DNA of 64,000 nucleotides from Sneathiella sp. (GTDB taxonomy: Bacteria; Pseudomonadota; Alphaproteobacteria; Sneathiellales; Sneathiellaceae), in contig NZ_JARGOQ010000013.1 in assembly GCF_029233945.1 (NCBI RefSeq), positions 1-64,000 of the forward strand. The letters run 5' to 3'. This document shows positions 1-64,000 of the stretch, one piece after another. Made by a program: the position numbers and the translations under genes. A model generated the notes under the pieces. It did not search any database and was not told the DNA's origin. It saw nothing but the letters and a program-made list of their open reading frames with translations. Position 1 is the first letter of the stretch, and each line of letters begins with the position of its first letter.

Positions 1-1
1 C

Positions 2-1327
2 ATCAGCCTGTTTGGCTTCATCATTACCCTTGCGCTAATTTGTCTACGGGTGCCAATTGGTTTTGCACTGGCAGGCTTAGCGATTATCTGTACATATTTG
101 TTTTTTGGATACAAATCCGGGGATGAGTTTCAGGCGGCGAAAGCACTGTATCCGACACTGGCGCTCATTTCCTCGAATGTATTTGAATTTCTGCATTCCT
201 ATCCGTTAAGTATGGTTCCGCTGTTTATTGCGCTTGGCCATATCGCGTATCATGCCGAGATCACCACGGATATCTATTTTGCGGTGCGTGTCTGGCTGGC
301 GCGGGTACCGGGCGGGCTTGCCATGGCCTCGGCGATCGGCTGTACGGGATTTTCCGCTATTACCGGCTCCAGTCTGGCCTGCGCCTCGGCGATGGGGCGG
401 ATCTGTATTCCGGAAATGATGCGTTTCAACTATAGCCCGCAGCTTGCGACGTCGACAGTGGCGATCGGTGGTACGCTAGGGGCGTTAATCCCGCCGAGTA
501 TCCTGTTCATCATGTATGGCCTGTTTACGGAACAGTCGATCAATAAGCTGTTCTTGGCTGGAGTGATCCCGGGACTGTTATCGCTTATGGGGATCCTGAC
601 CGTTGTTTTTGTTTGGTCCAAGCTGAAGCCGGAAGATGCACCAATTGCCGATGAGACCTATAGCGCACGGGAGCGCTGGCAGGCGACCTTTCGGGCATGG
701 CCGGCTTTCTCACTTTTCCTGGTTATCATCGGTGGGATCTATGGCGGTATTTTCACTGCAACGGAGGCCGCGGCTGTCTCGATGCTTATTGCTTTGGCTT
801 ATGGTGTTCTGGCGAAAAAACTCTCCTGGGAGCATTTTCTGCAGGCGATGAAGGACACTGCGTTGCAAAGCGCGACCATTTTCTTTATCGCTGTTTGTGC
901 GAAGATGTTTGTGGCCTTTGTTTCCTTGACGGGCCTTACTCATGATCTCATCAACCTCATCGAACATTATCAGATGTCGGACTGGGCCATTCTGATAATG
1001 ATTGCCCTGATCTATCTGGTCATGGGGATGTTTCTGGATCCGCTGGGTATCATGCTGCTCACCCTGCCGTTTGTCATCCCGTTGATCGAGGGAATGGGCT
1101 ACGATCTGATCTGGTTCGGCGTCGTTGTCGTTAAATTGCTGGAGATCGGATTGATCACGCCGCCGGTTGGCCTCAATGTCTTCATCATCAACAGTGTCGT
1201 CAATAATACCATACCGGTGCACACCATATTCCGTGGTGTCATCAACTTCCTCGCCATGGATCTCGTCATTTTTGCGCTGATCCTGATTTTTCCAATTCTG
1301 TCACTTTTCCTGCCAAATTCACTATAG
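2..1327 (+). CDS. dctM: TRAP transporter large permease (DctM), 5'-truncated by window edge
   Basis: The reading frame is open from base 2, so the start codon lies upstream of the window; the in-frame GTG at 50 is an internal valine. About 441 residues remain, close to a whole DctM protein. It is almost entirely hydrophobic, with the TRAP-M pattern of Gly/Ser-rich re-entrant stretches (TGFSAITGSSLACASAMG, then GGTLGALIPPS) and the C-terminal ITPPVGLN motif typical of the family. DctM is the 12-helix subunit of tripartite ATP-independent periplasmic transporters, which import carboxylates or related acids with Na+ in the inner membrane. Its DctP and DctQ partners should lie just outside the window. 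The substrate cannot be read from this subunit. Confidence 0.93.
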   Translation: MSLFGFIITLALICLRVPIGFALAGLAIICTYLFFGYKSGDEFQAAKALYPTLALISSNVFEFLHSYPLSMVPLFIALGHIAYHAEITTDIYFAVRVWLARVPGGLAMASAIGCTGFSAITGSSLACASAMGRICIPEMMRFNYSPQLATSTVAIGGTLGALIPPSILFIMYGLFTEQSINKLFLAGVIPGLLSLMGILTVVFVWSKLKPEDAPIADETYSARERWQATFRAWPAFSLFLVIIGGIYGGIFTATEAAAVSMLIALAYGVLAKKLSWEHFLQAMKDTALQSATIFFIAVCAKMFVAFVSLTGLTHDLINLIEHYQMSDWAILIMIALIYLVMGMFLDPLGIMLLTLPFVIPLIEGMGYDLIWFGVVVVKLLEIGLITPPVGLNVFIINSVVNNTIPVHTIFRGVINFLAMDLVIFALILIFPILSLFLPNSL

Positions 1328-1334
1328 GAACTTG

Positions 1335-1460
1335 AACGTTGCAGCTGATGACGCGAAAATTGGATTTCCCCCGGCGAGAGGTCTGGGTTCCTTGCCTAAC
1401 CAGATGTGGATGTATCATTGCGGTCCACAATGGGCGAAGCGGTTTGCCGCAGAAAATGAC
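1335..1460 (+). pseudogene. relic of a crotonase/enoyl-CoA hydratase gene
   Basis: Just after the dctM stop a short open stretch (TTG-initiated, ending at 1526) encodes DDAKIGFPPARGLGS, then MWMYHCGPQWAKRF. This matches the middle of crotonase-fold hydratases, where a DARxGxPPAR...GxxxAKR pattern precedes the LTGD helix. The similarity stops after AKR, neither end of a crotonase is present, and no other frame continues it. I read it as a degraded fragment rather than a 64-residue gene. The identification rests on recalled family motifs, not a search. Confidence 0.5.
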
Positions 1461-1535
1461 GGCCGGGCTCGTGCGGTCGGCCCAGAGTTGCGTGACGAAA
1501 AGGACAATTTAATCGATCCAAGATAATGCTCTTAT

Positions 1536-2474
1536 TCAAACAGCGCCTGCTTTCCGGCAAATTCTGTCCGTAATGACGGCGGCCGATGTCCGGTTATCTA
1601 CGCCCAGCTTTTGAAATATCTGTTCGAGGTGCTTGTTCACCGTGCGGGCGCTGATGGAGAGGATATCGCCGATATCGCGATTGGTTTTTCCGCGTGACAG
1701 CCAGATGAGAATCTCTGCTTCCCGTGCGGTGAGGGAAAACTCGCTGATAAGGGCTTTTTTCGGGTCCGTATCGGATATCTTTTCGATCGAAAGTAAAATC
1801 TCCCTCGGCGTCCGGATGCCAAGCAGGCAAATCTCCATCAGATCGTCTTTTTTCCCTAACCTAAAAGGGAGAGTCTGTGACAATGGTGTTTTGACCAGCT
1901 GGGAAAGCCAGTCGAGCATTTTTGGGTTTGTAAGCCGGTTGCCGTCATCAACAAAATTGGCAAGTTGATCCACCAGCTTTTTCGCCTCCGGGGAGGCCCA
2001 GATCAACTGGCCTTCTTCGGTGACGGCCAAAACCGGCCGTCCCCCTGCATCAAGTGCATTCTGCGCGCTTTCAATCATCTTGGCATTTGTTAGATGGACA
2101 GTCAGCCGGGCAATCAGCTCGTCAGGGTTTACCGGCTTGGTCACATAGTCCACCCCGCCGACTTCGAGTCCGCGCAGAATATGTTCCGGCTCACTGAGGC
2201 CGGTCATAAAGATGATCGGCGCATGGATCATGTCGGGGCCGGATTTAAGGCGGGCGCAGGTTTCAAACCCGTCAAGGCCGGGCATGACCGCGTCCATTAA
2301 CACCACATCCGGCTGTATCCGTGTCACCAGTTCCAACGCGGTTTGACCGTCCCGCGCGACCAGAACCGTCATCCCTGCCTCTTCTATGGCTGTCGCGACC
2401 ATTGAGAGGGATTCAGGATTGTCATCAACGACCAGAACAATTTGGCGGCGATGGTCAAAATCAGACAGTATCAT
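1536..2474 (-). CDS. Response regulator, REC plus LuxR-type HTH
   Basis: 312 residues. The N-terminal receiver domain (about 12-125) has acidic pair D17/D18, phospho-acceptor D61 in VVLMDAVMPGLDG and K113 in VTKPV. A linker of about 100 residues (130-235) looks PAS-like (VLAVTEEGQLIWASPEAKKL). The C-terminal NarL/LuxR helix-turn-helix (about 245-305) reads LTAREAEILIWLSRGKTNRDI, then SARTVNKHLEQIFQKLGV. All phosphorylation residues are present, so it should be a functional DNA-binding regulator. It overlaps the 3' end of the hybrid kinase gene by 14 nt, so the two are translationally coupled and almost certainly a cognate pair. The likely target is the divergent urea/formamide operon; the palindromes at 5917-5951 are candidate sites (inference). 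Confidence 0.92.
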   Translation of the reverse strand: MILSDFDHRRQIVLVVDDNPESLSMVATAIEEAGMTVLVARDGQTALELVTRIQPDVVLMDAVMPGLDGFETCARLKSGPDMIHAPIIFMTGLSEPEHILRGLEVGGVDYVTKPVNPDELIARLTVHLTNAKMIESAQNALDAGGRPVLAVTEEGQLIWASPEAKKLVDQLANFVDDGNRLTNPKMLDWLSQLVKTPLSQTLPFRLGKKDDLMEICLLGIRTPREILLSIEKISDTDPKKALISEFSLTAREAEILIWLSRGKTNRDIGDILSISARTVNKHLEQIFQKLGVDNRTSAAVITDRICRKAGAV

Positions 2475-5400
2475 CGGCAGTTGCCTCCAAATCTTTTATC
2501 AATCCGGGCAAATCATAGTCCATCAGACGCTTGCGCAAGGGCCGCAATCCGGACTGCAGATCCGGCGCGTCGGTTTCCAGCCTGTCCAGATGGGAGCGGA
2601 TGGCAGAAGCATTCCCTATTCTGGCCATAGAGATGATCTGAGATCGGTCGGGTTCATCCAGGGTGAAGTTTCCCGGGTCCTTCAGCGGTTTTTGAACATC
2701 CTTGGTCCATTCTAGCTTCAATAGCGCGCGGATTTGCTCCAGCAGGTTCGAGAAGCTGACCGGTTTTGTGATAAAGGCATCATGCAGGGCATCTTCAGGG
2801 CCGTTCTTTTTGATGCGCCCTTCAAGAGCATGGGCCGATACCATGACGATCGGAGTGGCGCGGTGGACACCGCGGCGAAGTTGAGCCGCGAATTCCCACC
2901 CCGATATGTCCGGAAGGTCGATGTCCAGCAGGAACAGGTCCGGCTTGGAGATGTTCAGCATATCCCGAGCCGTATCGAGGTTTGAGGCGAGGTATAGCTT
3001 GAATCCGAGGGGGGCGAGCAGGGTCTCGATCAGTTTTAAATGATCCGTTTCGTCGTCGAGAACGAAAATACTGCGGCGCTGGCCGGAATAGCCGGTAATC
3101 CGGGTTTCCGTTGTTTCATTTAGCTGGCTGGCCTTGAATATCGTCGGCAGCATCATGCGCAGATTGAAGCTGCTTCCTTTTCCGGCCTGACTTTCGACCA
3201 GGATTTCTCCGCCCATCATTTCGACCAGCAGTTTGGTGATGGTAAGTCCGAGACCCGTGCCGCGAATGGTCTTGATACCGACCCGCTCAAACGGTTTCCA
3301 TATTTTATCGAGCTTGTCTTCCGGTATCCCGATGCCTGTATCCCGCACCTCAAAATTTGCGACTTCATTGCGATAGGACAGGATCAGTTTAACGTCTCCG
3401 GCCTCGGTATAGCGAATGGCGTTGGACAGCAGGTTCATCAGGATTTGCCGCAATCTTTTCTCATCCGTCGCGATCCAGTGCGGCAGCTTGCCAACCACGT
3501 CATAGCTGAAATTGAGGCCCTTTTCCGTCGCCTGCATTTCGAAAATGCCAGCCAGCTGGGACATGAAAAGAGGGAAATCGATCTGGTCGCGATAAATCTC
3601 GATCCGGCCCGCTTCGATTTTGGAGATATCCAGCAGCCCTTCTATCAGCCCTGATAGATGCTCTGCGGAGCGGCGGATGACGGAAACGGCTTCTTTCCGG
3701 TTGGGGGGCGTATTGGGATCCTTATAGAGAATTTGCGCATAGCCGAAGATGGCGTTGAGTGGCGTGCGCAGCTCATGGCTGAGCCCCATCATATAGCGGC
3801 TCTTTGCCTGGCTCGCGGCTTCTGCCTTGTCGCGGGCATCCTGAAGTTCGGCATCTGTGCGTTGGTGAGCGCGGACTTCGCGCATCAGGCGTTGGGATTG
3901 CAGGTTGCTTTCCTGCCAGGCAGCATGCTGGCTTTCGTGGGCAAGAATGAACAGCCAGACCGACACCCCGACAATAAACAGCAGGCCGGAAAAAATCAGG
4001 GTCAGGGTTATATCGAAGCTGTTTGTTCCGGCCTGATTTCGAATAACCCAGAGAAGGACCCCAATCAGCCCGGCAATCGCTGAGGTGAGGATCGAGAACT
4101 GCGCCATGCGCGATTGCAGCAATGTGACGATTTTCTTTGGAAAAGCCCAGTGTAGAAACTGGTTGGTTTGCTGATCAAGACGGGCGAAAGGCTTGCACGC
4201 GTCTCGGCAGACCGAATCCAGAGAACAGCAGAGCGAGCAAATGGGCCCTTCGTAAAAAGGGCAGTCGGCCATATCCTCTGCATCGAAGCGATATTCGCAG
4301 ATGCAGCATGTCTCAAGCGGTTTGGGAATATCAGCAGCAGCGCGCGCGATATAATATCGTCCCTTTGTTGTAAAGGCGATCAACGGCGCAACCAGAATGG
4401 CGGTAAAGAGTGCGATAAAGGAGGAGAGGGACATCGCCGTTTCGCCAAACAGCCCAAAATAAGCAATGAAAGAGACGACACATGCGCTCCCCATGGCGCC
4501 GAGGCCGACCGGATTGATATCGTAAAGATAGGCGCGGCGGAATTCGATATGCGGTGGGCTTAAACCCAATGGTTTATTGATGACAAGGTCGGAGACAATC
4601 GTGCCGATCCAGGCAAGCGCGACATGGGAGTAAACGGCGAGTGTGGTCTCAAGCGCGCCGAAAACCCCGAGGTTCATGAGCATCAGGGCAATTGCGACAT
4701 TAAATACCATCCAGACAACACGCCCGGGGTGGCTGTGGGTCAGGCGCGAGAAAAAATTTGACCAGGCGATAGAGCCCGCATAGGCATTCGTCACATTGAT
4801 CTTGAGCTGGCTCAGGATCACAAAGGCGCCGGTGAGGGAGAGCACGAGGATCGGGTTTTCGATAACCTGGCTGAAGGCGGCGAAATACATCTGGTTGGGA
4901 TCGGCGGCGATATCCGAGGAAACCCCTGTCGATATCGCGAAGGTCAGAAGATAAGAGCCTGCCAGCATCTTCGCGACGCCAAGAATGGTCCAGCCGGGAC
5001 CGGCGCACATCAGCGACACCCACCATTTCGCTTTATCATTTCGGGTCTTTGGTTCGGGGAGAAAGCGAATAAAATCAACCTGTTCCCCAATCTGGGCGAT
5101 GAGGGAGAAAACAACGCCGGACGCCGCGCCAAGCATCACGAGGGTCATGCCGCCAGCCTCCGGCGGGCCGAACCCTTCAAAGGCAGTCCAGCTGTCAATA
5201 TCATAGCCCGCCGCCGCCAGGAGCACGAAAGGAAGGATATGAAGGATGATCCAGAAGGGCTGTGTCCAGGCCTGGAATTTGGAGATTTTGGTAAAGCCGT
5301 GGGTCACAAGCGGTATGACGACAAGCGCGTTGAGAATATATCCAAGGCCGATGGGAATGTCGAAGCAGAGATTAAGCGCAAAGCTCAGTATCGCGGCTTC

Positions 5401-5796
5401 CAGCGCGAAGAAAATAAAGGTGAAGGAGGCGTAGATCAGCGAGGTAACGGTCGATCCGATATAGCCAAATCCGGCGCCGCGCGTCAAAAGATCGATATCG
5501 ACGCCGTATTTGGCCGCGTAATAGCTGATTGGAATGCCTGTGAGGAAGAGTAAAAAACCGACCAGCATAATCGCCGTGATCGCCGTATCAAATCCATATC
5601 GGAGCGTGATTGCGCCGCCGATAGCCTCCAGCGCGAGGAAAGAAATGGAGCCAAGGGCCGTATTGGTCACCCGGAGGTATGACCAGCGCCGCGCGCGGCG
5701 CGCGGTAAAGCGTAGGGCGAAATCTTCCAGGGTTTCATTCGCAACCCATTGATTATACCGCCGCCGCTCACGCATGACGCCAAAAATTGGTTTCAT
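2461..5796 (-). CDS. NCS1 permease-like hybrid sensor histidine kinase
   Basis: 1111 residues, an unusual fusion. Residues about 30-480 form a complete NCS1 (purine-cytosine permease/CodB/allantoin permease) fold with about 12 membrane segments, opening with RRWSYLRVTNTALGS. Residues 497-534 carry nine cysteines (497, 498, 500, 512, 520, 523, 524, 530, 534), a likely metal or redox site. Two further membrane segments lie at about 568-586 and 596-618. Then come HisKA with H674 (GLSHELRTPLN), HATPase with N792, DTGIGIP at 819-825 and GTGLGLT near 846, and a receiver with D914/D915, D958 and K1011. A helical tail of about 70 residues follows; I see no Hpt histidine in it. Transporter-fused kinases such as CbrA are known; here the ligand is probably a nucleobase, ureide, urea or amide, because the gene diverges from urea/formamide genes. 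Whether the permease part transports or only senses is unknown. Confidence 0.93.
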   Translation of the reverse strand: MKPIFGVMRERRRYNQWVANETLEDFALRFTARRARRWSYLRVTNTALGSISFLALEAIGGAITLRYGFDTAITAIMLVGFLLFLTGIPISYYAAKYGVDIDLLTRGAGFGYIGSTVTSLIYASFTFIFFALEAAILSFALNLCFDIPIGLGYILNALVVIPLVTHGFTKISKFQAWTQPFWIILHILPFVLLAAAGYDIDSWTAFEGFGPPEAGGMTLVMLGAASGVVFSLIAQIGEQVDFIRFLPEPKTRNDKAKWWVSLMCAGPGWTILGVAKMLAGSYLLTFAISTGVSSDIAADPNQMYFAAFSQVIENPILVLSLTGAFVILSQLKINVTNAYAGSIAWSNFFSRLTHSHPGRVVWMVFNVAIALMLMNLGVFGALETTLAVYSHVALAWIGTIVSDLVINKPLGLSPPHIEFRRAYLYDINPVGLGAMGSACVVSFIAYFGLFGETAMSLSSFIALFTAILVAPLIAFTTKGRYYIARAAADIPKPLETCCICEYRFDAEDMADCPFYEGPICSLCCSLDSVCRDACKPFARLDQQTNQFLHWAFPKKIVTLLQSRMAQFSILTSAIAGLIGVLLWVIRNQAGTNSFDITLTLIFSGLLFIVGVSVWLFILAHESQHAAWQESNLQSQRLMREVRAHQRTDAELQDARDKAEAASQAKSRYMMGLSHELRTPLNAIFGYAQILYKDPNTPPNRKEAVSVIRRSAEHLSGLIEGLLDISKIEAGRIEIYRDQIDFPLFMSQLAGIFEMQATEKGLNFSYDVVGKLPHWIATDEKRLRQILMNLLSNAIRYTEAGDVKLILSYRNEVANFEVRDTGIGIPEDKLDKIWKPFERVGIKTIRGTGLGLTITKLLVEMMGGEILVESQAGKGSSFNLRMMLPTIFKASQLNETTETRITGYSGQRRSIFVLDDETDHLKLIETLLAPLGFKLYLASNLDTARDMLNISKPDLFLLDIDLPDISGWEFAAQLRRGVHRATPIVMVSAHALEGRIKKNGPEDALHDAFITKPVSFSNLLEQIRALLKLEWTKDVQKPLKDPGNFTLDEPDRSQIISMARIGNASAIRSHLDRLETDAPDLQSGLRPLRKRLMDYDLPGLIKDLEATADDTV

Positions 5797-5916
5797 CTCT
5801 AGTTCCCTATGGAGAAGGGGATCATTTCAAATACCTGCTTTGCCGTTGAATTCATTTCCCCCTTTTGCCGGTCCCGTATTTCCCACTTGATTTATGCACC
5901 GTCAAAAGGCGCATGC

Positions 5917-5951
5917 ACATACGTTAAACGACGTATGTTGCATTGCAACAT
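5917..5951. promoter_or_regulatory. Twin overlapping palindromes in the kinase/urtA divergent promoter region
   Basis: ACATACGT (5917-5924), a 6-nt spacer, then ACGTATGT (5931-5938) is an exact 8-bp inverted repeat. It shares ATGT with a second exact palindrome, ATGTTGCA-T-TGCAACAT (5935-5951). They lie 80-114 nt upstream of the urtA-type start and 121-155 nt from the kinase start, in the only gap between the divergent units. Good candidate operators for the LuxR-type response regulator encoded alongside; binding is inferred. Confidence 0.5.
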
Positions 5952-6030
5952 TTTTCTCCAATCTTTTGTGCAAGGCAGCGATGAGCGCTGTTGCTAGGGA
6001 CTGAACAGGCAGGTTCATAAGGAGAAAGAA

Positions 6031-7299
6031 ATGTCCGATACACCTAAAAAATCAATCAAGACAATGGAAGCGTCACGCCGCTCGGTGTTGATGGGCGGAA
6101 CGGCACTTGCCGCGTCGCTTTTTGCGCCGAAATTCCTGAAGGCGGCGGATTATCCGACCGCGGCGGTCAATACTACAGGGCTGGCGGTCACTGACGAGGA
6201 CGTGACCATCGGCATTTTGCATTCAATTACGGGAACGATGGCGATTTCCGAAACCGGGTCGGTTCAGGCTGAAAAGCTAGCCATTGAGCAGATTAATGCC
6301 CAGGGCGGTATTCTGGGCCGTAAAATTAAATATATTCAGGAAGATGGCGCGTCAGACTGGCCGACTTTTGCCGAGAAGGCGAAGAAGCTTCTCGTGAATG
6401 ACAAGGTTGCGTCTGTTATGGGCTGCTGGACTTCCGCCAGCCGCAAGGCGGTTTTGCCGGTTTTCGAGCAGTATAACGGTTTCCTCTATTACCCGACCTT
6501 CTACGAAGGGCTCGAAGAATCACCGAACGTTATCTATACGGGGCAGGAAGCAACGCAGCAGATTATCGCAGGTCTGGACTGGGTTGCCGAAACCAAAGGC
6601 GCTAAATCTTTCTATCTCTTGGGTTCGGACTATATCTGGCCACGTACTTCCAACAAGATTGCCCGCAAGCATATCGAGAAGCTGGGCCTGAAAGTGGTGG
6701 GTGAGGAGTATTATCCCCTCGGTCATACTCAGTTTAACTCTGTGATCAACAAGATCCGCTTGAAAAAGCCGGACGTTATTTACGCCATTGTCGTTGGCGG
6801 TTCCAATGTTGCTTTCTACAAGCAGTTGAAAGCGGCCGGCATCGACATGACCAAGGAAAAACCGGTCCTTCTGACCATCTCCGTGACCGAGGACGAAATC
6901 CGCGGCATCGGCGGAGAGAATATCGAAGGGGCGTACGCCTGCATGAAATACTTCCAGAGTCTCGACAATCCGAACAACATCGCCTTTGTTGAGGAATTCA
7001 AGAAGATGTGGGGCGACGATATGGTCATTGGTGACGTTACCCAGGCCGCTTACCTCGGTCCATGGCTGTGGAAGGCGGCGGTTGAAAAGGCGGGCTCCTT
7101 CGATATTGACAAAGTCCGCGAGGCGAGCCCGGGTATCGAACTCACGACCGCCCCTGAAGGCTACGTCAAGGTTCACAAAAACCACCATCTCTGGTCGAAG
7201 ACACGTGTGGGTCACGCCAAGGCTGACGGCCAGTATGAAGTTGTTTTTGAAACAGCAGAACTGGTCGAGCCCGACCCGTTCCCGGAAGGATATCAATAG
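6031..7299 (+). CDS. urtA: Urea/short-chain amide ABC transporter substrate-binding protein
   Basis: 422 residues, preceded by a strong AAGGAG ribosome site. The N-terminus carries a twin-arginine-like signal (SRRSVLMGGTALAASLFAP, R16/R17), so export through Tat is likely. The mature part is a type I periplasmic binding protein of the UrtA/FmdD branch: VTIGILHSITGTMAISE, then VMGCWTSASRKAVLPVFE and NGFLYYPTFYEG. It captures the ligand in the periplasm and delivers it to UrtBC. UrtA and the FmdD-type amide binders are close relatives; the downstream formamidase favours formamide or short amides alongside urea. First gene of an operon running to about 12.6 kb. Confidence 0.95.
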   Translation: MSDTPKKSIKTMEASRRSVLMGGTALAASLFAPKFLKAADYPTAAVNTTGLAVTDEDVTIGILHSITGTMAISETGSVQAEKLAIEQINAQGGILGRKIKYIQEDGASDWPTFAEKAKKLLVNDKVASVMGCWTSASRKAVLPVFEQYNGFLYYPTFYEGLEESPNVIYTGQEATQQIIAGLDWVAETKGAKSFYLLGSDYIWPRTSNKIARKHIEKLGLKVVGEEYYPLGHTQFNSVINKIRLKKPDVIYAIVVGGSNVAFYKQLKAAGIDMTKEKPVLLTISVTEDEIRGIGGENIEGAYACMKYFQSLDNPNNIAFVEEFKKMWGDDMVIGDVTQAAYLGPWLWKAAVEKAGSFDIDKVREASPGIELTTAPEGYVKVHKNHHLWSKTRVGHAKADGQYEVVFETAELVEPDPFPEGYQ

Positions 7300-7304
7300 G
7301 CTTT

Positions 7305-7350
7305 GCGTAGGGGGTTGGCCGCTTTCGTCCGCGGGGCGGCCAACCTACGC
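7305..7350 (+). promoter_or_regulatory. Long stem-loop between urtA and urtB
   Basis: GCGTAGG plus TTGGCCGC (7305-7322, with a 3-nt G bulge) pairs perfectly with 7336-7350, giving a 15-bp GC-rich stem. No T-run follows. It begins 6 nt after the urtA stop and ends 45 nt before urtB. The position suggests mRNA 3'-end protection or partial attenuation, giving more binding protein than permease; this role is inferred. Confidence 0.6.
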
Positions 7351-7394
7351 ATCCTCTTTCGCACCAATTGATTATCACAGGTAGGAGACAGCAT

Positions 7395-8321
7395 ATGTTT
7401 GCCGAATACTCAATGGGAGAGCTTGGGGCTATTTTCGCCATGCAGGGTTTTGCAGGCCTCATTCTTTTCTCGGTTTTTGTCCTTATGGCGCTCGGACTTG
7501 CCATTATTTTCGGGCAGATGGGCGTCATCAACATGGCGCATGGCGAATTTATGATCCTGGGCGCCTACGTCACCTACCTGACCTCAAATTTATTTGCAAC
7601 TTACATACCCTCGCTTTTCAGTATTTACTTCTTTCTGGCAATGATACTTGCCTTTTTTGTAACGGCGGCCCTCGGGATGCTGGTCGAATGGAGCATGATC
7701 CGGCATCTCTACAAGCGGCCTTTGGACACGCTTCTGGCTACCTGGGGCCTCAGCCTTATCTTGCAGCAGGTATACCGCTCCGTCTTCGGTGCGCGTGAAG
7801 TGGGCGTGACAATCCCGGAATGGATGATGGGCTCGCTCCCGCTCACCGACATGATCGAAATTCCAATTAATGGTATCTTTGTAATGGTGCTTGCCGTTGG
7901 TATTTCAACTGCCGTGTATATCATGATGTTCCGCTCTTCCTGGGGCAAGCAGGTTCGCGCGGTGACCCAGAACAGGGTGATGGCCGGCGCCGTCGGGATT
8001 AATACGGAACGCACGGATAGACTCACCTTCGGCATTGGCTGTGGGGTCGCCGGTGTGGCGGGATCTGCCTTTACAATGATTGGCTCCACCGGGCCGACCG
8101 CCGGTCAGCTCTATATCGTGGATACCTTCCTTGTGGTTGTCTTTGGCGGTGCGGCAAGTCTTCTCGGCACGATCGCTTCGGCCTTTTCGATATCTCAGGC
8201 GCAATCCATCATGGAGTTCTTCCTATCGGGATCCATGGCCAAGGTTCTGACCCTGCTCACCGTCGTTGGCATCTTGATGTTGCGTCCGCAAGGCCTGTTC
8301 GCTTTGAAACTCCGGAAATGA
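7395..8321 (+). CDS. urtB: Urea/amide ABC transporter permease UrtB
   Basis: 308 residues from ATG 7395. I chose this start because TAGGAGA lies just upstream; an in-frame ATT nine codons earlier has no such site. It is a LivH-type permease with about eight membrane segments. Landmarks are ALGLAIIFGQMGVINMAHGEFMILGAY near the N-terminus, the cytoplasmic coupling loop RAVTQNRVMAGAVGI, and a terminal RPQGLF. With UrtC it forms the inner-membrane channel. It lacks the long N-terminal periplasmic extension seen in some UrtB proteins, which brings it closer to amide-type homologues. It sits behind a strong stem-loop after urtA. Confidence 0.94.
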   Translation: MFAEYSMGELGAIFAMQGFAGLILFSVFVLMALGLAIIFGQMGVINMAHGEFMILGAYVTYLTSNLFATYIPSLFSIYFFLAMILAFFVTAALGMLVEWSMIRHLYKRPLDTLLATWGLSLILQQVYRSVFGAREVGVTIPEWMMGSLPLTDMIEIPINGIFVMVLAVGISTAVYIMMFRSSWGKQVRAVTQNRVMAGAVGINTERTDRLTFGIGCGVAGVAGSAFTMIGSTGPTAGQLYIVDTFLVVVFGGAASLLGTIASAFSISQAQSIMEFFLSGSMAKVLTLLTVVGILMLRPQGLFALKLRK

Positions 8322-8331
8322 GGTTAGTCTG

Positions 8332-9477
8332 ATGTTATTAAAAGGCAATCGATTCTTCTCAACGGGCGACCTGGTAGCTTTTGCCATCCTCGCCGTCCTG
8401 ATTTTCGTTATCCTCCCGGTCGGGCTAGATACCTTTCGCCTCAATCTTTTCGGCAAGTATCTGACTTATGCATTTGTCGCGATTGGTCTGGTTCTTTGCT
8501 GGGGTGCGGGCGGTATCCTGAGCCTTGGGCAGGGGGTGTTCTTCGGTCTCGGCGGCTATTGCATGGCGATGTTCCTGAAGCTGGAAGCTTCCAGCCCAGA
8601 AGCTACCAAGATCCAGTCCACGCCGGGCATTCCGGACTTCATGGACTGGAACCAGATCACTCAAATTCCGCTTTGGTGGGAGCCGTTCCATAGCCTTACC
8701 TTCAGTTTGTTTGCTGTCATCCTTATCCCGGTTGCGTTCGCCTTTATCATCGGTGTTGCCATGTTCCGGCGTCGGGTGGGTGGTGTGTACTTTGCCATTA
8801 TCACACAGGCCATTGCCGCGATCCTGACGATCCTGATTATCGGTCAGCAGGGTTATACCGGCGGGGTCAATGGTATCACCGATCTTCGCACCCTTAAGGG
8901 ATGGGATATTCGTACCGATGACGCCAAAGTCTTGCTCTATTTCGTGAATGGCGGTCTACTGTTTGTCTGCCTTTTCATCGCGCAGCTGATCCGAAAATCG
9001 AAGCTTGGCCGTATCCTGATCGCCATGCGGGATCAGGAAGATCGGGTGCGTTTCTCGGGCTATGACGTCGCCAATTTCAAGATTTTTGTTTTCTGCGCCG
9101 GGGCAGCCTTTGCCGCCGTTGGCGGCGCCATGTTCACCTTGCAGGTCGGTTTTATGTCGCCGAGCTTTGTCGGTATCGTTCCCTCCATCGAAATGGTGAT
9201 TTTCTGCGCTGTTGGTGGCCGGCTTTCGATTATTGGCGCGGTTTACGGTGCGCTTCTCGTCAATCTCGCGAAGACAACCTTCTCGGAACTCTTCCCCGAG
9301 CTCTGGCTGCTTGGCCTCGGCGCGGTCTTTATCGCCGTCGTCCTTGCTTTCCCGAACGGTCTTGCCGGCCTTTACAAAGACCATGTAGAGCCCCGGCTGC
9401 TCGTCATATTCAAGCGAAAAGCCGGAGATGACAGCAGTACAGAAGACTTCGATGCCATTAAAACCGCAGCCGAATAG
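8332..9477 (+). CDS. urtC: Urea/amide ABC transporter permease UrtC
   Basis: 381 residues, 10 nt after urtB. It is a LivM-type permease: CWGAGGILSLGQGVFFGLGGYCMAMFL, the substrate-pathway stretch FAIITQAIAAILTILIIGQQGYTGGVNGITDL, and coupling loop AMRDQEDRVRFSGYDV. The 40-residue hydrophilic loop after the third helix (LEASSPEATKIQSTPG) is typical of UrtC. The C-terminus is a short charged cytoplasmic tail. It pairs with UrtB in the inner membrane. Confidence 0.94.
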   Translation: MLLKGNRFFSTGDLVAFAILAVLIFVILPVGLDTFRLNLFGKYLTYAFVAIGLVLCWGAGGILSLGQGVFFGLGGYCMAMFLKLEASSPEATKIQSTPGIPDFMDWNQITQIPLWWEPFHSLTFSLFAVILIPVAFAFIIGVAMFRRRVGGVYFAIITQAIAAILTILIIGQQGYTGGVNGITDLRTLKGWDIRTDDAKVLLYFVNGGLLFVCLFIAQLIRKSKLGRILIAMRDQEDRVRFSGYDVANFKIFVFCAGAAFAAVGGAMFTLQVGFMSPSFVGIVPSIEMVIFCAVGGRLSIIGAVYGALLVNLAKTTFSELFPELWLLGLGAVFIAVVLAFPNGLAGLYKDHVEPRLLVIFKRKAGDDSSTEDFDAIKTAAE

Positions 9478-9488
9478 GAGGAAAGACA

Positions 9489-10235
9489 ATGAATGCACGA
9501 CCGGATTTTTTGCTATCGGTTGAAAATCTTACCGTTTCCTTCGATGGCTTCAAGGCAGTGGATGGTTTGAGTTTCTATGTGGAGCCGAATGAGTGCCGCG
9601 TGATTATCGGTCCGAACGGCGCCGGGAAGACAACAGTTCTCGATCTCATCTGCGGGCGCACCAAGGCTACCGACGGCAAGGTTGAGTTCAAGAACCAGGA
9701 ACTCCTTAAAATGCGGGAGGATCAGATTGTCCATGCAGGCGTCGGGCGGAAATTTCAGACGCCGACCGTGTATGAGGATCTAACCGTTTTCGAAAATCTG
9801 GAGATTTCTTACCCTAAGGGCCATGGCGTGTTCGGTGCGTTGATGTTTCGCCGCGATGATCCGGTTAAATCCCGCATCAACGAGATCGCGGGAGAAGTTT
9901 TCCTGGATGATCTTCTGGATGAAAAGGCAGCTTTCCTGAGCCATGGCCAGAAGCAGTGGCTGGAGATTGGGATGCTGTTGATCCAGGATCCGGAGCTGTT
10001 AATGCTCGATGAACCTGTAGCCGGCATGTCGGTCGCCGAGCGCATACAAACGGCCGAGTTGCTCAATCGCATCATAAAGGACCGGTCCGTGATCGTGATT
10101 GAGCATGACATGAAATTTGTCGAGGATATCGCGACCCGGGTCACCGTTTTGCATCAGGGCAAGGTCCTCTCGGAAGGGTCCATGGCTCATGTGCAGGCCG
10201 ACCCTAAAGTTATTGAAGTCTATCTTGGCCATTAA
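9489..10235 (+). CDS. urtD: Urea/amide ABC transporter ATPase UrtD
   Basis: 248 residues with AGGAGGAAAGACA before the ATG. A LivG-type ABC ATPase: Walker A GPNGAGKTT (41-49), signature LSHGQ (150-154), Walker B LMLDEP (171-176) and the H-loop IEHDMKFVEDI. The GRKFQTPTVYEDLTVFENL segment and LSHGQKQWLEIGMLL are characteristic of UrtD. It powers import on the cytoplasmic face as one half of the UrtD-UrtE heterodimer. Its stop codon shares one base with the earliest possible start of urtE. Confidence 0.95.
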   Translation: MNARPDFLLSVENLTVSFDGFKAVDGLSFYVEPNECRVIIGPNGAGKTTVLDLICGRTKATDGKVEFKNQELLKMREDQIVHAGVGRKFQTPTVYEDLTVFENLEISYPKGHGVFGALMFRRDDPVKSRINEIAGEVFLDDLLDEKAAFLSHGQKQWLEIGMLLIQDPELLMLDEPVAGMSVAERIQTAELLNRIIKDRSVIVIEHDMKFVEDIATRVTVLHQGKVLSEGSMAHVQADPKVIEVYLGH

Positions 10236-10246
10236 TGGAGGAAATG

Positions 10247-10936
10247 ATGTTAGCAGTTGATAATCTTCGCTCCGCTTACGGCGAATCCGAAGTCCTTCAT
10301 GGTCTTGATTTTGAGGTCAAGCCTGGTGAAATCGTTGCGATCATGGGTCGCAATGGCATGGGCAAGACAACCTTGATGAAAACCCTCATGGGCATTGTGC
10401 CGACGAAGCAAGGACATGTCGAGATTGATGGAACATCGATTGAGAATTTAAAATCCTATGAAAGGGTTGGCAATGGTCTCGCCTATGTGCCGCAGGGGCG
10501 ACAGATATTCTCTTCCATGACGGTTGAGGAAAATGTCGAAACCGGCTTGATCATTACCGGGGAGAAAACGGTCAGCCCGGATATCTATGAGCTCTTCCCC
10601 GTTCTCGTCGAAATGAAATCACGCCGGGGCGGTAATCTTTCAGGCGGTCAGCAACAGCAGCTCGCCATCGCCCGCGCGCTCGCATCCAAACCGAAGGTCC
10701 TTCTTCTTGATGAACCGACCGAGGGGATACAGCCTTCCATCATCCGCGAGATGGCAAGGACGCTGCGCCGTATCCGCGATGAACGGGGGCTCTCCATTAT
10801 CGTTTCAGAACAGGTCTTGAGCTTCGCGCTGGATGTCGCAGACCGGGTGCTTGTCCTTGAAAATGGCGAATTTGTCCATGAAGCGCCGCGCGACGGCATC
10901 GACGAAGAAAAAGTTTCGAAATTCCTATCCGTCTAA
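10247..10936 (+). CDS. urtE: Urea/amide ABC transporter ATPase UrtE
   Basis: 229 residues from ATG 10247. The GGAGG at 10237-10241 sits 5 nt upstream of this codon, which yields the usual UrtE beginning (MLAVDNLRSAYG). ATG codons at 10235 and 10244 are alternatives. Walker A is GRNGMGKTT (34-42), signature LSGGQQQQLAIARAL and Walker B VLLLDEPTEGIQPSII; the EGIQPS phrase is typical of UrtE. It pairs with UrtD in the cytoplasmic ATPase heterodimer and completes a full five-gene transporter. Confidence 0.94.
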   Translation: MLAVDNLRSAYGESEVLHGLDFEVKPGEIVAIMGRNGMGKTTLMKTLMGIVPTKQGHVEIDGTSIENLKSYERVGNGLAYVPQGRQIFSSMTVEENVETGLIITGEKTVSPDIYELFPVLVEMKSRRGGNLSGGQQQQLAIARALASKPKVLLLDEPTEGIQPSIIREMARTLRRIRDERGLSIIVSEQVLSFALDVADRVLVLENGEFVHEAPRDGIDEEKVSKFLSV

Positions 10937-10964
10937 CAAATCAATGTGACCCAGAGGAGGCAAT

Positions 10965-12197
10965 ATGACTGATACCCTTATTGAAGTGAACCTTGGCGAA
11001 AGCCCGCTAACGAACGAGAAAATCCATAACCGCTGGCATCCCGATATTCCGATGGCCGTCTGGGTGAAGCCGGGTGATGATTTCAAGGTCGAAACCTACG
11101 ACTGGACGGGCGGGCAGATCAAGAATGACGATGATGCCGCCGACGTTCGCGATGTGGAACTGGCGCAGGTTCATTATCTCTCCGGTCCGATCGGCGTTGA
11201 AGGGGCGGAGCCGGGCGATCTGCTGGTGGTCGATATTCTTGATATCGGCACGATGGAAGACAGCCTTTGGGGGTTTAACGGCTTTTTCTCAAAACAGAAT
11301 GGCGGCGGCTTCCTGACCGAACATTTCCCCGAAGCCCAGAAATCGATCTGGGACTTCGAAGGCATGTTCACCAAGTCTCGTCATGTGCCGGGGGTGCGCT
11401 ATGCGGGCCTTATCCATCCTGGCTTGATCGGCTGTTTGCCGGATCAGAAGATGCTGGACATGTGGAATGAGCGAGAGAGTGGGCTTGTTGCGACCGACCC
11501 GGACCGAATCCCGGAACTCGCAACGCTTCCCGATGGTGGCCCGACCGCGCATATGGGAAAGATGACCGGTGAAGCGAGGGATAAGGCGGCGGCTGAGGCC
11601 GCTCGGACAGTGCCGCCGCGCGAACATGGTGGGAACTGCGATATCAAGGACCTATCCCGCGGTTCGAAAATTTATTTCCCGGTTTATGTCGATGGGGCGG
11701 GGCTCTCCATGGGGGATTTGCATTTCAGCCAGGGGGATGGTGAGATCACTTTCTGCGGCGCCATTGAAATGGCGGGCTGGCTGCATATCAAGGTGTCGCT
11801 TATCAAGGACGGCATGAGCAAATATGGCGTGAAGAACCCGATCTTCAAGCCATCGCCAATTACACCGAAATATGATGACTACCTGATTTTTGAAGGCATT
11901 TCCGTCGATGAGGCGGGTAAACAGCATTATCTCGATGTCCATATCGCCTATCGTCAGGCTTGTCTGAATGCGATCGAGTATCTGAAAAAGTTCGGTTACA
12001 CGGGCGCTCAGGCCTACGCGATCCTTGGCACCGCGCCAGTGCAGGGGCATATTTCCGGGGTTGTCGATATCCCGAATGCCTGCGCAACGCTCTGGCTGCC
12101 AACGGATATTTTCGAATGGGACATGATGCCAAACACGGACGGGCCTGTGAAATATCTTGATGGGTCCATCGATGTGCCGTTGGCGCCGGACCTCTAA
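10965..12197 (+). CDS. fmdA: Formamidase (FmdA/AmdA family)
   Basis: 410 residues, behind a GAGGAGG ribosome site 28 nt after urtE. It belongs to the acetamidase/formamidase family, which hydrolyses formamide to formate and ammonia in the cytoplasm. The N-terminus HNRWHPDIPMAVWVKPGDDFKVET, the segment PGVRYAGLIHPGLIGCLP and the C-terminal half VDIPNACATLWLPTDIF match FmdA from methylotrophs and other proteobacteria, and the length (about 405-410) is right. Placement in the transporter operon indicates that imported short amides are used as a nitrogen source. No urease genes are visible in this window. Confidence 0.95.
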   Translation: MTDTLIEVNLGESPLTNEKIHNRWHPDIPMAVWVKPGDDFKVETYDWTGGQIKNDDDAADVRDVELAQVHYLSGPIGVEGAEPGDLLVVDILDIGTMEDSLWGFNGFFSKQNGGGFLTEHFPEAQKSIWDFEGMFTKSRHVPGVRYAGLIHPGLIGCLPDQKMLDMWNERESGLVATDPDRIPELATLPDGGPTAHMGKMTGEARDKAAAEAARTVPPREHGGNCDIKDLSRGSKIYFPVYVDGAGLSMGDLHFSQGDGEITFCGAIEMAGWLHIKVSLIKDGMSKYGVKNPIFKPSPITPKYDDYLIFEGISVDEAGKQHYLDVHIAYRQACLNAIEYLKKFGYTGAQAYAILGTAPVQGHISGVVDIPNACATLWLPTDIFEWDMMPNTDGPVKYLDGSIDVPLAPDL

Positions 12198-12220
12198 TTA
12201 ATATCCCTCATTTCAGGACG

Positions 12221-12242
12221 CGGGCGGGAGTTTTCCCGCCCG
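12221..12242 (+). promoter_or_regulatory. GC-rich hairpin between fmdA and fmdB
   Basis: CGGGCGGGA (12221-12229), loop GTTT, then TCCCGCCCG (12234-12242): a perfect 9-bp stem. It is followed by ACTTTGG rather than a T-run, so it is a weak terminator at best. It may set the amount of fmdB transcript relative to fmdA. Confidence 0.6.
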
Positions 12243-12258
12243 ACTTTGGAGACAGCTT

Positions 12259-12588
12259 ATGCCCCTGTATCAATATTGCTGCGACGATTGCGGACCATTC
12301 GATGATATGGCCCGAGTAGCCGAATATGCAGATCCGAAAAACTGCCCGGCCTGCGGAATAGCCTCCCCCCGGATGATCGCCGCGCCAAGGCTTGCCATTC
12401 TGGATAGCAGCACACGCCACGCCCATCAAACAAACGAGAAAAGTGCTCATGAGCCGAAAAAATCTTCTCACGGGCCGGGCTGCGGTTGCTGCGGGGGTGG
12501 ATCAAAAAAAATCAACTCCAGTACGCTCCATCGGCCGGATGGCTCGAAAAGCTTTCCGACCAAGCGCCCCTGGATGATTTCACATTAG
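12259..12588 (+). CDS. fmdB: FmdB-family zinc-ribbon protein
   Basis: 109 residues, preceded by TTGGAGACAGCTT. The N-terminus MPLYQYCCDDCG followed by CPACG is the FmdB zinc ribbon (cysteines 7/8, 11, 29, 32). FmdB is named for a putative regulator of amide/urea uptake beside fmdA in Methylophilus; its biochemical role remains unclear. Here the tail is basic and His/Gly/Cys-rich (HGPGCGCCGGG), which could be a second metal site. The location directly after fmdA supports the assignment. Last gene of the unit that begins at urtA. Confidence 0.88.
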   Translation: MPLYQYCCDDCGPFDDMARVAEYADPKNCPACGIASPRMIAAPRLAILDSSTRHAHQTNEKSAHEPKKSSHGPGCGCCGGGSKKINSSTLHRPDGSKSFPTKRPWMISH

Positions 12589-12710
12589 ATAATGTCTCGC
12601 CAGAGACTGTTAAATCTACCCTTTAATCTGAGGCAAGCTGGAGATGCTCTGATCACGGCGGATATACCGTTTTCCAGCCTATCGGGAGGCGTCCTTAGAT
12701 GGCGGTGCCG

Positions 12711-12735
12711 AAATTATTCCCTTCGTAAATAATTT
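12711..12735. terminator. AT-rich inverted repeat in the convergent gap after fmdB
   Basis: AAATTATT (12711-12718) and AATAATTT (12728-12735) form an exact 8-bp AT-rich inverted repeat with a T-run on the plus side. It lies between the converging fmdB and ABC-ATPase genes. It may serve as a weak bidirectional terminator; the low GC makes this uncertain. Confidence 0.3.
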
Positions 12736-12755
12736 TTGCGATAAAGACTTCCTAT

Positions 12756-14255
12756 CTAATGGATTGCCGCGTGCAATATTTTCTCAGGTGAGGCTTCATC
12801 CCGGGAAAACTCGGCAACGATGGTGCCCCCCTTTGCCACCAGGATGCGGTCGGATACATCGAGAATTTCAGGCAGGTACGAAGAAATGACAACAACACCG
12901 GCGCCACTATTGGCTATGTTTCGGATTATATCGCGGATTTCGGCAATGGCTCCGACATCCACTCCCCGGGTAGGCTCATCAAAAATGACAAGGCTCGGCT
13001 CCTGGATGAGGGTTTTTGCAATTACGACTTTTTGTTGATTGCCGCCGGACAGCTTATGTACGGTTTGAAACTCGCCAATACCCCTGATTGATAATTTTTC
13101 CTGCAACTCAAGAACCTTGGGCCTCAACTTTTTCCGGTTAATCAGGAACTTGCCTTTCGCCCATTTTGCGATCCACCCCAGCGATACATTTTCAAAGACG
13201 CCCATGGTTTCGAAAAATCCGTCAACTTTCCGATCCTCCGTCACATAGGCAATACCGTCCTGAACGGCTTGCGCCGGAAGCCTGTAGCGGATTTCCTTGT
13301 CATTGAGATATATATGGCCGCCGCCGAAATTGCGTTTAATTTGTCCGATAATTACCTTTGCAATTTCGCTTCGCCCAGACCCGATCAATCCGGCAATACC
13401 TGTGATTTCCCCGGGAAAGACGGAGAATGACATATTATTGACCATATTGCCCATCCGCACATTTTCAACTTTCAGCATCGGTTTACGCGCCCGGGATGCC
13501 GGAGGTATTTTTGATTTTGCGGTTGTTTCGCTGGCAAGATCCTGTCCAACCATATGCCGGATCAGGCTGTTGCGATCAAAAGTACCGGCATCGCCAGACG
13601 TAATTTTCTTTCCGTTTCGTAAAACGGTGATGCGGTCGGCGTGGGTCAAGGCTTCCTCAAGCGCGTGGGAGATGAAAATCATCGCGACGCCTTTTTGGCG
13701 AAGGTCATTCATCAGGTAAAAAAGATGATCGGTTTCTTCCGGTGTCAGGGCGGCCGTCGGCTCATCGAGAATGATAATACGTGATTTATTATATACCGCA
13801 CGGGCGATCTCGACCATTTGCTTCTGCGCGGCACTTAAAGCGCCGGCCTTCATGGCCGGATCGATATTAAAGTTAAGCGATCGTAATAATTGGCGGCACT
13901 CATCGCTCAGCTTCCGGGCGGAATTGAAAAGCCGTTCGCGACCGAGCACCATATTCTGGGCGACAGAAAGTTGCGGCACCAGGCTCGTTTCCTGAAACAC
14001 CATGGATATGCCTTTATCAAAGGCATCACGAGGTGATTTCAGGGAAAATGGGGCGTCCTCAAAGGTGATGTCGCCGCCATCCAGAAGAACGACCCCGGCG
14101 ATAACCTTGCAAAGAGTGGATTTTCCGGCACCATTTTCACCGACCAACGCATGAATTTCCCCGGGGTTAAGTTCAAAATCAACCGCATCAATCGCCGGGA
14201 AGCCGCCATAGGTCTTGGTTGCGTTCTTTACTTTGAGGAAAGATGAAACTGTCAT
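12756..14255 (-). CDS. RbsA/MglA-type sugar ABC transporter ATPase (double ABC domain)
   Basis: 499 residues, the standard length for RbsA/XylG proteins with two ABC cassettes. The first cassette has Walker A GENGAGKST (39-47), signature LSAAQKQMVEIARA and Walker B IIILDEPTAAL. The second has the degenerate Walker A GLIGSGRSE usual for the family, with signature LSGGNQQKVVIAKTL and Walker B LVIFDEPTRGVD. It energises import through the two permeases of the same operon. Its start overlaps the upstream propeller gene by 4 nt (ATGA). It is the last gene of the operon. The substrate is not evident: the family handles sugars, polyols, autoinducer-2 and some nucleosides. Confidence 0.93.
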   Translation of the reverse strand: MTVSSFLKVKNATKTYGGFPAIDAVDFELNPGEIHALVGENGAGKSTLCKVIAGVVLLDGGDITFEDAPFSLKSPRDAFDKGISMVFQETSLVPQLSVAQNMVLGRERLFNSARKLSDECRQLLRSLNFNIDPAMKAGALSAAQKQMVEIARAVYNKSRIIILDEPTAALTPEETDHLFYLMNDLRQKGVAMIFISHALEEALTHADRITVLRNGKKITSGDAGTFDRNSLIRHMVGQDLASETTAKSKIPPASRARKPMLKVENVRMGNMVNNMSFSVFPGEITGIAGLIGSGRSEIAKVIIGQIKRNFGGGHIYLNDKEIRYRLPAQAVQDGIAYVTEDRKVDGFFETMGVFENVSLGWIAKWAKGKFLINRKKLRPKVLELQEKLSIRGIGEFQTVHKLSGGNQQKVVIAKTLIQEPSLVIFDEPTRGVDVGAIAEIRDIIRNIANSGAGVVVISSYLPEILDVSDRILVAKGGTIVAEFSRDEASPEKILHAAIH

Positions 14256-15319
14256 ATCAGTTGATCCATAGAAGTGACTTTTAATAGTTCATCACTCCCC
14301 TTGCTGACCGCTATCAAGTCACCCCGCCATTCCAATGCTGATGTAATGCCGTGACGCGTGCCATTTGCGCGCGATTGTGCGCTTGAGAGAGGTGTGAAAT
14401 TATTATCGAGGATGATTACCAGACCGTAGGAAAATGACGGAGCCCACGGCTTGATGTCACCAAACAGGCGAGCGGCGCCCATCTGGATCGGAACTTTGTA
14501 ATCGGTATTTGCGGCAAACCGGGGCCCAACCCAGTATTGAGGGTCAATCTCGGCGACCATTCGGTCGCGAAATTCCGTTTCGCTCAAGACAAATTCAATG
14601 AGCGGGTCACGCCGTGAAAACAGAGACAAAACATAGCCACCCCCAGACAATGGATTGATGCGCGCCGGATAACCGGGGGCATCTTGCAGAACAGCTTTGG
14701 ATGGCTTGTCTTTTGCCAGTTTTAAAATGCTGGCAGACCAGCTTTCGCAGACAAGTACTTCTTTCTCGCGCGTCTCGAGGACGCCATATGGAAATCGCAG
14801 CTTGTCAGCAATTACACTAACGTCACCTTCTTCAGTGAACTGGACCACCCGGCCATTTCCGGTTTTACTATAGAGATCCTGCATAAGGGATGTATGCCCA
14901 TCTCCTACGCCTGCATCGGCGATTAAAATGGCGCCGCTATGGGAAAAGCTGCATGCCTGAACATCTTGAGCCGATGTTTCCAATCCGTGCCAACCGGGAG
15001 AGGGAGCGCCTTCCTGAGTTATCATGCGCAAACCCGCGCCTTTAAGGCCAACAGCAATGACGCCATCCTGCCGACACGCCAATGCGCTGACGTCATGGTC
15101 AAACTCAGCTACTAAATCAAAGACGCCCTTTTCCCAGTCAGTGAGGCGCAGGATGGACTTGCCACTGCTGACAAGTAGCGAGCCATCCGGGGCAATACAT
15201 AAATCATTGGGATTTGCGACAGAAAATCCTGCGCCCTGTTCCAGCAAATCATTGGGGCACAACGGACCGTCCAGCAGGGAAATTCGCGCCGGTTTTTTCT
15301 TCTTCAATTTGAACATCAT
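14252..15319 (-). CDS. SMP-30/strictosidine-synthase-like beta-propeller protein
   Basis: 355 residues, 2 nt downstream of the permease-propeller fusion. Repeated blade-like segments (NPNDLCIAPDGSLLVSSG, then FPYGVLETREKEVLVCES and GYPARINPLSGGGYVLSL) match the six-bladed SMP-30/gluconolactonase/strictosidine synthase superfamily, whose members hydrolyse lactones or esters at a Ca2+ site. No signal peptide is visible (it starts MMFKLKKKKPARISLL), so it is probably cytoplasmic. It resembles the propeller half of the preceding fusion (shared YPARIN/YPDNIN and FPYGV/FPNGV phrases), suggesting duplication. Lactone hydrolysis of the transported compound is plausible but unproven. Confidence 0.82.
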   Translation of the reverse strand: MMFKLKKKKPARISLLDGPLCPNDLLEQGAGFSVANPNDLCIAPDGSLLVSSGKSILRLTDWEKGVFDLVAEFDHDVSALACRQDGVIAVGLKGAGLRMITQEGAPSPGWHGLETSAQDVQACSFSHSGAILIADAGVGDGHTSLMQDLYSKTGNGRVVQFTEEGDVSVIADKLRFPYGVLETREKEVLVCESWSASILKLAKDKPSKAVLQDAPGYPARINPLSGGGYVLSLFSRRDPLIEFVLSETEFRDRMVAEIDPQYWVGPRFAANTDYKVPIQMGAARLFGDIKPWAPSFSYGLVIILDNNFTPLSSAQSRANGTRHGITSALEWRGDLIAVSKGSDELLKVTSMDQLI

Positions 15320-15321
15320 GA

Positions 15322-17463
15322 TTATTTGCTCCCGGACCAGTAGCTGTCCGGACCATTCCAGCCCGTATCCGCTTCTGCAAGATCAATCCGTCCAATCTTG
15401 TTGTTGGTCACGCCGCCAAGAAACAGGGAACCGCGATGCTCTCGCATTGACGTGATCATGTAGAGGGGGCCATCGGATTTGTCCCAGTATGCATCAATAA
15501 TCTCACCGTTTGCATCCGATTTCAGCACCCCACCAATGTTCAGATTGCCAAACAGCCAGTTTGTCGGCGGGACGCGTTTTGCCATCCGCAAGCGAAAGTC
15601 GGGGTTCTCCATGGCAAGATCGACAATTGGCGAGCGCATACCGGCAAGGGCAATCCAGTAACCACTATCTGAAGATCGGTTGATATTGTCCGGATATCCC
15701 GGCAGGCCACGGGCAAAATATCGCGGACCATCCTGCATCCGCTCCAGATCAAAGATAAGTATCGCGCACATCCATGTACTGGCAACCAGTAAATGGCGGC
15801 CATCATGGGTCAGGCAAACGCCATTGGGGAAAATCAGGTTGTTACAGACTGTTTTGGTGGTGCCATCGGTCGGATCATAGCATAAAAGCCGCCCGTTACC
15901 TCGTCCCTCCAGAAGGTCAAGTCCCCAGGTTTCCATCTCATAGCGTTTGGTTGCGTCCGAAAAGTAAATCTTTCCATCCGGCGCTATGTCCAGGTCATCG
16001 GCCATTCTTATATGGCGGTCATCCTCAATTGATGTCCAGCTCCGTTTTGTCTGGCTTGTCAGGCGCTCAATCTGGCCCGGGCCCGCAATTCGGTAAAGCC
16101 CCATGCCGGCCACACACACAACGAGTCGTTCCTCGGCATCGAATGCTAACCCTAAGGGTCGGCCGCCGGTTTTTACATATGTCTCGACCCGCGTATGATC
16201 GGGGGCAAAAAGTTTCATAATACGGCCGTCCCTTGTGCCGCAATAAAGATTTCCCTCCCGGTCGAGAATGACATCTTCCGGACCATCGACCTCGCCGACG
16301 CCTAAAAGGGAGGCGCCCTCAAGTTTTGTCGAACCGAACTCCAGCGCCAATTTCCCCATATCGCGAACCGGATCAACCTTCAAGGTGGTTGGGTCCAGAT
16401 ATGCACGTGCCAGCATCCGATGACGCTCTTTGCGATATTTCATATCGATGGTTAGAATTGTAATCAGGATTAAACCCATGATGCCGGTAATAAAATCACC
16501 GCGAAAACCGGCATTGGTCAAAACATTGCCCAAAATGAAGATGGTTGCAAAGCCGAGCAATGTACTGAACACGCTACCGCGCCCCGGAGTAAACCCGCCA
16601 AGGCCTAGAACCAAGCCTGTTAAAACAAAAAACTCGAGCCCGACGCCAGTGTCAGAACCGGCGCTGTTTTGCCGGGCTGCGAACAGGAACCCGGCAAGTC
16701 CGACAAGCGCGCCTCCCAGTGTATAGGAGAGGACGATCACCCATTTCAGATGAATGCCGGCATGACGCGCGGCTTTTCGGTTACCGCCAACCGCCAGAAT
16801 ATGCCAGCCAAAGCGGGTGTATTTGAACATCAAATACACGGCGATTGTGACAACGATCAGGGCCCAGAAGCTGACTGGAATTCCCATGAAATTTTCAAAT
16901 CCGACGTAATCCCATGTCGCATCGACCCGTGCACTGTTGGAAATCTCAACGAGATAGGCCTGAGAGACAATGACGAAAATTCCCCGGACCGTAATCATCG
17001 TTCCAAGCGTAGCAAGCAATGCACCACACCCTAATATGCCGGTTAGGAATCCGTTGAACAAGCCAATCAGGGCTCCACAAACAAGCGTAAGCGGAAAGAC
17101 CACATAAATTGGCAGGCCGGCAATATGAAACAGATAAAGTGCAACGAAGGCGGAAAGGGCGAATGTTGACCCAACAGACAGATCAATGCCGCCGATTGCT
17201 ACAACCAACAACATGGCAATAGTGACAATCGCCACATCCGATGAATACTGCGCGAGCGTGTTGAGGTTGGATGGGGAAAAATAGCCGTCTGTGGTAATCA
17301 GGATTGCTGTGATTAGTACGAAAAAAGTGATGAAAGGAATGGCGCCCTCAATCCAGTTGCGATTCAGCAAATCCGAAATAATCCGCCGATAGGACAAAAC
17401 AGTGTGCTGCTTCCTGACCTTTGACTGACTGCCCAGGAAATCGCTGTTTTCTGCAGAACTCAT
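15322..17463 (-). CDS. ABC permease (RbsC-type) fused to an SMP-30-like beta-propeller
   Basis: 713 residues, about twice a normal RbsC. Residues about 35-350 are a ribose-type permease: IGGIDLSVGSTFALSAFVAL, then LLATLGTMITVRGIF, VGGNRKAARHAGI and LGLGGFTPGRGSVFSTLLGFATIFILGNVL. A 25-residue linker of charged sequence follows (MKYRKERHRMLARAYLD). Residues about 375-713 are a strictosidine-synthase-like propeller with LIFPNGVCLTHDGRHLLVAST and LPGYPDNINRSSDSGYWIALAG. No stop or frameshift interrupts the join, so it reads as a genuine fusion. RbsC-type permeases normally end in the cytoplasm, which would place the propeller at the inner channel mouth (inference). GGGGAAAG precedes the ATG. Confidence 0.9.
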   Translation of the reverse strand: MSSAENSDFLGSQSKVRKQHTVLSYRRIISDLLNRNWIEGAIPFITFFVLITAILITTDGYFSPSNLNTLAQYSSDVAIVTIAMLLVVAIGGIDLSVGSTFALSAFVALYLFHIAGLPIYVVFPLTLVCGALIGLFNGFLTGILGCGALLATLGTMITVRGIFVIVSQAYLVEISNSARVDATWDYVGFENFMGIPVSFWALIVVTIAVYLMFKYTRFGWHILAVGGNRKAARHAGIHLKWVIVLSYTLGGALVGLAGFLFAARQNSAGSDTGVGLEFFVLTGLVLGLGGFTPGRGSVFSTLLGFATIFILGNVLTNAGFRGDFITGIMGLILITILTIDMKYRKERHRMLARAYLDPTTLKVDPVRDMGKLALEFGSTKLEGASLLGVGEVDGPEDVILDREGNLYCGTRDGRIMKLFAPDHTRVETYVKTGGRPLGLAFDAEERLVVCVAGMGLYRIAGPGQIERLTSQTKRSWTSIEDDRHIRMADDLDIAPDGKIYFSDATKRYEMETWGLDLLEGRGNGRLLCYDPTDGTTKTVCNNLIFPNGVCLTHDGRHLLVASTWMCAILIFDLERMQDGPRYFARGLPGYPDNINRSSDSGYWIALAGMRSPIVDLAMENPDFRLRMAKRVPPTNWLFGNLNIGGVLKSDANGEIIDAYWDKSDGPLYMITSMREHRGSLFLGGVTNNKIGRIDLAEADTGWNGPDSYWSGSK

Positions 17464-17549
17464 CTAATCTTTCCCCGTAGTTCACCCGTCAGGCACGTGC
17501 GATCGCGCCTGACGGCCCTATTTTCAGACTTTTGAAAGCTTTCTTTACT

Positions 17550-18545
17550 TTATGACTTTGCGGGCAGGTCCCAGCATTGTTGCGGCTTATAGCTTTCCTT
17601 CTTGATGACGATCAGCGGAGATTCAACTTCCAGCATCTCCCCTTCGGCGGGTTTCGCTCCCTGCATCATCAAGCGCAGCATTGTACCTGCGTCACGACCC
17701 TGACCATCAGCATTATAGCTCCAGTAACGGTCGATAACGCCCGCCTCGATGTTGTCGCAGATCACGCGATTGCCGCCGCCGGTCGCGTAAACCAGGACGC
17801 TGTCGGCTTTTCCGGCATCCTTGACGGCGTTGCCTGCCCCAATCGTATGAATTCCCCAATGGCCAAAGACAGCACAAAGATCAGGATTCTGCTGCAAAAC
17901 GGTTGCGGTGATCTGGCGTGCCTTTTCCGGCTCCCAGTTGGAAGCCTGGTTCGATACGACTTCAATTTCCGGATGTTCCGCAAATACGGCCATTGCCGCC
18001 TCGTTCATCAGGACGCTGTCGGCGGCGGTCAATTGCCCGGGGATAATCGCAACCTTGCCGGATTTTCCGCTGTCCTTGCCACAAGCTGTGACGATATCTT
18101 CGGCAATATCATGGCCGATACGTGTCCAGTTTGCGCCTACAAAGGCCGTCGATTTCTGGTTTGACTGCAGGTTGATCTGCAATACTTTAATACCTTGTGA
18201 TTCTGCCTGGCGAATTTGCCGGGCAAGTAGCTGAACCGTTGGGTTATGTGCCACAATGATGTCCGGCTTGTCATTGATCGCTTTGGAGAAGATTTCGGAC
18301 ATTGTTTTCATATTGAAGGCAGCATCACGGACTTCATAGCCAAAGCCATTTAGATTGGCCTGCTCCTCCATTCCCCGTGACCACCCTTCAGTCAGCGTTA
18401 TGCCCATGGCGATAGGAATGAAAATTACCTTTTTGCCCTCATAGGCGGAGGCAGCCTCGGCCGTTTGGTGCGTGGTAAGTGCAGCTGCAATCAGCGCTGT
18501 TGCAACGCTCAGGCTGGCCATTCGTTTCAGATATTTTTTTAGCAT
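17550..18545 (-). CDS. RbsB-type sugar ABC transporter substrate-binding protein
   Basis: 331 residues. I chose the ATG at 18545 because GGGAGA lies 6 nt upstream; ATGs at 18551 and 18569 are less well placed. A clear Sec signal peptide (MLKKYLKRMASLSVATALIA to about TAEAA) leads into a type I binding fold: KVIFIPIAMGITLTEGWSRGMEEQ, then KPDIIVAHNPTVQLLARQIRQAESQGIKVLQIN. It captures the ligand in the periplasm for the two permeases flanking it. The 86-nt gap to the next operon gene is longer than others in this unit. The ligand is unknown. Confidence 0.93.
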   Translation of the reverse strand: MLKKYLKRMASLSVATALIAAALTTHQTAEAASAYEGKKVIFIPIAMGITLTEGWSRGMEEQANLNGFGYEVRDAAFNMKTMSEIFSKAINDKPDIIVAHNPTVQLLARQIRQAESQGIKVLQINLQSNQKSTAFVGANWTRIGHDIAEDIVTACGKDSGKSGKVAIIPGQLTAADSVLMNEAAMAVFAEHPEIEVVSNQASNWEPEKARQITATVLQQNPDLCAVFGHWGIHTIGAGNAVKDAGKADSVLVYATGGGNRVICDNIEAGVIDRYWSYNADGQGRDAGTMLRLMMQGAKPAEGEMLEVESPLIVIKKESYKPQQCWDLPAKS

Positions 18546-18583
18546 ACTCATTCTCCCATTTTGTTTCATTTCGAGTTTCTAGT

Positions 18584-19675
18584 TCAAAGGTCTCCCTGGG
18601 TGTTCGTCTCGGTATCTTTGGGGTTAATGTAGTTGTCGATGACGATAGCCGAGATGAGGATCAGCCCTTTCACCAGGTCTTGGATCTGGCCTGACAAATT
18701 TAGAAGCGTCATGCCATTTTGTAATACGCTGATCAGTACTACGCCGATAATCAGATTGAAAACGCCACCGCGACCGCCCCGCAGCGGGATGCCGCCCAGC
18801 ACCACCACCATGATCACTTCAAATAACATCGTCCCATTTGTCACGATGCGAAAATCCACTGTCCCACTGGAACTGGAGACGATTATTCCGGCGATGAATG
18901 CGGTTATGGCAGAAAATATATAGAGCCAAATAGTTGCCGTCCGAACGGAAAGGCCTGACAGGCGCGCCGCGATATAGTTATCGCCCATTGCATAAAACAT
19001 GCGCCCCAACACCGTCAGGTTTAAAAGTATGAACGTTGCAATCAGAACCACAATACCAATGACAACGGATACGGGGAAAATGGAAATCTTGCCGGTCGAT
19101 ATATAGATGACTTGCGGCAAGTCTTTCGGTATCAAAACAAGAAACTCTCCTTGCAGAATACCCCAACGGCAAAAGCCCGCAATCAACATGGCCGTTGCAA
19201 GCGTGCTCATCAACGCGGGAATTTCAATATAGGCAACGAGCCACCCATTGAGCGCCCCAAGGATGAGCGCGAGAATAAATGCAGCCCCCATTGCCATCAT
19301 ATAGTCTGCACCATTGCTGAGCATCAGCCCGAATACGGCAGAGACAGCGACCATGACTGAAATTTGCGATAGGTCCAGCCCGCGATTAATAATTACCGCC
19401 GCCATGCCGCACCCCAGTATCGCAAGTGCGGTGGAGTTCTGGGCAAGAATCAAAAGATTGCCAACCGTTAGAAACCCCTCAATCAGCGTTGTGAAGGCCA
19501 GGACAAGAGCCAGCGTGATGCCCAGTATAATATATTCCAAGGGATGTTGCTTGAAGGACAAGCGTTTTTGCCACTGCTGAAAAGCAGCGGAAAATCCCCT
19601 CCCGCGTCGGTTCTGCGGAAGCGGCCCTCCGTGTTGGTGTAAGGAGTTTGACGATTCACTCAAGCCGATATCCAT
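18584..19675 (-). CDS. RbsC-type ABC transporter permease
   Basis: 363 residues, with an N-terminal hydrophilic stretch of about 45 residues and then eight to ten membrane segments. RbsC landmarks: GCGMAAVIINRGLDLSQISVMVAVSAVFGLML (IDLSVG region, here RGLDLSQ), LMSTLATAMLIAGFCRW, and GGIPLRGGRGGVFNLIIGVVLISVLQNGMTLL. It should pair with the permease half of the fusion protein to form a heterodimeric channel. First gene of the ABC operon on the minus strand, 445 nt downstream of the TetR gene on the same strand. Confidence 0.93.
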   Translation of the reverse strand: MDIGLSESSNSLHQHGGPLPQNRRGRGFSAAFQQWQKRLSFKQHPLEYIILGITLALVLAFTTLIEGFLTVGNLLILAQNSTALAILGCGMAAVIINRGLDLSQISVMVAVSAVFGLMLSNGADYMMAMGAAFILALILGALNGWLVAYIEIPALMSTLATAMLIAGFCRWGILQGEFLVLIPKDLPQVIYISTGKISIFPVSVVIGIVVLIATFILLNLTVLGRMFYAMGDNYIAARLSGLSVRTATIWLYIFSAITAFIAGIIVSSSSGTVDFRIVTNGTMLFEVIMVVVLGGIPLRGGRGGVFNLIIGVVLISVLQNGMTLLNLSGQIQDLVKGLILISAIVIDNYINPKDTETNTQGDL

Positions 19676-19739
19676 TCATTTCGGCTGTTTCCCTGAAATC
19701 AGCCTTTTTTGAGTTTCTTATTATCAAATATGTCGTAAT

Positions 19740-19755
19740 TTTACTATTGAGTAAA
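19740..19755. promoter_or_regulatory. Inverted repeat upstream of the RbsC-type operon
   Basis: TTTACT-ATTG-AGTAAA is an exact 6-bp inverted repeat in AT-rich DNA 65-80 nt upstream of the first ABC gene. It could be an operator or simply promoter-region AT richness; confidence is low. Confidence 0.3.
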
Positions 19756-19943
19756 TAAAGGTACTTGTGAGAAATATACTTGTCAACATCTACCGTGCCA
19801 ACCTCGCGCGCAACTATGATCCGCGTTCATCGAGGGCAGGCATTACATGTCGGGCAGGGGCCTTTAGTTCCTTTGATCCCGGCTGTGTCAGGTTTGGAAA
19901 ATGCATAAAATTCCTACCTCCATCGGTGATCTGTTGCTTGCGG

Positions 19944-20043
19944 GAACGTTACGGTGGGGAAATTCTAACGTTCGATACGCACATCGACTAATTGAAGGGT
20001 AATCAACAGAACTGCAGATGGCCGGGTTTCTTGTCTGGCCATC
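19944..20043. other. Two inverted repeats in the 445-nt TetR/ABC gap
   Basis: The 19676-20120 gap has no convincing gene. It holds GAACGTTA (19944-19951) matched exactly by TAACGTTC (19966-19973) across 14 nt, and GATGGCC (20017-20023) matched by GGCCATC (20037-20043). The second, downstream of the TetR stop on the minus strand, may act as its terminator. The first is a candidate protein-binding site. Confidence 0.35.
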
Positions 20044-20120
20044 AAGAACCGGAATCCGTCTCTCCTGGATTCTCAAGTTGTTATGGGTGCGGTTGGGCCA
20101 GGAAGCGGTCCGGTATGCTG

Positions 20121-20759
20121 TTAATCCGCTTCATCCGGGCGCGATTTTAGTCCATTTACAAAAAGGAAAACAAAGCAATCGGCAACTTCTTCCACGGATT
20201 TTTCACCCTCGGGGTTAAACCATCTCTGTATCCAGTTATTTGCCCCCATCAGGATAAGTTCTGTTAATTTGGGAGGCACTGCGGCAATCGAGCCATCGGC
20301 AATGCCTTCTTCGATGATACCGGCAAGGTTACTATCCAAAAGACGGGCGCGACGATGGATGTGATCATAGGCCTCCCCCGGGAGGATTGCGAATTCATGA
20401 ACGATGGCGACGGGCCCCGTCTTCAAAACGCCGCTTATGACGCCGCGAAAATAAGTTTCAATTTTCTCAATGCCAGAGGCGTCACTTGCCAATACTTCCT
20501 GCATAACCTGTTCACAAAGATTGAGGGTTAGCTCGTAGCACATTTGAAGCAACGCTGGCTTGCTCTTCACATAATAATATAAAGCCGTTTTGGAAATGCC
20601 AAAATGCTTCGCGATTTCATCAAGGGAAGTTGCCGCATATCCTCTTTTGTTGAACATCTCGGCGGCGATATGCAGGACCGCTTCTCGTTTGATATCATGA
20701 TCGCGACGCTTATCAAATACGTTCCGATCCTTACGACTATTCAAGGCGCTTTTCCTCAT
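20121..20759 (-). CDS. TetR/AcrR family regulator
   Basis: 212 residues. The N-terminal helix-turn-helix (about 20-70) reads REAVLHIAAEMFNKRGYAATSLDEIAKHFGISKTALYYYVKSK. The C-terminal ligand domain resembles those of KstR2-like TetR proteins, many of which sense acyl-CoA thioesters. A paralogue-like protein is encoded at 49547-50164 (shared RTLYYYVK-type helix, then EEGIADGSIA versus QKGIEDGSIA). It lies upstream of the RbsC-type operon on the same strand and probably controls it, itself, or both. A near-perfect 10-bp inverted repeat sits immediately upstream of its start (20766-20794). Confidence 0.9.
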   Translation of the reverse strand: MRKSALNSRKDRNVFDKRRDHDIKREAVLHIAAEMFNKRGYAATSLDEIAKHFGISKTALYYYVKSKPALLQMCYELTLNLCEQVMQEVLASDASGIEKIETYFRGVISGVLKTGPVAIVHEFAILPGEAYDHIHRRARLLDSNLAGIIEEGIADGSIAAVPPKLTELILMGANNWIQRWFNPEGEKSVEEVADCFVFLFVNGLKSRPDEAD

Positions 20760-20765
20760 ATTTTT

Positions 20766-20794
20766 CTATAGTTTTTGAATATGTAAAACCATAG
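20766..20794. promoter_or_regulatory. Candidate autoregulatory TetR operator
   Basis: CTATAGTTTT (20766-20775), a 9-nt spacer, then AAAACCATAG (20785-20794): 9 of 10 positions pair. It lies 7-35 nt upstream of the TetR start, the usual place for autorepression. Binding is inferred. Confidence 0.45.
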
Positions 20795-20889
20795 TGATCA
20801 TTTGGAGGCTTTAATTCTGGTTCAAATTTCCTTGTAACATAAAAATTTTGACCCCCGGGTAATTAAATTTATTCTCTGACTAAAATATG

Positions 20890-21140
20890 CAGGTTTTATT
20901 GCTGCTCGAGAACCTCGCTCTTGTGGTCAACAGCTCTCTATAGGCAATAAGTCTCGCTGCTGGTCCGAACGAAAGCATCATCCAGATGCCAGGGCTGTGC
21001 CGAATGAGGCGAAAGAACGGTTCTTCTCTTTCTGATTTACGCGGCAAATTCAGGTCAAATCGGTTCCGCCAAATCCGGACTGTTTCGTAGCTGACGTCGA
21101 TACCACGTCCATGAAGAATATCTTCAGCCGAGCCGTGCGC
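20890..21140 (-). pseudogene. Decayed IS6-family-like transposase relic
   Basis: On the minus strand the conceptual translation reads SAEDILHGRGIDVSYETVRI, then WRNRFDLNLPRKSE. After a frame change it continues HLDDAFVRTSSETYCL, a stop, and RAVDHKSEVLEQQ. This is the order found in IS6 (IS26/IS6100-like) DDE transposases (RGIDVSYETVR...WHLDEVFVKI...YLWRAVDHEGEVLE). Frameshifts and stops show that it is dead. No terminal inverted repeats were identified. It sits just upstream of the GntR gene. Confidence 0.75.
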
Positions 21141-21185
21141 CTAGGCGCGTTACCTTGACTGTATTTGACGACATAATTGCATATT

Positions 21186-21212
21186 ATATTGTTGACAATA
21201 TTATTGGCAATA
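21186..21212. promoter_or_regulatory. Tandem palindromes upstream of the GntR gene
   Basis: ATATTGT-TG-ACAATAT (21186-21201) is followed directly by TATTG-G-CAATA (21202-21212, counted with the shared T). TTGT-N2-ACAA cores match the style of FadR/FCD-subfamily GntR operators. They lie 50-76 nt upstream of the GntR start. Autoregulation and control of the downstream carboxylase operon are likely (inference). Confidence 0.5.
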
Positions 21213-21261
21213 CATATCGTTTGCCTAACAGGGAAATCAAACGATAAAAAATCGAAAATTT

Positions 21262-21960
21262 ATGACCAAAAGAAATGTCACCAAACTGACGACGGTTGCG
21301 TCCAATCCGAAACCCACGGGTTCCGATACTGACAGGCTCGTCGATGAGTTGCGGCGGCGCATTGTGACCAATGAAATGCCGCCCGGATCCCGTATTCGAG
21401 AGAATGAGCTGGCGGAAGAATTTGGTGTCTCGCGATCCCGGGTTCGGGATGCTTTCGGGATACTGGAGGAGCGCGGCCTCATAGAGCGAATTCCCAATAA
21501 GGGTGCCGTTGTTATGCGCCTTGAAGCGGACAGCTTTCTCGAATTGTTTGATGTTCGTGAGGTGCTCGAAGGGTTGATGGTCCGGCTGGCAACGCAGAAT
21601 ACGGAGCCGGAATACTGGAATGATCTGATTGAGCTGTTCGGAGATGATCTGGAAAAAGCTGTCTCGGAAAATGATTTTAACGCCTATATGGCGGCGATCG
21701 CGCAATTCCGAAAAGGCTGCATTGAGGCGGCGGGAAGCGACACGTTAAGAGGCTTGCTCGATGATATATATGATCGCGTTCTGAGTATGACGCGTCGCTT
21801 GATGCTGGTGCCGGGGCGAGCGAGCGAAGGCTTCCGCCAGCATCAGGGCATCCTGCAGGCCATGAAGGAAGGCGATGCGGAAAAGGCCGAAGGGCTAAAG
21901 CGCGACAATATTCGGAGCGCACGTCAGTGGTTCCTCAAATATAACGACTTTCTCCTCTGA
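21262..21960 (+). CDS. GntR family regulator, FCD (FadR) subfamily
   Basis: 232 residues. Winged helix at about 20-85: LVDELRRRIVTNEMPPGSRI, then RENELAEEFGVSRSRVRDAF. The C-terminal helical FCD ligand domain (about 95-220) is where such proteins bind carboxylates or acyl-CoA, often with a metal. The gene stands 14 nt upstream of a CaiB-type CoA-transferase and is probably cotranscribed with the carboxylase operon it regulates. Tandem palindromes precede it. FCD regulators of this size typically control organic-acid catabolic genes next to them. Confidence 0.92.
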   Translation: MTKRNVTKLTTVASNPKPTGSDTDRLVDELRRRIVTNEMPPGSRIRENELAEEFGVSRSRVRDAFGILEERGLIERIPNKGAVVMRLEADSFLELFDVREVLEGLMVRLATQNTEPEYWNDLIELFGDDLEKAVSENDFNAYMAAIAQFRKGCIEAAGSDTLRGLLDDIYDRVLSMTRRLMLVPGRASEGFRQHQGILQAMKEGDAEKAEGLKRDNIRSARQWFLKYNDFLL

Positions 21961-21974
21961 CTTTAGGCCAGTTC

Positions 21975-23261
21975 ATGACAACCAATAAAAATAAAAAGGA
22001 TACCGGGGGAGGCCCTTTGAAAGGGGTGCGGGTCATTGAATTGGGATCGACGGTTGCCGGGCCCTTCTGCGCACGCCTGATGGCCGATTTCGGGGCGGAT
22101 GTCATCAAGGTCGAACAGCCGGAGGGAGACGCGGTGCGTTCCATGGGCACCCGGCGGGACGGTCAATCACTTTACGGCGCCTCAATATTTCGTAATAAGA
22201 GGCTTGTGTCGATCAATATGAGGCAGGAAGAGGGCCGTGAATTGGTCCGCCGTCTCTGTCTTGGCGCGGATATCGTTGTTGAAAATTTCCGGCCCGGCAC
22301 GCTTGAGCGCTGGGGCCTTGGCTATGATGACCTTTCAAAAGAAAATCCGGGCCTGGTCCTGGTGCGGATCAGTGGATTTGGTCAAACGGGGCCTTATAGC
22401 AGCCGAAGCGGATATGGCGTGGTTGGCGAAGCGGTAAGCGGCCTTCGGGAAATTACAGGCGATCCGGATAGGCCACCACCAAGAGTAGCGACGTCTCTTA
22501 CGGATTATATTACCGGTCTTTATGGCGCATTCGGGGCGATGATGGCGCTGGTGGAGCGGAACCGCACGGGCATTGGTCAGGTCGTGGATTCTGCGTTGTA
22601 TGAGTCTGCTTTCAGTTTTATGGAACCTCATGTGCCGGCCTTTCAGCAGCTGGGGCTCGTCGCACAGCGGGCCGGCTCTCGATTGCCGGGGAACACGCCA
22701 AACTCAATTTATCCAACGGGCGACAATCGGTTTGTTGTGATCGCGGCTGCGTCCGATCCGGTTTTTCGGCGCCTCGCCGCAGCCATCGGCAAGCCAGAAT
22801 TAAGTGAAAGCCCGAATTTTGCAACAGCTGTGGCCCGTGCAAAAAACGAAGATGAATGTGATCTCATAATTACAGAATGGGCCCGTTCTAAATCGGTTGA
22901 AGAGATAGAAAGCGAATTGCTGGCCGCGAATGTCCCGGCAGCGCGCATCTATACGATGGAGGATATCTTCGCTGATCCACATTTTAAGGAGCGGGACATG
23001 CTCGTTGATGTGGAAGATCCAAAGCTTGGTGACGTAACGATGGCCGGGGTCGTGCCAAAACTTTCCGGCACGCCGGGAGAGATTTGGCGGGCTGGCGCAC
23101 AATGCGGTGAAGATACCTATGACGTGCTGGGCGAGGAGTTGGGCCTTTCGGTGGATCAAATTAATCAGCTTGAAAGTAATTCAATCGTCAAAGGTCCAGA
23201 ACAGATATCTGCCGACGTAGAAAACAAGAACCAAAAACAGCCTGCCGGAGCAGTAGAATGA
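21975..23261 (+). CDS. CaiB/BaiF family (class III) CoA-transferase
   Basis: 428 residues. The N-terminal Rossmann part reads GVRVIELGSTVAGPFCARLM, then ADFGADVIKVEQPEGD. D177 in SLTDYITG aligns with the catalytic aspartate of formyl-CoA transferase. The family moves CoA between organic acids in the cytoplasm. It starts 14 nt after the GntR stop, and its end overlaps the first carboxyltransferase gene by 4 nt (ATGA). It probably supplies the acyl-CoA substrate of that carboxylase. The substrate acid is unknown. Confidence 0.93.
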   Translation: MTTNKNKKDTGGGPLKGVRVIELGSTVAGPFCARLMADFGADVIKVEQPEGDAVRSMGTRRDGQSLYGASIFRNKRLVSINMRQEEGRELVRRLCLGADIVVENFRPGTLERWGLGYDDLSKENPGLVLVRISGFGQTGPYSSRSGYGVVGEAVSGLREITGDPDRPPPRVATSLTDYITGLYGAFGAMMALVERNRTGIGQVVDSALYESAFSFMEPHVPAFQQLGLVAQRAGSRLPGNTPNSIYPTGDNRFVVIAAASDPVFRRLAAAIGKPELSESPNFATAVARAKNEDECDLIITEWARSKSVEEIESELLAANVPAARIYTMEDIFADPHFKERDMLVDVEDPKLGDVTMAGVVPKLSGTPGEIWRAGAQCGEDTYDVLGEELGLSVDQINQLESNSIVKGPEQISADVENKNQKQPAGAVE

Positions 23262-24817
23262 GCGAAGTTGAAGTACCGGAAACCCTTGAAGATCGGCTGA
23301 CGCAACTGCGCGCGTTGGAAGAGCGCGCGCGGCAGATGGGCGGTAAGGAAAAACTTGCGCGTCGTGAGGCTGCTGGTGTTATGAATGCCCGCAGTCGCAT
23401 TGATGCCTTGCTCGACCCGGGAACTTTCTCTGAAAATGGGTTGCTCGGGGTTTCCACGGTATTTGATGAAGACCGGGAGAGGACGCCTGCGGATGGCAAG
23501 GTGGCTGGGTTCGGATTGATCAAAGATCGCATGGTGGGCGTGGTTTCCAACGATTTTACGGTCAAGGGCGCATCGTCCAGTACGACCAATATGAAGAAGA
23601 TCGGCCATATCAAGCGTACAGCAACGGATCGCGGCTTTCCGTTAATTTTCCTGGGGGAATCTTCCGGTGCCCGGATGCCCGATAATATGGGGTCAGAAGG
23701 TATGGGAACCATGCTCGGCAACGATCCGCATCAATACGCACGGGAGCGCGAGACGCCCTGGGTATCGGCAGTTCTCGGCCAGTGCTTCGGTTCTTCTGCA
23801 TGGTACTCCTGCCTTGCCGATTTCACGGTTATGCGAAAAGGCGGCGTTCTTGCTGTTGCCAGCCCCGCTCTTGCCTCTCTTGCCATCGGGCAGACGGTTG
23901 AGCCTGAGGATCTTGGGGGCTGGAAACTCCATAGCGAGGAAACTGGGATGGTGGATCGCGTCGTTGAGACAGATGAGGAAGCGCTTGCCGAGATTCGCAA
24001 ATTCCTCTCCTACATGCCGTCGCATAATGGTGAAACACCACCAATTTCTGAAGTGCCTGAAGGTAGCGATGAGGCTGCTGCAAATATTCCACAAATACTG
24101 CCGGACAGCCGCAAGCGTGGCTATGACGTCCGTAAGATCATTAATTGCATCGTCGATCTGGAGAGCTTTTTCGAGTTCAAACCGCGCTTCGGTCGCACGG
24201 CTGTAACGGGGCTTGCCCGTTTGGATGGCGGCGTTGTCGGTGTGGTGGCCAATAATCCGATGGCAAAGGCCGGAGCGCTGGATGTCTCTGGTTGCGAGAA
24301 GGTCACGCGCTTTCTTGTCATGTGCGATTCCTTCAATATCCCGATCATCATGCTGGTCGATACACCTGGTTTTGTGATCGGCATTGAAGGCGAGAAAAAG
24401 AAGGCGCCGGGCAAGATTATCAATTTCATGACGGCCCTGCAGATGTGCACAGTCCCGAAGCTTTCGGTGATCATGCGCAAGAGCTATGGACAGGCCTATC
24501 TCAATATGGGCGGTGGGCGTAATTCCGATTCCGTTGCGGCCTGGCCAACGGCGGAAGTCAGCTTCATGGATCCGAAATATGCGACCGACGTCGTAACCTG
24601 GGGCCGGGATGCCAGCGGTGCGGAAAAAGAAGCCATCCGCGAGGATATGGAGCGTAACAGCACCTATCTCGGTCTCGCGCAGATATTTGCGGCACAGAGT
24701 GTTATCGCGCCGCAGGACACTCGCAGATATCTCATTGAAGAATTGAAAATTCAGCACCTAAGACGCAGTCGCGGTATCGGCCGCCATAAATTGGCCAACT
24801 GGCCGACGACATTTTAA
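23258..24817 (+). CDS. Acyl-CoA carboxylase carboxyltransferase subunit (first of two)
   Basis: 519 residues, normal for the propionyl/methylmalonyl-CoA carboxyltransferase family. The N-subdomain contains ESSGARMPDNMGSEG and SSAWYSCLADFTVMRKGG; the C-subdomain contains VDTPGFVIGIEGE and LSVIMRKSYGQAYLNMGGG. It transfers a carboxyl group between biotin on a carrier protein and an acyl-CoA. A separate biotin carrier and a second, different carboxyltransferase follow at once, so the holoenzyme may contain both. The family also includes decarboxylase and transcarboxylase subunits, so the direction of the reaction is not fixed by sequence. Confidence 0.92.
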   Translation: MSEVEVPETLEDRLTQLRALEERARQMGGKEKLARREAAGVMNARSRIDALLDPGTFSENGLLGVSTVFDEDRERTPADGKVAGFGLIKDRMVGVVSNDFTVKGASSSTTNMKKIGHIKRTATDRGFPLIFLGESSGARMPDNMGSEGMGTMLGNDPHQYARERETPWVSAVLGQCFGSSAWYSCLADFTVMRKGGVLAVASPALASLAIGQTVEPEDLGGWKLHSEETGMVDRVVETDEEALAEIRKFLSYMPSHNGETPPISEVPEGSDEAAANIPQILPDSRKRGYDVRKIINCIVDLESFFEFKPRFGRTAVTGLARLDGGVVGVVANNPMAKAGALDVSGCEKVTRFLVMCDSFNIPIIMLVDTPGFVIGIEGEKKKAPGKIINFMTALQMCTVPKLSVIMRKSYGQAYLNMGGGRNSDSVAAWPTAEVSFMDPKYATDVVTWGRDASGAEKEAIREDMERNSTYLGLAQIFAAQSVIAPQDTRRYLIEELKIQHLRRSRGIGRHKLANWPTTF

Positions 24818-24841
24818 ACGCAGTAAATTGGAGACGCGTAA

Positions 24842-25063
24842 ATGAGCATCACGAATGTTGCATCCGAGGTAATTGGCTCGGTCTGGAAAGTGGAAATGAG
24901 TGTGGGCGATACGGTGAAAGTCGGCGACACCATTATGATCCTGGAATCTATGAAAATGGAAATCCCGGTCGAAGCCCCGGTTGAGGGCACGTTGGCTGAG
25001 CTCAAAGTAAAACCGGAAGATTCCGTCGATGAGGATCAGGTGCTATGCACAATCGAGAGCTAA
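24842..25063 (+). CDS. Small biotin carboxyl carrier protein
   Basis: 73 residues, a bare biotinyl/lipoyl domain. ILESMKMEIPVEAPVEG carries the biotinylated lysine (K38 in MKM). GGAG lies 8 nt before the ATG. It has no proline-rich or hinge extension, unlike E. coli AccB. It would shuttle carboxybiotin between the biotin carboxylase at 29913 and the two carboxyltransferases flanking it. The gene overlaps the next one by 19 nt. Confidence 0.93.
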   Translation: MSITNVASEVIGSVWKVEMSVGDTVKVGDTIMILESMKMEIPVEAPVEGTLAELKVKPEDSVDEDQVLCTIES

Positions 25064-26661
25064 ACTCCGAAAAGGCAAGCGCGGACGACAACGAGACCGC
25101 CGGAAGCTCCATCAATGAGGAACTTCATTTTCGGCGTGTCTCCGCCCTTGAAATGGGCGGTGCGGAAGCGATTGAGCGTCAGCATGCAAATGGGCGCCTG
25201 ACTGTACGTGAACGGTTTTCCGAACTGACGGATGCAGACAGCTTTCGTGAGGTCGGCACGCTTGGCGGCTCTGGTGAATATGATGAAAACAACAAGCTGG
25301 TTCGGGTAACACCGGCGCCCTATGTCGCCGGAATGGCGCGGGTAAATGGGCGGCCCGTCGCCATTGGCGGAGAAGATTTCACTGTTCGCGGTGGCACGAC
25401 GTTCGGGGCCGCACGACGCAAGGGCGGGCAGGGTGGCTTTATTGAAGATCTTGCCCATTATTATAAAATTCCTCTGGTCAACCTGATTGACGGGGCCGGG
25501 GGAACGGTAACTTCAGCCAAGCGACGCGGCTATGTCGCGTTTCCGGGTGTGCATGGATTTGAGCGCTCGGTTCAGCTGCTGGGTGAAGTGCCTGTCGTCT
25601 CCGCTGTGTTGGGAACTGCTGCCGGGGGACCAGCGGGACGCGCAATTCTATCTCACTTTTCGGTCATGGTTCGGGGAACAAGCCAGATTTTTGCCGCCGG
25701 TCCGCCGGTTGTGAAAAGATCGCTGGGTCGCGATATCGACAAGGAAGAGCTTGGCGGCGCGGCGACGGCTGTCGATAAGGCAGGAACTATTCACAACGCC
25801 GCTGATTCCGAGGAAGAGGCGCTTGATCAAATTCGTCAGTTCCTAAGTTATATGCCTCAGAATGTATGGGAAATGCCGCCTGTCGTTCCGTGTGACGATC
25901 CGGTGGATCGGTGTGAGGCGGCGCTGCGCGACATTGTGCCTGAAAAGCGCACCCAGCCTTACAGCATGCATGACCTGATCAACCTGGTCGTGGACAAAGG
26001 ACCGGTTTTCGAGATCCAGCCAACAAATGGGAAATCAGTCATCACATCGTTGGCGCGGCTGGACGGCCGTCCGGTTGGTATTGTCGCCAATAACCCGAAA
26101 TTTTATTCAGGCGCCATGGATGCCTCCTCCGCCCATAAGCAAATCCGGTTTATGGAGCTGTGCGATACGTTCCATATCCCGCTGGTCTTTCTGGTTGATG
26201 TACCGGGGTTCATGGTTGGTTTGAAGGCGGAGCAGGAGGCGACGTTGCGTGAAGGCATGCGCGCCGTCTATGTGGCGGGGCAGCTAACCGTGCCGACACT
26301 CACTCTCGTCATCCGGAAATGTTATGGCATGGCGGGTATGGCAACATGCAACAAGAATGATATCGACTTGAAATTAAGCTGGCCAAGCGGTGAATGGGGA
26401 TCTTTGCCGGTGGAAGGAGGCGTTGCCGCCGCATTCCGCCGTGATATTGCAAATTCAGCCGATCCAAAGGTTCGTGAAAAAGAGCTGGAAGCGGAACTCA
26501 GGGCCTATGCCTCACCATTCCGGACAGCAGAAGCATTTGCAGTCGAAGAGATAATCGACCCGAGCGAAACCCGCCCGATCCTTTGTGAGTATATCGCGCT
26601 TGCGGAAGGTCGGCTCAAGGCCAGTCTTGGCCCAAAAAGGAAGGCGGGCGTTTCACCCTGA
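25045..26661 (+). CDS. Acyl-CoA carboxylase carboxyltransferase subunit (second of two)
   Basis: 538 residues. It is clearly divergent from the first carboxyltransferase but has the same fold: LVNLIDGAGGTVTSAKRRG, then SHFSVMVRGTSQIFAAGPPV, VDVPGFMVGLKAEQEATLREG and LTLVIRKCYGMAGMATC. The first 20 residues are polar and poorly conserved, so the exact start is uncertain; ATG 25045 lies within the carrier gene. Two unlike carboxyltransferases sharing one carrier recall the mycobacterial long-chain acyl-CoA carboxylase (AccD4/AccD5) or a transcarboxylase. Which applies here cannot be told from sequence. Confidence 0.9.
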   Translation: MHNRELNSEKASADDNETAGSSINEELHFRRVSALEMGGAEAIERQHANGRLTVRERFSELTDADSFREVGTLGGSGEYDENNKLVRVTPAPYVAGMARVNGRPVAIGGEDFTVRGGTTFGAARRKGGQGGFIEDLAHYYKIPLVNLIDGAGGTVTSAKRRGYVAFPGVHGFERSVQLLGEVPVVSAVLGTAAGGPAGRAILSHFSVMVRGTSQIFAAGPPVVKRSLGRDIDKEELGGAATAVDKAGTIHNAADSEEEALDQIRQFLSYMPQNVWEMPPVVPCDDPVDRCEAALRDIVPEKRTQPYSMHDLINLVVDKGPVFEIQPTNGKSVITSLARLDGRPVGIVANNPKFYSGAMDASSAHKQIRFMELCDTFHIPLVFLVDVPGFMVGLKAEQEATLREGMRAVYVAGQLTVPTLTLVIRKCYGMAGMATCNKNDIDLKLSWPSGEWGSLPVEGGVAAAFRRDIANSADPKVREKELEAELRAYASPFRTAEAFAVEEIIDPSETRPILCEYIALAEGRLKASLGPKRKAGVSP

Positions 26662-26735
26662 CGGGTGCCATATCGGTGCCGGCCCTTCGAGAATGCCAGC
26701 CCGATCTCAAAATAATGAAGAGGGAGGCAATAAAA

Positions 26736-27716
26736 ATGATAATTCGTAACAGTTTAGCGGCCATCTGCGCCGTATTTATGGTAGCCGGCGGGGCGCAAGC
26801 CGCTGACCGTATAGCGTTCGGTACAACGGCTCTAAAGTCGGTGCATTATACTTATGCAGCGTCCGCGGCAAAAGCCATCAATGAAAAATCGGGTGACAAG
26901 GTTGATATTACCGTCATCTCGACTGGCGGTGCAGTTGATAACCTGAAGCGCATCGGTCAGGGCCAGATCAACATGGGCCTTGGGACCTACGCGACAATTT
27001 ATCAGGCCTATAAAGGCATTGGTAAGTTCGACGGCAACGCCATGCCAAATCTTCGGGGATTATGGGTGCATGCCCCGGCCCTGCAGGCATGGGTTGTCCG
27101 CGAGGATTCAGGCATTAAGTCAATTTCTGATCTGGCTGGTAAGGAGTTTACCCCCGGTCAACGCGGTTCCGCGACAGAGCAGCTTGCCATCCAGATGCTT
27201 GAAGCGGTTGATGTAAAGCCGGAGCTTTATCGTGCCAGCCTGGCCGATGCCGTGGCTGCGGTTAAGGACAATCGGTCAAATGGCTATGTAAAAGCGGGAG
27301 GAACGGCCGTTCTGGACGGGACGACGCTTGAGCTGATGGCATTTACGCCTATCAGGCTGCTTGGCTTCACGGATGATGAAGTTGCCAAAGTGAAGGCGAA
27401 ATTTCCGTTCATCAACTTCCAGAAATATAAAGACAACGAAGTTGAAGGCTTTCCGGCATTTACATCGCCCGTTCAGGTAATCGGTCAGTTCGCACTTGCT
27501 GATAGCATGACAGATGAACAAGTCATTGCCATTCTGGAGGGTGTGGTCGATAACCCCGGGCCGCAGGTTGCGGCGTTTCCGTCCTTTGGGAAACTTGACG
27601 TGATGCAGGATTCATTGAACCTCATTACCATTCCTCTTCATAGCGGCGCGGTGAAATTCTACCGCTCTCGCGGTCTTGAAGTCCCGGAACGTCTTATTCC
27701 ACCTGAAATGAAATAA
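26736..27716 (+). CDS. TAXI-type TRAP transporter solute-binding protein
   Basis: 326 residues from ATG 26736, chosen because GGGAGG lies 8 nt upstream and it gives a clean Sec signal peptide (MIIRNSLAAICAVFMVAGGA, cleaved after about AQA). The mature part matches the TAXI family of TRAP binding proteins: VDITVISTGGAVDNLKRIGQGQINMGLGTYATIYQAYKG, then AWVVREDSGIKSISDLAGKEFTPGQRGSATE. It captures a small carboxylate in the periplasm for the fused permease encoded next. Insertion of this transporter between carboxylase genes ties its ligand to that pathway. Confidence 0.92.
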   Translation: MIIRNSLAAICAVFMVAGGAQAADRIAFGTTALKSVHYTYAASAAKAINEKSGDKVDITVISTGGAVDNLKRIGQGQINMGLGTYATIYQAYKGIGKFDGNAMPNLRGLWVHAPALQAWVVREDSGIKSISDLAGKEFTPGQRGSATEQLAIQMLEAVDVKPELYRASLADAVAAVKDNRSNGYVKAGGTAVLDGTTLELMAFTPIRLLGFTDDEVAKVKAKFPFINFQKYKDNEVEGFPAFTSPVQVIGQFALADSMTDEQVIAILEGVVDNPGPQVAAFPSFGKLDVMQDSLNLITIPLHSGAVKFYRSRGLEVPERLIPPEMK

Positions 27717-27890
27717 GCGGTTCCTCTTTGAGGGTGTATGTCCGGCGTGTGATAGGCTCGCTGGACTCACCCGCATCGAAGAATGCCATGCTAACGGGAG
27801 ATGGATGCATCGCTTACCCTAATTCAGTCGTTTTGGATAAGCAGTGATCATCCATTATTAAGCTCAAAATTTCGGCAGGGATCAAAGGAC

Positions 27891-29834
27891 ATGAGCGCGG
27901 GAGAATTGTTGCAGGAGGAAGATGAAGAGAACGCGTTGGAAGCGTTGCCCCGGCTCTATCGGCCGTTGATGTGGGCCTTGTGCATGGCCCTTGTCTTTTT
28001 CCAGATTTACACTGCCGGTTTCGGGCAATTACCGCCCTTGTCACAGCGCGCGGTTCATGTCGGGCTTGGCCTTGCTATTGTGTTCCTCGGTTTTGTCCGA
28101 TTTTATGGCGATAAGGGTGCGCGGCAAAATTTCTGGCGGGCCAGCGATATCATATTTGCGGCTCTCGCGGCAACGGCAACCATTTACATCCTGACGCAGG
28201 AAACAAGGATAACAGAATCTTTCAATCTTGCAGTGATGCCGATAGACCTGATTTTGGGGTCCATTCTGACGATAATTTTACTCGTTGCTGCCTGGCGGAC
28301 GACCGGGCCGGCTCTTCCCGTCCTGGCCATCATTATGCTGCTGTATACGTTGCTGGGCCAGCATATCCCTGGCACTTGGGGCCATCCGGGCTTTGATTTT
28401 CAGTATCTGATTGAGCATTTATATCTCGGCACGGAAGGGATATGGGGAACTGTCACAGGGCTTTCCGCGAACCTTATTGCGATCTTCATCATCTTCGGGG
28501 CATTCCTGATGGCAACGGGGGCGGCGCAAACCTTTATGGATATGGCGCTGCTCGCGGCCGGGCGCTTTCCGGGTGGGGCTGCGAAGGTTGCAACCGTATC
28601 CAGCGCTCTGTTCGGCATGTTAAACGGGGCGGCGGTTGCAAACGTTGCCAGTACGGGAGCCTTCACCATACCCGCCATGAAACGGCTCGGCTATAAATCG
28701 AGTTTTGCCGGCGCGGTTGAGGCAACAGCTTCTTCCGGAGGCCAGATTACGCCGCCGATCATGGGGGCAGGGGCCTTTGTCATGGCCGAACTCCTTTCGG
28801 TGCCCTATCTTGATATTGTTTATGCGGCGGCTATTCCGGCCCTGCTGTTTTACGTCTGTGTCTGGATGTCGATCGATGTTGAAGCGCGCCGTGAAGACAT
28901 GCGCTCGTTCGATGAAACAGAACTTCCTACTCGCGCGGAAGTGCTTGCCATAGGCCGCATCGGTCCGTTGATTGTCACCCTTGGGGTCCTGTTGACCAGC
29001 ATGTTTTCAGGCAATACGCCGACCCTTGCCGCCTTCTATGCAATTTGCACAAATGTCGGACTTTACCTGCTGATCGGGCTATTCCATGGCAAGGACCTGA
29101 AGCAGAGAATATTGAACCTGCAAAAAGCGGTTATTTCCGCCGCCTTTGGAATTACCGGTATCCTCGCACTGCTGGTTACGGCTCAGGTGGCGTTGTCACT
29201 CATCGGATTGACCGGCTCCGGTATAAAGCTTTCGGAGATGATTGTTAGTATTGGTGGGGGCCAGTTGTTTGTCGGCGTCCTGCTGTCAATGATTGTCGCG
29301 CTGATCCTTGGGATGGGAATGCCGACAACCGCCGCCTATCTTTTGGCTGCTGCGGTCGCCGCGCCAGCGCTTATCAGCCTGGATGTCGATCCCTTGGTTG
29401 CCCATTTTGTCGTGTTTTATTCTGCATTGCTCTCCGCCCTGACACCGCCTGTTTGCACGGCTGTCTTTACGGCTGCCGTTATCGCGAAGACGGACTGGTG
29501 GTCGGTATCTCTGGTTTCCATCCGCCTTGCGCTCATGAAATATTTGATGCCGTTGTTTTTTGTCTTTCGCCCGGCGGTATTGTTGGAGGCTGGTACTCTC
29601 GAAATCCTGTGGTCAGTTGTCATGGGCTTTGTTGCGTCAATGCTCCTCGCTATTGGCGGTGGACGGTTCTATCGTCAGCGCATATCACTCCCGGTTGCCG
29701 TGTTCCTTGGAATTATCGGGGCGTTGGTCGCGGCGAATGAATGGTGGCTGGATGTTGCCGCAATCGTTGTGCTGGCAATTGTGGTCGTCGGACAACGCCG
29801 GGCAGTTTGGCTTGGTAAAAAGGCGCAAACGTAA
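27891..29834 (+). CDS. TAXI-TRAP fused permease (4TM plus 12TM)
   Basis: 647 residues from ATG 27891. An ATG at 27801 would add 30 residues but has a ribosome site with no spacing, so the start is uncertain. It is the single-chain fused permease found with TAXI binding proteins: a four-helix DctQ-like part (about 20-130), then a DctM-like part with MNGAAVANVASTGAFTIPAMKR, SSGGQITPPIMGAGAFVMAE and LGMGMPTTAAYLLAAAVAAP. It imports the ligand across the inner membrane with Na+ or H+. Several helices follow the DctM core at the C-terminus. It lies between the carboxyltransferase and biotin carboxylase genes. Confidence 0.92.
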   Translation: MSAGELLQEEDEENALEALPRLYRPLMWALCMALVFFQIYTAGFGQLPPLSQRAVHVGLGLAIVFLGFVRFYGDKGARQNFWRASDIIFAALAATATIYILTQETRITESFNLAVMPIDLILGSILTIILLVAAWRTTGPALPVLAIIMLLYTLLGQHIPGTWGHPGFDFQYLIEHLYLGTEGIWGTVTGLSANLIAIFIIFGAFLMATGAAQTFMDMALLAAGRFPGGAAKVATVSSALFGMLNGAAVANVASTGAFTIPAMKRLGYKSSFAGAVEATASSGGQITPPIMGAGAFVMAELLSVPYLDIVYAAAIPALLFYVCVWMSIDVEARREDMRSFDETELPTRAEVLAIGRIGPLIVTLGVLLTSMFSGNTPTLAAFYAICTNVGLYLLIGLFHGKDLKQRILNLQKAVISAAFGITGILALLVTAQVALSLIGLTGSGIKLSEMIVSIGGGQLFVGVLLSMIVALILGMGMPTTAAYLLAAAVAAPALISLDVDPLVAHFVVFYSALLSALTPPVCTAVFTAAVIAKTDWWSVSLVSIRLALMKYLMPLFFVFRPAVLLEAGTLEILWSVVMGFVASMLLAIGGGRFYRQRISLPVAVFLGIIGALVAANEWWLDVAAIVVLAIVVVGQRRAVWLGKKAQT

Positions 29835-29912
29835 TAGCCTGTTGCCGACGATGCCTCGTCTTAAACAAAGAAATAAGCTTTGAATAATAAAAATACGGAT
29901 TAAAAGAAAATC

Positions 29913-31268
29913 ATGCCTTCTGTTGATAAATTGCTGATCGCCAACCGCGGTGAAATTGCCTGCCGGATTATTCGCACATGTAAGATTATGGGAATACCAA
30001 CCGTTGCCGTCTATTCGGAGGCGGATAAGGAAGCTCTGCATGTAAAAATGGCGGGGGAGGCATATGAAATCGGTCCGCCGCCAGTAAACGAGAGCTATCT
30101 CGATATTGAAGCGATCCTGAGAGTAATGCGGGAAAGCGGTGCGAATGCCGTGCATCCGGGCTATGGATTGCTTGCCGAAAACGCAGGTTTTGCGCGGGCG
30201 GTTCAAGATAACGGGCATATCTGGATTGGGCCTGATCCCGCGACGATTGATGCGATGGGTGACAAGGAACGCGCCCGCGAACTTGCGATTAGTCTGGATG
30301 TGCCGGTGCTGCCCGGCAGCGGCCGTTTTCGTCCCGGAGATGACGATGATCCGACCAGGATTGCAGAGACCATCGGCTACCCGTTGCTGGTCAAGGCAGC
30401 CGCCGGTGGCGGGGGAATTGGCATGCGGGCGGTCAATGCGGCTGAGAAACTCACTTCGCAAATTGAGACGACACAGAAACTGGCGGAGCGTATTTTTGGC
30501 GATCCATCTATTTTTCTGGAAAGATATGTCCCCAATGCGCGACATGTGGAAATCCAGATTTTCGGCTTTGGCAATGGCGACGGCATTCACCTATTTGACC
30601 GGGATTGCACAATCCAGCGGCGCTTCCAGAAAATCATCGAAGAAGCTCCGGCACCAGCCCTTTCGGACAATATACGGGAGCGTATGCGGGCGGCGGCACT
30701 AACGCTTGTTCGGCATCAATCCTACCTCGGGGCTGGTACAGTAGAATTTATTTACGACTGTGACCGGAATGATTTTTATTTCCTCGAAATGAACACCCGC
30801 ATTCAGGTGGAGCATGCGGTGACAGAAATGGTGACCGGCATCGATCTCGTTCGATGTCAGATTGAGGCCGCCGCCGGGGAGTATGTATCGGCAAATCAGG
30901 ATGATATTTCATTGACCGGACATGCGCTGGAGTGCCGGATATATGCGGAACGGCCGGAGAAAAAATTTATGCCATCTCCCGGAACGCTGGCCATGCTCAA
31001 ATTTCCGGAGCAGACGAACGATTTGCGTATCGATACCGGAGTCGTTCAGGGGGATACCATCACGCCATATTACGATCCGATGATCGCGAAAATTATTACC
31101 TCTGGCGTTGATCGGCAGGCCGCTATCGCACGAATGCACAAGGCTCTATCCGAAACAAGGATAGAAGGGCTAGGGAACAATATTGCGTTTCTATTGGACG
31201 TTCTGTCGGACCCCGATTTTGCGGAAGTTAACATCACCACGAATTATATTGAAAAGCTGTCCAAGTAA
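29913..31268 (+). CDS. Biotin carboxylase (AccC-type)
   Basis: 451 residues, the size of a stand-alone AccC. Landmarks in order: KLLIANRGEIACRIIRTCKIMG, HPGYGLLAENAGFA, the ATP-grasp glycine loop VKAAAGGGGIGMRAV, RDCTIQRRFQKIIEEAPAP, and EMNTRIQVEHAVTE. It carboxylates biotin on the small carrier protein using ATP and bicarbonate. It lacks a carrier domain of its own, consistent with the separate 73-residue carrier upstream. Its presence argues that the complex works as an ATP-driven carboxylase at least some of the time. Last gene of the GntR-led operon. Confidence 0.94.
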   Translation: MPSVDKLLIANRGEIACRIIRTCKIMGIPTVAVYSEADKEALHVKMAGEAYEIGPPPVNESYLDIEAILRVMRESGANAVHPGYGLLAENAGFARAVQDNGHIWIGPDPATIDAMGDKERARELAISLDVPVLPGSGRFRPGDDDDPTRIAETIGYPLLVKAAAGGGGIGMRAVNAAEKLTSQIETTQKLAERIFGDPSIFLERYVPNARHVEIQIFGFGNGDGIHLFDRDCTIQRRFQKIIEEAPAPALSDNIRERMRAAALTLVRHQSYLGAGTVEFIYDCDRNDFYFLEMNTRIQVEHAVTEMVTGIDLVRCQIEAAAGEYVSANQDDISLTGHALECRIYAERPEKKFMPSPGTLAMLKFPEQTNDLRIDTGVVQGDTITPYYDPMIAKIITSGVDRQAAIARMHKALSETRIEGLGNNIAFLLDVLSDPDFAEVNITTNYIEKLSK

Positions 31269-31450
31269 GAGATCTTTTGCCTTCTGAATTGCGTATTTCC
31301 AGGAGGCGCTGAGAGTGCATCCTGATGCTATGGCTTCTTATCATGGAATGAACTTTTCATGAGCAGATCGTATATCTGACATTGCCATTTCTCAAAGCAT
31401 TTACTCTGACAATGCGCATCTAATGCTCTAGGCTCATTATTTTTATAAAA

Positions 31451-31503
31451 AATGATTCATAAATCATTATTATGTTGACTTGATATATTGCAGCAAATAA
31501 ATT
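31451..31503 (+). promoter_or_regulatory. Promoter with inverted repeat upstream of the acyl-CoA dehydrogenase operon
   Basis: The 325-nt gap 31269-31593 has no gene. AATGATT-CATA-AATCATT (31451-31468) lies 6 nt upstream of a -35-like TTGACT (31475-31480); 17 nt later is TAAATT (31498-31503) as a -10. The arrangement suggests an operator directly abutting a sigma-70-type promoter. A similar arrangement occurs near 44551-44575. Confidence 0.5.
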
Positions 31504-31593
31504 CCTTTCAACACAGGGAATGCTGGGTGATATCCGCGCCGAAAAAAGTCAATCACTGAAACGACGCAGCCGCCCATACTTTATGAGGGAAGC

Positions 31594-32766
31594 ATGGAGA
31601 ATTTTAATTCACTGCCACAGTTGGCAGATGAGGAATATGTGCTTACGCGTGAAACGGCACGCCGGTTTTTCGAAGACGAAGTTTCCCCGCATTATGCTGA
31701 ATGGGAAAAGCGGGGATATATCGACAAGGATATCTGGCGGAAAGCTGGTTCGCAGGGCTTGTTATGCTCGATGATTTCCGAAGAATATGGCGGGATCGAT
31801 GGAAATTTTCTTCATGCGATGGTTATTGTCGAGGAAATAGCGCGCAGTGAGTGTGCGCTTCCCGGCATTTTTACCCATTCCGATATCATAGTCCCCTATA
31901 TTGCGCGGCTTGGAACAGCAGAGCAAAAGAAGCGTTGGCTTCCGGGCTGCGTTAGTGGCGATGTCATCTCAAGTATTGCCATTACCGAGCCCGGTGCCGG
32001 GTCGGATATGAAAGGCGTCAAACTGCGCGCAAAACGGGATGGGAGTGACTGGGTCCTGAGCGGCCAGAAGACCTTTATTACAAATGGCTGGCTTGCGGAC
32101 CTGGTTATTGTGGTCGCCAATACCTCACCGGATGCCGGTTCCAAAAGCAAAAGCCTTTTTCTGCTCGATGCGAAGACTAAGGGATTTGAGCGAGGCCGAC
32201 TACTGGAGAAGGTCGGACAGAAGGCACAGGATACAGCCGAGCTCTTTTTCGATGAAGTTCGTCTTCCCGCCGAGGCAATGCTGGGTGAGGAGGGGCGGGG
32301 TCTGCAGTATCTGATGCAGGAACTCCCCGTGGAGCGCTTGCTCGTTGGCGTCTGGGCGCAGGCGATAGCCGAAAAGGTGTTCGAGCGGACTGTTGACTAT
32401 GTTTTTGAGCGAAAAGCTTTTGGCCAGACAATTGGAAATTTTCAGGCAACGAAATTTACCCTGTCAGAGGTGCGCACCGAACTGGAAGTCGGGCGCTCTT
32501 TTCTCAATGATTGTGTGGTCCGGCTGCTTGCTGGAGAACTGACAGGTGAAACCGCGGCTATGGCGAAATACTGGCTCTCTGACATGCAGGGCCGGGTCAT
32601 AGACCGATGTCTCCAGCTTTTTGGCGGATATGGCTATATGTGGGAATACCCGGTCGCCCGCGCCTATGCGGATGCGCGGGCCCAGCGGATCTATGGCGGG
32701 GCGAACGAGATCATGAAGGAAATCATCTCACGCGGTATTCAGCAGCGGAATGCCGGTGAGCTTTGA
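31594..32766 (+). CDS. Acyl-CoA dehydrogenase, long-chain (LCAD)-like
   Basis: 390 residues. Flavoprotein oxidising acyl-CoA to 2-enoyl-CoA. Landmarks: SIAITEPGAGSDMKGV (FAD/substrate loop), LSGQKTFITNGWLAD, and FGGYGYMWEYPVARAYADARAQRI. The usual C-terminal catalytic motif YEGT is YGGA here (IYGGANEIMKE), as in mammalian LCAD. The base is therefore probably the glutamate in the QELPVERLL helix, as in LCAD and isovaleryl-CoA dehydrogenase (inference from family). GAGGGA precedes the ATG. First gene of the second catabolic operon in the island. Confidence 0.92.
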   Translation: MENFNSLPQLADEEYVLTRETARRFFEDEVSPHYAEWEKRGYIDKDIWRKAGSQGLLCSMISEEYGGIDGNFLHAMVIVEEIARSECALPGIFTHSDIIVPYIARLGTAEQKKRWLPGCVSGDVISSIAITEPGAGSDMKGVKLRAKRDGSDWVLSGQKTFITNGWLADLVIVVANTSPDAGSKSKSLFLLDAKTKGFERGRLLEKVGQKAQDTAELFFDEVRLPAEAMLGEEGRGLQYLMQELPVERLLVGVWAQAIAEKVFERTVDYVFERKAFGQTIGNFQATKFTLSEVRTELEVGRSFLNDCVVRLLAGELTGETAAMAKYWLSDMQGRVIDRCLQLFGGYGYMWEYPVARAYADARAQRIYGGANEIMKEIISRGIQQRNAGEL

Positions 32767-32773
32767 TCGGGAT

Positions 32774-34387
32774 ATGATGATGCAGACTGATAGCAGCGTG
32801 CCGCGCGACTGGAGAGAGTATAACTCTCTGGCCGATATGATAAGAGCGCAAGCGAAACTGACGCCGAACCAGCTTGCGCTTGTCGCGCAATCAGCGACTG
32901 GCGGGGAAGAGCGTATTACCTATGCTCAAATGGTGTGGCGCGGCGAAAAGCTGGCGCGCGGGCTATACCGGATCGGTGCGACAGAAAATGATCATGTCGG
33001 CGTTTGTCTCGATAATAAATCTGCCTACGAGGCAATCATTACGCTGCTGGCATGCGCCTTCGGCGGCATGGTTTGCGTAACGATCAACGCCCGCTTCGCC
33101 GAGGAAGAAATCCTGCATGCGCTGACGCTCGCCGATGTGCGCTATCTCGTATGCGATGACGCGACCTGGTCACGCACAGAAAATATTCGCGACGATGCGC
33201 CGCTTCTCAACAGTATCATGCTTGCGGGCAAGGGTGAATCCGGCAATACTATTCCTTGGAATTCAGTATTGGATCAGGCAGAGGCCGTCGATGTGGTTTG
33301 GCCGCAAAGGAAGCTCGAAGACATTCTGGAGATCCTGTTCACCTCGGGTACAACAGCCCGGCCCAAGGCAGCATTAATGAGTAACCGGAGCGCATTGGCG
33401 AGCGCTTATGGGTTTGCGCAAGCCATGAGTCTGAGGCCTGACAGCGTTTATCAAAGCTTCTTCCCTTTCTTTACGACAGCTTGTCTCCGCTGCGTGTTGT
33501 ACCCAAGCTGGTTTGTCGGCGCAACGGCTGTTGTTGATCCCGAGTTAGAGGTTGAAGACATTCTCCGCCGGATGGAGAATGAAAGAACCACGACCTATAT
33601 AGGCGTGCCAGCTTTCTATATTTTCCTGCTTGAGAAGTATGAAAGCTTGTCGTGTGATCTCTCGTCGCTGGAAATTATCGACGCGGGAGGTGCGGCAATG
33701 CCCGCCGAGTTGACGCAGCGACTTATTGATGCCTTTCCACAGCTTGATGTACGGCAAACCTATGGCCAAACGGAAGGCGGGCCGTGTGGGACTGTCCTTG
33801 TGGGCGAGGAGGCTCTCGCGCATATCGGATCGTCCGGGGTCCCCTGGGTGGAAACAGAACTCCGTATCGTGGATGATAATATTCAGAACGTTCCGAACAA
33901 TATAATCGGTGAAATCGCCGTTCGCTCCCCCTCCCTTTTTTCGGGTTATTACAAGAATGAAGCGGCGACGCGGGAAGCTCTTAGGGATGGGTGGTTGCTC
34001 TCCGGTGACTTGGGAAAGCTGGATGATGAGGGATACCTCTATATCGTTGACCGCAAAAAAGACATGGTTATCCGAGGCGGCCTTAACATTGGAACTCAGG
34101 AAGTCGAGGCCGTCCTTCTTCGGTATGCAGGGGTGGAAGAAGTGGCTGTTATCGGCATCCCGCACAACAAGCTGGGAGAAGACCTCCTTGCCGTTCTGAC
34201 GATTTCGCCGGATGCAAAAATAGATGTAGAGGCGGTTCGGCAATTCTGCGCGGACAAGCTCGCGGATTTCAAGATACCCAGGCAATATGAAATCATCAAC
34301 CAGATGCCGCGCTCACCGATGGGGAAAATACTGAAAACGGAACTTCGCGCTCGCTTTAAGGAGACCTTAGCGGAGTCCGTTGGCTAG
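32774..34387 (+). CDS. AMP-dependent acyl-CoA synthetase/ligase
   Basis: About 537 residues; the start is uncertain between ATG codons at 32750 (overlapping the previous gene) and 32774-32780. The adenylation motif is EILFTSGTTARPKAALMS, with YGQTEGG, GWLLSGDLGKLDDEGYLYIVDRKKDM and the C-terminal lysine in RSPMGKILKTEL. It activates a free acid to the CoA thioester with ATP in the cytoplasm. Next to LCAD-like dehydrogenase and a TRAP carboxylate transporter, it probably activates the acid imported by that transporter. Specificity is not readable. Confidence 0.92.
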   Translation: MMMQTDSSVPRDWREYNSLADMIRAQAKLTPNQLALVAQSATGGEERITYAQMVWRGEKLARGLYRIGATENDHVGVCLDNKSAYEAIITLLACAFGGMVCVTINARFAEEEILHALTLADVRYLVCDDATWSRTENIRDDAPLLNSIMLAGKGESGNTIPWNSVLDQAEAVDVVWPQRKLEDILEILFTSGTTARPKAALMSNRSALASAYGFAQAMSLRPDSVYQSFFPFFTTACLRCVLYPSWFVGATAVVDPELEVEDILRRMENERTTTYIGVPAFYIFLLEKYESLSCDLSSLEIIDAGGAAMPAELTQRLIDAFPQLDVRQTYGQTEGGPCGTVLVGEEALAHIGSSGVPWVETELRIVDDNIQNVPNNIIGEIAVRSPSLFSGYYKNEAATREALRDGWLLSGDLGKLDDEGYLYIVDRKKDMVIRGGLNIGTQEVEAVLLRYAGVEEVAVIGIPHNKLGEDLLAVLTISPDAKIDVEAVRQFCADKLADFKIPRQYEIINQMPRSPMGKILKTELRARFKETLAESVG

Positions 34388-34399
34388 CGGTCACGCCGG

Positions 34400-34430
34400 G
34401 AAGGTTCGATCTTTCAAAGCGAACTTTCTC
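34400..34430. terminator. Hairpin after the acyl-CoA ligase gene
   Basis: GAAGGTTCG (34400-34408) pairs with CGAACTTTC (34420-34428) with one G-U pair; the stem can extend by two further pairs. It lies 13 nt after the ligase stop and has no T-run. A possible transcription attenuator before the TRAP genes. Confidence 0.4.
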
Positions 34431-34479
34431 GGTCAAAAGGATAAGTTTCTTTCAGGAGAAATTCAATAATATGAATTTT

Positions 34480-34493
34480 GAATCATAAGTTAT
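34480..34493. promoter_or_regulatory. Shared promoter motif upstream of dctP
   Basis: GAATCATAAGTTAT lies 115-128 nt before the dctP start. Its reverse-complement form recurs with one mismatch at 44562-44575, and the GAATCAT core also occurs in the repeat at 31451-31468. It may be a binding site for a regulator common to the island. Confidence 0.4.
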
Positions 34494-34607
34494 AAAAGAA
34501 AGGGGGTGCCATTGAGGAAGAATGTTGAAAACACGCCGCACTGATAATGTCGGCAGAAGAAATGAACTATTGAGTCAAGAAATACATAACCTAACAAGGA
34601 TGGGATC

Positions 34608-35657
34608 ATGATTGGGAAAGTTAAACAGAATTTGAAATTCGGACTGGCGGCGCTGGCATTTTGTGCCACAGCGGTTACCGGAAGCGCGCAGGCGGAAGAG
34701 TATCCATCGCTAAATCTGCGCCTTGCGCATTTCGTTCCATCAAACACGGCCGGAGCGCAGTGGGAACAATGGTGGGTCGATGAAGTTGAAAAACGCTCCG
34801 GCGATAAAATCAAGATTAAGATTTTTTGGGCGGGCAGCATGGGAGGCCCGAAAGAAATTCTTAAATTGACCGGAACGGGTGCCGTTCAGCTGGGTGTGAC
34901 AGCGCAAGGATATTTTACAAGAGAAATGCCGGTTGCCGGTAATGCGTCCTTGCTTCGTGTGCATCAGGCACCGGCGGATGCTGCCGATTCCTGGAAGCGT
35001 TGGCAGGAAGATCCGCAGACAAGAGCGGATATGGATCAAAACGGTGTGATCGGATTGTACCATCAGGGCAGTAATCCTTACCGTTTGTTCTGCACGAAAC
35101 CGGTCGAAACCCTGGCCGACCTGGAAGGCCTTCGCGTCCGGGTTCCCGGCGCCCCTTATTGGGTCGAGTTCCTGTCTGCTATGGGAGTTGTCCCCGTTTC
35201 GATCCCCTACAGCGAGATGTATGGGGCTCTTCAAAAGGGAACGGTGGATTGTTCCTTCGCACCACATGAGCAGGCAATATCCGGGAAGTTCTACGAAGTT
35301 GCTAAATACGCTATTGACATGAATATGGGGTCTCAGCCGACTTGGGGCGTTTTCGTCAACAAAAAGATTTTCGATGCATGGCCGGAGAATGTTCAGAAGC
35401 TCATGAGAGAGGTAAGCGACGATTTGATGGAAGTCGTGGCCAAAGAAAACGTCAAAATTGCGGAAAAGACAATCGAAGTCGACTTTGTGGAACATGGCAT
35501 TACCTACGTCAAATTTAAAGAAGCCGCGGAATTCGATGAAAAAGCCGGAAGTATGGTTGACCTCTGGGCGGCGGATCTGAAAGAGCGTGGCTACGGTGAT
35601 GCTGTCGAACGTCTGGAACCGGTTCTGCGTGAAAAACAAGCTAATTTTAAGGATTGA
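34608..35657 (+). CDS. dctP: TRAP transporter solute-binding protein DctP
   Basis: 349 residues with a Sec signal peptide (MIGKVKQNLKFGLAALAFCA, cleaved after about AQA). The mature part is a DctP fold: LRLAHFVPSNTAGAQWEQWW, then GTGAVQLGVTAQGYFTREMP, LEGLRVRVPGAPYW with the conserved arginine that usually binds the ligand carboxylate, and VPVSIPYSEMYGALQKGTVDCSF. It captures an organic acid in the periplasm. It heads the dctPQM set, 9 nt before dctQ. Confidence 0.94.
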   Translation: MIGKVKQNLKFGLAALAFCATAVTGSAQAEEYPSLNLRLAHFVPSNTAGAQWEQWWVDEVEKRSGDKIKIKIFWAGSMGGPKEILKLTGTGAVQLGVTAQGYFTREMPVAGNASLLRVHQAPADAADSWKRWQEDPQTRADMDQNGVIGLYHQGSNPYRLFCTKPVETLADLEGLRVRVPGAPYWVEFLSAMGVVPVSIPYSEMYGALQKGTVDCSFAPHEQAISGKFYEVAKYAIDMNMGSQPTWGVFVNKKIFDAWPENVQKLMREVSDDLMEVVAKENVKIAEKTIEVDFVEHGITYVKFKEAAEFDEKAGSMVDLWAADLKERGYGDAVERLEPVLREKQANFKD

Positions 35658-35665
35658 GTTAGCTT

Positions 35666-36184
35666 ATGAACCGCTTAATCGAGCATTCATTGCAGACGAT
35701 CTGCGCGCTCGCGTTAGCCGTGATGATGTTGGTCGGTGCGGCCGACATCATCATGGGCGTGATGTTCAACATGTATTTGCCGTTCAAGGTTGAATTGAGC
35801 GGACTCCTCTTTGCCGTCGTGATCTTTTTATCGCAGCCTCTGGTGACCGCGAGAGAAGAGCACATCGTTGTGGATGTGTTTTCGAGCAAACTGACATCCC
35901 ATTGGAAATTGATCAGCAGGGTTATTGCCAAGCTAACGGCGATTGCTGTGCTGGCGTTACTCGCTTTCGCTTCCTGGGGCCTGTTTGTCTCAAGTTGGGA
36001 AATAGATGAAAAATCGATCGATTTTCTGCAGATACCTATCTACCCGGTAAAATTCCTGGTTTTCGTGGGCTTTTCTCTGGCGGCAATCATCTCGGTTATA
36101 CAACTTTTCAGGCTTTTCCTTCGACCGCAAGACGATAGTCGCACTCAAGAAGACCTGAATGAGGGAGAGAAGGCAGATGGATAG
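35666..36184 (+). CDS. dctQ: TRAP transporter small permease DctQ
   Basis: 172 residues with four predicted membrane helices. The family pattern VELSGLLFAVVIFLSQPLVTAREEHIVVDVF is clear. DctQ is a scaffold for the large subunit in the inner membrane. Its 3' end overlaps the dctM start by 8 nt. The tail is polar (PQDDSRTQEDLNEGEKADG). Confidence 0.92.
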   Translation: MNRLIEHSLQTICALALAVMMLVGAADIIMGVMFNMYLPFKVELSGLLFAVVIFLSQPLVTAREEHIVVDVFSSKLTSHWKLISRVIAKLTAIAVLALLAFASWGLFVSSWEIDEKSIDFLQIPIYPVKFLVFVGFSLAAIISVIQLFRLFLRPQDDSRTQEDLNEGEKADG

Positions 36185-37484
36185 TATATACTCCGGCTTA
36201 TTTTCGATTGCTGCCTTGATGGTGCTTCTGGCGCTGGGGGTGCCGATCGCCTGGTCAATGGTTGCCGTGGCGGTAGTAGGGATGTGGTTTGTGATTGACG
36301 GCAATTTTGCCATGTCCATGCTGGAAACCCTGCCCTATGACACCGGTGTGAATTTCACACTCGTTGTTATTCCCATGTTTATTTTAATGGGTGGTTTTTC
36401 GTCCCGCGCGGGCATTATCGAAGGGCTGTACGAAGCTGTTCACCGTTTCACCGCGCGGACGAAGGGGAACCTGATCTATGCGACTATCTTGGCATCCGCG
36501 GGATTTGCGGCCGCCTCCGGGTCGACCCTTGTATCATCGACTGTCTTTACGCGCATTGCTATGCCGCAAATGCTAAAGTTCGGTTATTCGCCGGGAATTT
36601 CCGCCGGCAGTATCGCGGCGTCCGGCACTCTGGCGGCGCTTATTCCACCTTCCGTCGGCATTATCATTATTGCATCGCTCACCAATCAGTCCGTCGGGGA
36701 GTTGCTTATTGCCGGGGTTGTTCCCGGAATCCTGACGGCCGGAGCTTATATCAGCGGTATGCGTTTATTTCTGGTCAGGTATCCTCAGTGGGCACCGCTG
36801 ACCAACGAACGCTATAGCTGGCGGGATAAAATGGGCGGGTTACGTATGATCTGGAGCGTCGTACTACTCGCTACATTGATTATCGGCGGACTTTATAGCG
36901 GATTGTTTTCTCCCTCTGCGGCGGGCGCCGTTGGGGCAGCCGGGGCGCTTATAATTGGCCTCTCTATGCGGCGTTTGTCACGGAACGATATTTGGGAATC
37001 CTTCAAGGAAGGAACTCTGGTTTCGGGTCGCTTGCTGATGATCATTATTGGCGGCCTCCTGATGGGCAGGCTGCTGCTCATCAATGGATTCACGGATGAG
37101 ATAAATAACTTTGTTGCAAGCCTTGGCGTCACACCTCTGGAGCTCATGATCTATATCTCGATCATGTTTATCGTGATGGGAATGTTCGTAGATTCCCTTT
37201 CTCTTATCGTGATCACATTGCCCTTTCTTTTTCCGATATCCCAGTCTCTGGGGATCAATGAGATCTGGTTCGGCATTATCATCTTGAAGCTCATCGAAAT
37301 TGCGGCGATCACGCCGCCGGTGGGTCTAAATCTGTTTGCTGTGATGGGGGCGGCGCCGGAACTCAAAGCAAGTGAGTTGTATCGCGGTATCGTGCCTTTC
37401 ATTCTCATCGAGATTGTAGTCCTGATACTGCTTTTTGCATTTCCGGACATCGTTCTTTGGCTACCAGAGACGATGGCAAAGTAA
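36177..37484 (+). CDS. dctM: TRAP transporter large permease DctM
   Basis: 435 residues from ATG 36177, chosen because GGGAGAGAAGG lies at a suitable distance; ATG 36159 would add six charged residues. The DctM hallmarks are present: SAGFAAASGSTLVSSTVFTR, SGTLAALIPPSVGIIIIASL and ITPPVGLNLFAV. It is about 30-40% like the partial DctM at the left edge by eye but clearly a separate transporter. It imports an organic acid with Na+ together with DctP and DctQ. Confidence 0.94.
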   Translation: MDSIYSGLFSIAALMVLLALGVPIAWSMVAVAVVGMWFVIDGNFAMSMLETLPYDTGVNFTLVVIPMFILMGGFSSRAGIIEGLYEAVHRFTARTKGNLIYATILASAGFAAASGSTLVSSTVFTRIAMPQMLKFGYSPGISAGSIAASGTLAALIPPSVGIIIIASLTNQSVGELLIAGVVPGILTAGAYISGMRLFLVRYPQWAPLTNERYSWRDKMGGLRMIWSVVLLATLIIGGLYSGLFSPSAAGAVGAAGALIIGLSMRRLSRNDIWESFKEGTLVSGRLLMIIIGGLLMGRLLLINGFTDEINNFVASLGVTPLELMIYISIMFIVMGMFVDSLSLIVITLPFLFPISQSLGINEIWFGIIILKLIEIAAITPPVGLNLFAVMGAAPELKASELYRGIVPFILIEIVVLILLFAFPDIVLWLPETMAK

Positions 37485-37499
37485 AGAAGGGAAAGTTTG

Positions 37500-38330
37500 G
37501 TGACGACGGTAGTAATTACATCTGAGGCGAAGATTACGAGCAATGGGCTATCCGCCTCTGCCCGCAACGGTGTGCTGCATCTGCAGCTTCATCGGCCAGA
37601 GCGGCTCAATGCCTTCACGGCAGAGCTGATCACGGATATCCGGGGGTATTTGGCGGAGGCGAGGGACGATGTGACGATCAGGGCCGTAATGTTCAGCGGA
37701 TCGGGTAAGGCTTTCAGTGCCGGTATTGATCTCGCAAGCGGAAGTGGGGATGAGAAGCCCGGCTGGTTCGCGAAGAGAATGCGCGATACCTACCACGCTC
37801 TGATGCAGGAAATGGTGAGTTATCCGAAACCGGTGATCACAGCTGTTCATGGCGTTTGCGTCGGCGGGGCTATGGGGTTTATTACCTCCTCTGATATCGT
37901 TCTTTGTAGCCATTCCGCTCGGTTTATTCTGGCCTTCGTTAAGGTAGGCCTCGTTCCTGATTGCGGGACGAGCTGGGGGTTGCCGAAACGGATAGGGCAG
38001 GCCCGTGCGAGGGCCTGGGCCCTGCTTGGTGATGAAATTGACGGTGTGACCGCCGCAAATTGGGGTCTGGTTTGGAAATCCACAGACGAAGATAAGCTGA
38101 TGGATGAAACTACGCGCATCGCAGAGCGCTTGGCCAATGGGCCCGCCGTCGCCATACAGCAAATCAAGGATTTGTTTAACGTATCGGAAAATGCCTCCCT
38201 TTCAACCGCATTCGATGCCGAAGTTGAGGCGCAAATCACAGCGCTGGCGCATCCCGATGCAAAGGAAGGCCGCACGGCGTTTCTTGAGGAGCGCGCCGCA
38301 AAATTTGGAGTGAATAGAAGTGAAAAATAA
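37500..38330 (+). CDS. PaaG-like enoyl-CoA hydratase/isomerase
   Basis: 276 residues from GTG 37500 (TTG at 37497 is also possible). Crotonase fold with oxyanion-hole segments GSGKAFSAGIDLAS and VCVGGAMGF. The catalytic glutamates of classical hydratases are absent; instead FVKVGLVPDCGTSWGLPKRIG has an aspartate (D154) in the position used by PaaG, the ring-1,2-epoxyphenylacetyl-CoA isomerase, and by related enoyl-CoA isomerases. It probably isomerises a double bond or an epoxide on an acyl-CoA. It follows dctM by 15 nt and is likely in the same operon. Confidence 0.88.
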   Translation: MTTVVITSEAKITSNGLSASARNGVLHLQLHRPERLNAFTAELITDIRGYLAEARDDVTIRAVMFSGSGKAFSAGIDLASGSGDEKPGWFAKRMRDTYHALMQEMVSYPKPVITAVHGVCVGGAMGFITSSDIVLCSHSARFILAFVKVGLVPDCGTSWGLPKRIGQARARAWALLGDEIDGVTAANWGLVWKSTDEDKLMDETTRIAERLANGPAVAIQQIKDLFNVSENASLSTAFDAEVEAQITALAHPDAKEGRTAFLEERAAKFGVNRSEK

Positions 38331-38358
38331 TAACAAGGATAGTGTAGGTAAAATTAAT

Positions 38359-39150
38359 ATGAAAGATAGCTATCAAGCCATAAACTGGCGCCGACGTGGC
38401 CGTGTCCTGACCTTGGAAATGAGCCGTCCCGCTTCCTTCAATGCCGTTGATGAGGTTTTACACGAAGAGCTTTCCCGTGTTTTCCGGGACGCGGATGCAG
38501 ATCCGGACTCAGATGTGATTATCTTCACCGGCGCGGGGGAGGCGTTCTGTGCAGGGGGCGATGTAAGCTGGATGCAGCGGGCGATTGATGAGCCCGAAAC
38601 CTTTGAGCGGACCGTAACCGAAGCCAAACAGATCGTCTTCTCAATGCTCGACTGCGAAAAGCCGATCATCTGCCGGATCAATGGCCATGCAATGGGCCTT
38701 GGCTGCACGCTGGCGCTCTTTTGTGATGTGACCTTTATGAGTGAGGCCGTCAAGATTGGCGATCCGCATGTCCTGATGGGAATGGTTGCGGGCGATGGCG
38801 GCGCTGTTATCTGGCCTGCGCTGGTCGGCCTTTCTCGCGCCAAGGAGTTGTTGATGACCGGCGATCATCTCACGGCGAATGAGGCGAAGGAAATTGGACT
38901 GATCAATCACGTTTGCAAGACGGATGAGTTGGACAATGCCGTGGACGCCTTCGCGGACCGGTTGGCAAACGGGCCTTTGAAGTCGATTAAGTGGACCAAG
39001 GTGAGCCTGAACATTCATCTGAAGCAAATTGCTCATTCAGTGATGGATGCCTGCCTTGCCTATGAGGCAATGACGAATTTAAGCGCGGATCATCAGGAAG
39101 CGGTTAACGCCTTTCGTGAGAAACGTCCGCCTGTTTATACAGGGAAATAG
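38359..39150 (+). CDS. Enoyl-CoA hydratase/isomerase
   Basis: 263 residues from ATG 38359; a GTG at 38320 overlapping the previous stop would add 13 residues. Crotonase fold: GAGEAFCAGGDVSWM and NGHAMGLGCTLALFCDVTF form the oxyanion hole. AKELLMTGDHLT retains the second glutamate, while IGDPHVLMGMVAGDGGAVIW differs from classical crotonase at the first. It probably hydrates a 2-enoyl-CoA made by the upstream dehydrogenase. The next gene is an SDR dehydrogenase, matching the hydratase-dehydrogenase order. Confidence 0.9.
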   Translation: MKDSYQAINWRRRGRVLTLEMSRPASFNAVDEVLHEELSRVFRDADADPDSDVIIFTGAGEAFCAGGDVSWMQRAIDEPETFERTVTEAKQIVFSMLDCEKPIICRINGHAMGLGCTLALFCDVTFMSEAVKIGDPHVLMGMVAGDGGAVIWPALVGLSRAKELLMTGDHLTANEAKEIGLINHVCKTDELDNAVDAFADRLANGPLKSIKWTKVSLNIHLKQIAHSVMDACLAYEAMTNLSADHQEAVNAFREKRPPVYTGK

Positions 39151-39182
39151 TTTATCTAAATGACAAAGATGGAAAGATACTT

Positions 39183-39977
39183 ATGAGTATGAGTTCGACA
39201 GCTGACCTAACGGGCCGCCGTATCCTCGTGACCGGGGCAGGCGGTGGAATTGGTCTTTCGATTGCAAAAAAGTTGAGTGATGCCGGTGCGAACGTGGTTA
39301 TCAATGACGTGTCGGCGGAAACACTTGAAGAGGCAGGGAAAAAAATTGGTGCGGTCGGCACTCTGGCGGCCAATATCTCGGAAGAGACGTCCGTTAAGGC
39401 TTTGATGAAAGAAACCGCCTCCATTCTGGGAGGCATCGATGGCGTCGTGAATAATGCCGGTGTTGCCGACCCTGTTCGGGGGACGAAACGGCAAACGCTT
39501 GAGGACTGGCGCCGCGTTATCGATGTGAATGTGCAGGGATGTTTCCTGATGTCGCGGGAGATGACTTCCTACATGAAACCCGGCGCATCTATGGTCAATA
39601 TCGCTTCCGTTGCCGGGCTCGGCGGATTTGCCGCGTCAAACGCCTATGGCGTCAGCAAGGCGGCAATCGTTATGATGACGAAAACGCTGGCGTGCGATTT
39701 TGCGCGTTATGGTGTGAGGGTGAATGCAGTGGCCCCTGGTGTGATAGAAGCGCCAATGGCGGCAGACATACTTGAAGGTGGAGCATTGGGAGCAGATCCA
39801 TACCTGCGCCGGATTCCCATGGGCCGCTTGGGAAAGCCGGAAGAAATAGGAAATGCCGCGCTGTTCTTGTTGTCGGACATGGCAAGTTATATAACTGGTG
39901 TAACTCTGCCGGTTGATGGTGGATGGATGGCGTTCGGTGGTGCGGGGGATGCCTCTCGCCCGGCGGAGGTCGCATAA
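39183..39977 (+). CDS. SDR family oxidoreductase
   Basis: 264 residues, classical short-chain dehydrogenase: NAD(P)-binding TGAGGGIG (17-24), NNAG at 90-93, and the catalytic triad S142, Y155, K159 (NIASVAG, AYGVSKA). The C-terminal VTLPVDGGWMAFGG is typical of FabG-like members. The likely role is oxidation of the 3-hydroxyacyl-CoA formed by a preceding hydratase. 32 nt after the hydratase gene. Confidence 0.92.
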   Translation: MSMSSTADLTGRRILVTGAGGGIGLSIAKKLSDAGANVVINDVSAETLEEAGKKIGAVGTLAANISEETSVKALMKETASILGGIDGVVNNAGVADPVRGTKRQTLEDWRRVIDVNVQGCFLMSREMTSYMKPGASMVNIASVAGLGGFAASNAYGVSKAAIVMMTKTLACDFARYGVRVNAVAPGVIEAPMAADILEGGALGADPYLRRIPMGRLGKPEEIGNAALFLLSDMASYITGVTLPVDGGWMAFGGAGDASRPAEVA

Positions 39978-40019
39978 ATTCCGCTGCGTTAAAATGTAAA
40001 GAAAAGGGCCTGTTTGACT

Positions 40020-40652
40020 ATGTTAAGACCGAATAGGAAGAATAGACCTTCCCGTGAAGAAAAAGCGGCTTTAAATCGCCGGGCAATAATTGATTCCGCC
40101 GCCATTTGTATTGGCAAATATGGATATAATGACGCATCGATTGCCAAGATAACGGACGGGGCAGGGCTAGCCCATGGCACATTTTACAACTACTTTGAAG
40201 ACCGGCAGGATTTGTTCGAACAACTGCTCCCGATAAAGGGGCTCGAAATACTGGATTACATAAAGAAGCATATTGGGCCTGCGAAAAGCCTCATCGAAAT
40301 GGAACGTTTTGGCTTGCTCGCCTTTCAGTCTTATGTTCAGGAAAATCCGTGGTTTTTCAGGCTGTTACACGAAGGAAGGTTTGCCTCGCCAAAGGGGCAT
40401 GCTGCTCATATGGATAATCTTTTTCGCCCATTTGTTCGTGCCTTGAAACGGTGGCAGAACAAAGGTGAGCTTAAAGGCTATACGGAAGAACAGCTGGAAT
40501 CGCTTGCCTATCTCATGATCGGAGCCCGTGACTATCTCTTTATACGATCAACGGATAAGGGAACCGTATTCAAGCCCTTGGAAGAGGCTCAGTTAAGCGC
40601 GTATCTGGATCTTTTGCAAAATGGCATTTTGGAGAAGCCGCCGGAAAGCTGA
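40020..40652 (+). CDS. TetR/AcrR family regulator
   Basis: 210 residues from ATG 40020 (TTG at 40014 is an alternative). Helix-turn-helix: RRAIIDSAAICIGKYGYNDASIAKITDGAGLAHGTFYNYFEDRQDLFEQLL. The N-terminus is basic (MLRPNRKNRPSREEKAALN). The effector domain is different from the two other TetR proteins in this window. It is embedded in the acyl-CoA operon between the SDR and the racemase-like gene, so it is likely the pathway regulator; shared motifs at 31451, 34480 and 44558 are candidate targets. Confidence 0.9.
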   Translation: MLRPNRKNRPSREEKAALNRRAIIDSAAICIGKYGYNDASIAKITDGAGLAHGTFYNYFEDRQDLFEQLLPIKGLEILDYIKKHIGPAKSLIEMERFGLLAFQSYVQENPWFFRLLHEGRFASPKGHAAHMDNLFRPFVRALKRWQNKGELKGYTEEQLESLAYLMIGARDYLFIRSTDKGTVFKPLEEAQLSAYLDLLQNGILEKPPES

Positions 40653-40703
40653 ATGGGCTGCTGATTAGGTAAAAAAATAAATAAAAATATGAGGAGAAAA
40701 GCC

Positions 40704-41798
40704 ATGGGTCCGTTAAGCGGGATAAAAATCATTGAAATGGCGGGAATAGGGCCGGGCCCTTTCTGCGCTATGATGCTGGCGGACATGGGGGCGGACGTCA
40801 TTCGTATTGACCGGCCTGGCGGCAATAATTTGCTGGGGCTTGATTATGATATTCTCAATCGGGGGCGGCGGTCTATTGCCCTTGACCTCAAAACTCCGGA
40901 AGGTGTGCAGACGGTTCTGGATCTCGTTGAAAAGGCGGATGGCCTTATCGAAGGCTTTCGTCCTGGTGTGATGGAAAAGCTGGGCCTTGGGCCCGATGTA
41001 TGCCTTAAAAATAATCCCAAACTGATATATGGCCGGATGACGGGCTGGGGGCAGGACGGACCCTTGGCAAAAGCGGCGGGTCACGACATTAATTACATCG
41101 CGCTGACCGGAGCCTTGCATGCGATCGGATCGAAAGAGGGCGGGCCTGTACCACCCCTTAACCTAATCGGCGATTTTGGCGGCGGCGCGATGTATCTTGG
41201 ATTTGGAATGGTCTGCGGTCTTTTAGAGGCAAAATCATCGGGCAAGGGTCAGGTTGTTGACGTCGCGATGACGGACGGTGCGTCGCTTCTGATGGCGGGG
41301 ATCTATAACCTGTATCAATCTGGAAAGTGGTCTGATCACCGGGAGGGTAATCTTCTTGATGGCGGGGCGCATTTCTACGGCTGCTATCAATGTGCGGATG
41401 GGAAGTGGGTTTCCATAGGGTCCATTGAGCCGCAATTTTACGCGGAGCTCCTCGAAAAGGCAGAAATTGACGATCCCGGGTTTAATGCCCAGATGACTTC
41501 TGAAAATTGGCCCGCACTTAAAGAAAAGCTTGCCGCCAAATTCAGAACGAAATCGCGGGATGAATGGTGTGCGATTATGGAAGGAACGGATATCTGTTTT
41601 GCGCCGGTTCTGGATATGAGTGAAGCGCCGCTTCATCCGCACAACAAGGAACGTCAAACATTTATCGAGCAGGATGGTATGGTTCAGCCGGCGCCTGCTC
41701 CGCGCTTTAGCCGGACCAAACCGGAAATCCAGAGCCCGCCACCGCAGCCCGGTCAGCATTCGAAGGAAATCCTGCAAGACTGGGGCATCAAGCCATAA
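40704..41798 (+). CDS. Alpha-methylacyl-CoA racemase-like CaiB family protein
   Basis: 364 residues from ATG 40704, with GGAG 8 nt upstream. The class III CoA-transferase fold has the racemase signature: [17 protein letters not shown] (H127) and [11 protein letters not shown] (D157), matching the H126/D156 pair of the mycobacterial racemase. It probably interconverts 2R- and 2S-methylacyl-CoA, which would let the stereospecific dehydrogenase upstream act on branched acids. The TetR gene ends 51 nt upstream. A CoA-transferase activity cannot be excluded. Confidence 0.88.
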
Positions 41799-41816
41799 AT
41801 TATTGGCAGCAAAGCG

Positions 41817-41847
41817 AACTCACCTAAGCTCGCCGCTTAGGTGAGTT
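41817..41847. terminator. Strong bidirectional hairpin between converging genes
   Basis: AACTCACCTAAGC (41817-41829), loop TCGCC, GCTTAGGTGAGTT (41835-41847): a perfect 13-bp stem 19 nt after the racemase-like stop. It faces the converging nitronate monooxygenase gene. No long T-run follows on either side. Confidence 0.6.
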
Positions 41848-41912
41848 GCTGTGGGTCAGCTAGTTCCAGAATTAACGGATATGGGTAACCGCAGGCGTTT
41901 TTGCGTATGTGG

Positions 41913-42869
41913 CTAGTCCTTGCGATATTCGCTTTTTATCTGCTCAATCATGTCGCTTACAGGTGTTACGGAGGCGACTCCGGAGACGCTATGTCCCGCC
42001 GACCAAATATCTTTCCAGCGCTTTGGGTCGGACTTACGGTTTTCGACATTAATGTCGTCGGTGATATTGATCTCTCCGCGAGCCGAAAGGTTATCGGGAT
42101 CAAGGCCGGAATTTACAATCGATGGCCGTAACATATTTGCCTGCAGCCCGGTAAAGGCGCTTGTCAACAGGATGTCGTCTGCACTGGAGTCCACCAGCAT
42201 GCTTTTGTATTCTTCGCTTGCCATACTTTCCTGCGTTGCGATAAACCGAGTTCCCATATAGCCGAGGTCACAGCCGAGGGTCTCGGCCGCGCGCAAGGCC
42301 TGACCATCTGAGATACCGCCCGCGAGAACAATTGACCCATCGAAGAAAGTACGCACGGCGCGAACAAAAGCAAAAGGATTAAGCCAGCCCGTCTGGCCGC
42401 CTGCGCCCGCTGTGAGAAGGACTAATCCATCTACCCCCGCCGCAACCGCCTTTTCTGCATGCATCAGGGACGCGACATCGGCGAAAACCAGCGCCCCGAT
42501 ATCCTGAAGGGGTTTTAATACAGGTGTTGGCGGACCAACGCTGGTAATAACAAGCTGCGGTCGATGTGTTAGTAGAATATCGAGATCTTCCGCAAGCCGT
42601 TTGTTCGATTTGTGGACAATAAGGTTTGGGCAGTAAGGCGCCGAAGGCAATCCGGTTTTCTGTTCATGCTTTGCGAGGCGTGTCGAAATATCTGTTAGCC
42701 AGGAATCCAGTTCTGCCGTATTCCGGCAATTGGCCGTCGGGAACGATCCAATGACACCTGCTTTTCCGGCGGCAGCGACGAGATCGGGGCCCGAGACCAG
42801 AAACATTGGGGCCGCGATCAATGGCAGCGTTAAACGCTCCCTTATTTTATTGAATGTCGCGAGCGGCAT
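41913..42869 (-). CDS. Nitronate monooxygenase/2-nitropropane dioxygenase family protein
   Basis: 318 residues, FMN-binding TIM barrel. LPLIAAPMFLVSGPDLVAAAGKAGVIGSFPTAN opens the barrel; GVDGLVLLTAGAGGQTGWLNPFAF carries the phosphate-binding glycines, then IVLAGGISDGQALRAAETLG and LGYMGTRFIATQES. The family oxidises alkyl nitronates, but many members act as quinone or enoyl reductases. It starts 1 nt from the acyl-CoA ligase stop and is cotranscribed with it, so a role on the acid activated by that ligase is plausible. Confidence 0.88.
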   Translation of the reverse strand: MPLATFNKIRERLTLPLIAAPMFLVSGPDLVAAAGKAGVIGSFPTANCRNTAELDSWLTDISTRLAKHEQKTGLPSAPYCPNLIVHKSNKRLAEDLDILLTHRPQLVITSVGPPTPVLKPLQDIGALVFADVASLMHAEKAVAAGVDGLVLLTAGAGGQTGWLNPFAFVRAVRTFFDGSIVLAGGISDGQALRAAETLGCDLGYMGTRFIATQESMASEEYKSMLVDSSADDILLTSAFTGLQANMLRPSIVNSGLDPDNLSARGEINITDDINVENRKSDPKRWKDIWSAGHSVSGVASVTPVSDMIEQIKSEYRKD

Positions 42870-42870
42870 G

Positions 42871-44445
42871 TCAGATACTTTCTTTTTTGTCTTGCCAATA
42901 GGTTTTTCTTATTTCGCGTTTCAGGACTTTCCCAACAGCACTTCGGGGCAATTCTTCAATAAAATCAACGCTTTTTGGTGCCATCACGCTCCCGAGTTTC
43001 TCTTTGCAGAGCGCGATTAAAATGGTATCGGCTACGTCTGCACCGGGAGCCAATTCGACCACAGCCTTTACTGCTTCTCCCCATTTTTCATCCGGGACGC
43101 CAATTACGGCGCAATCTTGAACCGCAGGATGCTGAAGCAGTGTTTGTTCAACTTCGAGGGGGAAAACATTGAACCCCCCGCTGATAATCAAATCGCGCTT
43201 GCGATCACTGATATAAATGAACCCGTCCTTATCACGATAGCCAAGATCACCGGTTCTCTGCCAGCCGTTAGATTGAATTGCTTTTGTTGCTTCTGGATCG
43301 TTCAGATATCGAAACATGACAGTTGGTCCACGTACCGCCATTTCACCAACCTCGTCAGGAGGGAGTATTTCACCGGCGTCATCCAGAATTTCAATCGCAC
43401 TGGTAGTTATTGTGGGCTGCCCAACCGATTGTAATCGTCCCGCCTGTGCGGGGTTTGATAGCGCTGCGGTTACAGTTTCCGGCGATATGAAGGTTAGAGG
43501 AAAGCCCGATTCCGTTTGGCCGAAAGACTGGCAGACTACCGGGCCGAATATTTCATGTGCCCGGGCGATTTTTTCCACCGCAAACGGGGCTGCTGCGGAT
43601 ATCAGATAGCGCAGAGAGGAGAAGTCTGTCTCCTTGCATTTTGGATGATTCATGAGCACATAGATAAGGGTGGGCGGCATGAAAATGAGTGAGATTTTAT
43701 GCACTGAGATATTTCGAAGTATCTGCTCAGGATCCGCGGTTGCCATCATTACAACAGTCCCGCCAAAGGCAAGCACGGCAAGGGCGACAAAGCCTCCCGC
43801 ATGCGTAATCGGTGCTACGGCCAGGTTTATTGGAGGCGTGTTCTGATTAAAATCAGTCAGGGAAGTCATAAAGGCTAAAGCGCTGTATGTAAGGAGACAT
43901 TGGCCCGCTTGCGTTATTTTCGGAGCCCCTGTCGTGCCCCCTGTAGAGCCCTGAAAACCGACCCCGTTTTCGGGAAGATATATATTACAATGAGTTTCCG
44001 GTGCATCCTCAATGAACTGGGCAAGTGAAGGATATCCGCTAACTTCTTTGTCAATGCAGATGATAAATTGCAGAGCCTCAACGCCTTGTTCAATCTCGCT
44101 GATCTGATCCGCGACGGAGCTGTGGAAAAATAGGGCCTGACAACCTCCCCGGTGGAGCAGGTCCTTAATGATAGTTACTCCAGATCGGAGGTTGATATTG
44201 CTCCAGGCGCCGCCCGCCCGAATTCCCCCAATTATAGAAATCATGGCCAGGTTGGTATTCGGGCTGAGTACCGCGAATGGTGTTTCAGGTTTAAACCCTT
44301 TTGCTATGAGGGCATTCCCAATCCGGTTGGTCTGATTTGCCAGCTCTGTATGAGTATAGCTTCCATGATCGTCGATTAGAGCTTTCCGGTTGCCGGCTAA
44401 CTTGGCACTTCGATCCAGAAAATCCACGTAATTGAGTGTACTCAT
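42871..44445 (-). CDS. AMP-dependent acyl-CoA synthetase/ligase
   Basis: 524 residues. Adenylation motif GFQGSTGGTTGAPKITQAG, YGQTE equivalent SFGQTESGF, GWQRTGDLGYRDKDGFIYISDRKRDLIISGGFNVFP, and catalytic lysine in RSAVGKVLKREIRKTYW. Activates a carboxylic acid as its CoA thioester. It is the leading gene of a two-gene minus-strand unit with the nitronate monooxygenase-like protein. The C-terminal wording resembles the ligase at 50364-51923 (GKVLK...YW) more than that at 32774. Confidence 0.92.
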   Translation of the reverse strand: MSTLNYVDFLDRSAKLAGNRKALIDDHGSYTHTELANQTNRIGNALIAKGFKPETPFAVLSPNTNLAMISIIGGIRAGGAWSNINLRSGVTIIKDLLHRGGCQALFFHSSVADQISEIEQGVEALQFIICIDKEVSGYPSLAQFIEDAPETHCNIYLPENGVGFQGSTGGTTGAPKITQAGQCLLTYSALAFMTSLTDFNQNTPPINLAVAPITHAGGFVALAVLAFGGTVVMMATADPEQILRNISVHKISLIFMPPTLIYVLMNHPKCKETDFSSLRYLISAAAPFAVEKIARAHEIFGPVVCQSFGQTESGFPLTFISPETVTAALSNPAQAGRLQSVGQPTITTSAIEILDDAGEILPPDEVGEMAVRGPTVMFRYLNDPEATKAIQSNGWQRTGDLGYRDKDGFIYISDRKRDLIISGGFNVFPLEVEQTLLQHPAVQDCAVIGVPDEKWGEAVKAVVELAPGADVADTILIALCKEKLGSVMAPKSVDFIEELPRSAVGKVLKREIRKTYWQDKKESI

Positions 44446-44528
44446 TGATTGTCCTCCCAGACTAATTGCATACCATTTTCAGCCCCTGCTACTTAAAGAG
44501 CCGCTTGGTAGTAGTTTTGTTTTTCGGC

Positions 44529-44575
44529 ATATTAAGCGTTTTCTACATATCGTCAATAATCATGACTTATGATTC
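44529..44575 (-). promoter_or_regulatory. Minus-strand promoter with adjacent inverted repeat
   Basis: Read on the minus strand, TTGACG (44556-44551) and TAATAT (44534-44529) are separated by 16 nt, about 84 nt upstream of the ligase start. Directly upstream lies AATCAT-GACTT-ATGATT (44558-44574). The layout parallels the promoter at 31451-31503, and GAATCATAAGTCAT here matches 34480-34493 at 13 of 14 positions. Confidence 0.5.
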
Positions 44576-44693
44576 TATAGTCATTACTGTTGACGGCGTG
44601 CGTATTGTGCTCAATAGGGCATTATCAGAGTAAAATGGCTAGTTGATGTTTTCCGGGTAATGAGTTGACATCACTCATCTAACGCAATTGATG

Positions 44694-44864
44694 TTAAGCT
44701 GCTGCCGTGGCATTTTGCGTCGGGTGTAGAAAAAAATCCAACACTTCGCCTTCACGATCAATGGCATGCCATAGGAAAAATCGTTTTCCTCGAATTACAA
44801 TGACCATTTCGTCTAAATGCCAGATGTCATTGGGAGAAGGGCGTAAAGGCTCCGTAAAACTTTC
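44694..44864 (-). pseudogene. Second decayed IS6-family-like transposase relic
   Basis: On the minus strand one frame reads RPSPNDIWHLDEMVIVI, then RGKRFFLWHAIDREGEVLD and a short tail before a stop at 44694. This is the WHLDE...YLWRAVDxEGEVLD core of IS6-type DDE transposases with both flanks missing. No terminal repeats were found. The rest of the 44446-45044 gap holds only the ligase promoter. Confidence 0.75.
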
Positions 44865-45044
44865 CAATCCCCATGGAGATCAAACCGCCCAGCAAAGTAC
44901 CCGCGCGCTTCATCTTCACGGCGACTTGGCTGGCAGCAAGGAGTCGGCGGCAGGAGTCAAACTGAGCAAACTCACGAGTATTACACCCTAATTCATCTCG
45001 CGTTCAGTGACGCCTAAAGCTCGAAATGTTGGCCACCCCGGTTA

Positions 45045-46544
45045 TTATTTTCCGCGGGGAAAGCGTTGTTTTGCTTCCACATCATTCAGATCCATGTGGT
45101 TGCGCATGAAGCGTTCTGACGCGTTCTTCGACGGCTGGTAGTCCCACGGGTAATAGGTGCCGTTGCGCAAGGCCTCGTAAACGATCCATCGGCGTGCTTG
45201 TGATTGCCTGACTTCTTTATCGAACCGATCCAGATTCCAGCGAGCATCTACCAAGGCGCGCATCTGTTCCAGCACTGTGGCAAAGGCCGGATCTTGCGCC
45301 AAATTCGACATCTCGTGCGGATCCGTCTCCAAATCGAAAAGCAATTCAGGATCGGATGCGCATCGGACATATTTGTATTGGCCATCGCGCAAAGCCACAA
45401 TTGGAGAAATGGACGCTTCGGCGGCATACTCAATCGCAACCGGGCCGCGCTTGATCTTGCCTTGTGCCACGCCCAGCAGGCTTGTCCCATCAGTCCACGG
45501 CACAACGTCCTCCGCGCGAATGCCCGCCAAGTCGGTGAGGGTCGGGCAAACATCAATGGTCGAGACGGGCGTGTCTATCTTGCCCGGCGTAAGGTTCGGG
45601 GCAGAAATCATCATGGGAACCCGCGATGACCCCTCAAGCATGCTCATCTTGAACCAAAGGCCATGCTCGCCAAGCATGTCTCCGTGATCGGAAAGAAACA
45701 GGATCGTCGCTTCCTGTTCTGTTTTCTCCAAGACGTCCAGAATCTCACCGATTTTGTCGTCCAGATAGCTGATATTGGCAAAGTAGGCGCGGCGAGAGCG
45801 GCGAATGTCCTCCTCGCGGATCTTAAAATTATGCCAGTCGTTGGCATCAAAGATGCGCTTTGAATGCGGATCGTGCTGTTCATATGGAATTGCGGGCACT
45901 TCCGGCAGCAAATGTGTGCAATCCTCATAGAGATCCCAGTATTTCTGGCGGGCAACATAAGGATCATGGGGATGCGTGAAGCTAACGGTTAGGCACCATG
46001 GTCGAGCGTTATGTCTGCGCGCCAAGTCATATAGCTTGGCGCGGGCCTGAAATGCAACCTCATCATCAAACTCCAGTTGGTTCGTGATTTCGGCCACGCC
46101 CGCTCCGGTGACAGAGCCAATATTATGGTACCACCATTCGATCCGCTCGCCGGGTTTGCGATAATCGGGCGTCCATCCAAAGTCGGCAGGATAGATGTCA
46201 GTCGTCAAGCGCTCTTCAAATCCGTGTAACTGATCCGGGCCAGCAAAATGCATCTTGCCCGACAGGCAGGTGTAATAGCCTGCGCGGCGTAAATGATGCG
46301 CAAAAGTGGGTATGTCTGACGGAAACTCCGCTGCGTTGTCATAGACACCAGTGACAGACGGCAGCTGCCCGGACATAAAACTTGCCCGCGCCGGTGCACA
46401 TAACGGCGAGCCTGTATAACAATTGGCAAAGCGCACAGAACGTTGAGCTAGCCGCTTTAAGTTTGGCGTGTGAAGCCAGTCCGCCGGGCCATCGGGAAAC
46501 AAGGTGCCGGTCAACTGATCGACCATTAACACTAGTATATTCAT
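45045..46544 (-). CDS. betC: Choline-sulfatase
   Basis: 499 residues. Type I sulfatase: metal ligand D9 in LMVDQL, sulfatase signature CAPARASFMSG with C49 to be converted to formylglycine, SGKMHFAGPDQLHGFE, FTHPHDPY, and LFLSDHGDMLGEHG. Length, MHFAGPDQLHGF and the C-terminal WDYQP segment fit choline-sulfatase BetC, which cleaves choline-O-sulfate to choline and sulfate in the cytoplasm. No signal peptide is visible. It lies downstream of a BCCT transporter on the same strand. Choline oxidation genes (betA, betB) are not in this window. Confidence 0.93.
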   Translation of the reverse strand: MNILVLMVDQLTGTLFPDGPADWLHTPNLKRLAQRSVRFANCYTGSPLCAPARASFMSGQLPSVTGVYDNAAEFPSDIPTFAHHLRRAGYYTCLSGKMHFAGPDQLHGFEERLTTDIYPADFGWTPDYRKPGERIEWWYHNIGSVTGAGVAEITNQLEFDDEVAFQARAKLYDLARRHNARPWCLTVSFTHPHDPYVARQKYWDLYEDCTHLLPEVPAIPYEQHDPHSKRIFDANDWHNFKIREEDIRRSRRAYFANISYLDDKIGEILDVLEKTEQEATILFLSDHGDMLGEHGLWFKMSMLEGSSRVPMMISAPNLTPGKIDTPVSTIDVCPTLTDLAGIRAEDVVPWTDGTSLLGVAQGKIKRGPVAIEYAAEASISPIVALRDGQYKYVRCASDPELLFDLETDPHEMSNLAQDPAFATVLEQMRALVDARWNLDRFDKEVRQSQARRWIVYEALRNGTYYPWDYQPSKNASERFMRNHMDLNDVEAKQRFPRGK

Positions 46545-46631
46545 AGAGCCTTCCGAAACGCTGCAGCCGCCTCTGAGTTTGACTTGATTGTAGAGGAGAC
46601 TGCCTGATGAATGTGTTGGATGTTGTCAAAT

Positions 46632-46660
46632 TGCCTCGCACCGTAACTTGGCGCGAGGCA
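46632..46660. terminator. Hairpin between the BCCT transporter and betC
   Basis: TGCCTCGC (46632-46639) and GCGAGGCA (46653-46660) form an exact 8-bp stem just after the BCCT stop on the minus strand. Only AATTTG follows in that direction; a T-rich stretch follows on the plus side. It may attenuate betC relative to the transporter gene. Confidence 0.45.
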
Positions 46661-46675
46661 TTTATTTTCGTGCAC

Positions 46676-48328
46676 CTAATCGGCGGCCGTTGGAGAGTGG
46701 GTTGTTGGTATCCCCAAGGCCTCGCGCTTGCTATCTCTGTAAATCGCTTTCAGAAGCGCGATCCACATAAGAACCATGACAAGCGAGAAGGGCAGGGCAC
46801 CGATAACCATTGCTGTCTGAATAGCCTTTAGGCCGCCAACCAGCAGCAATGCGGCGACAACCGCGCCCAATGTCACGCCCCAGAATATAATATGCGGGCG
46901 TGCTTTCGGACCTTCGTCACCAGCGGCATTAATCGTATTCACAATCAACACAGCCGAGTCCGCCGAGGTAACCAGATAGGTCATCAACAAGATAACAATG
47001 ATAACGGCCATTACCCATCCCAGAACGTCGCCCAGAATTAAAGCAGTCATCGCAAAGATCTTGTCGCCATCTGTCGCGCCAAAGATTTCACCATTGGCAA
47101 CGCCGGACAGTTCCATTTCGATGGCCGTGGCTCCCGCGAAGGAGAACCAGACGAAGCACATAATGGCAGGCACAAACAGGGCGCCCAATACAAATTCCCG
47201 AATGGTCCGGCCTTTGGAAATACGCGCAAGGAACAGGCCAACAAAAGGAGCAAAGGCGACCCACCAGGCCCAATAGAACACCGACCAAGCGCCTTGCCAC
47301 CCTTCGAGTTTGTCGGCCACGCCGCCGGTTCCGTCCCCTGAATAAACAGTAAATAGCATGGCGGGCAGGCTGATGATATATTCCCACATGCCCACGAACA
47401 GCGCCTGAATACCGAACCATGTCGATCCGAACAGCATCAGGAAGGCAAGCAGGAAGATGGATAGTCCCATATTGAGGTTGGACAGCCACTTAATACCCTT
47501 GCCAACGCCGGATAGTGCCGACAGTGTCGATGCGCCCATAATGATAACGATGGCGACGATGATCCCGACCGAAGACGCATTGCCTTCTGAATTGACAAGC
47601 CAGTCCCCAATACCAATGCGTGCCATGCCGGCAACGAACTGCTCAACCCCGAAGCCCAGTGTCTGCGCTACACCGAGAATGGTTGCAATCACGGCCACGA
47701 TGTCCACGATACTGCCCAACGGACCAGATAGCTTACTGCCGAAAAGGGGCGTCAGCGCAGAGCGGATCGTCAGAGGCAAGCCGCGCCGGTAGGCAAAGAA
47801 CGCCAGGGCCAATCCGGCGATGGCATATGATGACCAGGCTGAGAACCCCCAATGCAAATAGGACCATTGAAAAGCATTCAGGAAGTTCTCTTTCGTGCCT
47901 CCTCCTACCAGACCCTGGATAACCTCGGGATTGTTCTTGAAGTGATAGATCGGTTCGGCAACAGCCCAGGTCAGCATGCCAACGCCGATCCCGGCGCCGA
48001 ACATCATTGAAAACCACGAGAAATTAGAAAATTCCGGAGTGTCGCCATCTTGTCCAAGTCTAAGGCGGCCTGCGGCGGGCCATACGGCAAGCCCCAGACA
48101 GACCAGAACAAACGAGGCCATGACGTAGATGTACCATGTCCCAAAATTTGACAATATGAAGCTGTTAAACTCCGCCAATATTGCGCCGGCATGATCCGGG
48201 AAGGCGACCGCCCAAAGAACCAGGGCTCCGACAGCGAGCTTCGATGTGACGGTGACGTCGATGCTGAACCCTGAATAGAACCCGGTATCAGCAGTCTTGA
48301 TGGGTAGATTTGTAAGTGGTAGCTTCAT
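46676..48328 (-). CDS. BCCT family betaine/choline/choline-sulfate transporter
   Basis: 550 residues with 12 predicted membrane segments. BCCT hallmarks: MMFGAGIGVGMLTWAVAEPIYHF and the aromatic helix SVFYWAWWVAFAPFVGLFLARISKGRTIREF. The cation-binding glycine-rich stretch and the substrate-binding tryptophans are present. The C-terminal extension is short, without the long osmosensing tail of BetP. Location 131 nt upstream of betC on the same strand points to choline-O-sulfate or choline as substrate. It diverges from the LysR gene. Confidence 0.92.
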   Translation of the reverse strand: MKLPLTNLPIKTADTGFYSGFSIDVTVTSKLAVGALVLWAVAFPDHAGAILAEFNSFILSNFGTWYIYVMASFVLVCLGLAVWPAAGRLRLGQDGDTPEFSNFSWFSMMFGAGIGVGMLTWAVAEPIYHFKNNPEVIQGLVGGGTKENFLNAFQWSYLHWGFSAWSSYAIAGLALAFFAYRRGLPLTIRSALTPLFGSKLSGPLGSIVDIVAVIATILGVAQTLGFGVEQFVAGMARIGIGDWLVNSEGNASSVGIIVAIVIIMGASTLSALSGVGKGIKWLSNLNMGLSIFLLAFLMLFGSTWFGIQALFVGMWEYIISLPAMLFTVYSGDGTGGVADKLEGWQGAWSVFYWAWWVAFAPFVGLFLARISKGRTIREFVLGALFVPAIMCFVWFSFAGATAIEMELSGVANGEIFGATDGDKIFAMTALILGDVLGWVMAVIIVILLMTYLVTSADSAVLIVNTINAAGDEGPKARPHIIFWGVTLGAVVAALLLVGGLKAIQTAMVIGALPFSLVMVLMWIALLKAIYRDSKREALGIPTTHSPTAAD

Positions 48329-48468
48329 GTGTCCCCTCCCAAAATTTTAAGTCTGGTATGTGTCCGTTAGAACCCCTCTTGCGACATATCGGAGTTTAGT
48401 GCCTAGGAAAAAGCTATGCCTCAGCAATAGTGCTTGAAAAAAAATCCTTTTTGTAGAATGTTGTTGTG

Positions 48469-49392
48469 ATGTCTGGCATAGATAAATCCTATAGCAAATT
48501 CGCACGATGCTCGGCGGATCTCTGTGCATTTATGCTTGTCGGTCAGTTGGGCAAGTTGTCGGCGGCTGCTCAGGAAATGAAAATTACACAGCCGAGCATG
48601 AGCCAGCGGATCAAAAATCTAGAGACCGAGTTGGGCCGATCCTTGTTCGTCAGAACCTCAAGGGGAGTAGAACTGACGTCTGAAGGCCAATCGCTCTATC
48701 GGTTGCTTCAGCGCCCTCTACAACAATCAGCGGAACGATTTATCGAGTATTTGCAGCAGCCGGAATCCGATCGGGTGATTATTTCCGTGGATTTTGCCTT
48801 TGCGTCATTTTGGTTGTTGCCGAGGTTGCCTCAACTACGCGAAGAACTCGGTAAGCTGGATCTAAGAATTGTCACTTCACAAGATCCGTTGAAAATTTCT
48901 GATCCAGAGCCCGATATCTCAATTTTCATGGCGAGGCATGATCATGTTCCTATCGATGCGGCCCTGCTGTTTCAGGAGCAGGTATCGGCAATCTGCAGCC
49001 CTGAATTCCTTCAGGCAAATCCGAACATCGATTCACTGGAGAAGTTGGTTGCATCAGAAGCACCATTGTTGCATCTCAATTCTCCGACAATGGATACGCC
49101 ATGGATAGACTGGGCCGACTGGCTGAGAAGATTGGGTGTGACGCTTAAAAAGCCGTCAGAGAAAACAGTTTTTAACAGCTACGAGATGGTGATCAAGGCA
49201 GCAAGGAGTGGTCAGGGAGTTGCGCTCGGATGGCATGTTCTGCTTGACGATCTTTTGGCTCGATCTGAGTTGGTGCGCCCCTTTTCCAATACTGTTACCA
49301 CTGACGTGGGATATTACATTAAAATTGAACATGCCGCCCCGTCCGCGCGGGTAGCCGAGGTTCAAAACTGGATGATCAAGGCACTGAATTGA
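48469..49392 (+). CDS. LysR family regulator of the choline-sulfate module
   Basis: 307 residues from ATG 48469 (a GTG precedes it at 48466). N-terminal winged helix: FMLVGQLGKLSAAAQEMKITQPSMSQRIKNLETELGRSLFVRTSRGVELTSEGQSLY. The C-terminal effector domain resembles GcvA-like LysR proteins. It diverges from the BCCT-betC unit across 140 nt, the classical LysR arrangement. It fits the LysR proteins annotated as choline-sulfate utilisation regulators, which are usually adjacent to betC; control of this unit is therefore likely. Confidence 0.9.
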   Translation: MSGIDKSYSKFARCSADLCAFMLVGQLGKLSAAAQEMKITQPSMSQRIKNLETELGRSLFVRTSRGVELTSEGQSLYRLLQRPLQQSAERFIEYLQQPESDRVIISVDFAFASFWLLPRLPQLREELGKLDLRIVTSQDPLKISDPEPDISIFMARHDHVPIDAALLFQEQVSAICSPEFLQANPNIDSLEKLVASEAPLLHLNSPTMDTPWIDWADWLRRLGVTLKKPSEKTVFNSYEMVIKAARSGQGVALGWHVLLDDLLARSELVRPFSNTVTTDVGYYIKIEHAAPSARVAEVQNWMIKALN

Positions 49393-49546
49393 AGCCGGTC
49401 TTATGCATCCCGGAGGACTAATCCAGCTTCGGAATATTTTCCGCAAAGTTCAGGAGATAACGCTCTCTTTTGAGGCCAGCCTCAGACGTATGCCTTTCGA
49501 AAGCGCGAGGGATTTAGTGAAAAGCCGCATGGTTCAATTTTTTTGA

Positions 49547-50164
49547 CTAATGGCTTGCGCGCAGGCCATTCAGAAAGATTTTGAGAAAATCATTGGCGAC
49601 ATCGGCGTATGTTTCATTGTTTCCGTTCGGTCGCCAATGCGGTACCCAGTTAAAGGCTCCAAAAAGAGCGGCGGCGGCAATTTTAGGTTCGCACGGCGCA
49701 ATCGAGCCATCTTCAATTCCCTTCTGCAACAGGTCCCTTACGGTATGATCGAGCCTCCTTCTTCCGTCCCTTAAAATCTCCCTGCATTCTTCAGAGAGAA
49801 CCCGGTCTGTGGACAGTACGAGGCATGCGCCAAATTCATTGGATAGTAAATCCATATAGCTCCGCATGATCATCTCGATGCGTTCAAGAGGGGGGAGGCG
49901 GTTATTCTGGCTGTCCGCCAAAGTGTGATGCATAAACTCCAGGGCGAGGCGGCTGCATTCAAAAAGAATATCGTCTTTGTTTTTTACGTAATAGTAAAGT
50001 GTCCGCTTGGAAACATTCAGCTCCGAGGCAATGTCATCAAGTGAAGTTCGGTCAAATCCGTGCTCGTTAAAGAGCCGGGCACCTGTGCGCAATACCGCCA
50101 TGCGCTTTTGTTCACGGAGGTCATTCTGATCGAGCGCTACCTCGCTCCATGTATCTGATGCCAT
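49547..50164 (-). CDS. TetR/AcrR family regulator
   Basis: 205 residues. Helix-turn-helix: LRTGARLFNEHGFDRTSLDDIASELNVSKRTLYYYVKNKDDILFECS. The C-terminal domain is of the KstR2-like type and parallels the TetR at 20121-20759 (GIEDGSIAPCEPK versus GIADGSIAAVPPK). It is divergent from the beta-oxidation operon that begins with the ligase at 50364. A near-perfect 24-bp palindrome between the two (50262-50285) is the likely operator. Acyl-CoA is a plausible inducer by analogy. Confidence 0.92.
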   Translation of the reverse strand: MASDTWSEVALDQNDLREQKRMAVLRTGARLFNEHGFDRTSLDDIASELNVSKRTLYYYVKNKDDILFECSRLALEFMHHTLADSQNNRLPPLERIEMIMRSYMDLLSNEFGACLVLSTDRVLSEECREILRDGRRRLDHTVRDLLQKGIEDGSIAPCEPKIAAAALFGAFNWVPHWRPNGNNETYADVANDFLKIFLNGLRASH

Positions 50165-50261
50165 CTTTCCCGCCTTCTCTCTTGACTCGAATCTTATCTA
50201 AACAACCACAGTTACATATGCGCGTTGCAAGAAAGTATGAGTATATAGCAAATTTGTTGAC

Positions 50262-50285
50262 ATGTAACCCACCAGTGGGATACAT
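50262..50285. promoter_or_regulatory. Candidate TetR operator in the divergent ligase promoter
   Basis: Arms ATGTAACCCAC (50262-50272) and GTGGGATACAT (50275-50285) around CA; 10 of 11 positions pair. It overlaps TTGTTGACATGT, whose TTGACA could be a -35 box for the ligase operon. Position and symmetry fit a TetR operator; binding is inferred. Confidence 0.6.
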
Positions 50286-50363
50286 TTTTTCAAAATAGAA
50301 AACAGGTCTGGAAATGCGAATGCGGCAGGCTGAATTCAGGGAAGTTTTGGGGAGACAAATTTT

Positions 50364-51923
50364 ATGCAGTTAACGTCAATTATCAGAAGGGCGGCCCAGG
50401 TAAATCCCCGGGAGATGGCTACCATCTATAAGGACCGGCAGCAAAGCTGGGCCGAATTCGTTGAACGCACAGCCAAATTGGCGGGGGCACTCCAGAATCT
50501 GGGGATGAAAAGCGGGGATCGGGTCGCCATGCTGGCCCTCAATTCCGATCGGTATCTAGAGTATGTCTTCGGTGTTTTGTGGGGCGGCGGGGTTATCGTT
50601 CCGATGAATTTGAGATGGTCTCCTGCGGAAAACGCCTATTCAATTGACGATTCCGGCACCGAAATCATGCTTGTCGATGAAAACTTTAAAGATATGGTTC
50701 CGGCGATACAGGAAAAATCAACTTCGCTAAAAACCCTGATCTTTTCGGGCGAAGGGGAAACCCCGGCAGGTATGCTGAGTTATACTGACATTGTTACCGC
50801 AGCCGAGCCTGTTGAAGACGCGGAGCGGGGCGGTGAGGACCTCGCCGGAATTTATTATACTGGCGGGACGACAGGGTTCCCTAAGGGCGTGATGCTCTCT
50901 CACCGCAGCCTCTATATCAGCAACCTGTCTAACTGTCGTGAATTCTGTATGCCCGATGGCGCGAGATATTTACACGCGGCGCCCATGTTTCATCTGGCTG
51001 ATGGGGCGGCGTCGCTGGCGGCAACATTTGCGGGCGGCACTCATATCATGATCTCGAGTTTTACTCCCCTCGCGACGCTGGAAGCGATGCAGGAGCATAA
51101 ACCAACGCATGTATTGCTTGTGCCGACGATGATTCAGATGCTGGTTCAGTCCCCCGATTTCAACAAGTATGACACATCGTCCCTTGCGACAATCATGTAT
51201 GGCGCGTCGGCAATCAGCGAAGCGGTGCTTGTCGAGGCAATGACGAAACTTCCAACCACCAAATTTGTTCAGGCCTATGGGCAAACGGAACTGAGCCCCG
51301 TCGCAACGATATTGGCCCCTGAATATCATACGACGGAAGGGCCGTATGCCGGCAAATTACGCTCCGCCGGAAAGGCTGTCGGAACCTGCGAGCTTAAAGT
51401 TGTTGATGAAGACGGGAATGAAGTTCCGACGGGTTCTGTTGGTCATGTCGCGGTAAAAGGCCCGATTACCATGCTCGGGTACTGGAATAAGCCCGAACAA
51501 ACTGCCGACGCTTTGCGCGATGGCTGGGTTTACACCGGCGATGGCGGGTATCTCGATGAAGACGGGTTCCTATTTATCGCCGATCGTCTGAAGGATATGA
51601 TCGTCTCCGGCGGCGAGAATGTTTACTCCGCCGAAGTTGAGCAGGCCGTCACTCAGCATTCTGCGGTTGCGGAATGCGCAACCATCGGCATTCCTCATGA
51701 AAAATGGGGCGAGAGTGTACATTCTATTGTAATCCTGAAGCCGGGAGAGACAGCAACGGAAGAGGAAATTATCAAACATTGTCACGATCTGATTGCCGGA
51801 TATAAATGTCCGCGCAGTGTCGAATTCCGTAGCGAGCCAATGCCACTTTCCGCCGCCGGTAAAGTCCTGAAGAAAGATTTGCGGGCGCCCTACTGGGAAG
51901 GCAAGGAGCGTAACGTCAACTAA
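50364..51923 (+). CDS. Long-chain-type acyl-CoA synthetase
   Basis: 519 residues behind GGGGAG. Adenylation motif GIYYTGGTTGFPKGVMLSH, YGQTELSP, GWVYTGDGGYLDEDGFLFIADRLKDMIVSGGENVYS, and catalytic lysine in SAAGKVLKKDLRAPYW. Family members activate fatty or aromatic acids. It opens a six-gene operon with thiolase, two hot-dog hydratases, SDR and isomerase, i.e. a full beta-oxidation round except for an acyl-CoA dehydrogenase. Confidence 0.94.
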   Translation: MQLTSIIRRAAQVNPREMATIYKDRQQSWAEFVERTAKLAGALQNLGMKSGDRVAMLALNSDRYLEYVFGVLWGGGVIVPMNLRWSPAENAYSIDDSGTEIMLVDENFKDMVPAIQEKSTSLKTLIFSGEGETPAGMLSYTDIVTAAEPVEDAERGGEDLAGIYYTGGTTGFPKGVMLSHRSLYISNLSNCREFCMPDGARYLHAAPMFHLADGAASLAATFAGGTHIMISSFTPLATLEAMQEHKPTHVLLVPTMIQMLVQSPDFNKYDTSSLATIMYGASAISEAVLVEAMTKLPTTKFVQAYGQTELSPVATILAPEYHTTEGPYAGKLRSAGKAVGTCELKVVDEDGNEVPTGSVGHVAVKGPITMLGYWNKPEQTADALRDGWVYTGDGGYLDEDGFLFIADRLKDMIVSGGENVYSAEVEQAVTQHSAVAECATIGIPHEKWGESVHSIVILKPGETATEEEIIKHCHDLIAGYKCPRSVEFRSEPMPLSAAGKVLKKDLRAPYWEGKERNVN

Positions 51924-51955
51924 TGTTATCTGAATAAACAGGAAAGAGAGAAATC

Positions 51956-53137
51956 ATGGGTAAGAATATTGTTGTGGCGGGCGTTGGAATGACAGCGTTC
52001 GTAAAGCCGGGCCAGAATGAGGACTATCCGGTCATGGGAGCAAAAGCGATCAACATGGCGCTCGAAGATGCCGGGCTGGACTATGACAAGATACAGCAGG
52101 CCTATGCCGGTTATGTCTATGGTGACAGCACTTGCGGCCAGAGGGTTCTCTATGAGGTAGGGATGACCGGTATTCCCATTATTAATGTAAATAACAATTG
52201 CTCGACCGGGTCCTCCGCTCTTTTCCTCGCGCGTCAGGCGGTCGAGTCTGGTGTGGTTGATTGTGCGCTGGCCGTCGGGTTCGAGCAGATGACGCCAGGC
52301 GCTCTTGCTGACGTCTGGACGGACAGGCCAAGCCCGCTCGGTAAGTTCAATAATCTGACGGATGAACTGACTCAGGACTTTACTTCCCCTATGGCCATTA
52401 AGATGTTTGGCGGCGCCGGGCTTGAGCATCAGAAAAAATATGGCACGAAGGATGAGACTTTCGCCAAGATTCGCGCAAAGGCAAGCAGCCATGCCGTCCA
52501 CAATGACAAGGCCATTTTCCGAAAGGAAATTTCCGTTGAGGACGTCATGGGCTCGCCGCGAATGACAAGCCTTCTGACACGGTTGCAATGCTGCCCGCCA
52601 ACATGTGGTGCCGGTGCTGCCATTGTCTGTACAGAAGAATTTGCCAAAAAGCACGGTATCGACGCCGGCGTTGTGATTGCCGGACAGGCAATGACCACAG
52701 ATTATGGTTCCACCTTTGATATGAACGACATGATGCGTGTTGTCGGATATGACATGACGGCCGCCGCCGCAAAGAAGGTCTATGAGCAATCGGGCGTCGG
52801 ACCGGAAGATATCGATGTGGCGGAGCTCCATGACTGCTTTACCGCGAACGAACTGATCACCTACGAAGGTCTTGGCTTTGCCACGGAAGGCGGCGCGGAG
52901 AAATTTATCTGGGACGCAGAGAATACCTATGGCGGCAAGGTGGTTACAAATCCGTCCGGCGGATTGTTATCTAAGGGGCATCCCCTAGGTGCGACAGGGC
53001 TCGCCCAGTGCTATGAACTTGTCAACCAGCTTCGCGGTAACTCCGGAAAGAGACAGGTTGAGGGGGCAAGGACTGCCCTTCAGCATAATCTCGGACTTGG
53101 TGGCGCCTGTGTCGTCACTCTGTATCAGGCGGCTTAA
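51956..53137 (+). CDS. SCP-x-type thiolase (lipid-transfer protein family)
   Basis: 393 residues. Nucleophilic C82 in VNNNCSTGSSALFLARQ, ELHDCFTANELITYE, and NPSGGLLSKGHPLGATG with the active-site histidine; C-terminal GLGGACVVTL. These are features of the thiolase domain of sterol carrier protein x, which cleaves 3-ketoacyl-CoA with branched or bulky chains. The SCP2 lipid-transfer domain itself is absent. 32 nt after the ligase gene and part of the same operon. Confidence 0.93.
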   Translation: MGKNIVVAGVGMTAFVKPGQNEDYPVMGAKAINMALEDAGLDYDKIQQAYAGYVYGDSTCGQRVLYEVGMTGIPIINVNNNCSTGSSALFLARQAVESGVVDCALAVGFEQMTPGALADVWTDRPSPLGKFNNLTDELTQDFTSPMAIKMFGGAGLEHQKKYGTKDETFAKIRAKASSHAVHNDKAIFRKEISVEDVMGSPRMTSLLTRLQCCPPTCGAGAAIVCTEEFAKKHGIDAGVVIAGQAMTTDYGSTFDMNDMMRVVGYDMTAAAAKKVYEQSGVGPEDIDVAELHDCFTANELITYEGLGFATEGGAEKFIWDAENTYGGKVVTNPSGGLLSKGHPLGATGLAQCYELVNQLRGNSGKRQVEGARTALQHNLGLGGACVVTLYQAA

Positions 53138-53152
53138 TTAAGTTCCTCCCAG

Positions 53153-53186
53153 GGCGTGTTTTGCTTCGGCAAGGCACGCCTTTCTT
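53153..53186 (+). terminator. Terminator-like hairpin after the thiolase gene
   Basis: GGCGTG (53153-53158) pairs with CACGCC (53175-53180), with an inner TTGC-TTCG-GCAA stem, followed by TTTCTT. It would weaken read-through into the hot-dog genes, giving a possible internal expression step in the operon. Confidence 0.5.
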
Positions 53187-53207
53187 CCAGACAACGGATA
53201 AATAATT

Positions 53208-53651
53208 ATGATTGATCGCAGCCATATCGGACGCGAGTTCGGCGTTCATACGGCAGATATCGAAAAGGGGCGGCTCAGGTTTTTTGCAAAGGCCACGGGT
53301 GAGACCAATCCTGTCTATTTCGATGAAGAAGCCGCGAAGGACGCGGGGCATCCAACGTTGCCCGCTCCGCCGACTTTCCTCTTTTCTATGGATATGGAGG
53401 TTCCTGACCCGTTTGAAATTCTGAAGGTCATGGATATTGATCTTGGGAAAATTCTCCATGGCACGCAGGAGTTTATGTATCACAAACCGGTTTATGCGGG
53501 AGATACCATCTCCTTCAAGTCAGAGGTGACGGACATTTTTGACAAAAAGGGTGGCGCGCTCGAATTTATTGTCAAAAAGACGAGTGCGACTAATCAGAAG
53601 AATGAATTGGTTGCCGAGATGTCGCGCACCATCGTCGTTCGAAACGGATGA
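53208..53651 (+). CDS. MaoC-like hot-dog protein (FAS1-type dehydratase N-terminal family)
   Basis: 147 residues. A hot-dog fold member of the FAS1_DH/MaoC-N type: RFFAKATGETNPVYFDEEAAKDAGHPTLPAPPTFLFSMDME. It lacks the full D-x-x-x-x-H hydratase motif. The typical partner is a catalytic MaoC subunit, encoded right after it; in actinobacterial and proteobacterial pathways such pairs form a heteromeric enoyl-CoA hydratase. Confidence 0.88.
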   Translation: MIDRSHIGREFGVHTADIEKGRLRFFAKATGETNPVYFDEEAAKDAGHPTLPAPPTFLFSMDMEVPDPFEILKVMDIDLGKILHGTQEFMYHKPVYAGDTISFKSEVTDIFDKKGGALEFIVKKTSATNQKNELVAEMSRTIVVRNG

Positions 53652-53662
53652 AGGGGCATAGT

Positions 53663-54088
53663 ATGGCAGAGGTAAATTTTGTTTCCGTGAATGTTGGCGA
53701 TCAAATCCCGGCCCTCGTTAAGCCGGAAATTACGCGGACAACGCTGGGACTTTTCGCCGGAGCGTCCGGAGATCACAACCCGATACATATTGATATCGAT
53801 TTCGCCAAAGCCGCAGGTATGGACGATGTCTTTGCCCATGGCATGCTGTCGATGGCCTATCTTGCGCAGGCACTGACCAACTGGGTGCCGCAATCGACGC
53901 TACGTAGCTATAATGTCCGATTTTCTGCGATTACCCACTTGCGAGACAGGATCGCCTGTGACGGAGAGGTTATTGAAAAATTTGAAGAAAATGGAGAATC
54001 GCGCATTCGCGTAAAACTCCAGGCCGTCAATCAGGACGGGGACGTAAAACTTGCTGGCGATGCGGTTATCGCCCTTCCGAAACAATAA
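53663..54088 (+). CDS. MaoC-like (R)-specific enoyl-CoA hydratase
   Basis: 141 residues from ATG 53663, chosen because AAGGGG lies 7 nt upstream; an ATG at 53648 overlapping the previous stop is less likely. The hydratase-2 motif FAGASGDHNPIHIDIDFAKAAGMDDVFAHGML places the catalytic pair at D37 and H42. It hydrates trans-2-enoyl-CoA, probably as a heteromer with the preceding hot-dog protein. Confidence 0.9.
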   Translation: MAEVNFVSVNVGDQIPALVKPEITRTTLGLFAGASGDHNPIHIDIDFAKAAGMDDVFAHGMLSMAYLAQALTNWVPQSTLRSYNVRFSAITHLRDRIACDGEVIEKFEENGESRIRVKLQAVNQDGDVKLAGDAVIALPKQ

Positions 54089-54103
54089 AGAAAAGTGTAA
54101 AAA

Positions 54104-54928
54104 ATGAGCAAACTCCAAGGAAAAGTCGCCTATGTAACCGGATCCGGACGTGGTATCGGCCGCGAGGTAGCCCTTAAACTTGCCCGTGAAGGCGCGAAGG
54201 TTGTCGTGAATGATCTGGACGCTGAGCCAGCCGAAGAGGTGGTCAGCGCCATTAAAGCCAATGGCGGCGAAGCAATCGCTGTTCCGGGAAGCGTGACCGA
54301 GGCGAGTTTCGCCGAAAACTTCATTAATGCAGGTATCGATGCCTTTGGCGGCGTTGACATTATTGTCAATAACGCGGGCTACACATGGGATGCGCTGGTT
54401 CATAAAATGAGCGATGAGCAGTTTGACGCGATGATTGATGTTCATTTGAAAGCGCCATTTCAAATCATCCGCGCAGCCTCCGGCTTTATACGTGCACAGG
54501 CAGACAAAGAAGCCGCCGAGGGCCGAGAGGTTTTCCGCAAAATTGTCAATATTTCCTCTATCGCAGGCACGGGCGGTAATGCGGGCCAGATCAATTATTC
54601 TTCTGCAAAGTCGGGCGTCCTTGGGATGACCAAGACTATGGCGAAGGAATGGGGGCGGCTGAAAGTTAATGTGAACTGTGTTGCATTTGGGTTTATCCAG
54701 ACCCGCCTGACCGAGGCAACCAATGAGAAGAAGACAATTGTCGTTGAGGGGAACGAAGTAGGCATTGGCATCCCGGAAAAACTGGTCGCGGGCATGGAGA
54801 TGATGATCCCGCTCGGCCGGGCGGGCACGCCGCAAGAAGCGGCGGATGGTGTCTATCTTTTCTGCGCTCCAGAATCCAATTATATCAGCGGCCAGACACT
54901 GATCGTTGGCGGCGGATTGACCATATAG
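54104..54928 (+). CDS. SDR family 3-hydroxyacyl-CoA dehydrogenase-like oxidoreductase
   Basis: 274 residues. NAD(P)-binding VTGSGRGIGRE, NNAG at 89-92, catalytic S152, Y165 and K169. A polar insertion at about 131-146 (AQADKEAAEGREVFRK) and a longer loop before the C-terminus (EKKTIVVEGNEVGIGIPEKL) set it apart from FabG. Position after the (R)-hydratase suggests oxidation of a (3R)-hydroxyacyl-CoA. 15 nt after the MaoC gene. Confidence 0.92.
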   Translation: MSKLQGKVAYVTGSGRGIGREVALKLAREGAKVVVNDLDAEPAEEVVSAIKANGGEAIAVPGSVTEASFAENFINAGIDAFGGVDIIVNNAGYTWDALVHKMSDEQFDAMIDVHLKAPFQIIRAASGFIRAQADKEAAEGREVFRKIVNISSIAGTGGNAGQINYSSAKSGVLGMTKTMAKEWGRLKVNVNCVAFGFIQTRLTEATNEKKTIVVEGNEVGIGIPEKLVAGMEMMIPLGRAGTPQEAADGVYLFCAPESNYISGQTLIVGGGLTI

Positions 54929-54952
54929 CTTTCATATCGAGGGAGTAGGGCT

Positions 54953-55717
54953 ATGCCGTACGAAGATATTTCGTTGGAGATCGATCAAGGCGTAGCCCGG
55001 CTGACCTTTTGCCGACCTGACAAGTTGAATGCCTTGCGTGATCATACCGGAAGCGAAATGCAGGCAGCATTTGACGAGATGGAGAGCAATCCTGACGTTC
55101 GGGCAATTATCCTGACCGGTGAAGGACGGGCTTTCGGGGCCGGATATGATCTTTCACTTGCCAAGCCGGATGACGTTCCGGATATGGCAAAAATCCTGGA
55201 GGAGAGCTATAACCCTCTGATACGGAGAATGCGCGCGTCGCGACTGCCGATTGTCAGCGTCGTGAATGGTCCCTGTGCTGGCGCGTCAGTTGGCATTGCA
55301 CTCGCCGGTGATATCGTGATTGCCGCGCGCTCCGCGTATTTTTATGAACCCTTTGTCGGGCTGGCGCTTATTCCTGACGCGGGAAATACGTTATTTCTGC
55401 CGCGGGCTGTCGGTCGGATCAGGGCGGCGGGGGCGATGCTGCTCGCAGAAAAAATTACGGCGGAAGAAGCACTCTCCTGGGGCCTGGTATGGCGTGTTTT
55501 TGAGGATGGTGAGTTAAAGATCAAAGCAGATGCGATTGCTTATAAGCTGGCGGGATTTTCACCAACGTCGGTATCCCTTATTAAAAATCTCATGTCAGAA
55601 GCGTCAGATCATGGGCTTTCCGATCAGCTTGATCTTGAACGGGATGCGCAAGGCGAGGCATGTGGGAGCCCCGAAATGAAAGCTGCTATTGCATCTTTCT
55701 TCGCCAAGCGGGCGTAA
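54953..55717 (+). CDS. PaaG-like enoyl-CoA hydratase/isomerase
   Basis: 254 residues. Crotonase fold with LTGEGRAFGAGYDLSLA and NGPCAGASVGIALAGD. As in the gene at 37500, the classical glutamates are missing and an aspartate (D142) occurs in VGLALIPDAGNTLFLPRAVGR, the position used by PaaG. EEALSWGLVWRVFEDGEL is also PaaG-like. Likely role: isomerisation of an enoyl-CoA double bond. Last gene of the TetR-controlled operon, converging on the MarR gene. Confidence 0.9.
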   Translation: MPYEDISLEIDQGVARLTFCRPDKLNALRDHTGSEMQAAFDEMESNPDVRAIILTGEGRAFGAGYDLSLAKPDDVPDMAKILEESYNPLIRRMRASRLPIVSVVNGPCAGASVGIALAGDIVIAARSAYFYEPFVGLALIPDAGNTLFLPRAVGRIRAAGAMLLAEKITAEEALSWGLVWRVFEDGELKIKADAIAYKLAGFSPTSVSLIKNLMSEASDHGLSDQLDLERDAQGEACGSPEMKAAIASFFAKRA

Positions 55718-55831
55718 TGGAAGTTTTCTGGAAGCGGAACAAACCGTTCTGAAGATTTTGAAGAAACGCTCATGGCCTGACAATAGATTTGCTGCCACAT
55801 GCATGGCTCGTTGTGTGACAACGCCGTCAAT

Positions 55832-56341
55832 TCAGGGTTTGTAGTCATCCAGGAAAAAAGTGGTGTCTTTCCATACAACTTCGAGCTGGCGCTGATTTTT
55901 CTCGTTCATCATTGCATATGCCGTGTGAGCATATCCCTTTGCATTCTCGAACCCAACCTTTTGGTATGCCTGTTTAAGATATTCTCTCTGGACATCAATG
56001 ACTCCACGCCAGGCAGCAAGCCCCTCTTTAGTTAAATAGAGATGTCGGCTCCGGCGATCCTTGAGATCCTCTTTCTGGGTTATGAAGCCGTTACCGATCA
56101 GTATTTTGATTATAGGACTGATTGATTGCTGCGTGACGTCAAGAAAAGCAAGCACTTCTCTAACCGTGGCACCGGGTTTCCGCTGGAGTACATAGAGTAC
56201 CCGGAAATGTGGGCGGCGGAGCCCGATAGATTGAAGGTAGGTGTCTCCCACCTCAAGCATACTATTGTAACCCAAATACATGATCGAAAATAGCCAATGT
56301 GCATGATCCTCGGGGCAGAGGTTGTCCTCGTCCAATGACAT
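55832..56341 (-). CDS. MarR family regulator
   Basis: 169 residues. Winged helix: RRPHFRVLYVLQRKPGATVREVLAFLDVTQQSISPIIKILIGNGFITQKEDLKDRRSRHLYLTKEGLAAW, with the wing DLKDRRSRH. Flanking helices serve dimerisation. It is divergent from the Liv-type ABC transporter operon across 539 nt containing a perfect 15-bp inverted repeat (56550-56592). MarR proteins such as BadR control aromatic or alicyclic acid degradation beside similar transporters, so an acid or its CoA ester may be the effector. Confidence 0.92.
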   Translation of the reverse strand: MSLDEDNLCPEDHAHWLFSIMYLGYNSMLEVGDTYLQSIGLRRPHFRVLYVLQRKPGATVREVLAFLDVTQQSISPIIKILIGNGFITQKEDLKDRRSRHLYLTKEGLAAWRGVIDVQREYLKQAYQKVGFENAKGYAHTAYAMMNEKNQRQLEVVWKDTTFFLDDYKP

Positions 56342-56549
56342 TCCGAAGCTTACTCCTTATCTGGGTGGGCATCTATGATGGAACTTTCCCACATAATTTA
56401 ATTGCGTAACCCAAATTCGATGGTAACCGTTTATGTCATAACATGAAACCAAGCCGAAGAAAGGTAGCGGGACTACTGCTCGAAGTTTGGGTGGTAACAT
56501 AGGCCATATCTTGTAGTAGGGATAACGATTAAAGCCATTTGAAGATATA

Positions 56550-56592
56550 TTTACAACAATATAACTTATTAGGTCAATTATATTGTTGTAAA
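56550..56592. promoter_or_regulatory. Perfect 15-bp inverted repeat, candidate MarR operator
   Basis: TTTACAACAATATAA (56550-56564) and TTATATTGTTGTAAA (56578-56592) are exact reverse complements separated by 13 nt. It lies about 210 nt upstream of the MarR start and 289 nt upstream of the Liv-type binding-protein start. No gene was seen in 56342-56880. Binding by MarR is inferred. Confidence 0.55.
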
Positions 56593-56723
56593 AGCCATGC
56601 TCCATCATAGTGGCCGGGGGCTGTCACATTAGCTTATCGCCAATTTGAGGGCAGAACACTATCAGAAATTGCATTGGTTGCGAAGAACTGAAGTAAAACT
56701 TCTGCTGAAATCGCCCATTTTTA

Positions 56724-56766
56724 TATATAACAAATAATTTGACCTAAACAGTCTTCCTGTTATATA
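56724..56766. promoter_or_regulatory. Second inverted repeat nearer the Liv-type operon
   Basis: TATATAACA (56724-56732) and TGTTATATA (56758-56766) are exact reverse complements across 25 nt, 115-157 nt upstream of the transporter operon. It resembles the 15-bp repeat in having TGTT/AACA next to a TATA stretch. The TTGACC between the arms could be a -35 box. Confidence 0.4.
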
Positions 56767-56880
56767 ATTGCGTGCGCCTGAGGCATGACGCGACGAAGAA
56801 GCTGCGCATGAAAAATATCAAGAAAAACGGTTGGGCAAAATTTGCCTGTAATCAAACCATTAAGCCCCACGGGAGGGAAC

Positions 56881-58071
56881 ATGAACGTTATTAAATCCAC
56901 AATTGTAACTGCTGCTTGTGCTGCTTTGTTGGCCGTCACAGGAAGCAATATTGTACATGCGGACGAGCCGGAGGTCTTCAAGATAGGTGCCGTTCTGCCT
57001 TTCTCAGGGCCATATGGTATTATCGGTAAGGGCATGAAACAAGGTGCACAGCTTGCTATTGATCTACGTGGTGGCAAGGTTCTGGGAAAGCCGATCGAGG
57101 TGACCTGGGAAGACAGTGAGACGAAACCGCAGCCAGCGGTGCAAAAGGCGACCCGCCTGATTTCCGGCGGAGCGCAGATGATCTTTGGTGCGGCGAGTTC
57201 TGCATCGACGGCGGCACTGCAGGGCATCACAGAGCAGCGCAAAATTCCTCTTCTTATAACAATTTCTGCTGATGATAAGCTCACGCGCGCAAACGGATAT
57301 CGTTATTCATTCCGGACTTCAAATACGCTTGGAATGGAAATTCGCATGGCCATGGAATTCACCAAAGCGGCGGGATTGAAGAAAATTTACGGCGTCGGTG
57401 CGGACTATGCCGTTACCCGGGATGGCTGGGATGCCTATAAGGCCGCCGCGGAAGAGGCTGGTATCGAGATCGTGGGTATTGATTATCCGCCCCTCGGCAA
57501 TCGGGACTATTCCGTTATCATTGATAAAATTGCCAAAACGGATGCCGATGGCGTTGTTCTTATCGTCACAGGCAGTGACGGCGTGACCTTCCTGAAGCAA
57601 GCCGGTCAAGCGGGCCTTGGCAAGACCAAGACCCTGTTCGGCCCGGTTTTACAGGATGAGGTTCTTGCGGCAGCGGTTGGACCTGATGCGGTGGGCGCGG
57701 CGTCCGGTGTCCGCTATCATTATTCCGTTGAGAACGAGGCCAACAAGGCCTTTGTTGAGGCGTATCGCGCCAAGTACAACGAGTGGCCGGATAGCTTTGC
57801 GGGCGAGGCATTCGACGGTATGAGCTGGTTCCTGGACGAAATAGACAGCACCAATTCCTGGGATCGGGAAGAATGGGTTAAAGCCTTTGAAGGAAGCGTC
57901 CGCGAAAATTCCGTGGAAGGCCGTAAAGAAATGCGTGCCTGTGATCATCAGGCGCTGCAGGTCGGCCTTTGGGGCGTTGTCGAAAAAGGCGAGGCTCCTT
58001 ATCCTGATCTGAAAATGAAGATCACGAATGTCTTCCAGCCGGAGGCTCTCTTCCCGGCTTGTGAAGAATAG
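56881..58071 (+). CDS. Liv-type ABC transporter substrate-binding protein
   Basis: 396 residues from ATG 56881, with GGGAGG just upstream. Signal peptide MNVIKSTIVTAACAALLAVT to about VHA. The type I binding fold reads FKIGAVLPFSGPYGIIGKGM, then AQMIFGAASSASTAALQGITEQRKIPLLIT and AGIEIVGIDYPPLGNRDYSVIIDKI. C-terminal cysteines (MRACD, FPACEE) may form a disulfide. Family members bind amino acids, but many next to CoA ligases bind aromatic or alicyclic acids; the ligase and thiolase downstream favour a carboxylic acid here. Confidence 0.93.
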   Translation: MNVIKSTIVTAACAALLAVTGSNIVHADEPEVFKIGAVLPFSGPYGIIGKGMKQGAQLAIDLRGGKVLGKPIEVTWEDSETKPQPAVQKATRLISGGAQMIFGAASSASTAALQGITEQRKIPLLITISADDKLTRANGYRYSFRTSNTLGMEIRMAMEFTKAAGLKKIYGVGADYAVTRDGWDAYKAAAEEAGIEIVGIDYPPLGNRDYSVIIDKIAKTDADGVVLIVTGSDGVTFLKQAGQAGLGKTKTLFGPVLQDEVLAAAVGPDAVGAASGVRYHYSVENEANKAFVEAYRAKYNEWPDSFAGEAFDGMSWFLDEIDSTNSWDREEWVKAFEGSVRENSVEGRKEMRACDHQALQVGLWGVVEKGEAPYPDLKMKITNVFQPEALFPACEE

Positions 58072-58089
58072 TCTGACTTATAAAAATCC

Positions 58090-58118
58090 GGGCGGTCGCA
58101 AACGAGCTGTGACCGCCC
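58090..58118 (+). promoter_or_regulatory. Stem-loop between binding-protein and permease genes
   Basis: GGGCGGTC (58090-58097) and GACCGCCC (58111-58118) are exact complements; the stem extends by three more pairs including one G-U. TCATTTT follows, so it is part-way to a rho-independent terminator. It probably gives excess binding protein over permease, as with the hairpin after the urtA-type gene. Confidence 0.6.
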
Positions 58119-58149
58119 TCATTTTAATCGCAGGTTAGGTGATCCGGCT

Positions 58150-59007
58150 ATGTCTACCATCGTGATAGGCCTGTCCATGGGCATGCTGCTGTTTTTGCTG
58201 GCGGCGGGTTTGACTCTTATATTTGGCATGCTGCGGGTAATCAACTTTGCCCATGGCTCGCTCTATATGCTCGGTGCATATCTCGCGTTCCAGATGGTGA
58301 ATATCACCGGCAGTTTTTGGGCGGGATTGATTGCGGCACCGATAATTGCCGCCGTCGTTGGCGCATTAATGGAGCGTATCGCTCTGCGCCCAGTTTATAA
58401 CCGCGACCATGTCTACCAATTACTCCTGACATTCGGGTTCATACTGGTCCTTGACGAGGCCGTCCGGATCATTTGGGGCCTGGAATATAAACAGATGTAT
58501 CCGCCGGAGCTGTTTTCCGGGGCGATAGAGATGTTTGGCAGCTCCGTACCAAGTTACCGCCTATTTATCATCGGCTTTGGCGCGGCCGTTTCGGCAGCCC
58601 TGTTTTTCATGCTCGACCGTAGCCGGTACGGCATGATTATTCGCGCGGCCAGCGGCGACCCCGAGATGGTGCGGACCCTCGGCATCAATGTTTCGTTGGT
58701 TCGTACCGGGGTTTTCTCCTTCGGCGCTGGCCTCGCGGCCCTTGGGGGTGCCGTCGCCGGGCCGCTGTTCCCAATTGAGCTCGGTATGGGCTTTAACATT
58801 ATCATCGACAGTTTCATTGTTGTGATCATTGGTGGTCTTGGCAATATTCGCGGGGCCGTTATGGCGGCGCTGCTGATCGGAATGACGCGGGCGCTTGGTT
58901 ATAGCTACGCGCCGAGCTGGGTCGATTTTCTTACCTTTATTTTGTTGATTGGGACACTCATTCTCCGGCCGGAAGGGCTGTTCAGTCGCAAGGGGCGTAC
59001 GGCATGA
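58150..59007 (+). CDS. Liv-type ABC transporter permease (LivH-like)
   Basis: 285 residues with about eight membrane segments. GMLRVINFAHGSLYMLGAYLAF, the coupling loop IIRAASGDPEMVRTLGINVSLVRTG and terminal LRPEGLFSRKG define LivH. Forms the inner-membrane channel with the LivM-like protein. It overlaps the next gene by 4 nt. Note VINFAHG corresponds to VINMAHG in the UrtB-type protein of this window, a distant paralogue. Confidence 0.94.
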   Translation: MSTIVIGLSMGMLLFLLAAGLTLIFGMLRVINFAHGSLYMLGAYLAFQMVNITGSFWAGLIAAPIIAAVVGALMERIALRPVYNRDHVYQLLLTFGFILVLDEAVRIIWGLEYKQMYPPELFSGAIEMFGSSVPSYRLFIIGFGAAVSAALFFMLDRSRYGMIIRAASGDPEMVRTLGINVSLVRTGVFSFGAGLAALGGAVAGPLFPIELGMGFNIIIDSFIVVIIGGLGNIRGAVMAALLIGMTRALGYSYAPSWVDFLTFILLIGTLILRPEGLFSRKGRTA

Positions 59008-59951
59008 ACGCGCAACGTTTAATGGCGCTAGTTGTCGCCATCATTATTTCTGTGCCCTTGATGTTCCCGGATGGACAAAGCATTGGCCTTGTAAACGCTA
59101 TCTTGATCTGGTCCATATTTGCTATCGGCTTTGATCTGGTCTTCGGTGTTGTCGGGATGCTCTCCTTCGGGCATGCGGCATTCTTCGGGGTGGGGGCCTA
59201 TACACTTTCGCTTCTGACAATGCGCATGGGCTGGGATTTTATCCCGGCGCTTGGGGCTGCGGGCGTGGTTGGTGGGGCTTTGGCTCTGGTGTTCAGCTAT
59301 TTTGCGATCCGGGTTTCGGGGTTGTTCTTCGCGCTTCTTACACTCGCGCTATCTCAGCTTATCTACATCATGGCAGGGACTAAGCTGCGGATGCTGACCG
59401 GTGGCGTCGATGGTATCGCCGGTGTGCCGCGTCCTGAGCTGTTCGGGATCGATTTTTATAATGACGGTAATTATTATTTCTTTCTGTTGGCACTTTTCGT
59501 TCTTGCGCTGCTGATCTCCGGGCTTATCCGGATATCGCCTCTGGGCCAGGCCCTGAAAGCTATTAAATCCAACGAGGTAAGGGCGGAGCAGATCGGTTTT
59601 AATGTTCAGCGGCTGCAACGGTCGGTATTTACTATCTCCGGTATTTATGCAGGCGTTAGCGGTGGCTTGCTCGCTTCCCTGATTTTCTATGTCGGCCCGC
59701 AGATGCTCCATTGGACGACATCCGGCGATGTTGTGATCATGGTTCTGCTGGGCGGTATGGGGACGTTGTTCGGGCCTATTCTCGGCGTTGCGATATTCGA
59801 GATTATGCGGGAATGGCTCTCGACCCAGACATCTCATTGGTACGGCATACTGGGACTAATATTTATCATTTCCACGATTGCCATGCCAAAAGGTATTGCG
59901 GGCATGATTATTCAGCTTTGGAACCGCATCATGCCGGGGGGTAAGTCATGA
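59004..59951 (+). CDS. Liv-type ABC transporter permease (LivM-like)
   Basis: 315 residues. LVFGVVGMLSFGHAAFFGVGAYTLSLL, then FALLTLALSQLIYIMAGTKLRMLTGGVDGIAGVPRP and coupling loop KAIKSNEVRAEQIGFNVQRL are LivM features. Inner-membrane partner of the LivH-like permease. Starts and ends in 4-nt overlaps with its neighbours, indicating translational coupling. Confidence 0.94.
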   Translation: MNAQRLMALVVAIIISVPLMFPDGQSIGLVNAILIWSIFAIGFDLVFGVVGMLSFGHAAFFGVGAYTLSLLTMRMGWDFIPALGAAGVVGGALALVFSYFAIRVSGLFFALLTLALSQLIYIMAGTKLRMLTGGVDGIAGVPRPELFGIDFYNDGNYYFFLLALFVLALLISGLIRISPLGQALKAIKSNEVRAEQIGFNVQRLQRSVFTISGIYAGVSGGLLASLIFYVGPQMLHWTTSGDVVIMVLLGGMGTLFGPILGVAIFEIMREWLSTQTSHWYGILGLIFIISTIAMPKGIAGMIIQLWNRIMPGGKS

Positions 59952-60712
59952 GCACTGCAGCGGAAAATAGCCCTGTACTGCGGTGTGAGGATATCGAGGT
60001 GTCCTATGGCGCCTTCAAGGCCGTCACCAATGTCAGCTATCAGTTTAAACCTGGCTTGCTGTACGGCTTGATCGGTCCTAATGGCGCGGGCAAGACAACG
60101 CTCATGAATGCGCTCTCCGGGCGGGCGCAGCTCAGCAACGGCCGGGTGTTTCTCAATGAGGAGGAAATAACCGGTCAGTCACCCCACGCCCGGACCTGGG
60201 CAGGCCTCGGCCGGAGTTTCCAGATTACGCAGATTTTTGCCGAAATGACGGTGTTTGAAAATCTGCGGCTTGCCGCGCAGGCGCATCGTTTCCGGTTGCA
60301 GCCTTTCTGGCGCCCGGTGGGCAAATTTAAGGAAATTGCGGACGATGCGGAACGGGTTCTCTCCGAAATCGGTCTGGAAGGCTTCGGCCATGTTAATGCC
60401 GGAAGCCTCTCCCATGGGGATCAGCGCGCCCTAGAAATTGGCCTGGCGCTGTTGAGTGAACCCAAGGTGCTTTTATTGGATGAGCCGCTTGCCGGTGTTG
60501 GACATGATGTTGCGGAAAAGGCCGTCGAGCTGATCCGCAAGGTATCGCAAGGCCGGACTGTCCTGCTGATTGAGCATAATATGGACGTGGTCATGGAAAT
60601 CTCTGATGAGATCATTGTTATGCTTGCAGGCGAGATACTGGCGGCCGGCGAAGCTGAGACGATCAAGCGCGATCCCCGAGTCCGAACCGCTTATCTGGGA
60701 GAGGAAGAATGA
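59948..60712 (+). CDS. Liv-type ABC transporter ATPase (LivG-like)
   Basis: 254 residues. Walker A GPNGAGKTT (43-51), GLGRSFQITQIFAEMTVFENLRLA, signature LSHGDQRALEIGLAL (LSHGD variant of LSGGQ), Walker B VLLLDEPLAGVG and IEHNMDVVMEI. Cytoplasmic ATPase of the transporter. LSHGD-type signatures are common in LivG proteins of acid-uptake systems. 4-nt overlap with the next gene. Confidence 0.94.
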   Translation: MSTAAENSPVLRCEDIEVSYGAFKAVTNVSYQFKPGLLYGLIGPNGAGKTTLMNALSGRAQLSNGRVFLNEEEITGQSPHARTWAGLGRSFQITQIFAEMTVFENLRLAAQAHRFRLQPFWRPVGKFKEIADDAERVLSEIGLEGFGHVNAGSLSHGDQRALEIGLALLSEPKVLLLDEPLAGVGHDVAEKAVELIRKVSQGRTVLLIEHNMDVVMEISDEIIVMLAGEILAAGEAETIKRDPRVRTAYLGEEE

Positions 60713-61410
60713 GTCTTCTGGAAATGCAGAATTGTGATGTTTTCTACGGCAAGGCGCAGGCGTTACATGATGTCTCAATCACGGTGGAAGAGGGGGAGAT
60801 TGTCTCACTCATCGGTCGGAACGGTGCGGGTAAAAGCACATTGTTGAAGGCAATCATGGGCCTGAACCCGATAAAGTCCGGCACGCGTATGTATGAAGGT
60901 CGCAACGCAACCAAAATCACAACAGAGATGCTGGGGCGTTCGGGCATTGCCTATGTGCCTGAAGATCGCCGGATTTTTGCGACATTAGATGTGGACGAAA
61001 ATTTGCGGATTGCGACTGTGATGGGGCGGAAGGGGGCCTGGGATCTGGCGCGGGTGTATACTCTTTTTCCGCGCCTGAAAGAACGGATGACGTCGCGCGG
61101 CGATACATTGTCCGGCGGAGAGCAGCAGATGCTCGCCGTTGGTCGCGGATTACTTACCAACCCAAAGCTGTTGTTGCTGGATGAACCAACGGAAGGCCTC
61201 GCGCCTCTCGTCGTTGAGGATCTTATCAAGGCCATGGCCTTGATCAATGCGGAAGGCGTGGCAATTCTTCTTGTTGAGCAGAATTTGAAAGTTCCGCTCA
61301 AGCTGGCGCAGCGGCAATATCTGATCGACAACGGACATATCCGCTGGTCCGGAAAAACGGATGAGCTTTTGGCGGAGCGGGAAAAAATCGAAGGACTCAT
61401 AAGCCTCTAA
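60709..61410 (+). CDS. Liv-type ABC transporter ATPase (LivF-like)
   Basis: 233 residues. Walker A GRNGAGKST (36-44), signature LSGGEQQMLAVGRGLL, Walker B LLLLDEPTEGLAPLVVEDL, VEQNLKVPLKL. The second ATPase of the heterodimer. LivF tails normally contain a dispensable regulatory segment; here it ends shortly after the H-loop region. The thiolase gene begins 17 nt later, so the transport and CoA genes form one transcription unit. Confidence 0.94.
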   Translation: MSLLEMQNCDVFYGKAQALHDVSITVEEGEIVSLIGRNGAGKSTLLKAIMGLNPIKSGTRMYEGRNATKITTEMLGRSGIAYVPEDRRIFATLDVDENLRIATVMGRKGAWDLARVYTLFPRLKERMTSRGDTLSGGEQQMLAVGRGLLTNPKLLLLDEPTEGLAPLVVEDLIKAMALINAEGVAILLVEQNLKVPLKLAQRQYLIDNGHIRWSGKTDELLAEREKIEGLISL

Positions 61411-61427
61411 TTGCAGGAGTTAAACAA

Positions 61428-62666
61428 ATGCCAGACGCATATATCATCGGTATAGGAATGTCTCAGTTCGGTAAGTTTTTAAACCGATCCGTCAAGGACA
61501 TGACGGCGGAAGTCGTCGCAGAGGCGCTGGAAGACGCAGGGCTGGACCGCGAGGACATTCAGGCAGCATTTTTTGCAAACGCCTCCCAGGCGGCAGTTGA
61601 GGCGCAGTATCTGGTGCCGGGGCAGATTGCCCTTCGCTCCGCCGGATTTGAAGGGATCCCGATTACCAATATCGAGAATGCCTGCGCCAGCGCCAGCACT
61701 GCCCTCAACTCAGCCTGCGCTTTTGTTCAATCAGGGCAGGGCGATATTGCGCTGGCCATCGGGACGGACAAGATGAACTCAACGGATCGTGCACGCTCCT
61801 TCGCGGTTTTTGACGGTGGCTGGGATGTTCATAAGGCGGAAGAATCCATTGCCCGGCTCAGAGATATGTCAAAGGATATGAAACTTCCGCCGGAAGCGGA
61901 AGACAATGGCGGGCAGCGAAGCGTCTTTATGGATGTCTATGCGTCGCTGGCCCGAAATCACATGAACAGCTTCGGAATTACACAAGTTGAAATCGCAGCG
62001 GCATGCGCGAAGAACCATACGCATTCGCAGCATAATCCAAAGGCGCAATATCAGAACAAGATGACGGTGGAGGAGGTTCTGCAGGATCGTCCGGTTGCCT
62101 GGCCGCTCACGCTTGCCATGTGCGCCCCGATCAGCGACGGCGCGGCGGCGGCCATTGTGGTTTCAGCAGAAAAGGCGCGGCAGCTTGGACTGGGGCGGGC
62201 AGTGCGTGTCGCAGCATCCGTATTACGCTCGGGCACAAACCGGAAGCATGATGAGTTTAACAAGCAGATCACGCATCTGGCCGCAAATGCTGCTTATGAG
62301 AAAGCGGGACTTTCGCCAAAAGATATGGATGTGGCCGAAGTTCATGACGCGACGGCTTTCGCCGAAGTCCTTCAGGTGGAAGCATTGGGCTTTTGTGATT
62401 TCGGGGAAGGCGGGCGCTTGTCTGCGGAAGGCCATACGACAGTCGGCGGCCGGATACCGGTTAATCCGTCCGGCGGGCTGGAATCCCGGGGGCATCCCAT
62501 CGGCGCAACCGGTCTCGCGCAGGTGTATGAACTCGTAACCCAACTTCGCGGGGAGGCAGGCCCGCGACAGGTGGATGGCGCAAAAACAGCCATTGCCGAA
62601 AATGGTGGCGGATTCCTGGGCTATGAGGAAGCGGCGGCCTGTATCACCATTTTGCAGAAGAATTAA
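61428..62666 (+). CDS. SCP-x-type thiolase family protein
   Basis: 412 residues. Nucleophilic C86 in IENACASASTALNSACAFV, AEVHDATAFAEVLQVEALGF, and NPSGGLESRGHPIGATGLAQ with the active-site histidine. The VHD-ATAF segment replaces the HDCF of the thiolase at 51956, so the second catalytic cysteine of that region is absent; SCP-x-like proteins vary here. Role: probably cleavage of a 3-ketoacyl-CoA, or a related C-C bond reaction. Behind GCAGGAG, in the Liv-type operon. Confidence 0.9.
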   Translation: MPDAYIIGIGMSQFGKFLNRSVKDMTAEVVAEALEDAGLDREDIQAAFFANASQAAVEAQYLVPGQIALRSAGFEGIPITNIENACASASTALNSACAFVQSGQGDIALAIGTDKMNSTDRARSFAVFDGGWDVHKAEESIARLRDMSKDMKLPPEAEDNGGQRSVFMDVYASLARNHMNSFGITQVEIAAACAKNHTHSQHNPKAQYQNKMTVEEVLQDRPVAWPLTLAMCAPISDGAAAAIVVSAEKARQLGLGRAVRVAASVLRSGTNRKHDEFNKQITHLAANAAYEKAGLSPKDMDVAEVHDATAFAEVLQVEALGFCDFGEGGRLSAEGHTTVGGRIPVNPSGGLESRGHPIGATGLAQVYELVTQLRGEAGPRQVDGAKTAIAENGGGFLGYEEAAACITILQKN

Positions 62667-62687
62667 TCAGCTACAGGAGAAAAATTC

Positions 62688-64000
62688 GTGCGTGTAATTG
62701 ATTATTTCGATCGCGGCGTAGCACTGGACCCGGAGAGGACATGCCTGAAAGACAGTAGTATTTCACGCAGCTATGCCGAGGTACAGGAGCGAAACTACAG
62801 GATTGCCAATGCGCTCATTCGGCTCGGCGTAAAACCGCAGACAAAAGGTGCTGTTTTCAGCTCCAATGCGGTCCCGGCCTTCGAATGCTGCCTCGGGATG
62901 TTGCGCGCCGGGGTCGTCTGGGTGCCGCTTAACGCCAAGAATGAAACCAAGGAAAATGCATATATTCTCGACAATTGCGATGTGGAACTCCTTTTTTATC
63001 ACAGCTCTTTCGAAGACAAGGTATTAGAGTTCGCCAGCCTTTGCCCGAAAATACAACATTTCATCTGCATTGATAAGGCGGGTGGGCGCGGTGCTTATCT
63101 GGAAGACTGGATTGACGGAGAGGCAAGCACTGATCCCGATATCGCGGGTGATCAGGATACGCTCGCTTCTATTTTTTCATCTGGCGGCACAACAGGCCTT
63201 CCCAAAGGCGTGCTATGGACCAACCGGGTGTGGGATGCGATGATAACCGCTTTCTACACCACCATGCCGGCGAAAAAGGCACCGGTTCATCTTGTTGTCG
63301 CCCCGATGTCGCATGCGGCGGGTGTGCTCGCTATTATTTCCATGGCAAATGGGGGAACGCAGGTTATTTTGCCGCAGTTTGACGCGGAAATGGTGGCGAA
63401 AACAATCGAGAGCGAAGGGGTGACGCATTTGTTCCTGCCCCCCACAGCGATTTACATGCTGCTGTCCTATCCGGATGTTCAGAAATATGACTACAGTAGC
63501 CTGGAGCATTTCATCTATGCGGCGGCACCAATGTCTGTCGATAAGCTGAAAGAATGCCTGACTGTTTTCGGCCCAGTCATGACCCAGTCCTTCGGGCAGG
63601 CCGAGGCACCGATGTTCTGCACGTATCTTTCGCCTGAAGATCATCTCGTAATAGGCAGTAATACAAAAGAAAAACGCCTAGCTAGCTGCGGGCGTCAAAC
63701 GCTGCAGATGCGTGTCAGGATTATGGATGAGGATGGTAATCTCCTGCCGCCAGAGGAACGCGGGGAAATAGTCGTGAGCGGTAATCTGGTGATGACAGGC
63801 TATTATAAAAATCCAGAGGCAACCGAGGAAGTCTCCACCTTCGGTTGGCATCATACCGGTGATATCGGATATGTCGATGAAGACGGTTATGTCTACATCG
63901 TTGATCGAAAGAAGGACATGATCATCACCGGTGGCTTCAATGTTTATCCCAGTGAAATCGAGCAGGTGATCTGGGGCCATCCTTCCGTTCAGGATTGCGC
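62688..64000 (+). CDS. AMP-dependent acyl-CoA synthetase/ligase, 3'-truncated by window edge
   Basis: At least 437 codons from GTG 62688, with CAGGAG 8 nt upstream; the frame is open to the window end. LASIFSSGGTTGLPKGVLWTN is the adenylation motif; SFGQAEAPM, HHTGDIGYVDEDGYVYIVDRKKDMIITGGFNVYPSEIEQVI follow, and the C-terminal lysine region lies beyond the window. It would activate the acid imported by the Liv-type transporter. The start is the only well-spaced one; no ATG is near. Confidence 0.92.
   Translation, partial: MRVIDYFDRGVALDPERTCLKDSSISRSYAEVQERNYRIANALIRLGVKPQTKGAVFSSNAVPAFECCLGMLRAGVVWVPLNAKNETKENAYILDNCDVELLFYHSSFEDKVLEFASLCPKIQHFICIDKAGGRGAYLEDWIDGEASTDPDIAGDQDTLASIFSSGGTTGLPKGVLWTNRVWDAMITAFYTTMPAKKAPVHLVVAPMSHAAGVLAIISMANGGTQVILPQFDAEMVAKTIESEGVTHLFLPPTAIYMLLSYPDVQKYDYSSLEHFIYAAAPMSVDKLKECLTVFGPVMTQSFGQAEAPMFCTYLSPEDHLVIGSNTKEKRLASCGRQTLQMRVRIMDEDGNLLPPEERGEIVVSGNLVMTGYYKNPEATEEVSTFGWHHTGDIGYVDEDGYVYIVDRKKDMIITGGFNVYPSEIEQVIWGHPSVQDC

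Follow-up and report, generated by a model that had tools for sequence, protein, structure and literature searches.

A conserved fusion of an RbsC-type ABC permease with a strictosidine-synthase-like propeller in Sneathiella and other bacteria

The stretch of DNA analyzed here (64,000 nucleotides of Sneathiella sp. contig NZ_JARGOQ010000013.1; hereafter, the window) carries a tight run of six genes on the minus strand. In the order of transcription, they encode a TetR-family regulator upstream of the transporter cassette (positions 20121 to 20759; profile match to TetR_C_24), an unfused second permease (18584 to 19675; BPD_transp_2), a periplasmic substrate-binding protein (17550 to 18569; Peripla_BP_4), a 713-aa fusion of an RbsC-type permease with a strictosidine-synthase-like (SSL) six-bladed propeller (15322 to 17463), a free propeller of 355 aa (14252 to 15319), and a tandem RbsA/XylG-like ATPase of 499 aa (12756 to 14255). 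The stop codon of the fusion lies 2 bp from the start of the free-propeller gene, and the free-propeller and ATPase genes overlap by 4 bp. The window, then, encodes a BPD_transp_2/RbsC-type (CUT2) permease together with its binding protein and tandem RbsA-like ATPase in one operon. Classification as a sugar importer by homology was rejected, as none of the NCBIfam sugar equivalog cutoffs was reached, the best match being to the RbsC model (136.8 versus 398 bits). The 86-base gap between the binding-protein and fusion genes (17464 to 17549, minus strand) contains a 12-bp hairpin (MFE of -29.6, z score of -3.6), which perhaps stabilizes the binding-protein mRNA or damps expression of the fusion.

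The initial annotation described a permease that continues in frame into a six-bladed propeller of about 340 residues and is followed by a second, free propeller. These statements hold once the gene is assigned to the minus strand. On the plus strand, positions 15322 to 17463 contain stop codons throughout, whereas the minus strand carries a single open frame of 713 codons with Pfam matches to both halves. The permease domain (residues 37 to 345; positions 16429 to 17355) matches BPD_transp_2 (Pfam ID PF02653) at residues 69 to 336 (E value of 5.7e-30, 104.8 bits versus a gathering score of 26.8 bits) and has 10 predicted transmembrane (TM) helices, both termini being predicted to be cytoplasmic from these helices and the charges that flank them. 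The fused propeller (residues 381 to 713, or about 381 to 710; positions 15325 to 16323) matches SSL_N at residues 379 to 417, Str_synth at 489 to 568 (E value of 4.4e-20), and SGL at 422 to 609, all above the respective gathering scores. The linker between the two halves (residues 346 to 380; positions 16324 to 16428) is constrained: in all 81 aligned fusions, Y355 and P358 are invariant, and the span from K345 to E396 is 51 to 54 residues. Across the same 81 sequences, the propeller is better conserved than the permease, with a mean top-residue frequency of 0.70 versus 0.60.

The fusion is not confined to the window. A second complete cassette, whose fusion protein is 44% identical, is found on another contig of the same genome, and 9 others among 60 relatives have a fusion that extends over both halves, one of them cut by a contig end. 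When a single genome per species was scanned, at least 513 related stretches were recovered, and the best 80 of these, all named loci, were analyzed. These come from Alpha-, Beta-, and Gammaproteobacteria, a "Desulfobacterales" bin, a "Deltaproteobacteria" bin, and Amycolatopsis. All 80 keep the fusion, the gene order second permease-binding protein-fusion-propeller-ATPase is retained wherever the contigs allow, and the free propeller is directly downstream of the fusion in each of the 77 testable loci. Among 398 sampled Pseudomonadota, 11 further genomes encode the fusion and none has a version split into separate permease and propeller genes. Because the ranking that yielded the best 80 loci favors fused genes, a permease-side search was added. 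In 27 genomes, every permease match with an E value below 1e-44 lies in a long frame of 505 to 954 codons, and the matches that come next (1e-37 or weaker) belong to ordinary sugar-type permeases that carry no fusion. The 505-codon frame belongs to a fusion whose reading frame is broken in one assembly (locus L174), the sole such copy seen.

Thus, apart from this frame-broken copy, no unfused arrangement of this permease/propeller pair was found in the relatives, the best 80 of the at least 513 loci, the 398 Pseudomonadota, or the 27 genomes. A sequencing or assembly error that joins two separate genes is refuted: the split homologs and junction error that would have spoken against the initial annotation were looked for with a negative outcome, and genomes assembled independently, from many genera and lineages, all retain the fusion. 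Nothing in the window points to such an error; artefacts of this general kind are seen elsewhere, in the L174 assembly and in locus L059, where an apparent permease-propeller-propeller frame (17013 to 20192, minus strand; 1,060 codons) was rejected as the product of consecutive Ns at the junction. For the gene in the window, we regard an artefactual origin as having a negligible probability: the fusion is real and is due neither to chance nor to sequencing error.

An AlphaFold2 (AF2) model of the fusion, built on the 81-row alignment, shows ten long helices in residues 37 to 341 and six propeller blades (mean pLDDT of 84.8); its pTM of 0.61 makes the relative placement of the permease and propeller halves unreliable. 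In fold searches with the full-length fusion, the matches cover the propeller half only. Residues 370 to 713 of the model align with members of the strictosidine synthase/DFPase/paraoxonase superfamily that have six blades, the number given in the initial annotation. The closest match is rice TGW6 (8kg3; Z score of 33.5, root mean square deviation of 2.4, 277 residues aligned), followed by strictosidine synthases (Z of ~32), DFPase (~30.5), the RPA3624 lactonase (30.0), and PON1 (28). By its fold and its SSL profiles, the fused propeller belongs to the strictosidine-synthase-like/N6P superfamily. In this superfamily, four conserved metal ligands mark the hydrolases, and most strictosidine-synthase-like proteins keep them, which makes these proteins likelier hydrolases than strictosidine synthases (PMC4215206).

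All four metal-ligand positions of the hydrolytic N6P members are present in the fused propeller. On the minus strand of the window, the putative ligands are E396 (16276 to 16278; E59 in TGW6 and, by the aligned range, residue 21 in DFPase), D489 (15997 to 15999; N167 in TGW6), N547 (15823 to 15825; N226 in TGW6), and the D592-N593 pair (15685 to 15690; D271/N272 in TGW6). TGW6 positions were matched to those of the fusion by HMM alignment; the offset of 28 between index and residue number was calculated manually. All five residues are identical in the 81 aligned fusions, and some fusions outside this alignment have Asn at position 489. The putative Ca2+ positions of TGW6 are Glu59, Asn167, Asn226, and Asn272; its crystal contains no bound Ca2+, which its authors link to the single acidic residue at the site, yet the enzyme hydrolyzes IAA-glucose (PMC10958001). 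The fused propeller, which shares with TGW6 the fold, the SSL_N/Str_synth/SGL profiles, and the E/N-or-D/N/DN pattern of ligand positions, differs from it in being carried by an importer permease and in having more acidic residues at the putative site, namely, E396, D489, and D592. With DFPase, Drp35, PON1, and the RPA3624 lactonase, which are metal-dependent lactonases or phosphotriesterases, it shares the six-bladed fold (Z of about 28 to 31) and the type of ligands; however, sequence identity to these is only about 15 to 18%, and they are soluble or secreted enzymes rather than transporter domains. In the propeller tree, the fused propellers form one group (SH-aLRT support of 97), and their neighbors are free-standing bacterial SSL proteins, most of which have the same motifs. 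A true strictosidine synthase, i.e., a metal-independent condensing enzyme, was discarded as a candidate, the metal ligand set of the fused propeller being intact. Judging from this sequence pattern, the fused propeller is predicted to bind a metal ion and to act as a hydrolase.

The free propeller is a different case. Its Str_synth score of 22.7 bits is below the 25-bit cutoff, reflecting a diverged sequence, but its AF2 model (pLDDT of 90.5) matches TGW6 (Z of 30.4), STR (about 29), and DFPase (29), so that the modeled fold places it in the N6P superfamily as well. The metal-ligand set of N6P hydrolases is absent from this protein (14252 to 15319). The equivalents of E396, D489, N547, and D592 are replaced or variable, with Gly, Ala, Ser, or Cys in place of D592, and 68 of 72 sequences have Arg at the position of N593. 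The free propellers of the cassettes form a separate group in the propeller tree (SH-aLRT support of 100) that lacks the metal-ligand motifs. With these residues gone, the free propeller is probably not a second hydrolase. Its presence in every testable cassette nevertheless indicates that it is probably kept as a pseudoenzyme or a binding partner, most likely in a structural or regulatory role.

The placement of the fused propeller relative to the membrane is indicated by its permease relatives. Three genomes (G416, G488, and G500) from two genera of one other bacterial family encode members of the same permease clade that are fused directly to the tandem ATPase in a single chain (846 aa in G416). 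These homologs have related binding proteins encoded next to them and, in contrast to the cassette in the window, no propellers; a related second permease is confirmed in G416, and the G488 and G500 loci are too short to cover it. The permease tree places them as the sister group of the propeller fusions as a whole, whose clade has a support of 87. An ABC ATPase is necessarily cytoplasmic and is joined here at the same end of the permease; therefore, the C terminus of the permease should be cytoplasmic and so should the propeller. The 10 predicted helices, combined with positive charges flanking the last of them, lead to the same orientation. All of this strongly argues for a cytoplasmic fused propeller and agrees with the earlier proposal that it sits at the inner mouth of the channel. 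If the ATPase-fused homologs transport, the propeller is dispensable for transport as such, as a transporter of this clade can exist without it. The loci encoding such permease-ATPase chains, L125 (4433 to 6973, minus strand; 846 aa), L133, and L134, display an unusual ABC importer architecture in their own right.

In its BPD_transp_2 permeases, Peripla_BP_4 binding protein, single tandem ATPase, and one-operon organization, the cassette resembles the CUT2 importers for ribose (RbsABC), arabinose (AraFGH), and autoinducer-2 (LsrABCD), the last of which also has two different permeases. Unlike these, it has a permease-borne propeller, a free propeller, scores far below the sugar equivalog cutoffs, and a bias toward acyl-CoA genes among its neighbors. 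The latter emerged from a comparison of 35 nonredundant fusion loci with 38 loci of unfused RbsC-type permeases from genomes that also encode the fusion. CoA-catabolism genes (acyl-CoA ligase, enoyl-CoA hydratase, acyl-CoA dehydrogenase, family III CoA-transferase, or thiolase) are found near 20 of the 35 fusion loci versus 4 of the 38 controls (P = 3.9e-5), and sugar-type genes (FGGY kinase or Gfo/Idh/MocA) are found near 3 of 35 versus 14 of 38 (P = 0.005); both P values are indicative only because the families were grouped post hoc, some of the seeds were drawn from the fusion set, and the sampled stretch was measured differently for each set. Fifteen of the 35 fusion loci lack CoA-type genes up to a distance of about 7 kb. 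The neighborhoods thus argue for carboxylic-acid/acyl-CoA catabolism more than for sugars, and they would fit a carboxylic acid ester or lactone as the substrate, its acid part then being activated. The neighbors of the cassette at annotated plasmid loci are varied, so that the substrates probably differ between cassette copies.

Taken together, these data suggest that many Proteobacteria cleave an imported compound on entry and that this compound is probably not a plain sugar but an ester or a lactone. The reading that we favor, with moderate confidence, is that of a CUT2/RbsC-type ABC importer that has a cytoplasmic ester or lactone hydrolase tethered to one of its two permease subunits. The binding protein would hand a small solute to a permease pair made up of the unfused permease and the permease half of the fusion, with the single tandem ATPase powering both. 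On the inner side, the solute would reach the putative metal site of the C-terminal propeller, which would hydrolyze its ester or lactone bond. The products would be trapped, and the acid part would pass to acyl-CoA activation and the beta-oxidation-like enzymes that are often encoded nearby. The free propeller would serve as a catalytically dead paralogue with a structural or regulatory part in the assembly. Such a hand-over of the solute from the channel to the fused propeller had been suggested at the outset. A stronger version, in which the cassettes make up a class of vectorial import-and-hydrolyze ABC systems, with a tethered metal-dependent lactonase or esterase and its pseudoenzyme partner combining uptake and the first catabolic step in one device, is offered only tentatively.

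Two other readings compete with that of a tethered hydrolase. The fused propeller might be a sensor or gate: on binding the imported solute or a metal ion at the cytoplasmic end of the channel, it would block or permit the action of the ATPase (trans-inhibition), and the dead free propeller would be its partner. C-terminal regulatory domains are known on subunits of other ABC importers, and the retention of the free propeller without catalytic ligands in 77 of 77 testable loci suggests that the pair serves in binding or as a structural unit. The fused propeller may act as a sensor or scaffold, but as the whole explanation we consider this rather unlikely: it has an invariant set of metal ligands and motifs that match those of free hydrolase-like SSL proteins, and it is conserved better than the permease, whereas a pure sensor could drift more, as the free propeller has done. 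Alternatively, the propeller may hydrolyze a product of other cytosolic enzymes, the link to the permease giving equal expression and no vectorial handling. Adjacency alone can yield a fusion where genes abut or overlap as closely as they do in this operon, and the permease-ATPase chains show that the same permease end can be joined to the next gene. That the searched genomes and loci contain no unfused arrangement, and that the span across the junction and its two invariant residues (81 homologs) are more tightly constrained than a casual fusion would predict, leaves a mere tether with a low probability in our view.

No earlier description of a permease-propeller fusion was found in the open-access literature, and databases name the fusion proteins after either half, as "SMP-30/gluconolactonase/LRE family" or as "ABC transporter permease." The cassette apparently is a conserved variant of known parts and families in an undescribed combination. 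Transport coupled to chemistry (group translocation) is established for the PTS and for acyl-CoA synthetase systems; we know of no ABC importer in which the permease polypeptide itself includes a hydrolase. The architecture occurs widely (at least 513 related stretches at one genome per species, the best 80 of them all fused) and is annotated inconsistently, and some soil and marine bacteria have several copies of the cassette; its substrates therefore represent a sizeable unexplained part of their nutrition. The pairing of a propeller enzyme with a dead paralogue is, moreover, open to direct testing in this cassette.

Several gene sets around the cassettes deserve mention. In the window, an acyl-CoA catabolic island lies divergent from the transporter operon (21262 to 41798, plus strand). 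It encodes a GntR-like regulator, two family III CoA-transferases, two carboxyltransferase subunits, a biotin carboxylase, an acyl-CoA dehydrogenase, an acyl-CoA ligase, two enoyl-CoA hydratases, an SDR, and two TRAP systems (NMT1-like plus DctM and DctPQM). In 6 of the best 80 of the at least 513 loci, a gene with the FAD_binding_3 and Oxidored_FMN domains (FAD-monooxygenase/FMN-oxidoreductase; L083, 15191 to 17569, plus strand) is found downstream of the cassette, which hints at aromatic-CoA substrates in that lineage. On the other side of the operon in the window (8332 to 12197, plus strand), genes for a branched-chain/urea-type ABC transporter are followed by the formamidase gene fmdA (769 bits versus a cutoff of 500), i.e., uptake and hydrolysis of an amide or formamide encoded by separate genes, an unfused import-and-hydrolyze neighbor.
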